DNA of 32,458 nt from Pirellulales bacterium (GTDB taxonomy: Bacteria > Planctomycetota > Planctomycetia > Pirellulales > JAEUIK01): assembly GCA_019745975.1 (NCBI GenBank), contig JAIESQ010000163.1, positions 1-32,458 on the forward strand, in the 5' to 3' direction. The notes beneath the pieces were generated by a model. It ran no database searches. It was not told the DNA's origin and worked only from the letters and a program-made list of their open reading frames with translations. The translations under genes were made by a program, and so were the position numbers. Every line of letters starts with the position of its first letter. Position 1 is the first letter of the stretch. Of this stretch, positions 1 through 32,458 are shown in pieces.

Positions 1-66
1 GACATGCCCCTGGTGTCGCCGATTCTGCCGACTGCGCGAAGGCCAGTTTTTCACCCCAGGGTGTGA

Positions 67-549
67 ACGGTTACGTTTGCCAGTGTCTGCCCGCTGGCTG
101 CAGTACAACCGGCCTATAACATGCTGCAGCGCGAGATCGAGCAGGACTTGGTTCCCTGGTGCCTGGCACAAGGCGTGGCGATCGTGGTCTACTGGCCACT
201 ATTGAAAGGATTGCTCGCCGGTAAGCTCGCGCGCGATCACGTCTTTGCCGCTGGCGACGGGAGGTCCAAGTATCCGATGTTTCAGGGCGCCGAGTGGCAA
301 AAGAACCAGGACTTTGTTGACCGGCTGCGGCCAATCGCTGTCGAAGCGGGGCTCAGCGTGGCGCAACTGGTCATCAACTGGACCGTCCATCAGCCTGGCA
401 TCACGAGTACCCTGTGCGGCGCGAAGCGCCCCGAACAAGTCATCGAGAACGCTGGCGGCGCGGCTCTCCCACTCGCGCCGGAGATTCTCGCGAAAATCGA
501 CGCGACTCTGGCCGAGCGCGGCGCGCCTCAAGTTAGCTTGCCCGTGTAG
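67..549 (+). pseudogene. Aldo/keto reductase, C-terminal part; upstream frame broken
   Basis: The translated segment QPAYNMLQREIEQDLVPWC, followed by a VVYWPLLKGLLAGKL-like stretch, is the characteristic AKR-superfamily region in which the Q-P-x-Y-N strand is followed by a helix and the (V/I)-x-Y-x-P-L-x-x-G-L-L-x-G-K strand. The rest (VAQLVINWTVHQPGI, GAKRPEQVIENAGG) matches the AKR C-terminal NADPH-binding part. Homology in this frame runs back to about position 80, beyond the first ATG at 121, but a TGA at 64-66 closes the frame and no good start lies between. The first 65 bases in the other two frames give only weak AKR-like pieces (for example SFSPQGV), which suggests a frameshift, a decayed 5' part or poor sequence at the contig edge. 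If the first ATG were used, the protein would be 142 aa, about half the usual 310-350. The substrate cannot be inferred. The stop lies 57 bp before the preferred kinase start. Confidence 0.7.
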
Positions 550-605
550 AATGGATGCGACTCGTCGCTACTTTCGTTCCGTCGCTTCAGCCTGGCTTGC
601 TTGCT

Positions 606-2594
606 ATGCCGCTGGAAAAACTGGGACCCTACCGACTCGGGCGCAGGCTCGGCCGCGGCGGCATGGGCACGGTGTATGCCGCCGTCGAAGACACTTCGCG
701 CGAGCCGGCTGCCGTCAAGGTGCTCTCGGCACATCTGGCCGACGAGGAAGGATTCCGCGAGCGTTTCGAAGCCGAAATCGAAACCCTTCGCAAGCTCCGG
801 CATCCGAACATCGTACGGCTCTATGGATTCGGCCAGCTCGACGACGTGCTGTACTATGCCATGGAGTTGGTCGAAGGGACCAGCCTCGAGGAAGAGCTGC
901 AAGGCGGCCGTCGTTTCACCTGGCAGGAAGCGGCGCAGATTGGGATCCAGGTCTGCCGCGCACTGCGGCACGCCCACGATCATGGTGTCATTCATCGCGA
1001 CTTGAAACCGGCAAACTTGCTGGCCGCGCGCGACGGCACAATCAAGCTTTCCGATTTCGGCATCGCCAAGTTGTTCGGCAATGTCGGCATGACTGGCGAC
1101 GGCGGGGTCGTTGGCACGGCGGAGTACATGTCGCCGGAACAGGCCGACAGTCGACCGATCACGCATCGCGCCGATCTGTACGCCTTGGGGGCGGTGCTCT
1201 ACGCGCTGTGCGCTGGCCGACCGCCGTTTCGTGCGCGATCGCTGGTAGAAATGCTCGAGATGCAGCGGACAGCCGTGCCGGAACCGCTACGGAAATTCGC
1301 GATGGACGTCCCCGACGAGTTCGCGGAGATTGTCGAAACGCTGTTGCTTAAGGACCCTGAGTCGCGGCCGCCAACGGCGCTCGTCTTGGGTCGCCGACTC
1401 GAAGCGACCGCACGGGGACTGCTGCGACGCGAGGGACGTGCGCCATCTCGCGAGACTGGCGAACCAGGCGATCGCCCCGCACCTGGCTCCAAATTGAGTG
1501 TGTCTCAGGGCGATGTTCCACTGCCACCGGGCGCCAAGACGCGCCACGACGACTCCTCTTTTGCGGCGACGCTCGCCGCGCCCGGCACATCGCGGGACGA
1601 TCCTTTCGGCGTCACGCGCGGCGGTCCGACGGATGTCGCCGCGCCGGCTGGCGAATTGCCGGCGGTGCTTTCCCCTGACGAACCCACGATGGCGCCGCCG
1701 CGCGCTGGGTTTCGTGTTGCTCCGCCACCACCCAGCGCGATGGATGCCAGTTGTAAATCGGCGGCAGTCGATGCGCCGCAGTCAGGCGGCGAGTCCATTG
1801 GCACGGCGGCGACCCGCTTCACTGCGGTTGCGGAAGCCGAAGCCCAACAGGCCGCGGCCGCATTGCGCCACAAACGATTCGTGCTGGCAGCGCAGGCCCT
1901 GTCGCTTGCCGCTGGGCTCTGCGTTCTGGCGGCTGGAGCTTGGTATCTATTGCGGCAGCCGACGGCAGACGCGCTCTACGACGAGATCAGCCGCGCTGCG
2001 CAGTCCGACCAGGTAGATGCCTTGGCCGCGGCCGAGCCCCGGATGCAAGACTTCCTCGCGCGGTTTAGCGACGATGCTCGCGCGATGGTAGTGCGGGGTT
2101 TTATCAATCAACTCGAACTCGACCGCCTCGAGCGACGATTGGCACGCGAGACCCGTCGCGGGGGACCGAACGTGGCAAGTTCTTCGATCGAGCGCTCCTA
2201 TCGAGAAGCCGTGGTCGCGGCCGACGAGCAGCCACAGCGCGCTGTCGCCCGGCTTGAAGCGCTGTTGACCCTGTACGATGGCGCTGTCGCCGGCGCATCC
2301 CACGAATCTGCTGACGGCGAAACACCGCAGGCGGTTCACGATCGCCGGCTCATCGAGCTTGCGCATCGACAATTGAAGCGATTAAAGCCTTTGGCCGAGC
2401 AAGCCACTGCTCAAGATCTTGCGGAAATCCACCGCCAGCTCGCCCGTGCCGCGGAACTGCAAACCGCGGAACCCGACATGGCGCGGCGCATCTGGGCGAG
2501 CTTGATTGAGCTGTATGGCGATCGACCCTGGGCGCAACAGGCGCTTGAGCCTGCCCGAGCCGGCCTGCACGCGGCCACTGCTGGTTCGCGGTAG
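606..2594 (+). CDS. Transmembrane serine/threonine protein kinase (Hanks type)
   Basis: This 662-aa protein begins with a complete Hanks-type kinase domain (about residues 7-270). It has the glycine loop GRGGMGTVY, the ATP-binding Lys38 in AVKVL, the catalytic loop HRDLKPANLL with Asp132, the DFG motif at Asp150, and SPEQ in place of APE. A long Pro/Ala-rich linker (about 285-400) leads to one membrane span (about 425-449, rich in Leu/Ala/Val). A helical, Ala/Glu/Arg-rich C-terminal region of about 210 residues is predicted outside the membrane. The architecture is that of planctomycete sensor kinases of the PknB type, with an unidentified ligand. The start at 606 (MPLEKLGPYRL) is preferred because homology begins there; an in-frame ATG at 555 would add 17 unlikely residues. 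No strong ribosome-binding site is visible. The convergent ECF sigma gene behind the shared terminator hairpin could be a regulatory partner, but that is only inference from position. Confidence 0.95.
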   Translation: MPLEKLGPYRLGRRLGRGGMGTVYAAVEDTSREPAAVKVLSAHLADEEGFRERFEAEIETLRKLRHPNIVRLYGFGQLDDVLYYAMELVEGTSLEEELQGGRRFTWQEAAQIGIQVCRALRHAHDHGVIHRDLKPANLLAARDGTIKLSDFGIAKLFGNVGMTGDGGVVGTAEYMSPEQADSRPITHRADLYALGAVLYALCAGRPPFRARSLVEMLEMQRTAVPEPLRKFAMDVPDEFAEIVETLLLKDPESRPPTALVLGRRLEATARGLLRREGRAPSRETGEPGDRPAPGSKLSVSQGDVPLPPGAKTRHDDSSFAATLAAPGTSRDDPFGVTRGGPTDVAAPAGELPAVLSPDEPTMAPPRAGFRVAPPPPSAMDASCKSAAVDAPQSGGESIGTAATRFTAVAEAEAQQAAAALRHKRFVLAAQALSLAAGLCVLAAGAWYLLRQPTADALYDEISRAAQSDQVDALAAAEPRMQDFLARFSDDARAMVVRGFINQLELDRLERRLARETRRGGPNVASSSIERSYREAVVAADEQPQRAVARLEALLTLYDGAVAGASHESADGETPQAVHDRRLIELAHRQLKRLKPLAEQATAQDLAEIHRQLARAAELQTAEPDMARRIWASLIELYGDRPWAQQALEPARAGLHAATAGSR

Positions 2595-2634
2595 CGTCGA
2601 GTGCTGGTGCAATGGAGACACAACAACCCGCGCC

Positions 2635-2664
2635 GGCGAGGGACCACTTTTTGGGTCCCTCGCC
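2635..2664. terminator. Perfect 11-bp hairpin between convergent genes
   Basis: GGCGAGGGACC (2635-2645) and GGTCCCTCGCC (2654-2664) are perfect reverse complements around an 8-base loop containing a T run. The hairpin lies 41 bp after the kinase stop and 46 bp after the sigma-factor stop on the other strand. It can serve as a terminator for both genes. There is no U-tract after the stem on either strand, so intrinsic termination is not certain. Confidence 0.65.
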
Positions 2665-2710
2665 AGCTTGGCGGGTCGATACCAACGCCGCGTCCGTCGC
2701 CAACGTCAAT

Positions 2711-3298
2711 TTAGGCAACCGACATCTCCGCCAGCTCCTTGGCCAGCCGCTTGCGGGCGACGTGCAGACGCCGCTTGATCGTGCCGACCGGCGACGCGAA
2801 GTTATCGCTCATTTCCACGAGCGAGTGGCCCTTAACGTAAAATGCCACGAGCGTCTCACGATCCAGCGGTCGCAGTCGCCGCAAGCTCTTGCGAACTTCG
2901 CGGCGCCGCTCGTTATCGAGCGCGTCGCGCAGCGGCGTGCGCGTCTCGACGCAGGTTGCCGCCAACGTGGCTGGCTCGGTCGCCAGCGCCGGCTGCGCGC
3001 GCGATGCTCGGTTGATCGCCATGCGCACCGTGATCGAGCGCAGCCAGCCGCCGAAGCACTCCGGCGTGCGCAACTGCGGCAGTTTCCGCAGCGCCTGGAC
3101 GAACACTTCCTGCACGAGCTCCTGCGCCTCGGCATGGTTGCGCAGCCGGCGCACGGCCGTCGCGTAGACGGCCCGCTCGTAACGCTCCGCCAGAATGCCG
3201 AAGGCGGCGCGGTCGTTATCCTGGGCCGCGCGCACCAGCTCGGCAACGGTCATCGTCTGCAGGTCGATTCGATTGCTTGTTCGATCCAGAAGTCGCAT
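2711..3298 (-). CDS. ECF-type RNA polymerase sigma factor (sigma-70 family)
   Basis: This is a 195-aa two-domain sigma factor. Sigma region 2 is seen in the N-terminal half (DNDRAAFGILAERYERAVYA, then RNHAEAQELVQEVFVQALRK and GGWLRSITVRMAINRASRA). Region 4 is at the C terminus (LRPLDRETLVAFYVKGHSL, then SPVGTIKRRLHVARKRL, a helix-turn-helix that would read the -35 element). The size and absence of region 1.1/3 fit the extracytoplasmic-function group. The start ATG at 3298 gives MRLLDRTSNRIDLQTM; an upstream in-frame start at 3382 would add 28 residues without sigma similarity, and an internal ATG at 3253 (MTVAEL) is also possible. No anti-sigma gene can be recognised on either side, which is common in planctomycetes, where ECF factors may be controlled by fused domains or kinases. 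The neighbouring Ser/Thr kinase is a possible but unproven regulator. Confidence 0.92.
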   Translation of the reverse strand: MRLLDRTSNRIDLQTMTVAELVRAAQDNDRAAFGILAERYERAVYATAVRRLRNHAEAQELVQEVFVQALRKLPQLRTPECFGGWLRSITVRMAINRASRAQPALATEPATLAATCVETRTPLRDALDNERRREVRKSLRRLRPLDRETLVAFYVKGHSLVEMSDNFASPVGTIKRRLHVARKRLAKELAEMSVA

Positions 3299-3502
3299 GG
3301 CTAGTTTCTCGAGTCGCTGGGGGCCTCTTGAGATCAGCCGCAGGTGCGCTCCCGCGCTCCATGTCGGCCGACTGGAAAGCAAACGCTTCGTGCCGAGGTG
3401 TAGTCGAGAACATCCAGGCCAGGTGCCAGCCGATTGCAGAGCGCATCGCTCGCGTGCGGCGGCAGCCGGCCGTGGGCATCGTCGACGAACCGTGTTGTCA
3501 GA

Positions 3503-3518
3503 CTAGGAACGGTCCTAG
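3503..3518. repeat. Short inverted repeat
   Basis: CTAGGA (3503-3508) and TCCTAG (3513-3518) are reverse complements around a 4-base spacer. The position, about 205 bp upstream of the sigma-factor start, would allow an operator role, but nothing shows this directly. Confidence 0.35.
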
Positions 3519-3544
3519 CCTGAAACGACGGTCGCCCTCGGCGC

Positions 3545-3567
3545 CGGTCGAACTCGCGGTTCGACCG
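3545..3567. repeat. 9-bp inverted repeat, hairpin or operator-like
   Basis: CGGTCGAAC (3545-3553) and GTTCGACCG (3559-3567) are perfect reverse complements with a 5-base loop TCGCG. No T-tract follows, so a protein-binding site or RNA hairpin is as likely as a terminator. It lies in the region without genes between the sigma factor and the aldolase. Confidence 0.4.
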
Positions 3568-4222
3568 CGGCCAGGACCGGCACCGCCATCCCCATAGGGA
3601 GGGCCAGTATGCCGGCGTGACCGGTAACGGCGCGTTTGGCCGCGTGCTTTAGCACGTCGGCAGCGTGGCCAATAATCACCAGATACGATTGCCACGCACT
3701 CAGAGGCGAAAGCGCTGGCGCATGGCGATCGTTGCTGCGGTCCACGAAGCGGCGCACTTGGTTGGTACCAAGGCAACGGTTCGTCGTGCATGCATTGATC
3801 GACGTACGCATCGGAGTATTCCTGCGCTTCCGCGCGGTTCGAGAGAAAGAACCACTACGATCCTGCCGAGCGGGTTGGCCCCCGGGACCAACGATAGGCT
3901 CGGCCGGGCGAATCCACTCTTCACACAAGCCTGACATGCATTGATCGGGGCGTCAACGGCGGGCGAGGCCGGCCGACGCACCGCCAGCATGGCGGCTTGT
4001 GATTCTATAGACACGCGATCGACCGAATAGTTCGTAAGTTTCTGGGAAATTTCTTCCCTCGCCACGGCAGCGCTCGCGGTCACGTCCAGGGCCGTCATCC
4101 GCCTGCAGGTGCTTGACCACACGTAACTCAAGTGTCAGACTCACTTTCCGCTACGAAGTTAGTTGAAGTTGGCCGCCTTGCTGCGGTGGTCGCCAACGCA
4201 GGACCTGGTTTGCAAAACACCG

Positions 4223-5011
4223 ATGATCCGTACATTCAAGCAATTGCTGGCACAGCGGGATCACCTGATTCGCGTCTTCTCGATCGCTAGAGTCGTCCAT
4301 CCGGTGGTGATCGACCTGTTCGGCCTGGCAGGTGGTTACGACGGATTCTGGCTCGATCAGGAGCATGGTGGGCTCACCTATGAGCAGATCTGCCTGGGGG
4401 CCGTTTGCGCTCGGGCCAATAACCTCGACTGCTTCGTGCGCATGGCGCCAACTAATTACGCCCAGGCCACGCAATGCCTGGAAGCCGGTGCTGGCGGACT
4501 GATGGCGGCCCGCGTCGAATCGGCGGCTCAAGCCGAGGAATTCGTCCGCTGGGCCAAGTTCTCTCCGCGCGGAATCCGCGGCATGAACACGGGCGGTCGC
4601 GACGCCCACTACACGCACAAGACGCAGCAGCAATACGCCGAAGACGCCAACCGCGACCACTTCATTAGCATCCAGATCGAGATGATGGGGGCCCTCGACG
4701 AGGTCGACGCCATCGCAGCGATCGACGGTGTCGATTTGCTCTTCCTCGGCCCCAGCGACATGAGCCAAGCGCTCGGGCACCTGGGTGAAGTCGGCCACCC
4801 CAAAGTCTGGGAAGCCATCGATCGCGTGGCAGCCGCGTGCCGCCGTCATGGCAAACACTGGGGCACGCTACCAGCCGACGAGGCGTATGCCGCCCGCGCG
4901 GTCGAGAAGGGTTGCCGCTTCCTGATCATGGGGGGCGACGTGCTCTGTTTGCGTCGCGGTATCGAAGCGGTCAAGCACACCTTTTCGCCACAGTTTCCGC
5001 ATGTGATGTAG
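4223..5011 (+). CDS. HpcH/HpaI-family aldolase
   Basis: This 262-aa protein has the TIM-barrel aldolase signature of the HpcH/HpaI (2,4-dihydroxyhept-2-ene-1,7-dioate aldolase / citrate lyase beta-like) family. These are class II enzymes that cleave or form a C-C bond to pyruvate-type substrates using a divalent metal. Visible landmarks are DGFWLDQEHGGL (Glu47-His48, general base region), the GAGGLMAARVESAAQAEEFV barrel strand, the metal ligand Glu153 in IQIEMM, and Asp179 in LLFLGPSD. The Glu-Asp spacing of 26 is the same as in HpaI. The ATG at 4223 was chosen because a TTG 60 bases upstream adds no similarity. The actual substrate is unknown; sugar-acid or 4-hydroxy-2-oxo acid breakdown is plausible. 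It converges with the minus-strand FGE-like gene only 12 bp beyond its stop, with no obvious terminator between them. Confidence 0.92.
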   Translation: MIRTFKQLLAQRDHLIRVFSIARVVHPVVIDLFGLAGGYDGFWLDQEHGGLTYEQICLGAVCARANNLDCFVRMAPTNYAQATQCLEAGAGGLMAARVESAAQAEEFVRWAKFSPRGIRGMNTGGRDAHYTHKTQQQYAEDANRDHFISIQIEMMGALDEVDAIAAIDGVDLLFLGPSDMSQALGHLGEVGHPKVWEAIDRVAAACRRHGKHWGTLPADEAYAARAVEKGCRFLIMGGDVLCLRRGIEAVKHTFSPQFPHVM

Positions 5012-5023
5012 TCGGGCAGCGGG

Positions 5024-6046
5024 CTACAGCTCGCGCAGTACACGGAAGCCGGTCAAGTAATTGGCGTGACTGGGGTTCATCTTGCGCCGGCACGCTGAGC
5101 GGCAATCCAACGGATCGGCTGTCCAACCGCCGCCACGCAGCACGCGCAACTTGCCCTTGGCCGGACCTGGCGGATCCTCTTCGGGCGAGTGCTTGTAATA
5201 GTCGGCGGCGTACCAATCGGCACACCATTCCCAGGCATTGCCGAGCATGTCGTACAAACCAAAGGCATTGGGCCGAAAACGCCCGGCGGGGGCCGTGAAG
5301 GCAAATCCATCGCGCCCCGGAAAGACCTTGGCAATCTCGCCCGTGGGGCGCCCTTCGCGATCGGCCACGCGCGTCGGTCCGCAGGTCTCGGTAAGCGTGA
5401 GATCGTGCAGGTTGCCGAGCCGAAAGATATCCGCAGGCTTCGTAGCGTCGTAGTAGCGCGTGCTCGTGCCGGCGCGGCACGCCGATTCCCACTCGGCTTC
5501 GGTTGGCAAGCGGTAGCGGAGGTGTTCTTTGTCGCTCAGCCATTTGCAGAACGCAACACAGTCGTGCCAAGAGACATTGACGACGGGTGACGTTTCGCTT
5601 TGATTCACTCCCCAACCGCGCCACGAATAATCCTTGCGCCACTCGCCGGTGCGTTTGCGGTTGTTCCAGCCAAAGCCGCCGCGGCCATCCGATTCGACCT
5701 GCGTGTGGTAGTCGGCGTCGTTGACGAATTGCCGAAACTCGGAAAGCGATACTTCGTATACGCCCAGGTAGTAAGCCTCGGTGATTCGGACTTCGTGCTG
5801 CGGCCGCTCGTCCGCGACTTGCACGTCCTTGCGGAACTCGCCGAAGTCCTTCTCGAGCTCTGCCTGCATTTCGTCAGCCCCCATCAGGAAATCGCCAGCG
5901 GGGATGAGCCGCAGCTTGATACCGATCGAATTGGTGACCTCGGGCGGCGGGTCGTCGGCCTCGGCAACTGACCTCGGTCCCAGCGCAACAAATAGAACGA
6001 CGAGGCCGGTCAGCGGCACGTGCAATCGACACGAAGCGGGGTACAT
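5024..6046 (-). CDS. Exported SUMF1/formylglycine-generating-enzyme-like protein
   Basis: The 340-aa protein has an N-terminal signal peptide (hydrophobic LTGLVVLFVALG, cleavage near VAEA) and then an FGE-sulfatase fold. Landmarks are the opening IPAGDFLMGADE, the pattern ADERPQHEVRITEAYYLGVYEVS, the PVVNVSWHDCVAFCKWL block, RLPTEAEWESACRAG, NAFGLYDMLGNAWEWCADWY and RVLRGGGWTADP...GFRVLREL. True sulfatase-activating FGEs use a Cys pair in the last block. Here one of the two expected positions appears to be Ala (TADPLDC), so formylglycine formation is doubtful. A carbohydrate- or protein-binding or EgtB/PvdO-like role is open. Planctomycetes carry many such paralogues. The VWA gene lies 98 bp upstream on the same strand and may be co-transcribed. 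The start at 6046 is the only one preserving the signal peptide. Confidence 0.92.
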   Translation of the reverse strand: MYPASCRLHVPLTGLVVLFVALGPRSVAEADDPPPEVTNSIGIKLRLIPAGDFLMGADEMQAELEKDFGEFRKDVQVADERPQHEVRITEAYYLGVYEVSLSEFRQFVNDADYHTQVESDGRGGFGWNNRKRTGEWRKDYSWRGWGVNQSETSPVVNVSWHDCVAFCKWLSDKEHLRYRLPTEAEWESACRAGTSTRYYDATKPADIFRLGNLHDLTLTETCGPTRVADREGRPTGEIAKVFPGRDGFAFTAPAGRFRPNAFGLYDMLGNAWEWCADWYAADYYKHSPEEDPPGPAKGKLRVLRGGGWTADPLDCRSACRRKMNPSHANYLTGFRVLREL

Positions 6047-6144
6047 CAGCCAGTTACCAGCAGACGAAGTGGGTGAGTTCTAAGAGGTCGCCATCTTGCC
6101 GCGCGAAGAAGCTATCAGCAAGGCGAAGGTACCAGCCGACGAGC

Positions 6145-7368
6145 CTACTCGGGCAAGTACCGAAAGGTGCCGCCCGTGCGGGTTGCGATCTCTTGCAGCA
6201 TGGGCGCCCCCTCAGGCGACCCGAACGCCACGGTGTGTATCGCCGCGCGAAACTTGTGCCGGCGGATCACCGACAGCGCGCTACCCTGGTTGAACTCACC
6301 GTCGGTCAACAGAAAGATCGCGTCGGGTTTGAGGTCGAGCCCTCGACGGATCGCGCCGTCGGGATTCGTCCAGCCGTTGGGGATCACGCCTCGCATCCAC
6401 TGGCCGATCCGTTCGGTCGACGAAAGGCCGGCGGGCGACATTTCGTTGTCGATGTGTGGCCAGGCCTGCGGATACTCTGTAGCGTTGAAGAAGATCACAT
6501 AAAAACTCTGGTGCTCGTCGAGATCGGTGATCGAAGCCATCAACTGGTGGCAGGCCGCTATGAAGCGCGGCCCTTGCATGCTTCCCGACGAATCGACGAT
6601 GAACACGAAACGATAACCTTTGGCCTCGAGCCCACAGAACGAGGCGTACCCTTTGCCCAGGACAGGTTCTTCCTTATCCTCGCCTTCATCGGGGCCTGGG
6701 ATGCCAGGGAGTTCGCCGCCGTGCCCCACTGCGGCGGCAACTTCGTCGCCAAGGCCGGGATCGGAGCTCGCGCCGACGTAATCAACCGCTGCGGTGGGCG
6801 CGGCGATGTTTTCAACCGTGCCGCCAGTGATGGTTTCGGCGTCGTGTGCGTCGCGCGTGATCTCTTCGTTTGGGGCGCCGCGGTCAGCGACTTCCGGCCG
6901 CACAATGAGTTTCGGGAGTTCGACAACTGCGTCGCCAGTCGCGTCCGCTTCCGACCAAACGACACTTAGCGTCGCGACGCGGCCGCTCGGCTTCGCAGTT
7001 ATCGTCGCCAGCGCCAGTGCGACCAACAATCCGGCGTGAAGCGTTGCGCTAACCAACCAGCCCGGGGCTTGTGGCATCAGTGCCTGCAGTACGTTGGCGA
7101 GCCAGAATATCGCCGACTGCTTGCTGCTCGGCGCATAACCTGAGTCGCTGGAATAGGTGTCCGATAGCGCGACGCAGCTTAGCTCCGCCGGTTGATCGAC
7201 TGGTAGCGGCGGCGCTTGGCCTTCGCACACCGGCGGAAGTGGCGGTGTCGCAGGCGTTGTCGCGACAAAGTCCTTCGGCCAATTCGGGGGGAGCGGCGCG
7301 TCGCGCACCGCAAGATTCGCGACCTCACGGCGCAAGCGGTCGAGCTCGTGCTTCACGGCCTCGTGCAT
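6145..7368 (-). CDS. Membrane-anchored von Willebrand factor A domain protein
   Basis: This 407-aa protein has a charged, possibly helical N terminus, a Pro-rich stretch, one membrane span (about residues 104-125, WLVSATLHAGLLVALALA), an acidic linker, and a C-terminal VWA domain. The VWA domain opens with FVFIVDSSGSM, whose D-x-S-x-S (residues 259-263) is the metal-ion-dependent adhesion site. It continues with a Thr near TNPDG and the LTDGEF strand (354-359), so the MIDAS looks intact. VWA domains bind protein partners through a Mg2+; the partner here is not identifiable. ATG at 7368 has a GAGG about 10 bases upstream and is preferred to a GTG at 7398 that adds ten residues. The FGE-like gene follows 98 bp downstream on the same strand, and both would act outside the cytoplasm, so a joint envelope role is a reasonable inference. 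Confidence 0.88.
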   Translation of the reverse strand: MHEAVKHELDRLRREVANLAVRDAPLPPNWPKDFVATTPATPPLPPVCEGQAPPLPVDQPAELSCVALSDTYSSDSGYAPSSKQSAIFWLANVLQALMPQAPGWLVSATLHAGLLVALALATITAKPSGRVATLSVVWSEADATGDAVVELPKLIVRPEVADRGAPNEEITRDAHDAETITGGTVENIAAPTAAVDYVGASSDPGLGDEVAAAVGHGGELPGIPGPDEGEDKEEPVLGKGYASFCGLEAKGYRFVFIVDSSGSMQGPRFIAACHQLMASITDLDEHQSFYVIFFNATEYPQAWPHIDNEMSPAGLSSTERIGQWMRGVIPNGWTNPDGAIRRGLDLKPDAIFLLTDGEFNQGSALSVIRRHKFRAAIHTVAFGSPEGAPMLQEIATRTGGTFRYLPE

Positions 7369-7492
7369 TGCTGCCAGCCTCGTTGGCGCCTGTTCCACTC
7401 CATTTAGCTATACCGACTGGCGGCTAGGCACGTCAAACTAACGCGAGAATTGGGGCGTCGATTTCGAAATCCTTAGCCTAGGTCGATCCTGC

Positions 7493-8533
7493 TCAACCTG
7501 ACCTCGCAACGCTGGCCAACAGCAACGCGCCATGGATTACGACTTCCTCACCTAGCGAGGCCGGCATAATGCGATAACTGTCTTTGAGCGGCGGAAAGAC
7601 GTATCTCGCTACCTCGCACTCGAGCGGCTCGAAGAACAGTTCCTTTCCTGCAAGCGCGACTCCGCCGCCAATCACGACCACCTCGGGCGACAACAACGTG
7701 ATCGCTTGCGCGATCCCCCAGCCGAGTGCTTGCCAGGCCTGCCGCAAGATTTCGGCCGCCATGCGATTGCCGGCCGTTGCCGCTTCCACCACGAGTTTTG
7801 TACTTAGCCGCTCGGGCTGTCCATCGCAGCGATCCAACAGGTCGCCGGCGTCGGCCTCTCCCGCCTCTTCGATCTCGATCAATCGCTGGCGAATGTCCTC
7901 CGGGCGACGGCGATTTCCGCGCAGCTCACCGAGTCGGTAGCGCATCGGGTCGCGCAGACGGGCCTGGGCGGCTGCCGCGATTCCCCAGCCCGCGGCATAG
8001 CTTTCAAGAATCTGATCCGGCCCTTCGGCGTGCAGCCCCGGTCGCAAGTGCCCGAGTTCGGCAACACTCACGCCGTGCCCGTGGTAAATGTGCCCGTCGA
8101 GGACGAGCCCTGCGCCGATGCCGGTACCTACTGTGATATAGAAGACCGGATTGGCGCCGCGCCCAGCGCCGTGCCGGGACTCGGCCAGAGCGGCCGTGTC
8201 GGCGTCGTTCGCCACGATGACTGGCAATCCGAAGCGCTCGCGCGCCCAGTCGGCCAGTGGAAAATCCTCCCAGCCGTGAATGTGATGGCTCTTGACGACT
8301 CTGCCCGCACGATCGACCGGACCGCCGAAACCGATGCCGACTGCCGCGGGGCGATGTTCAGCCCGTAGCGGCTGAGCGAGCCGCTCGATTTCAGCGAGAA
8401 TGCCATCGGCCCCACCGGCAGGATCGACAACCGTGCGTGCGATCGCAGCTAGTGTGCCCCCGGAGGCATCGCCGACGGCCGCTTGCAACTTGGTGCCGCC
8501 GATTTCGATGCCCAGCAACAGGGGGTGACTCAT
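7493..8533 (-). CDS. ROK-family sugar kinase (glucokinase-like) with degenerate zinc motif
   Basis: The 346-aa protein starts MSHPLLLGIEIGGTKLQAAVG, the phosphate-1 ATP loop of ROK proteins. It continues with GIGFGGPVDRAGRV, the catalytic region VIVANDADTAALAESRHGAGRG (Asp acting as base), YITVGTGIGAGLVLDG (phosphate-2), the VAELGHL strand, and the C-terminal VVIGGGVA adenosine motif. It should phosphorylate a hexose with ATP in the cytoplasm. Unlike typical ROK kinases, the Cys-rich zinc loop (C-x-C-G-x-x-G-C) after the conserved Gly-His is replaced by a Cys-free stretch (HAEGPDQILESYAAG). There is no N-terminal helix-turn-helix, so it is a kinase and not a NagC/XylR repressor. ATG 8533 is chosen because homology starts there; an upstream start at 8629 would add 32 unlikely residues. 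Confidence 0.92.
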   Translation of the reverse strand: MSHPLLLGIEIGGTKLQAAVGDASGGTLAAIARTVVDPAGGADGILAEIERLAQPLRAEHRPAAVGIGFGGPVDRAGRVVKSHHIHGWEDFPLADWARERFGLPVIVANDADTAALAESRHGAGRGANPVFYITVGTGIGAGLVLDGHIYHGHGVSVAELGHLRPGLHAEGPDQILESYAAGWGIAAAAQARLRDPMRYRLGELRGNRRRPEDIRQRLIEIEEAGEADAGDLLDRCDGQPERLSTKLVVEAATAGNRMAAEILRQAWQALGWGIAQAITLLSPEVVVIGGGVALAGKELFFEPLECEVARYVFPPLKDSYRIMPASLGEEVVIHGALLLASVARSG

Positions 8534-8835
8534 CGACGGTGCCAAAATCCAAGCGCCGTGCGACAGCAGCGTCGCCGCACAAGCGGGTTGAAAGCGAGCT
8601 AGTCTGTAGGTTGAAATGTACCCGAGCATTGCTGGCGAGGCGAGTTACTCGCGGCCAACTCGGCAGTCTGGTCGGGCACTGCTCGCAGCCTGGCTTGTCC
8701 CCTCGTGCGTAGGCCGAAGCAACCAAGTAGAATCAATGCAGCGTTGCCCCCGGGGTGCGGCACTGTCCTTGTCCCTGGTCACTGAGCGGCAACCTGAGAT
8801 TGCGGCCAGAAAATCACGTGGCGGAGACAATCGAG
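8534..8835. other. Divergent intergenic region, no gene seen
   Basis: This 302-bp stretch separates the minus-strand ROK gene from the plus-strand small protein. It should hold both promoters. I see no convincing -35/-10 pair, repeat or RNA element. Confidence 0.5.
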
Positions 8836-9105
8836 ATGACTCGCGACGACATTAATTACGAAGTCCTTCCCTCCGGACGGGACATGGACGAAACCGATAT
8901 CAACCTCCGCAGCTATTTCAGCCGGCAATCCGACGAGCGGTTGCGCGAATACTGCCGAGAATGGACCGACGAGCAGCTCAGGGAGTGGGACGACAACTTC
9001 ACCACCGACGGCAATCTGTTCATGATCTGCTGCGAGCGCGACGTCGAGATCGACGAGTATCGTCAGGTGCTAGAAGAGCACCTAAAGTTGCGCGGCCTGA
9101 CATAG
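8836..9105 (+). CDS. Small acidic hypothetical protein, 89 aa
   Basis: I do not recognise a family. The protein is strongly acidic and polar (MTRDDINYEVLPSGRDMDE), with an Arg/Glu-rich probable helix (SDERLREYCREWTDEQLREW) and a second helical C terminus (VEIDEYRQVLEEHLKLRGL). It has no signal peptide or membrane segment, so it should be cytoplasmic. Support for it being real: GGAG at 8823-8826, 9 bases before the ATG; a biased amino-acid composition unlike a chance frame; and a position in a gap that fits one gene. A GTG at 8755 would extend the frame by 27 residues of low plausibility, and an internal ATG at 8884 is also possible. Its stop is 33 bp before the end of the convergent GDPD gene. 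Confidence 0.65.
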   Translation: MTRDDINYEVLPSGRDMDETDINLRSYFSRQSDERLREYCREWTDEQLREWDDNFTTDGNLFMICCERDVEIDEYRQVLEEHLKLRGLT

Positions 9106-9138
9106 ACAGCGTGACGATCGCGTCCGCCAAGACGTTGT

Positions 9139-9975
9139 TTACTTCGCTTGCAATCGCCGCTCGACTTCCAAAAACACGTCGCCGTGGTTCAAGTTGACCA
9201 GGTCGGCGCCAGCTTCAATGATCTTCTGAAAAGCATCTTCGTTCTTCCGTGGCTCGTACGCCATGACCTTCAGGCCACGCTCGCGGCAGGCGGACAATAC
9301 CTCGGGCGTGAGCTGCGCGACGCCCACTTCGACGATATTGGCCTGGTAACGCTCCTTCGCCTGGCGAACGTCATCCACGGTGCGCACGTTGACCTTAAGA
9401 GGCAGCTTCGCGTCGAGCTGGCGAAACTCGAGCGCGCGCCGCGGATTGTCGAACCAGAAGAAGCAGTCGTTTTCTAGGCCGACGTCGTAAACAAGCTTGG
9501 CGAGTTGCTTGAGATCGGCGTCCTTGACGTCGAAATATACCTTGGCCTTGCCCTTGATCCAGCGCAGGTACGGCTCGAGCCGCGGCACGCGCTCGCCGGC
9601 AAACGACGGATCAAACCAACTGCCGGCATCGAGCTTGTCGATTTCGTCGCTGGTCAGCGAGCGTAACAAGCCCTGTCCGTCGGTGGTGCGATTGACCGAC
9701 GCGTCGTGCAGGATATAGAGCACGCCATCCTTGCTGGTACGCACGTCGATCTCGACGTAGGCCACGCCCCACTCGACGCACTTTCGCGTCGCCGCGTAGG
9801 TGTTTTCGGGGCAGTGCTCGTTCGCGCCACGATGGCAGACGACTTCGATCTCGGCAGACGCCCGGCTTGCCAGCAACGCGAGCACAAGCGCCGCCAACCG
9901 CGGAACACCGACCACACTACAGCGCTCCAACGCCGAGCGTCTGCCTGCACACAAGCGAGGTTCGCGAGCTGGCAT
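9139..9975 (-). CDS. Exported glycerophosphodiester phosphodiesterase family protein
   Basis: The 278-aa protein begins with a signal peptide (LAALVLALLASRASA, cleavage near residue 41) followed by a GDPD TIM barrel. The catalytic signature is complete: CHRGANEHCPENTY with His48 and Glu57, YVEIDVRTSKDG with metal ligands Glu75 and Asp77, and LHD with His90. Later strands (KVYFDVK, LKVMAYEPRK, AGADLVNLNHGD) fit the family. It should hydrolyse glycerophosphodiesters to glycerol-3-phosphate and an alcohol in the periplasm, recycling phospholipid head-group products. The ATG at 9975 is preceded by GAGGAG about 10 bases upstream. The frame stays open to 10314 but the added region has no similarity and crosses the 28-bp tandem repeat. 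The gene ends 33 bp after the small acidic gene, tail to tail. Confidence 0.93.
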   Translation of the reverse strand: MPAREPRLCAGRRSALERCSVVGVPRLAALVLALLASRASAEIEVVCHRGANEHCPENTYAATRKCVEWGVAYVEIDVRTSKDGVLYILHDASVNRTTDGQGLLRSLTSDEIDKLDAGSWFDPSFAGERVPRLEPYLRWIKGKAKVYFDVKDADLKQLAKLVYDVGLENDCFFWFDNPRRALEFRQLDAKLPLKVNVRTVDDVRQAKERYQANIVEVGVAQLTPEVLSACRERGLKVMAYEPRKNEDAFQKIIEAGADLVNLNHGDVFLEVERRLQAK

Positions 9976-10136
9976 TTCGACGTACTCCTCGAAATTCTGC
10001 TCGGGGGACGCGGTCCGCTTCGGCAGCGGCAGCACGGTTGCCGCATCACAGGCTGCGTAATCTAGGGGAACAAACACCGAAGGTAGTGGAAATACGCTAA
10101 CCCTGATTGAGGGCGTTCGCCAGCGGTGCAGACCAC

Positions 10137-10192
10137 AATCGCGATACGCGGAGAATGACACCCTAATCGCGATACGCGGAGAATGACACCCT
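10137..10192. repeat. Perfect 28-bp tandem direct repeat (two units)
   Basis: Units 10137-10164 and 10165-10192 are identical over all 28 bases and directly adjacent. On the minus strand each unit begins with AGGGTGTCATTCTCCGCG and ends with the CGCGATT block. There is no spacer, so this is not a CRISPR fragment. Repeated GTGTCATT...CCGCG-type blocks resemble the multi-repeat termini of some IS21-family elements, to which transposase binds, so a solitary transposon end or a regulator site is possible. The resemblance is from memory and unverified. Confidence 0.8.
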
Positions 10193-10277
10193 GCCCACCT
10201 GCGGAAGGTCACAAGTCCAGATCGTAAGGACAGTTGTTTGAATCGCTGCGCAGCTATCAGTAATTGCTGCGGCCTCG

Positions 10278-10293
10278 CAGGAAGTCCTTCCTG
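10278..10293. promoter_or_regulatory. Palindrome CAGGAAG-TC-CTTCCTG
   Basis: Seven-base arms CAGGAAG (10278-10284) and CTTCCTG (10287-10293) surround a 2-base centre, so this is a dyad suited to binding a dimeric regulator. It is 171 bp before the start of the fused membrane protein. Function is inferred from symmetry only. Confidence 0.3.
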
Positions 10294-10464
10294 AACCGCG
10301 ACTTTGGAAGACACCAGGAGCTGATTTCCAGTCGAAGCTCCGCCCCCTGCAAGGTTTCACTTACCGGCACGGCCGGCTCAAGCCTTACGGCTGGCAGGGC
10401 CGATAGAACCGATACCCTCCCAACTGACCCGCAAAGTTTCTCACCCGCCCGTTCGAGACGTGTC

Positions 10465-13329
10465 ATGAAGATGCTCCGGATTCTGTTGGGTTTTTCCCGC
10501 CGTGTAGGCCAGACGCAGGGAGTCGCGCTGGCAGTTCTTCTGGGACTGCTGGCCGGCTTTGTGGGAGGTTGGAATCTCTCCCTCGTTGCGTTGTTGCTAC
10601 TGGCGGTCGTCTTCAACGTGCGCGCGCGGACGTTCTTCGTCATGTGGGTCGCCGGCCTCACGCTATCGTGGATGTTGGTCCCCCTGAGTTTTGGGCTCGG
10701 CCGCTGGCTTTTGGATCACACCGGGCTGGGGAAATGGCTTGCTGCGAACTTCGACGAACAGTTGATCGCCTGGTTCGGGTGGGATCGCTACACGCTCGTC
10801 GGCGGGACTTTATTGGCGCTATTCCTAGCTGTGCCGACGGTGCTGGGGCTGCGCGCCTGGCGACGCGGCAAGCGGCAAACAGGTCAAGCCAACCAAGTTT
10901 GTGGGAACGCGACGCCCGGCACCTCCAAACTTACATCGACTAATCCTGACATGCGCTCACGACGCCGCGGATCAGGTTCAGCACTTTGGCGCAGATGGCT
11001 TGGCGCGGCTGAAGACGTCCTGATCCCAGAAGCGGCGCCGGCAACCGTCAGCTTGGTACGTCCCTGGGCACTCTGGGGACTGGTTGCCAGCCTGGCAACC
11101 GCGGCATTGGCCACGTGGTTGCTAACCCCACGCTTTGCCGCCGTGCGATTGATCGAAGTGCTCACTTGGGCCAACGGTGCGGAGGTCGCCGCCCACCGCG
11201 TCCGCATCACGCCCTGGACCGGCCACGTCGAAATCGATGGGCTAACGGTCGCCGATCCGTCGTTCCCCGATCACGACCGCTTGCGAATCGGACGTTTATG
11301 GGGCCAGCTCGACATGACCGCGCTCGTCCGCGGTCGGCTGATGATCGAGAGCATGCAGGTCACCGGCGTTGCTACGAACTCCATTCCAAACCATGCAGCC
11401 GGAGTCGTCGGCATGAGCGGTGGGGACAACGAGCCGCGTTGCGACATAGCTGATGGCGGGGATGCGACAACCGCAAGCGAGGCGGGTCAAGTCGCACTTG
11501 GCGACTGCCTCGATTGCTGGGGCCTGGCTGCCGACAATGTGCGACGTCTCGAACAACTACTGGAAGGGCTGGAAGCCGTGGCGGCGCTCGACACCGTCGC
11601 GCCCAGGCGAGCGATGTCGCTGTCTGAGCAACGTGCTGCCCGTTCGCTTCTCGGCAAAGTCGATCCACGCGTGCACGTGCGCGAACTGCTTGCTGAAGGT
11701 TTTCCGCTATCCTGGCAGCTCGGCAGCGACGCCCAGTTGCGGATCACCGATCTGGCGAGCGGGGCACCACCAGCCGCACGACCCGCGCGAGTGGTCGTGC
11801 GGATTCCGCAGCATGCGCTCGATCTGCGGGTGACCCTCGCCACGTGCGACGATCGATCCGTGGCAGGACACGGTGTCGAGTTCCATCTGTTCGACGCCCC
11901 GGCGATCGCGTTGTTGTCGCCGCCATCGGGAAGTCAGCGGCTGGTCTGCGAATCCGGCATGCTCACTTTCGCTGGCCGCGGCCAGATTACTCGGCGCGGT
12001 CTCGCGATTACGGGCGCCTTGCGGGCTGATCGCCTCAAGGCGCACGTGATTGGCGGCGAGCCGCTGGGCGGTCTCGATCCAGCGGTCTGGAACCAAGCAT
12101 TGCGTTCGATCGCGCGATTGCAAACGTCGTTCGCGGTCCGCGGCAGCCTCGCTCGGCCGACCCTGATGCTCGATCCTTTTCAAGTTGTGCAGCATATCGA
12201 AGCCGAATTACGAAATGTCGGACAACATCGACTTGCGGCACACGTGGAGCAATGCCTGACCGGCACTCGGCTCGGAGAGGCCTCGACGAACTCGTCTGCT
12301 GAGTTGCCAAGCAACGAGTGGCTCAATCCAACTAGGGACCAGGGCGGAGTGGCCTCCATGCCCACGGCGGCAGCCAACAGCGCGGCCGCAGTCGCCGTAG
12401 ACGAGGAGGCGGGAGGGACCCCGGCATTCAATACCGCGCCTGCCTGGTCGCAACCTTGCGCAGCCCCGGCCGAAGCATTGCTGGCCGCATCGCCAGTTGC
12501 GACCGCTTCCCCCAACTTTCAGCAGGACGCGGCCTTGCCACCCGAAATTGCCGAAGCCGTCACGAGCGATCAGCCTCCCAGCGTCGAATTCGAGCCTCCG
12601 GTGCAGGCAGCTCAGCCAAATGCGCCGGCGTCCGTCGGGGGTTTGGTGCAGGCTAGTCCGGTCGCCGTTCCAGAGTCGCCTTATGTAAGCGTTCGATTCT
12701 CGCCAGCGACTCCGCTCGGTCCGGGAGCAATCGATCTGGTGACTGGTCAAGACCCTGCCGATCGCCCAGCACCTGTCGCGTATCGCCAAGTGGTTGAGCC
12801 GGTCGATGCGACCGTGGACTGGCCGCTCGACCGGACCGCGTCAGCGGTGGCCAGCTCGATCGACGTCGCAGCAAATCCACCTGTGGAAGCGCTACCACTA
12901 GTCTCTGCATCGAACGACGTGGTTTCGGCAGCGACAAACACGCCTGCCGACTTGGCCACTTCAACCCAGCCTGAAACGGAATCGCAGCGGAGCTCGGCGT
13001 CGACTCCGCATGAGCGACGCGAGCCGCCGACCGACCCCGGCAAGCAGGAAAGTTGGAGCAAGAAACTCTCCAACTGGTCGCGAACAACGCTCGCGCAGGC
13101 GCGCGAGATCGCCTGGCCCTTCGGTAAAGAGAAACTCCCCGAGGAGCCCGAGCTTAGTGGTGATGAATGGCCCAGCGACTCGTCGTGGCGAGTAGGCTCG
13201 AAAATCCAGCGGAGCCCAGCCTCGGCAGGTGCCCGTTCGGAACGCACGGCCTCCGCCGAGCGTTCAACCTCCCGTGGCCGGGCCGCGAGCAACTCCAGTG
13301 ATTCGCGTAGCAAGCGGCGGCTGCGCTAG
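10465..13329 (+). CDS. Fused TIGR03546-TIGR03545-like membrane protein
   Basis: This 954-aa protein combines two families that I know as separate adjacent genes in proteobacteria. Residues about 1-140 (MLRILLGFSRRVGQTQGVAL then hydrophobic segments GLLAGFVGGWNLSLVALLLLA, FVMWVAGLTLSWMLVPLSFG and LLALFLAVPTVLGL) look like TIGR03546. After a polar linker, a further membrane span (about 200-222, ALWGLVASLATAALATWLL) begins a TIGR03545/AsmA-like segment, with NGAEVAAHRVRITPWTGHVEI then LTVADPSFPDHDRL and GQLDMTALVRGRLMIESMQV. The last third (from about residue 630) is Ala/Pro/Ser-rich and apparently disordered, ending in a basic tail (SRSKRRLR). Both families are uncharacterised; the AsmA-like part suggests an envelope role. 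The ATG at 10465 was chosen at the start of family similarity. Family assignment is from pattern memory, so I am sure of the membrane architecture but less so of the names. Confidence 0.85.
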   Translation: MKMLRILLGFSRRVGQTQGVALAVLLGLLAGFVGGWNLSLVALLLLAVVFNVRARTFFVMWVAGLTLSWMLVPLSFGLGRWLLDHTGLGKWLAANFDEQLIAWFGWDRYTLVGGTLLALFLAVPTVLGLRAWRRGKRQTGQANQVCGNATPGTSKLTSTNPDMRSRRRGSGSALWRRWLGAAEDVLIPEAAPATVSLVRPWALWGLVASLATAALATWLLTPRFAAVRLIEVLTWANGAEVAAHRVRITPWTGHVEIDGLTVADPSFPDHDRLRIGRLWGQLDMTALVRGRLMIESMQVTGVATNSIPNHAAGVVGMSGGDNEPRCDIADGGDATTASEAGQVALGDCLDCWGLAADNVRRLEQLLEGLEAVAALDTVAPRRAMSLSEQRAARSLLGKVDPRVHVRELLAEGFPLSWQLGSDAQLRITDLASGAPPAARPARVVVRIPQHALDLRVTLATCDDRSVAGHGVEFHLFDAPAIALLSPPSGSQRLVCESGMLTFAGRGQITRRGLAITGALRADRLKAHVIGGEPLGGLDPAVWNQALRSIARLQTSFAVRGSLARPTLMLDPFQVVQHIEAELRNVGQHRLAAHVEQCLTGTRLGEASTNSSAELPSNEWLNPTRDQGGVASMPTAAANSAAAVAVDEEAGGTPAFNTAPAWSQPCAAPAEALLAASPVATASPNFQQDAALPPEIAEAVTSDQPPSVEFEPPVQAAQPNAPASVGGLVQASPVAVPESPYVSVRFSPATPLGPGAIDLVTGQDPADRPAPVAYRQVVEPVDATVDWPLDRTASAVASSIDVAANPPVEALPLVSASNDVVSAATNTPADLATSTQPETESQRSSASTPHERREPPTDPGKQESWSKKLSNWSRTTLAQAREIAWPFGKEKLPEEPELSGDEWPSDSSWRVGSKIQRSPASAGARSERTASAERSTSRGRAASNSSDSRSKRRLR

Positions 13330-13502
13330 GTTGGGATGCAGGGTCGCGGGTCGCTGGCATCGTCGCCAAACTGGGATTCGCCGACCACAGGTCACGACTT
13401 GCTTTACGTGTTCCCCCTTGGCCGCTAATCTTGTGGCCAAAGCCAGCCGTCTCTGGCTGTGCCAGCGCCTTGTGTTACGCCGGTCGCGACTGGGGGGAAG
13501 CC

Positions 13503-15020
13503 ATGTTTCGTCCGATCATCGTGTCGCTTTGTGGATGTTCACTTCTGATTGCGATCGCGGCGCGGGCGCAGGATACGCCGACCGCGGCGCCAACATCCGA
13601 TTCGGCGGTGGTCGCCAACCCGAATGCCGGCGATGAAGCGGCGGGCATTCTCTCAGCCGAAGGGGACTCTGCGACCGGCGACGTCGAGCCGACTCCCGCC
13701 GACACCGGCGACCACGCCTGGATGCTCGTCTCCTCGGCGTTGGTGCTTTTGATGACCGCTCCGGGTCTGGCACTTTTCTATTGTGGTTTGGTCCGCAAGA
13801 AGAATGTGCTTAGCGTGATGATGCAATGTTTCTTCCTGATGGGTTTGATGACGGTCGTTTGGGCATTGTACGGCTACTCATTGGCATTCGGCGGCGATCC
13901 GCGCGGCGGCGACGAAACGCCGGCGACCGCCAGTAAGTGGATCGGTAATAACGACTATCTGTTGATGGGGGCACTGCTGCCGACCGGCCGGCGGGCCGAC
14001 GGCGTGCAACCCTACTTCAACGAAAGCAACAGCACCGTGGTTTATCCCATGGAAGGGACGATTCCGCGGCTGACGCACATGCTGTTTCAAGGCATGTTCT
14101 TCATTATCACGCCTGCGCTGATTTGTGGCGCATTTGCCGAGCGGATGAAGTTCAGCACCATGTGCGTCTTCCTGATCCTCTGGGGAACGCTCGTCTATAT
14201 TCCGCTCTGCCACGCTGTGTGGGATTACGGGTTGCTGTCGTTCGACAATGAGAATGCCTGGTTCAAAGCGCTCGATTTCGCCGGCGGCACGGTGGTGCAT
14301 ATCAGCTCGGGCGTTTCGGCGCTAGTCTGTGCCATGGTGCTCGGCAAGCGCTTGGGTTTTGGCACGGAGCCCATGCCGCCGCATAATCTGACTTACACGG
14401 TCGCGGGAGCTGCCCTGTTGTGGGTCGGTTGGTTCGGCTTCAATGCCGGTAGCGCTCTCAACGCCTCGAATCTGGCTGCGAGTGCGTTTGCGGCCACGCA
14501 TTTCGCGGCAGCCGCCGGCGCACTGGGCTGGGCGACCATCGAGTGGATTTTGCGCGGCAAGCCGACGGTGTTGGGTACTTGCTCGGGCGCCGTCGCCGGA
14601 TTGGTATGCATCACACCTGCCTCTGGCTACGTGCAGCCGATGCCGGCACTGATCATGGGGCTGGCAGCCGGGCTCGTTTGCTTCTTTGGCTGTACGTGGC
14701 TCAAGGGGAAGTTCCGGTACGACGATTCGCTCGACGCCTTTGGCGTGCACGGCGTGGGGGGCACGCTCGGTGCCTTGCTGACGGGAGTATTTGCGACCAA
14801 GGCAGTCAAAGGCGGCACGAATCTTGGCCTCCTCGAGTTCGGAGATTTGCTGACCGCCCAGGCAGGGGCTGCTGCCGTGACGATCGGCTACGCGGCCGTT
14901 GTGAGCTTCGTATTACTGAAAATCCTCGATGTCGTGATGGGACTGCGCGTCAGCCAGCAGCACGAGATTCAAGGACTGGACCTCAGCCAGCACGGCGAGG
15001 AAGGCTACATCTTCATTTGA
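13503..15020 (+). CDS. amt: Ammonium transporter (Amt/MEP/Rh family)
   Basis: The 505-aa protein has a signal peptide (MFRPIIVSLCGCSLLIAIAA, end near RAQ), an acidic/Ala-rich spacer of about 50 residues, and the 11-helix Amt core. The core starts at DHAWMLVSSALVLLMTAPGL and includes the conserved ALFYCGLVRKKNVLS. The twin pore histidines are present at His266 (AGGTVVHISSG) and His416 (FGVHGVGG). Their spacing of 150 equals that of E. coli AmtB His168/His318. Other landmarks are WVGWFGFNAGSAL and the cytoplasmic C-terminal tail (QQHEIQGLDLSQHGEEGY) used for coupling and PII contact. It carries ammonium across the inner membrane as a trimer. GGGGGAAG directly upstream of ATG 13503 supports the start. 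The PII gene follows 102 bp downstream, the classic amt-glnK pairing, so the channel is likely gated by that PII protein. Confidence 0.96.
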   Translation: MFRPIIVSLCGCSLLIAIAARAQDTPTAAPTSDSAVVANPNAGDEAAGILSAEGDSATGDVEPTPADTGDHAWMLVSSALVLLMTAPGLALFYCGLVRKKNVLSVMMQCFFLMGLMTVVWALYGYSLAFGGDPRGGDETPATASKWIGNNDYLLMGALLPTGRRADGVQPYFNESNSTVVYPMEGTIPRLTHMLFQGMFFIITPALICGAFAERMKFSTMCVFLILWGTLVYIPLCHAVWDYGLLSFDNENAWFKALDFAGGTVVHISSGVSALVCAMVLGKRLGFGTEPMPPHNLTYTVAGAALLWVGWFGFNAGSALNASNLAASAFAATHFAAAAGALGWATIEWILRGKPTVLGTCSGAVAGLVCITPASGYVQPMPALIMGLAAGLVCFFGCTWLKGKFRYDDSLDAFGVHGVGGTLGALLTGVFATKAVKGGTNLGLLEFGDLLTAQAGAAAVTIGYAAVVSFVLLKILDVVMGLRVSQQHEIQGLDLSQHGEEGYIFI

Positions 15021-15025
15021 GAAAC

Positions 15026-15046
15026 AGTGGCTCATACGCGGCCACT
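15026..15046 (+). terminator. Weak hairpin after amt
   Basis: AGTGGC (15026-15031) and GCCACT (15041-15046) form a perfect 6-bp stem with a 9-base loop, 6 bases after the amt stop codon. No T-run follows. It could attenuate rather than end transcription into the PII gene, or stabilise the message end. Confidence 0.35.
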
Positions 15047-15092
15047 TGCCGTCGTGGTGCAGACCGTTCACTCACAGCGGCCGGCGCGATAA

Positions 15093-15464
<372 letters not shown>

Positions 15465-15572
15465 CCCTAGCGACGCGCGCTTGGCCCCCGCGAACCGTGT
15501 TCGACGGCGCGTCGGCGTCAAGCAGCCGCACGCCGCCCCCTACGACCTCGCCCATCTGTCCCCGCGCCACGC

Positions 15573-18224
15573 ATGTTGACAGCCCCCCGCCTGCGTCCCA
15601 GCGTGCTCGACGCCAGGTCGCGCCTGAGCGAAGGACACCAGAAACTTCGCCAGCGACACGTTGATGGTTCGCCTGGCATCCAGGTTTGCAATGCCCTGAC
15701 CGATCTGGTCGATGGCGTCATCCTCGATCTGTATCGCGCGGTGCTTGCTGATTTGACCCAGCTAGCCGATGTCGCCGGCGAGCAAATCACGCTGGTCGCG
15801 CTGGGAGGATATGCTCGTCGCGATTTGGCGCCATATTCCGATGTCGACCTGATGTTGCTCCATGCTCCGCAGGCAGACGAGCCAGTGTCGCGCCTGGCCG
15901 ACCGTTTGCTACGCGACGTCTACGATTCAGGATTGATGCTGGGGCAGAGTGTGCGCACCATCGCGCAAGCCTGCCAATTGGCCTCGCGCGATGCCTCGGT
16001 GTGCACATCGCTCCTGGAAGCGCGCTACCTGGCCGGCAGTCAACCGCTGTTCGACCGCTTCGCGGAGCAATTCCGCAAGCAAGTGCGGCGCCATTGGCGC
16101 CGCCTGCTGGCGGCCACCGAGCAAGCCCGCCGCGAGGAACGCCATCCGTTCGGCGAAACCGTGTACCTGCTGGAACCAAACATTAAGCGGTCACCGGGAG
16201 GACTGCGCGACTTGCATTTGTTGCGCTGGGTGGGCTACATCCGCTATGGCGCCGCCGACCCCGACGGCTTGCAGTTGATGGGCGAATTGGCGCAGGCCGA
16301 CGCCCGTGCCCTGCGCCGGGCGTACGAGTTTCTGCTGCGGCTACGCAACGAGTTGCACTTTCACGCAGGCAAGGCCCACGACCTGCTCGATCGCACCGAG
16401 CAATTGCGAATTGCCGGGCGGTTTGGCTACCAAGGCTCACCCGCCATGCTCCCCGTCGAGCAATTTATGCAGGACTATTTCCGGGCGACAAGCGATATTA
16501 GCCATGTCGTGCGGCATTTCGCGGCTCAAGCACAGCCCGGGCACCGGCTGCGCGTGTTTCTGGCTCCGCTGCTAAGCCATCGTGTCGAGGGGGACTTTCT
16601 GGTCGGCCCCACACAGATCATGCCCACCAAGCGCGGTGCCGAGAAGCTGCGGACCAGCCTGTCCGAAGCCCTCCGCTTGTTTGACCTGGCCAACCTGTAC
16701 GACAAACGGCTGTCGTTCGAAGCCTGTGAGGTCATCCGCAAGGCCGCCCCCGACTATCCCCCCGGCTTGACGAGCGAGGCGGCGTCGCGGTTTTTATCGC
16801 TGCTCGCGCAACCGGCACGCCTGGGCGAACTACTCCGCACGCTGCACGAGCTGCGCTTGCTGGAGCGGGTGATTCCCGAGTTCGGCCACGCCCGCTGCCT
16901 GCTGCAATTCAATGAGTACCACAAGTACACCGTCGACGAGCACACGATGCGCGCGGTCGAACAAGTCGTCGAGCTCAAACACGACCGTGGTCCATTGGGC
17001 CGCGTCTATCGCGGCATCAAGCTGAAACGCGTACTGCACCTGGCGCTGATGATCCACGACCTGGGCAAGGGCCACGTCGAGGACCATAGCGAAGTCGGCC
17101 TGCGGATTGCCGCCGAAACGGGTCGGCGCTTATACCTTCCCCCCGCCGAGATCGAGCTCTTGAAGTTTCTGGTGCACAAGCACCTCATGATGGCTCATTT
17201 GGCATTTCGCCGCGACACCAGCGACGATCAACTCGTGGTGCGGTTCGCCGTCGAAGTGGGCTCGCCCGAGGCGCTGCAAATGCTCACCTGCCTCACGGCC
17301 GCCGATCTGGCGGCCGTTGGCCCGGGCGTTTGGAACAAGTGGAAGGGCGAAGTGCTGATCGAACTGTACCGCCGGGCGCTGGCTCACTTGGCTGGCGACG
17401 GATCGGCGTCGTTCGATCAACAGCTCGAACGCCGGCGGATCGACCTCGTCGAACTCGTGCACGGCGATCCGCAGCAGAACTGGTTTGGTGAACAAATTAA
17501 CAATTTGCCGCGAGATTATCTGACGTCGACACCGCCGGCGCAGATCGTGGCGGAGCTACGCGAGCTTAAAAACCTTGGCCCACACGACGTGATCGCGCGT
17601 GGTCGATTCTTAGCCCCCACGCGAACCGTTGAATTCACGGTTGGCGCGCACGAAGAGATTGCGTCAGGCATTTTTCATCGCCTGACCGGTGCGCTCACCG
17701 GTCAAGGCTTACAGATTCTTTCGGCGCAGATTAACACCCTCGACGGACACCTGGTGCTTGATCGCTTCTGGGTTCACGATCCCGACTACGAGGAAGCTCC
17801 TCCCGGTGAACGCATTGAGTCGGTCTGCACGGCGCTGCGCCGCTCGCTGACCGCCGACGGTGCCGGTCTGCCGAAGTTCCGCCGCGTGTGGAGCGGCCGG
17901 CCCGCCGCCAGCCTCACCGTGTTGCCCACGCGCGTGCGCACTGATAACAGCACGTCGGATCGCTTTACGATCATCGACGTCTTCGCTGCCGACCGTTTGG
18001 GGCTACTGTATCGCATCACCCGTACGCTGTTTGAGCTAGGGCTATCGGTGTCGCTGGCCAAGATCGCCACGCATCTCGATCAGGTGCTCGACGTGTTCTA
18101 TGTCACTGACCGGCGAGGCCGGAAAATCGAAGATCCGCGGAAGCTAATGGAAATCGAACGCCGGCTGCTGGCAGAGATCGAAGCCCTGGCAGCGGAAGAA
18201 GCCGCGCACGTACCAGGAGTCTAA
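15573..18224 (+). CDS. glnD: [Protein-PII] uridylyltransferase / uridylyl-removing enzyme
   Basis: The 883-aa protein is close to the usual 850-900 and has all four GlnD modules in order. The nucleotidyltransferase core is at residues 78-92 (GGYARRDLAPYSDVDLMLLH), with its second block EPNIKRSPGGLRDLH near 205. A hydrolytic HD domain (IHDLGKGHVEDHSE near 492, preceded by YTVDEHTMRAVE) follows. Two C-terminal ACT domains come last (about 685-745, VEFTVGAHEEIASGIFHRL; about 799-870, IDVFAADRLGLLYRITRTL). It attaches UMP to PII Tyr51 when glutamine is low and removes it when glutamine is high; the ACT domains bind glutamine. Within the first motif, two usual Gly positions are Ala and Arg, while the S-D-x-D metal ligands are kept. 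ATG 15573 is the first reasonable start. No ribosome-binding site stands out. Together with amt and glnK it makes a nitrogen-sensing cluster. Confidence 0.96.
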   Translation: MLTAPRLRPSVLDARSRLSEGHQKLRQRHVDGSPGIQVCNALTDLVDGVILDLYRAVLADLTQLADVAGEQITLVALGGYARRDLAPYSDVDLMLLHAPQADEPVSRLADRLLRDVYDSGLMLGQSVRTIAQACQLASRDASVCTSLLEARYLAGSQPLFDRFAEQFRKQVRRHWRRLLAATEQARREERHPFGETVYLLEPNIKRSPGGLRDLHLLRWVGYIRYGAADPDGLQLMGELAQADARALRRAYEFLLRLRNELHFHAGKAHDLLDRTEQLRIAGRFGYQGSPAMLPVEQFMQDYFRATSDISHVVRHFAAQAQPGHRLRVFLAPLLSHRVEGDFLVGPTQIMPTKRGAEKLRTSLSEALRLFDLANLYDKRLSFEACEVIRKAAPDYPPGLTSEAASRFLSLLAQPARLGELLRTLHELRLLERVIPEFGHARCLLQFNEYHKYTVDEHTMRAVEQVVELKHDRGPLGRVYRGIKLKRVLHLALMIHDLGKGHVEDHSEVGLRIAAETGRRLYLPPAEIELLKFLVHKHLMMAHLAFRRDTSDDQLVVRFAVEVGSPEALQMLTCLTAADLAAVGPGVWNKWKGEVLIELYRRALAHLAGDGSASFDQQLERRRIDLVELVHGDPQQNWFGEQINNLPRDYLTSTPPAQIVAELRELKNLGPHDVIARGRFLAPTRTVEFTVGAHEEIASGIFHRLTGALTGQGLQILSAQINTLDGHLVLDRFWVHDPDYEEAPPGERIESVCTALRRSLTADGAGLPKFRRVWSGRPAASLTVLPTRVRTDNSTSDRFTIIDVFAADRLGLLYRITRTLFELGLSVSLAKIATHLDQVLDVFYVTDRRGRKIEDPRKLMEIERRLLAEIEALAAEEAAHVPGV

Positions 18225-18378
18225 GCCCGACGATATTGGGCGAACGGTGGACCTTCTGAAAGGAGCCGACGCGGGAGTTACGATGGGACAGTCGCGAGAC
18301 CGCCGATGCATCGTGGCTGTCGTGTGTTTTTCACCCTCAATCTCCCTCTGGCTGTCAAGTCGCGGATCGCGCACGTCG

Positions 18379-19716
18379 ATGTCCAAACGCCGCAAGCCAA
18401 CGTCCACGGCACGAACACGACGAGAAAAAGTCGCCGTTCCAAGCGCAAAAGGAACCTCGGCGGCCAGTCTTCCCAGCAACTCCTCGTCTCTGGCGCCAGC
18501 TCGTGCCTCGCGGCGCCAGCACCACGCGTTGTTTCGCGCCGGTGCACTGCTCGTCGGGCTATTGGCAGGACTGCTAATTGTCGAGTTTGGTCTGCGCGTC
18601 TTGGGAATCCGTCCCGAGCGCTATCGCAAGCCGCGATGGCTTGCCTGGGATGGCATCGCATACCGCGACTTGGGCATCTGGGGGAATGGCCTCATCCGCC
18701 GCGATAGCGAGTTCCGCGCGCAAGGCGTGCTCATGGGCGAATACGTCCCTGGCGCAAGGTTCAAAGAGGTCTTCGACACCAATCCCCGCGGCTATTTCGA
18801 CGAAGACAACGGCGTGCCGATGGAGGTCAATCGGCGCGGTTTGCGCGGACCAATGGTCTCGCCGCAGAAACCGCCAGGCGTATTCCGCATTCTAGGCCTC
18901 GGCGACTCGTTCACGTTCGCGGTCGGCGTGCTTGAGCACGACACTTTCTTGCGCCGCCTGGAAGCGCAACTCAATGCGCCCTTGCCACCACCTGCACAGC
19001 CCCGTGGTCAGGCATCCGTATCGACAGCAGCCGACAATGCGAAGCCCGCGATGTACGAAGTGCTCAACGCTGGCACCCAGGGCTATAACATTCGCGACGA
19101 AGTGCTGTACCTCGAGCATCGCTGGCTCTCGTTGGCTCCCGACCTCGTGCTCGTCAACTTCTACCTGAACGACGCCTATGCCGACGACACCTTTCGCAAC
19201 ATGGGCGAAGCGCTCGGGATTTACGAAGAACCACAAGGGCTCGGCCGCGTCAGCTACGTCGCCGACCTTGTGCAGCACCAGCTTGCCGTGCGCCGACAGC
19301 GGCGATACACCGAAGATTACTACCTCAAGAGCTTCTTTAGCCAAGCCGATCGCTATGTTGACGACCCCGGCGCCCTGTCGGCCGACTGGAAGCTCAGCCG
19401 CGACGCACTGGCCCACGCGGTGGAGCTGGGACGCCAGCACGGTTTTCGTGTCGCGCTGGTGATCTGGCCCGAGCTTTACGAGCTCGAAGGCCGTTACCCG
19501 TTCGAGCCCATCCACAAGCTGGTCCGCGAGACGTGCGCCCGGCTGGGTGTTCCGGTGCTCGACCTGCTCGACACGTTTCGCGGCAGAAAATCGGAATCGC
19601 TATGGGTTCATCCGAGCGATCATCATCCAAACGAAGAGGCCAATCGCCTTGCGGCCGACGCGATTGAGCGTTTTCTCCGAGAGCAGCACCTGTTAACGAA
19701 GCAGAGTGGCGGGTAG
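18379..19716 (+). CDS. Membrane-anchored SGNH/GDSL hydrolase-like protein
   Basis: The 445-aa protein has a basic, Ser/Arg-rich N terminus, one membrane anchor (about residues 54-75, FRAGALLVGLLAGLLIVEFGL) and an extracytoplasmic SGNH domain. Block I is LGLGDSFTFAVGV with Ser177, the Gly block is NAGTQGYN, the Asn block is NFYLNDA with Asn264, and the last block is HPSDHHPNEEAN with Asp414 and the catalytic His. All four SGNH positions can be matched. Members cleave or transfer acyl esters, often acetyl groups on surface polysaccharides; the substrate here is unknown. The start is uncertain: ATG 18379 gives MSKRRKPTSTARTRREK, while ATG 18283 has a good GGGAG five bases upstream and adds 32 residues. 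The GlnD stop is 154 bp upstream, and the MFS gene follows 136 bp downstream on the same strand. Confidence 0.85.
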   Translation: MSKRRKPTSTARTRREKVAVPSAKGTSAASLPSNSSSLAPARASRRQHHALFRAGALLVGLLAGLLIVEFGLRVLGIRPERYRKPRWLAWDGIAYRDLGIWGNGLIRRDSEFRAQGVLMGEYVPGARFKEVFDTNPRGYFDEDNGVPMEVNRRGLRGPMVSPQKPPGVFRILGLGDSFTFAVGVLEHDTFLRRLEAQLNAPLPPPAQPRGQASVSTAADNAKPAMYEVLNAGTQGYNIRDEVLYLEHRWLSLAPDLVLVNFYLNDAYADDTFRNMGEALGIYEEPQGLGRVSYVADLVQHQLAVRRQRRYTEDYYLKSFFSQADRYVDDPGALSADWKLSRDALAHAVELGRQHGFRVALVIWPELYELEGRYPFEPIHKLVRETCARLGVPVLDLLDTFRGRKSESLWVHPSDHHPNEEANRLAADAIERFLREQHLLTKQSGG

Positions 19717-19852
19717 GTCGTCGCCGATTCGAGCTGACAAGTGGCCTTTGACCGGCGGGAATTGTCCTCCGCCGCGTCGCCCCTACCCGGCAGGTTCGCG
19801 GGCGAGTAACTTGTTGGTCTGCTTGCATGTCCTGCCTGGCTTGAGGCCCACC

Positions 19853-21277
19853 ATGAATCAGTCGTCCGACGTCCCCCAGCGGCTCACGATCACGCATTGG
19901 CTGATCCTATTCGTGGCCGTATTAGGTTTCGCGTTCGATATCTACGAACTGCTGATGCTGCCGTTGATCGCCCCCAAGGCACTGGCCGAACTGTTGGGCG
20001 TCGACCCAATGACCGAAGGGGGGTTTCAGCAGGTACTGGATTGGACGAGTACGATCCAGTGGTCGAGCGCCGTGTGCGGGGGTGTCTTTGGTTTGTTGGG
20101 TGGCTATCTGACCGATCGCTTCGGTCGCCGAGCCGTGCTCACCTGGAGCATTCTGGTCTATGCAGTCTCCGCCGCCGCGGCTGGGTTTTCGACGTCGGCT
20201 CCTATGTTGTTGGCACTGCGCTGCACAACCTTCATCGGCGTGTGCGTGGAGTTTGTGGCCGCCGTCGCCTGGCTGGCCGAGATTTTCCCGAACCCCAAGC
20301 AGCGCGAGTGGGTGCTGGGCATCACGCAAGCGTTCTCATCGGTCGGCGGCTTGATGGCAGCCGGCGCATACCGATTGGCAGTCGCCTACGGGGATCAATT
20401 GCCCGCCATCTATGGCGCGCACGACGCTTGGCGCTATACGCTCATTAGCGGATTGATCCCGGCGATTCCCTTGATCGTAATTCGACCGTTCCTCCCCGAG
20501 TCGCCGGCTTGGAAGGCCAAGCGCGCGGCCGGCACCTTGAAGCGGCCGAGTATCGCCGAACTGTTCGCGCCGGCACTGCGTCGCACAACGATCGCGACGA
20601 CGATCCTCTTCGCTTGCAGCTACGGCGCCGCCTTCGGGGCGATCCAATTGGCGCCACAACTTGTGCCCGGACTAGTTCCCGAATTACGCGCACTTAAGCC
20701 GTTGCGCGAGAAGGTCGAAGTGGCCAAGCAGTCCGGCCAGGACACGGCCAAGTTACGCGGCGAGATTCGTACGCTGCTCAACAAACAAGAGGCGGTTCGC
20801 GGCCAGGTGCAAACCTACCAGGAACTGGGCGGACTGCTCGGCCGCATCGCCTTGGCCGTGCTAGCTGTGGTGATCGTCAGCCGCAAAGGACTATTGTGGT
20901 TGTTCCAGGTGCCGGGGCTGATCGTCTTTCCGCTAGCGTTTGCCGTTGCGGGCACCAAGAGTCTCGACCAGTTCAAATGGCTCTTGGCGCTTTGTGGCTT
21001 TTGCACCGTGGCCCAGTTCAGCTTCTGGGGCAACTACTTGCCACGTGTGTACCCGCTGCACTTGCGCGGCACGGGCGAAGGGTTCGCGGCCAACGTCGGC
21101 GGTCGAATGATCGGCACACTGGGCACGTTGTTCACGACGCAGCTTGCTCCGCACATGCCCGGCGAGACCTTCTTTCACAAGTTGGCGTATGCCTGCACTG
21201 TCACCGCCGTGTTGGTTTACGGCGTTGGCTTCATCACGTCGTTCTGGCTGCCTGAGCCAAAGGCCGAGTTAGATTAG
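19853..21277 (+). CDS. Major facilitator superfamily transporter with central hydrophilic insertion
   Basis: The 474-aa protein has the MFS layout with about 12 membrane helices. TM1 is LILFVAVLGFAFDIYELLML, the loop 2-3 motif reads GGYLTDRFGRRAVLTW, and the second loop after TM4 is WLAEIFPNPKQREWVLGITQ. Overall similarity is to the metabolite:H+ symporter (sugar/sialate/organic acid) branch; the substrate is not identifiable. A hydrophilic segment of about 45 residues (about 279-322, LKPLREKVEVAKQSGQDTAK and more, ending LGGLLGRI) sits after the seventh helix and looks like a helical coiled-coil hairpin, longer than the usual loop. ATG 19853 has GAGG about 7 bases upstream and begins at MNQSSDVPQRLTITHW; longer frames to 19706 overlap the previous gene and lack similarity. 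The acyl-CoA ligase starts 121 bp downstream, past a possible hairpin. Confidence 0.92.
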   Translation: MNQSSDVPQRLTITHWLILFVAVLGFAFDIYELLMLPLIAPKALAELLGVDPMTEGGFQQVLDWTSTIQWSSAVCGGVFGLLGGYLTDRFGRRAVLTWSILVYAVSAAAAGFSTSAPMLLALRCTTFIGVCVEFVAAVAWLAEIFPNPKQREWVLGITQAFSSVGGLMAAGAYRLAVAYGDQLPAIYGAHDAWRYTLISGLIPAIPLIVIRPFLPESPAWKAKRAAGTLKRPSIAELFAPALRRTTIATTILFACSYGAAFGAIQLAPQLVPGLVPELRALKPLREKVEVAKQSGQDTAKLRGEIRTLLNKQEAVRGQVQTYQELGGLLGRIALAVLAVVIVSRKGLLWLFQVPGLIVFPLAFAVAGTKSLDQFKWLLALCGFCTVAQFSFWGNYLPRVYPLHLRGTGEGFAANVGGRMIGTLGTLFTTQLAPHMPGETFFHKLAYACTVTAVLVYGVGFITSFWLPEPKAELD

Positions 21278-21308
21278 GTTGGCCGCATGCGTCGCGACGT
21301 TCGACAGC

Positions 21309-21339
21309 CGGGGTAACTTGCCCAGACTGGTTTACCCCG
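21309..21339 (+). terminator. Hairpin between MFS and acyl-CoA ligase genes
   Basis: CGGGGTAA (21309-21316) and TTACCCCG (21332-21339) are perfect 8-bp arms with a 15-base loop, 31 bp after the MFS stop. There is no T-tract, so this may be a weak terminator or an operator for the ligase gene that starts 59 bp further on. Confidence 0.4.
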
Positions 21340-21398
21340 AGCGGGCTCGCGGATAGTACAATCTACCCGTCGATTCCGACGCCACAGCGAGGGAAGTC

Positions 21399-23039
21399 AT
21401 GCACGGTCTGATCATGGACTACCAGCTCACGGTGCCGACGATGCTGCGTCGCGCCGAGCAACTGTTTCAAGACAAACGAGTTGTATCGCGCCGCCCTGAC
21501 AAGCACCTCGACCGCCGCGACTACGCCGAGCTGATCGACCGCATCAAGCGGCTAGCCGTGGCTCTGGGCAAGCTCGGTGTGAAAGCAGGTGACCGCGTCG
21601 GCACCCTGTGTTGGAACCACGCCGAGCATCTTGAGGCTTATTTCGGCATCCCTTCGGCCGGCGCCGTCTTGCATACATTGAACCTCCGGCTGCACCCTAG
21701 CGACCTGGCTTTCATCGCCGGGCACGCAGGAGACAGAGTCGTGCTGGTCGACGATGTCCTCTGGCCGCTGTTCGAGCAGTTTCGCGACGAAGTTCCCTTC
21801 CAGCACATCGTCGTGATCCGCACTGCCGGCCAGGCGCTTCCCAAGGGAACGATCGATTACGAAGAACTGCTCGCCGAGGCAGATCCCGCGCGCTTCGAGT
21901 ATCCCGACTTCGACGAGCGACTTGCCGCCACGATGTGCTACACTTCGGGCACGACGGGAAAACCCAAGGGGGTTTTGGCGTCGCATCGCGCCGTCGTGCT
22001 CCACTCGCTCGGCACGACGATGGCCGACACGCAAGCACTCAGCGAGCACGACACGGTGCTGCCCGTCGTGCCGATGTTCCATGCAAACGCCTGGGGGCTC
22101 CCGTTCGCGGCCTTGATGGTCGGCGCCAATCATGTCTTCCCCGGTCCGCATTTGGATCCTCCCAGTCTCGTCGAGCTGTTTGCTGGCGAGCACGTCACGG
22201 TCACCGCCGGCGTGCCAACGATCTGGATGGGGATCCTGCAGCTCTTGGATCAAGCGCCCGAAAAGTACGATTTGTCTTCGCTGCGAGCGCTCTTGGTTGG
22301 CGGATCGGCCGCGCCGATCTCCATGATCCGAGGTTTCCAGGAGCGCCACGGCCTGCGCGTGTTGCACGCCTGGGGCATGACCGAACTGTGCCCGCTCGGA
22401 ACGGTCTCGCAGCTTTCGACGGCGATGCGGTCCGCGTCGGCTGACGAGCAGTATGCCTATCGCGCCAAGCAAGGCCGGCCCGTGCCGCTGGTTGAGATTC
22501 GCGCGCGTGGCGACAACGGCATCGTTCCCTGGGATGGCCGCTCCGTTGGCGAGCTTGAAGTCCGCGGGCCGTGGATCGCCGCGAGTTACTTCAATTGTCC
22601 GGAAGGAGCCGCGTCGTTTACCGACGATGGCTGGTTCCGCACTGGCGATATCGTTGCCATCAGCCCCGATGGCTCGATGCAATTGCAAGATCGAGCCAAA
22701 GACGTCATCAAGTCGGGCGGCGAATGGATCAGCTCGGTGGCTCTGGAGAATGCCCTGATGGGGCATCCGGCCGTGGCCGAAGCCGCCGTGATCCCCTGCG
22801 CCCATCCCCGCTGGGACGAGCGCCCGCTGGCGGTCGTGGTCCTCAAGTCCGGAGCGAAAGCGACTTACGACGAACTGCGGGAGTATCTCGCACCGAAGTT
22901 TGCCAAATGGTGGCTACCCGATGCTGTCGTCTTTGCACGGGAAATTCCCCGAACTTCGGCTGGCAAGTTCTTGAAGACTTCCCTGCGGGAGCAATATCGT
23001 GACTATTACAAGTGCGGCGAGCAGGCTGCCACGACCTAG
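21399..23039 (+). CDS. Fatty-acid acyl-CoA ligase (AMP-forming)
   Basis: This is a full-length 546-aa ANL-superfamily enzyme. It has the phosphate-binding motif YTSGTTGKPKG (residues 181-191), the HAWGMTEL motif, DGWFRTGD, the hinge region AKDVIKSGGEWIS, and the C-terminal PRTSAGKFLK with catalytic Lys523. The N terminus (MHGLIMDYQLTVPTMLRRAE) resembles medium/long-chain fatty acid ligases (AlkK/FadD3-like). It should activate a free fatty acid with ATP and CoA, giving acyl-CoA and AMP in the cytoplasm. GAGGGAAG lies just upstream of ATG 21399. The thiolase and SDR genes follow on the same strand, fitting a beta-oxidation or fatty-acid-modification unit. Chain length is uncertain, and the acyl-CoA dehydrogenase and enoyl-CoA hydratase needed for a full cycle are not in the window. 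Confidence 0.95.
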   Translation: MHGLIMDYQLTVPTMLRRAEQLFQDKRVVSRRPDKHLDRRDYAELIDRIKRLAVALGKLGVKAGDRVGTLCWNHAEHLEAYFGIPSAGAVLHTLNLRLHPSDLAFIAGHAGDRVVLVDDVLWPLFEQFRDEVPFQHIVVIRTAGQALPKGTIDYEELLAEADPARFEYPDFDERLAATMCYTSGTTGKPKGVLASHRAVVLHSLGTTMADTQALSEHDTVLPVVPMFHANAWGLPFAALMVGANHVFPGPHLDPPSLVELFAGEHVTVTAGVPTIWMGILQLLDQAPEKYDLSSLRALLVGGSAAPISMIRGFQERHGLRVLHAWGMTELCPLGTVSQLSTAMRSASADEQYAYRAKQGRPVPLVEIRARGDNGIVPWDGRSVGELEVRGPWIAASYFNCPEGAASFTDDGWFRTGDIVAISPDGSMQLQDRAKDVIKSGGEWISSVALENALMGHPAVAEAAVIPCAHPRWDERPLAVVVLKSGAKATYDELREYLAPKFAKWWLPDAVVFAREIPRTSAGKFLKTSLREQYRDYYKCGEQAATT

Positions 23040-23153
23040 GCCGGGGCCAGACAGAATTTCCAGCACCGTGGTGTCCCGCGTGCCGATTCGCCGAACAACT
23101 TCTTGCAGCCAACCCCGAATCCGATTACCCGCCGAGAATACAGGAGTTTTGCC

Positions 23154-24320
23154 ATGTCGCAGCCAGTGATCGTTGACGCCGTTCGCACTCCCTTCGGTCG
23201 TGGCGGCAGCGCTACCAAGGCGGGGGGCTACTTCCGTGAAACGCGCCCCGATATGTTGCTGGCACATTGCCTCAAAGCGCTGGTCGAGCGCAACAAGCTC
23301 GATCCGGCCCGCATCGACGACGTCGTCACAGGTTGCGTCAGCCAGGCAGGCGAACAAGGCGCGAATATTGGCCGCTTGGGCGTGCTGCTAGCTGGTTTTC
23401 CCGTGAGCGTGCCTGCGGTGACGCTCAATCGCATGTGCGGCTCGAGCCAGCAAGCGGCGCATTTTGCGGCGCAAGAAGTGGCCGCTGGTGATGCCGACTT
23501 CACGATCGGATGCGGCGTCGAGCACATGAGCCGCGTGCCGATGTTCAGCGATGTCGGCTCATTGGACAAGCTCAATCCCGAGCTGTTCACCCGCTTTGAG
23601 CTGGTACATCAAGGCGAAAGCGCCGAGCGCATGGCCGAAAAGTGGAAGCTCACCCGGCAGGACGTCGACGAATTCTCGATGGAAAGCCATCGTCGGGCTA
23701 GCCGTGCCGCCAAAGAAGGCCGGAACAAGGAGATCATTCCAACCGAAGGGCTCGCTGCCGACGGCAGCAAGCAGACCTTCACCCGCGATGAGGGGATTCG
23801 CGATTCGCTCGACCCGGCGAAGATCGCCAGCCTGCCGACGGTCTTCCGCCCCAATGGCGTGGTGACCGCGGCCAATTCGAGTCAGGTCTCGGATGGCGCG
23901 GCAGCCGTATTGATCGCCAATCGCGAAGTGGCTCAGTCGATGGGCCTCAAGCCGCGAGCACGGTTTCTGGCGCGTGTGGCTGTCGGCGATGATCCGACCT
24001 TGCAACTTGCTGGCGTTATTCCCGCCACGCAAAAGGCCCTCAAGCACGCCGGCCTGTCGATCAAGGACATCGACTGGTTCGAAATCAACGAGGCGTTCGC
24101 CACCGTGGTGCTCGGCTGGGCCCGCGAGCTCAAGCCCGACATGGCCAAGGTCAACCCCTGGGGTGGTGCCATCGCGCATGGGCATCCGCTGGGGGCGACC
24201 GGCGCTGCGCTCATGGCCAAAATGGTTAACGGCCTCGAAGCGACCGGCGGCAAGCTCGGCCTGCAGACGATGTGCATCGGCCACGGTATGGCCACGTGCA
24301 CGATCATCGAGCGCATCTGA
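23154..24320 (+). CDS. Thiolase (acetyl-CoA C-acyltransferase)
   Basis: The 388-aa protein is a standard thiolase. The acyl-accepting Cys95 lies in [12 protein letters not shown]. The NEAFA motif ([12 protein letters not shown]) follows, then His344 in [14 protein letters not shown] and the second catalytic Cys374 in [14 protein letters not shown]. Its start ([16 protein letters not shown]) is typical of acetyl-CoA acetyl/acyltransferases. It cleaves 3-ketoacyl-CoA with CoA to acetyl-CoA and a shortened acyl-CoA, or runs in reverse. ATG 23154 has GGAG about 9 bases upstream. It follows the ligase by 114 bp and ends just before a strong intrinsic terminator, so ligase and thiolase may form one transcription unit ending there. 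Sequence alone does not separate the degradative (FadA) from the biosynthetic (AtoB/PhaA) type, but the context favours fatty-acid degradation. Confidence 0.95.
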
Positions 24321-24356
24321 GTTGAGTTGATCGCTCAGCAACACATCGAGCGCGTT

Positions 24357-24388
24357 GCCCAGGGATTGCCATCCCTGGGCTTTTTTTT
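24357..24388 (+). terminator. Strong rho-independent terminator after thiolase
   Basis: GCCCAGGGAT (24357-24366) and ATCCCTGGGC (24371-24380) form a perfect 10-bp stem with the loop TGCC, followed by eight T (24381-24388). It lies 36 bp after the thiolase stop and 70 bp before the SDR start. It should separate the two transcription units. A near-copy occurs at 25257-25280. Confidence 0.92.
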
Positions 24389-24458
24389 GGTATCATTCGG
24401 CCTAAGCATCAATCGCTTCGAAACTGCTAGAGCACTTCGAGAGGGGAGCCGATCGGTC

Positions 24459-25226
24459 ATGCAGATTTCCGGCAAGACGTTTTTGGTGACAGGCGGAGGA
24501 TCAGGCCTCGGAGCCGCCACGGTGCGCCGACTGGCCAAGGCGGGCGGTAACGTGGTGATCGTTGACCTCAACGAAGAAAATGGCAAGTCAGTGGCCGCCG
24601 ACCTCGGCAAGCAAGGCCGATTTGTGCAGGCCGACGTGGCGGACGAAGCCGCGATTCAAAAAGCAGTGGCCGCCGCGAAGGAAGCCTTTGGCGGCTTGCA
24701 TGGCGCGATCAACTGCGCCGGCATAGGCACGGCGATGCGCGTGCTGGCCAAGGAAGGCCCCCACAATCTCGAAGTCTTCGCGCATGTAATCAAGGTCAAC
24801 CTGATCGGCACGTTCAACGTCATCCGGCTGGCCTCGCAGTTGATCGCGGCCGGCGACCCCGATGCCGGCGGCGAGCGCGGCGTGATTGTCAATACGGCCA
24901 GTGTCGCGGCGTACGACGGTCAGATCGGTCAGGCCGCCTACTCAGCCTCGAAGGGGGGGATCGTTGGCATGACGCTGCCCATTGCCCGCGAGCTGGCCCG
25001 ATTTGGCATCCGCGTGGTGACCATTGCGCCAGGCTTGTTCAACACGCCGCTGATGGCGATGCTGCCCGACGAGGCCAAGAAATCGCTGGGGGCACAAGTC
25101 CCGTTTCCGCCCCGCTTGGGCGAACCCGACGAGTTTGCCCTGCTGGTCGAGCAGATCGTCGTCAACCCCATGCTCAATGGCGAGACGATCAGGCTCGACG
25201 GCGCGATTCGCATGGCGCCAAAATAA
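24459..25226 (+). CDS. Short-chain dehydrogenase, 3-hydroxyacyl-CoA dehydrogenase type 2-like
   Basis: The 255-aa classical SDR begins [21 protein letters not shown] with the NAD(P)-binding TGxxxGxG at residues 11-18. It has the adenine-binding Asp in [11 protein letters not shown], favouring NAD, then INCAGIG, the catalytic Ser in VNTASVAA, and Tyr161/Lys165 in YSASKGG. The C-terminal part ([20 protein letters not shown] and [20 protein letters not shown]) matches the HSD17B10 / 3-hydroxyacyl-CoA dehydrogenase type 2 group. It should oxidise 3-hydroxyacyl-CoA to 3-ketoacyl-CoA, the step feeding the neighbouring thiolase. GGGGAG lies upstream of ATG 24459. A strong terminator separates it from the thiolase, so it probably has its own promoter between about 24390 and 24458. 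Substrate assignment rests on similarity and context. Confidence 0.94.
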
Positions 25227-25256
25227 AGGCGCGTTCGATCGATCAACGTCGACAAA

Positions 25257-25280
25257 GCCCTAGGATTGCAATCCCTGGGC
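25257..25280. terminator. Terminator-like hairpin after the SDR gene
   Basis: GCCCTAGGATT (25257-25267) and AATCCCTGGGC (25270-25280) pair with two central mismatches around a 2-base loop, followed by CTGTTTT. It lies between the convergent SDR and zinc-ribbon genes and could act on the plus strand. It matches the terminator at 24357-24380 at 21 of 24 positions, a likely duplicated or family repeat. Confidence 0.7.
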
Positions 25281-25329
25281 CTGTTTTCGGCCGCGCGACC
25301 ACCTCGGCAGCGTTCGCAAGATCCTGCGA

Positions 25330-26070
25330 TCAGCTCGTCCGCTTACCGCCCGCCGCCCCCATTACCTTCTCTTCAGGCAGGTATAAGAGGCGACCGCAAC
25401 TGCTGCAGAAGACGAGCTTGCCGAGCTTCAAGGAATTAATCGTGTTGGGGGTGATCATCTGCGAGCAGCCGCCGCAGATATTCCCTTCGACCGGCGCCAT
25501 GCCGTCGGCCCCTTTGGAGCGCGTCATCCGCTTGTAGGTGTCGCGCGCGTCGCTGGGGAGGTTTTCCTCAGACTTGGCCAGTTCGGTTTCGAGCCGGCCG
25601 ACATCTGTTTCGAGTGAACTCTGCTGTTCGCGAACCGTTTTCTGGGTAGCGGCCAGTTCCTCGCGCCCCTTAGCGAGATTCTGTTGTGCCTCGGTGATGG
25701 CGGCCTGATGCACGTCAACCTTTTCGAGCGAGTCGAGAATCTCGTCGGCGAGCACACTGTTGGCCATCTCGGCCGCCGCGATTTGCTCGCGCAGCGACTG
25801 ATACTCGCGGTTACTGCTGGCGGCGTTGAGTTTCGACTTGAGGTCGACGATTTTCTGCTCGCCGGTGCGCAACTGCAGTTGCTTCTGGTCGGCGGCGACC
25901 TTGGCGGTCTTGGCTTCGTTCTGAGCCTGAGTTAGCGACTGCTCCAAGCGTGCCAGATTCGCCTCACGAGCGCGAATCTGCCGCGGCCCGCGCTCCAATC
26001 GCTCGCGCACGTCGCCCAGTTGCCGATGAATGCGATGCAACGTGCGCAAGAGTTCTACCAGGTCGCTCAT
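25330..26070 (-). CDS. Coiled-coil protein with C-terminal C4 zinc ribbon
   Basis: This 246-aa protein has about 170 residues of heptad-rich helix (MSDLVELLRTLHRIHRQLGD through EELAATQKTVREQQSSLETD), then a short C-terminal zinc ribbon. The Cys pairs of the ribbon are CGGC and CSSC (about residues 195-225), with GRLLYLPEE at the end. This is the layout of the C4-type zinc-ribbon family PF02591 (related to Helicobacter HP0958/FlgZ). Members bind nucleic acid or proteins, and their general role is not settled; there is no signal peptide, so it is cytoplasmic. ATG 26070 is chosen because the coiled coil starts there; an extension to 26166 adds 32 residues without structure. It lies 164 bp downstream of the DUF1501 gene on the same strand and may be transcribed separately, as intergenic sequence is present. 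Confidence 0.9.
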   Translation of the reverse strand: MSDLVELLRTLHRIHRQLGDVRERLERGPRQIRAREANLARLEQSLTQAQNEAKTAKVAADQKQLQLRTGEQKIVDLKSKLNAASSNREYQSLREQIAAAEMANSVLADEILDSLEKVDVHQAAITEAQQNLAKGREELAATQKTVREQQSSLETDVGRLETELAKSEENLPSDARDTYKRMTRSKGADGMAPVEGNICGGCSQMITPNTINSLKLGKLVFCSSCGRLLYLPEEKVMGAAGGKRTS

Positions 26071-26234
26071 GGCAGGGGGTGGCTCCGTCCGTCGGGCAGT
26101 GTGCAGGTGCGGTGCAATGGTGTGGGCAGGCAAGTCGTGCAGGCAAGTGCTCCAACCGGGTGGCATAGGCCGGATTTGGCACTCAGGTTATCTTAAGCAT
26201 ACCAAGTCGCCGCCCCGTCGGCACGCAAAAAGCC

Positions 26235-27737
<1,503 letters not shown>

Positions 27738-27745
27738 CGTTTCGC

Positions 27746-30700
27746 CTAGTCCACAAACACAAACTCGTTGGTTGCCAATAAGATTTGCGCCAATTGTTCG
27801 AACGCAGCCAGATGGTCGTTTTGGACGTCCGCCGAAGTATTGGCTGCCGACGACGCTTCGGCCAGAAACTGCTCGGCCAGGAGCAGTTCATCGGGCGCAG
27901 CCGAACGCCCCAACACGACGCGGTAGAGGGCTTCGATGCGCGACGCCGGGTTCGTGATAGAAGGATCGGCGATTGGCATCGTGCCAATGGCACGGGCCGC
28001 GGCCGCCTTCGCCTGCTCGATCACAAACGGCGAGTTCATCGCGAACAAGGCCTGCTGGGGCACCGTGGTTCGCGAGCGCTCGGGGCTCGAGGCATCCGGG
28101 GCAGGGAAATCGAACGTGCGCAGCAGGCTGGCCATATCGCCGCGATCGATGAAACCGTAAATCGTGCGGCGATGCGTGTACGGTTTGCCGGCCAGATTCA
28201 TCGGCCGGCCACCGACCGCCGGATCGAGATTGCCGGCGACGGCCAGCAGCGAATCGCGAATGGCCTCGAATTCGAGCCGGCGGCGATTGGCGCGCCACAG
28301 CAGGCGGTTCTCCGGGTCGATGGCCGCACAATCCGCGCGATGATCGCTTGCTTGCTGATAGACGCGTGACAGCACGATGCGCCGGTGCAGCCGTTTGAGC
28401 GACCAGCCGTCGTCGCGGAAGGTGGCGGCAAGGTAATCGAGCAATTCCGGGTGGCTCGGCGGATCGCTGCGCAAGCCGAACTCGCTGGGCGTAAGCACGA
28501 GCCCCGCGCCAAAGTGCTGCTGCCAGACGCGATTGACGATCACCCGCGCTGTCAGCGGATTTTCGGGGCTGGTGATGGCGGCGGCCAACTCGCCGCGGCC
28601 GCTGCCGTGTTCAAACGCGTGACGCTCGCCGTCGGCAGTGAGCACCTGCACGTACGATCGCGGAACGACATCACCGTGGCGATGCGGATTGCCGCGCAAA
28701 AAGATGCGCGGTTCGTGCGGCGTGACCGCGTCGACGACTGACATCGCCCGCGGCGGCTCGGCTGGCGAGTGGGTTTGCCACTGATCGATTTCGCGGCGCA
28801 GTCGGCCGTAGTCGTTGCCGGCCACGCGATCCAACAGCGGCGGCGCGTTGTCGGCCGTGACGACCGTCGGCACTTCTTCGCTGTACAGGGCCTGACGCAG
28901 TGCTTCGCTACCGGCATCGGGCAAAGCCGTGGGCGCGGCCGGAGCCGGCTGGGCGCCGGCCGTCGCTTGGGCCACGGCCTGCTCGTGCGCGGCCAGCAGT
29001 TCGCGCCACTGCCGATCAGCGCCAGCCAGCAAGTCGCCCAACCGCTCGGCCACGTCCTGCATGGAACCCAGCGGCGAGGAGGTGAGCGCGGCCTTGACCT
29101 GCGGGTGTAAGGGCTGCGGCGGACGCGAGTTTGGTTTGTCGCCGGCAGATCTGTCGTCGTCTGGTTTGTTATTCGAATCGGCAGCCGCGGGCGCCGCGTC
29201 GGGCGTCGGCCAACCCGCCAGCAACTCGGCCGCCGCGGCACTAAAACCCTCGGCCGGCAGTTTCGCCAAGCGCGGCCAGACTGCGAACACCTCGCTGCGC
29301 CGCGCACGCCGGCCGTCGAGGTACTTGCGCCAACGCTTGATCGCCTCGGGCTTCAGCTCCTCGGGCGAGAGCGAAACCATCGGGTCTTGCGCAGGCGTCT
29401 GCGGAGGCCGGCGGACGACCTCAACCAAGTACTCGCGCACGCGCTCGCGCAGACCGGCCGCGAGCTGTTGCTGCTGAACCGTGAGGAACGCCTCGAGCGC
29501 TTGCCGCCGTTTGGTCAGCTCCGCTCGATGGGCCGTGTAGGCGGCGTTTTCCTCGGGCATGGCTATCAGCGGTTTTTCGGACGGCTCGATCGTGCTGGCG
29601 AACACGCCATAGAGCGCGTAGTAATCGGCCGTCGAAATCGGATCGTACTTGTGATCGTGGCAACGGGCGCAGGTGACAGTCAGCCCCAAGAAACCGCGCG
29701 TCACCACATCGATGCGGTCGTCGATCTGGTCGTGCGGATTGTTCATGAAGCGACTGCCGACGGTCAACAGACCGAGCGCCGCCAGCGGTCGCGGATCGCT
29801 CGACGTATCGCTCAGGTCGGCGGCGATCTGCTGCCTGACAAACTGATCGTAGGGCAAGTCGTCGTTCAAGGCCCGCACAACGTAATCGCGATAGGTATAG
29901 GCGTGCGGATAACGCGTGTCTTCGGTAAACACGTAGCCCTTGGTGTCGGCATAGCGGGCGACGTCGAGCCAATGGCGACCCCAGCGCTCGCCATACGCGG
30001 GCGAGGCCAGCAGTCGATCGACAGCCGCTGCCAGAGCCGTATCGAGCGATGTATCGCGCACCGCGCGCTCGAAGGCATCGACCTCGTCGGCAGTCGCCGG
30101 CAAGCCCGTGAGGTCCAGCGTGACGCGGCGCAACAGCACGCGCGGCGTGGCCGGCGGCGAGGGTTTCAGCCCTTTGGCATCCAGCGCGGCGAGAATGAAG
30201 CGATCGATGTCGCTGGCCGCCCAGGCCGTATCGGCGACAACGGGCGCCTCGTGCTTTCTGATCGGCTGGAACGCCCAGTGGCTTGCCCGCGAGCGGACGA
30301 TGCGCTCGGCAATCGTGTCTTTGGCCGGCGCGGCCGAGTTGGTCGCTCCCTCAGCGGCTGCAGGTGGAGTCTCCGCGCCCCACGGCAAGCCAAGCTTCAC
30401 CCAATGGCGCAGGTCCGACAGCGCTTCGTCGGCCAGCTTACCGTCGGGGGGCATCTGTACGTCGCGCTGGTAGCCGATAACTTCGATCAGCCGGCTGTGA
30501 TCGGGATCGCCGGCCGCCACGATAGCGCCGGCCGAGCCCCCTTTGAGGACCGCATCGCGGGAGTCAAGGCGAATGCCGGCCTCTTGTGTATCGGCGCCGT
30601 GGCACGCCTGGCAATGTTGGACGAGCAGCGGTCGCACGCGTTTTTCGAAGAACTCGGCGCCGGCCTGCGCGTCGATCGGCGGCGCCGGCGGAGCATCCTC

Positions 30701-30835
30701 AGCCGAAGCGTGCGCCGCACATGCGATCGCCGGTCCGGCGGTTAGCAGCCACGTGAGCGACCGGCAGCGCAGCCAGTTCAGCAGGTAGCGGCCAGCGGCG
30801 CGTGGCGCCTGTGGTATCCGACAGGATGGCATCAT
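27746..30835 (-). CDS. PSD1 / planctomycete cytochrome C domain protein (DUF1549-DUF1553)
   Basis: The 1029-aa protein has a signal peptide (LTWLLTAGPAIACAAHASA) and an N-terminal planctomycete cytochrome c domain. That domain carries the heme motif CQACH at residues 75-79 and a candidate Met ligand in VQMPPDG near 128. DUF1549 follows (SDIDRFILAALDAKGLKPSP then LLASPAYGERWGRHWLDVAR, YADTKGY and a second CxxCH-like motif CARCHDHKYDP). A variable, Ala/Pro-rich, partly helical middle comes next. The C-terminal DUF1553 then reads FLRGNPHRHGDVVPRSY, LTARVIVNRVWQQHFG, VLTPSEFG, and later PQQALFAMNSPFV. The role is unknown; a periplasmic redox or polymer-degradation role has been suggested for the group, and is inference here. 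ATG 30835 is the first of two adjacent Met codons and precedes the signal peptide. The DUF1501 gene follows 8 bp downstream. Confidence 0.95.
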   Translation of the reverse strand: MMPSCRIPQAPRAAGRYLLNWLRCRSLTWLLTAGPAIACAAHASAEDAPPAPPIDAQAGAEFFEKRVRPLLVQHCQACHGADTQEAGIRLDSRDAVLKGGSAGAIVAAGDPDHSRLIEVIGYQRDVQMPPDGKLADEALSDLRHWVKLGLPWGAETPPAAAEGATNSAAPAKDTIAERIVRSRASHWAFQPIRKHEAPVVADTAWAASDIDRFILAALDAKGLKPSPPATPRVLLRRVTLDLTGLPATADEVDAFERAVRDTSLDTALAAAVDRLLASPAYGERWGRHWLDVARYADTKGYVFTEDTRYPHAYTYRDYVVRALNDDLPYDQFVRQQIAADLSDTSSDPRPLAALGLLTVGSRFMNNPHDQIDDRIDVVTRGFLGLTVTCARCHDHKYDPISTADYYALYGVFASTIEPSEKPLIAMPEENAAYTAHRAELTKRRQALEAFLTVQQQQLAAGLRERVREYLVEVVRRPPQTPAQDPMVSLSPEELKPEAIKRWRKYLDGRRARRSEVFAVWPRLAKLPAEGFSAAAAELLAGWPTPDAAPAAADSNNKPDDDRSAGDKPNSRPPQPLHPQVKAALTSSPLGSMQDVAERLGDLLAGADRQWRELLAAHEQAVAQATAGAQPAPAAPTALPDAGSEALRQALYSEEVPTVVTADNAPPLLDRVAGNDYGRLRREIDQWQTHSPAEPPRAMSVVDAVTPHEPRIFLRGNPHRHGDVVPRSYVQVLTADGERHAFEHGSGRGELAAAITSPENPLTARVIVNRVWQQHFGAGLVLTPSEFGLRSDPPSHPELLDYLAATFRDDGWSLKRLHRRIVLSRVYQQASDHRADCAAIDPENRLLWRANRRRLEFEAIRDSLLAVAGNLDPAVGGRPMNLAGKPYTHRRTIYGFIDRGDMASLLRTFDFPAPDASSPERSRTTVPQQALFAMNSPFVIEQAKAAAARAIGTMPIADPSITNPASRIEALYRVVLGRSAAPDELLLAEQFLAEASSAANTSADVQNDHLAAFEQLAQILLATNEFVFVD

Positions 30836-31108
30836 GCGGAAACAAGGCTCGGGGCGAATCGTGGTCCCGGCGTCGCACAATTCAAGGCAACGACGCTGGG
30901 GCAAACTGCGATTTACTTGGGCGGGCGGTCGTCCGTGCCGCGAGCAAGGTGGGCGCTAGTGGGCGGGGAGGCCTCCGACGACATATAGTGTGCGGTTGGC
31001 CAATGCTTGGCGTTGGCGGCCCGCGGTTTATTGTATTTGGCGGACTACATGGGCGTCAATTTCGGGGGGGCCCTGGTATCGCGAGGCCGCAGGGGCGGGG
31101 TTTTGGGG
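30836..31108. other. Intergenic region before the PSD1 gene
   Basis: This 273-bp region lies between the PSD1 start (minus) and the end of the broken PIN gene (also minus). It contains G-rich runs and a short AT-richer stretch around 31027-31035 that could be part of a promoter, but I cannot define one. No gene is recognised. Confidence 0.4.
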
Positions 31109-31510
31109 TCATTTCAGCAAAACGGTAAAGCCCGCTTGCTCGATGTGGTGATCGGCGGTCAGAGCGCTGCCGAGGCGATGCCCCTTCATCGCCAGGAATG
31201 AAGTGCAATCGGTGAACGACCAACGCTTATCCTCGCGCTCTCCGTAAAGCCGCAGCGCGCGGCTGAATGATGTGGAGTCAGCCGGCAGAACGACGAATCT
31301 CTTGTCTGCCGCAACTTACTCGGTGAGGGCCACGAACACCGTGCGGTGAATGCCGCGAGCCAAGAAATTACCCAACTCGGCCAACACCCAGCCGGTCGTC
31401 AATATCCGAGCCTTTGGGTCGGCCATAAAGTGAATCGCCACAGCGTGATGCTCGTCGCGCTCGCTCAGAAACGCTACGAAGAAGGACGTGTCCGCGAATA
31501 CGCGGCTCAT
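31109..31510 (-). pseudogene. VapC-like PIN-domain toxin interrupted by an in-frame TAA
   Basis: The frame begins MSRVFADTSFFVAFLSERDE, the PIN-domain start with the first acidic residue Asp7. It continues through WVLAELGNFLARG (second acidic, Glu) to a TAA at 31316-31318 after 64 codons. Reading on in the same frame past that single stop gives a further 68 residues with the rest of the fold: DKRWSFTDCTSFLAMKGHRL, then LTADHHIEQAGFTVLLK and the natural TGA at 31109-31111. With the stop read as an amino acid the protein would be 133 residues, a normal VapC length, and all four expected acidic positions are present. PIN toxins are Mg2+-dependent RNases. The ATG overlaps the antitoxin TGA by 4 bases. 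A sequencing error, a recent nonsense mutation or readthrough could each explain the TAA. Confidence 0.85.
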
Positions 31511-31764
31511 CGGCCTGGCTGCCCGTACAAGAACTCGTCGATCGTGCGCGAGGCATCTGCGGGCAGGTCTTTCACGGTGCCGGCGAGTTTCAACAGGGCG
31601 GGCGACACGGCCTTATTCTTCGCACGGCCGACAGATTTGCCGTGACCGTTCTTCTCGACCTTCTTGGCCGGCGCGGGACGAACTACAACCTCGGTGCCGT
31701 CCGGAAGACCAGCGGCATCCTCCAGCACGACGATTCCCTTGCTGACCCGGCCTCGATAGATCAT
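31507..31764 (-). CDS. Antitoxin, AF2212/DUF104-like, partner of the PIN protein
   Basis: The 85-aa protein opens MIYRGRVSKGIVVLEDAAGL then PDGTEVVVRP, a small beta-strand N terminus similar to the AF2212/DUF104 antitoxin group. A Lys/Ala-rich linker follows, then the C-terminal LLKLAGTVKDLPADASRTID with EFLYG, the sort of flexible tail that wraps a PIN toxin. It should neutralise the toxin and repress the operon. Its TGA (31507-31509) overlaps the toxin ATG (ATGA), the usual translational coupling of toxin-antitoxin pairs. GGAG lies about 10 bases before ATG 31764. The unknown 202-aa gene ends 18 bp upstream on the same strand. The antitoxin looks intact although its toxin is interrupted. 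The family name is from pattern memory; the antitoxin role is well supported by context. Confidence 0.85.
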   Translation of the reverse strand: MIYRGRVSKGIVVLEDAAGLPDGTEVVVRPAPAKKVEKNGHGKSVGRAKNKAVSPALLKLAGTVKDLPADASRTIDEFLYGQPGR

Positions 31765-31782
31765 CGCGTTTGTCTCCGTGCG

Positions 31783-32391
31783 CTACCTCGCCATATAGAA
31801 GACTTTGTCCCAGAGCTTTGTATCGTACGACGCTTGCCCTTGATCCACTTCTCGCAGCCGCGGCAACCAATCTTCGTGTGAAAGCATGAACTCACGGACG
31901 CGGTTCAGTACTGCGTAATACTCATCGATCGGACGGTCGTGGTCAGATTCTCTGATTTGGAAAAAATCGCCGACATGACGATCGGCAATTGCAAATGCGT
32001 CTGGTTTCAAGAAATGCCAAAACTTAGTGGCCCAGGCAAGCCTGATTTGCCCAATTGTTTCTCCCGGCCAGGGTTTGATGAACGGACCCAACAGTTCATC
32101 GATTACATCTCGTGCGCACGGCGCGTATAAAAGACAACCTGCGCTCTCCAAAAGGGCGAAGTAACGATCCCTCGTCGAAAAGATATCCCACGCAATCGAG
32201 TCGGCAACCTCCGCCACTCTCTGTCGATGAGTTCGTCGATTAGACGCTCCGCCGTAGTCCCATCCGGTGAAGTTGATCTGGTCCCGAATTTCGCTGTGAG
32301 TGCAGCCCAGTCCACCGGAGAAAAGCTCCCGCCCACGGCGGTCCAGCTCAATGTTCTTCTCGCCAAAGTAGTTTTCAAGATTATACTGCAC
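31783..32391 (-). CDS. Unrecognised protein, about 202 aa, possible defence or accessory gene
   Basis: I do not recognise a characterised family. The frame starts at GTG 32391 (QYNLENYFGEKNIELDRRG), the only plausible start after an in-frame stop at 32413-32415. The protein is soluble, mixed alpha-helical, rich in Trp, Phe and His, without signal peptide or membrane span. A notable stretch is WATKFWHFLKPDAFAIADRH with VGDFFQI. It resembles the K-F-x-H-F-x-x-P-x-x-F-x-x-x-D pattern of uncharacterised proteins found in accessory regions. That is an impression from memory. Base composition looks lower in GC than the neighbouring core genes, with freer codon use, consistent with acquired DNA. It lies 18 bp before the antitoxin on the same strand, so the three genes may form one operon. 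The expected upstream promoter would be in the last 67 bases of the window. Confidence 0.6.
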   Translation of the reverse strand: MQYNLENYFGEKNIELDRRGRELFSGGLGCTHSEIRDQINFTGWDYGGASNRRTHRQRVAEVADSIAWDIFSTRDRYFALLESAGCLLYAPCARDVIDELLGPFIKPWPGETIGQIRLAWATKFWHFLKPDAFAIADRHVGDFFQIRESDHDRPIDEYYAVLNRVREFMLSHEDWLPRLREVDQGQASYDTKLWDKVFYMAR

Positions 32392-32458
32392 TTTCTGAGA
32401 ACCGTTGCTGTATCAAGCAGCCAGAGCTAAGAGGCTTTCGGTCAGTTGGATGATTTTT

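Follow-up and report, generated by a model that had tools for sequence, protein, structure and literature searches.

The window, the whole 32,458-nucleotide stretch of DNA analysed here, encodes a 954-residue protein in which a multi-helix membrane domain related to TIGR03546 and DUF2062 is joined, in one chain, to an AsmA-like part related to TIGR03545. The predicted fold places a beta-rich groove behind the membrane domain and a further membrane helix, and the same fusion recurs in other genomes of the phylum. We think it fairly probable that the protein serves as an inner-membrane AsmA-type lipid conduit, with the integral membrane domain helping to load or accept lipid.

Results

A single open reading frame joins two membrane-protein families

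The gene begins with an ATG at 10465, ends with a stop codon at 13327-13329 and runs without interruption on the forward strand (Table 1), and single uninterrupted frames are also found in relatives. An alternative TTG start lies upstream at 10264 and would give 1021 residues, but against this alternative the ATG form reaches profile position 16 of TIGR03546 already at residue 17. When all NCBIfam matches at E ≤ 10 were considered, only two families matched the protein: TIGR03546 (residues 17-125, 43.7 bits, E 2.6e-11; positions 16-124 of 154, which is most of the model) and TIGR03545 (residues 210-305, 29.5 bits, E 2.7e-7; positions 15-109 of 556 with the single sequence), each below its curated cut-off (79.45 and 173.35 bits, respectively). 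Pfam DUF748 (residues 201-304, E 2.7e-7) and DUF2062 (PF09835; residues 13-134, 16.5 bits, E 0.0087, cut-off 27.4 bits) also matched under their cut-offs, a match to Sgf11 (E 0.08) was at chance level, and neither Pfam AsmA nor Pfam TamB matched the window protein at E ≤ 1. The proposal of the initial annotation that one protein joins TIGR03546 and TIGR03545 is borne out, both families having been matched rather than one or none, and the multi-helix TIGR03546-like N-terminus that it described agrees with the model, which places helices between residues 16 and 147. Because both scores lie below the curated cut-offs, we class the protein, on its sequence, as a divergent homologue of both families and an outlier rather than a model-grade member.

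In an alignment of 49 rows, window protein included, TIGR03546 was matched in 49, TIGR03545 in 43, DUF748 in 39, Pfam AsmA in 4 and Pfam YhdP in 2 (E ≤ 0.01 for the last three), counts that are partly circular because many rows had been chosen through family searches. An AlphaFold model of residues 1-620 built from this alignment (mean pLDDT 84.4, pTM 0.79) contains the membrane domain, the further membrane helix and the beta-rich groove. The first helix covers residues 16-33 when the N-terminal domain is modelled alone and 17-32 in the longer model; between residues 245 and 569 strands build up a beta-rich body, which has a helical middle and is closed off by the long helix 571-606. The stretch 132-198 holds 11 Lys/Arg against 4 Asp/Glu, so that the loop 148-199 is probably cytoplasmic, and by the positive-inside rule this positive loop before helix 200-237 would place the beta body in the periplasm, which gives the topology that we predict for the protein.

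Table 1. Features of the fused gene, with positions counted in the window
Feature	Residues	Positions	Strand	Basis
Whole gene, ATG start	954 residues	10465..13329	+	Open reading frame and family matches
N-terminal membrane domain, TIGR03546/DUF2062-like	1-147	10465..10905	+	Profile matches and models
Predicted helices of the N-terminal domain	16-33, 38-49, 54-70, 72-85, 109-147	within 10465..10905	+	Models
Variable loop, mostly low-confidence	148-199	10906..11061	+	Model and composition
Further predicted membrane helix, anchoring the AsmA-like part	200-237	11062..11175	+	Model and composition
Chorein-N/AsmA-type groove start	238-306	11176..11382	+	TIGR03545 and DUF748 matches, model, E. coli AsmA alignment
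Mostly helical middle, shorter than the TIGR03545 counterpart	342-391	11488..11637	+	Model and profile comparison
Beta-rich body, C-terminal half, colinear with the TIGR03545 end	403-570	11671..12174	+	Model, profile comparison, strand alternation
Closing long helix	571-606	12175..12282	+	Model
Pro/Ala/Ser-rich tail, presumed disordered	607-954	12283..13326	+	Composition; model ends at 620
Trp-containing amphipathic stretch in the tail	864-887	13054..13125	+	Similar stretches in five relatives

Profile comparison supports an AsmA-like middle

A membrane helix followed by chorein-N-like sequence, as in the AsmA superfamily, is present in the protein, where the initial annotation had named a membrane span and an AsmA-like block; the DUF748 and TIGR03545 matches and an alignment to E. 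coli AsmA coincide here. Residues 11-109 of E. coli AsmA align to the helix and chorein-N part (P 7.8e-5, probability 61.5), E. coli YicH (P 0.006) and TamB (P 0.066) align to it more weakly, and eight control E. coli proteins gave P ≥ 0.22. When a family profile of residues 196-620 was compared with TIGR03545 proteins from planctomycetes (13, including one that is itself a fusion), the match reached probability 99.8 and E 9.9e-28 over 394 columns, spanning TIGR03545 positions 1-524 of 553 in a colinear and nearly full-length alignment in which the TIGR03545 middle (about 113-335) has a shorter counterpart in the family of the window protein. The C-terminal half (310-620) alone matched with E 2.9e-15 (full profile) and 5.9e-12 (18 close rows), and five column-shuffled controls of the full C-terminal profile gave E 0.57-0.83 with probabilities of at most 0.1; alignment rows with 60 or fewer residues in the compared part were left out.

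A beta-rich groove, such as the initial annotation anticipated, appears in the model. Its matches to solved folds were weak, the best values being E 0.03 and Z 6.2, and no single score was significant; what carries weight is that the first rows converge on the bridge-like lipid-transfer class. Against the PDB, Foldseek placed N-domain chains of Atg2, from two entries, in its first four rows (E 0.03-0.24; query TM-scores 0.10-0.15) and an unrelated nitrobindin in the fifth (E 0.24). With VIA, Vps13 came first (Z 6.2, a value within the range that the tool calls common; rmsd 5.2, 173 aligned), followed by the complex of LPD-3, which we take to be a bridge-like lipid-transfer protein (Z 5.9, rmsd 7.3, 222 aligned), and by two TamB rows (Z 5.4, rmsd 8.8, 199 aligned; Z 5.3, rmsd 8.6, 193 aligned), with the unrelated cellulose channel BcsC (Z 5.1) and SAS-6 (Z 4.7) close behind. 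Hydrophobic alternation summed along the strands was reached by 13 of 2000 shuffles, and strand by strand only one of the 14 was significant alone. We conclude that an AsmA/chorein-like identity of the middle is supported by profile and, more weakly, by predicted fold.

The fusion recurs in the phylum and appears old in the lineage of the window

All seven genomes of the window's family, its own included, matched the protein and were counted as fused: four have single matches across both parts, in two others the matches to the two parts share an open frame, and in a further one (G002) the match covers residues 17-367 and ends at the contig end. In an order-level set of 97 genomes (the window's own, six of its family and 90 of the order), the window sequence as query matched 24, five of these over the N-terminal domain only, and 73 gave no match at E ≤ 0.001. 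Among 294 genomes of the phylum, TIGR03546 was matched in 146 (26 over the cut-off) and TIGR03545 in 165 (15 over the cut-off); each was matched, below threshold, in two of 14 control genomes.

Pairing of the two families was surveyed for the best 112 of the 150 TIGR03546 rows listed, with 68 TIGR03545 rows picked by eye for sharing a contig with a TIGR03546 row. At least 33 of the 112 are fused to TIGR03545 in the same frame and at least 34 adjoin it on the same strand within 3 kb, so that at least 67 are either fused or adjacent, and adjacent separate genes, which the initial annotation described for proteobacteria, exist in this phylum. The other 45 had no TIGR03545 partner among the matches listed; some of them may be plain DUF2062 proteins, and one (G374) matches the fused profile. 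A profile of 29 fused rows matched an open reading frame in all 20 further stretches searched (E 1.8e-16 to 9.8e-165), 19 of which had already been listed as fused. Fusion and adjacency together suggest that the two domains work together.

A tree of 60 N-terminal domains, 42 labelled fused and 18 split (18 of 25 adjacent-split loci), requires two changes of state, only one of which is forced by well-supported branches; L049 was dropped, and L056, for which no TIGR03545 match is listed, was called fused on the strength of its 751-residue frame. A branch with support 96/87 separates 39 fused rows, the window protein among them, from the 18 split rows and three labelled fused, of which L048 sits among the split rows. 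A single origin of the fusion is possible, and the all-fused branch that contains the window protein argues that the fusion is old and long-lived in this lineage.

The N-terminal domain is DUF2062-like and better conserved than the groove

The N-terminal domain profile matches DUF2062 with probability 97.1 and E 5.4e-11. A DedA/VTT origin was rejected, the profile comparison with 30 DedA proteins (PF09335) found in the phylum by a 40-genome search giving probability 0.6 over 17 columns. Modelled alone, the domain reached pLDDT 90.3, and comparison with solved structures yielded no convincing fold by Foldseek (best E 1.9) and nothing coherent by VIA (best Z 4.6 among 47 chains); DedA-type structures were absent among the matches listed, an absence that excludes nothing. 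Sequence-profile searches for solved relatives gave none (best E 2.2 and 1.5). Ten of the larger DUF2062 proteins in the phylum were scanned for partner domains, which were Maf in three, a family 2 glycosyltransferase in two, a lipid A acyltransferase-like domain in one and DUF3108 in one, with nothing else recognised in three; lipid-linked chemistry would agree with the glycosyltransferase and acyltransferase partners but not with Maf (3/10).

An alternative that we regard as unlikely treats the domain as no more than a multi-pass anchor or localisation module; the AsmA-like part would then work by itself, and the fusion would be a matter of gene order and not of a shared reaction. Glycine occupies every invariant or nearly invariant position in the N-terminal domain alignments, which would suit an anchor, as would the failure to find a convincing solved fold, yet among 17 order-level rows mean identity to the window protein is 0.38-0.45 in the N-terminal blocks covering residues 31-120 and 0.13-0.34 in the groove blocks, which counts against a mere anchor. 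TamB manages with a single N-terminal membrane helix as its anchor, according to PMC6791001, a precedent for simple anchoring that has to be set against the retention of the pairing, fused or split, in the at least 67 of 112 TIGR03546 matches described above. We prefer a direct part for the N-terminal domain in lipid handling.

Neighbouring genes are treated as incidental, and the genome encodes a second DUF748 protein

A GDPD-family gene lies upstream in divergent orientation (9139-10314, reverse strand), and an ammonium transporter gene (amt) and glnD lie downstream. Across 21 compared regions a release-factor gene was found near the fused gene in eight and a trmU-like gene in five, the window itself having neither, and the recurring neighbours that were scanned (some cluster representatives) were not lipid genes. 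Among the neighbour clusters listed in full, the window shares only an ECF-sigma-like open reading frame about 7 kb away (four regions) and the open reading frame at 537-2591 (three regions). In the best 80 of 305 loci of related amt genes, searched up to 5 kb to either side, the fused-protein profile had no match. On these results we treat GDPD, amt and glnD as incidental and discard them as functional clues.

The genome of the window holds another DUF748 protein over the cut-off and a third that scores weakly, on which grounds we rejected the idea that the fused protein is the sole bridge. A genome-wide search at E ≤ 0.001 turned up no Pfam TamB match; Pfam AsmA had none at the same threshold either, a result that says little as this model matches only two of 14 control genomes. 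Over the 97 order-level genomes Pfam TamB gave one match below the cut-off and none above it, which means that the outer membrane may be built with other bridges in this order. The vacancy, together with the TamB chains among the first VIA rows, could be taken to indicate that the fused protein is itself a TamB-type envelope-assembly factor that aids outer-membrane protein insertion, lipid transfer being secondary or absent; we consider this improbable, the window protein lacking any Pfam TamB match at the permissive E ≤ 1.

A long C-terminal tail is presumably disordered

The initial annotation had described a long, disordered, basic tail. Its length stands, and disorder is presumed from composition, the tail being rich in Ala, Ser and Pro; pLDDT falls under 50 at residues 613-620 of the model. 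The basic character does not hold overall, with 8.2% Lys plus Arg against 12.1% Asp plus Glu in residues 601-954, and is confined to about the last 44 residues (12 Lys/Arg to 3 Asp/Glu, counted by eye). The most amphipathic stretch of the tail contains Trp, as does the corresponding stretch in five of the ten order-level relatives for which one was listed (L002, L003, L009, L014 and L015). An aromatic-basic C-terminal peptide, a pattern defined after seeing the sequences, closes 11 of the 15 order-level proteins whose end is complete, compared with 8 of 779 background open reading frames; it occurs in one of five proteins of the window's family, and the window protein lacks it. Most fused proteins elsewhere in the phylum are shorter, so the great length of the tail seems to have been gained in this order.

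Discussion

A putative lipid conduit with its own membrane domain

Lipid is the likely cargo by analogy with the superfamily: PMC8593681 links YhdP, TamB and YdbH of E. coli to phospholipid transport, and PMC6791001 describes phospholipid transfer by the chorein-N domains of VPS13 and ATG2. In the conduit that we favour, lipid would be collected or passed on within the inner membrane by the TIGR03546/DUF2062-like domain (residues 1-147), helix 200-237 would take the chain into the periplasm, and the beta groove (238-606) would keep acyl chains shielded while lipid travels outward. The roughly 14 strands predicted for the groove would give it a length of perhaps 6-7 nm (at about 0.5 nm a strand). 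This looks too short to cross the envelope alone, and the rest of the way would fall either to the tail, which with an amphipathic Trp stretch of its own may attach the groove to peptidoglycan or the outer membrane, or to a partner protein that finishes the bridge. The roles assigned here to the N-terminal domain and to the tail are conjectural. The weak fold matches, the weaker alignments of E. coli YicH and TamB, the single strand with significant alternation of its own, the scanned recurring neighbours that are not lipid genes, the DUF2062-Maf fusions, the second DUF748 protein and the 73 of 97 order-level genomes without a match all count against a lipid bridge. The short groove, the long tail and the aromatic-basic end of 11 of 15 order-level proteins would fit a protein that transports nothing and acts as a tether or scaffold in the periplasm, with a structural lipid or peptide lodged in its groove, a reading that we judge improbable in view of the published activities of VPS13, ATG2 and the AsmA-like proteins just cited.

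For the entry of lipid into AsmA-type bridges at the inner membrane, a DedA-AsmA partnership has been proposed (PMC10127716). With a multi-helix domain covalently joined to the AsmA-like part here, and encoded by a separate adjoining gene elsewhere, TIGR03546/DUF2062 becomes a concrete candidate. Taking the lipid conduit further, the TIGR03546/DUF2062-like domain could be devoted to loading AsmA-type bridges with lipid in the inner membrane, as a scramblase- or feeder-like module without detectable sequence relation to DedA, and the fusion a one-chain bacterial counterpart of the eukaryotic partnership between scramblases and VPS13/ATG2, a possibility that we advance tentatively and hold to be rather doubtful.

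Comparison with known systems

The TIGR03546/TIGR03545 pair was called functionally uncharacterised in a 2014 ortholog-clustering paper, which names NAMH_0533 (Nautilia) and FTT_0505 (Francisella) as plausible fused genes (PMC4035852). The fusion as such is accordingly not new, two plausible fused genes having been in print since 2014. The AsmA identity of the pair was not found in print in the open literature searched. The same search found neither a function for the DUF2062-like part nor a joint mention of "AsmA-like" and DUF2062, and within it PMC4035852 alone names TIGR03545 and TIGR03546 and alone names NAMH_0533 and FTT_0505.

The pair, with NAMH_0533 and FTT_0505 as described in that paper, joins the same two families as the window protein, which differs from the pair's models in scoring under both cut-offs, in its shortened TIGR03545 middle and in its tail of about 350 residues. 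DUF2062 (PF09835) is matched by the N-terminal domain profile, the window sequence itself being under the cut-off. E. coli AsmA, YicH and DUF748 proteins share with the window protein a membrane helix followed by a chorein-N-like start, but unlike the AsmA family the window protein has an extra membrane domain in front, a short groove and a tail. Among the larger bridges, TamB appears in the first structural rows and a YhdP Pfam match in two of 49 alignment rows, yet the window protein is much shorter than TamB, YhdP and YdbH and is without the TamB Pfam match. The eukaryotic chorein-N bridges VPS13 and ATG2 are the nearest solved folds, with weak scores; the window protein differs from them in its predicted location in the bacterial envelope and in having its membrane partner covalently attached. 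DedA/VTT multi-pass proteins have been proposed as partners of AsmA bridges (PMC10127716), an idea in which, as here, an inner-membrane protein of several spans handles lipid and supplies it to an AsmA bridge, but the N-terminal domain of the window protein has no profile relation to DedA/VTT, and the fusion offers a covalently linked candidate that differs from the DedA-AsmA proposal.

Possible other bridge-type proteins in the genome and the order

The genome of the window encodes a second, larger DUF748 protein (L196, a 1232-aa frame), which scores above the Pfam cut-off for this family of AsmA-like proteins and is possibly an additional lipid bridge. Among the 97 order-level genomes, the Pfam model of TamB, an AsmA-like protein of E. 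coli, gave no match over its cut-off and a single match below it; the same model matches in 6 of 14 control genomes.

Tail, domain partners and neighbourhood of the fused gene

The tail of the fused protein contains an amphipathic stretch with Trp, surrounded by low-complexity sequence and resembled by stretches in five relatives, and long tails end in an aromatic-basic peptide in 11 of the 15 order-level fused proteins (those with a complete end). In the 49-row alignment, one row matched the NCBIfam model of the type IV secretion effector BspA (E 7.6e-4). DUF2062 is also fused to other domains: to Maf in 3 of 10 planctomycete proteins scanned, to a glycosyltransferase at loci L164 and L165, and to a lipid A acyltransferase-like domain at L166. 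A GDPD-family ORF and the fused gene are divergently oriented; their starts, as listed, lie 150 bases apart.

Coordinates and loci of the features described
Feature	Position	Strand	Loci
Trp-containing amphipathic stretch	window 13054-13125	+	similar stretches: L002, L003, L009, L014, L015
GDPD-family ORF	window 9139-10314	-	
Second DUF748 protein	G000:C191:83327-84526		L196
Aromatic-basic C-terminal peptide			L177, L181-L188, L009, L018
DUF2062 fusions			L151, L157, L160, L164, L165, L166
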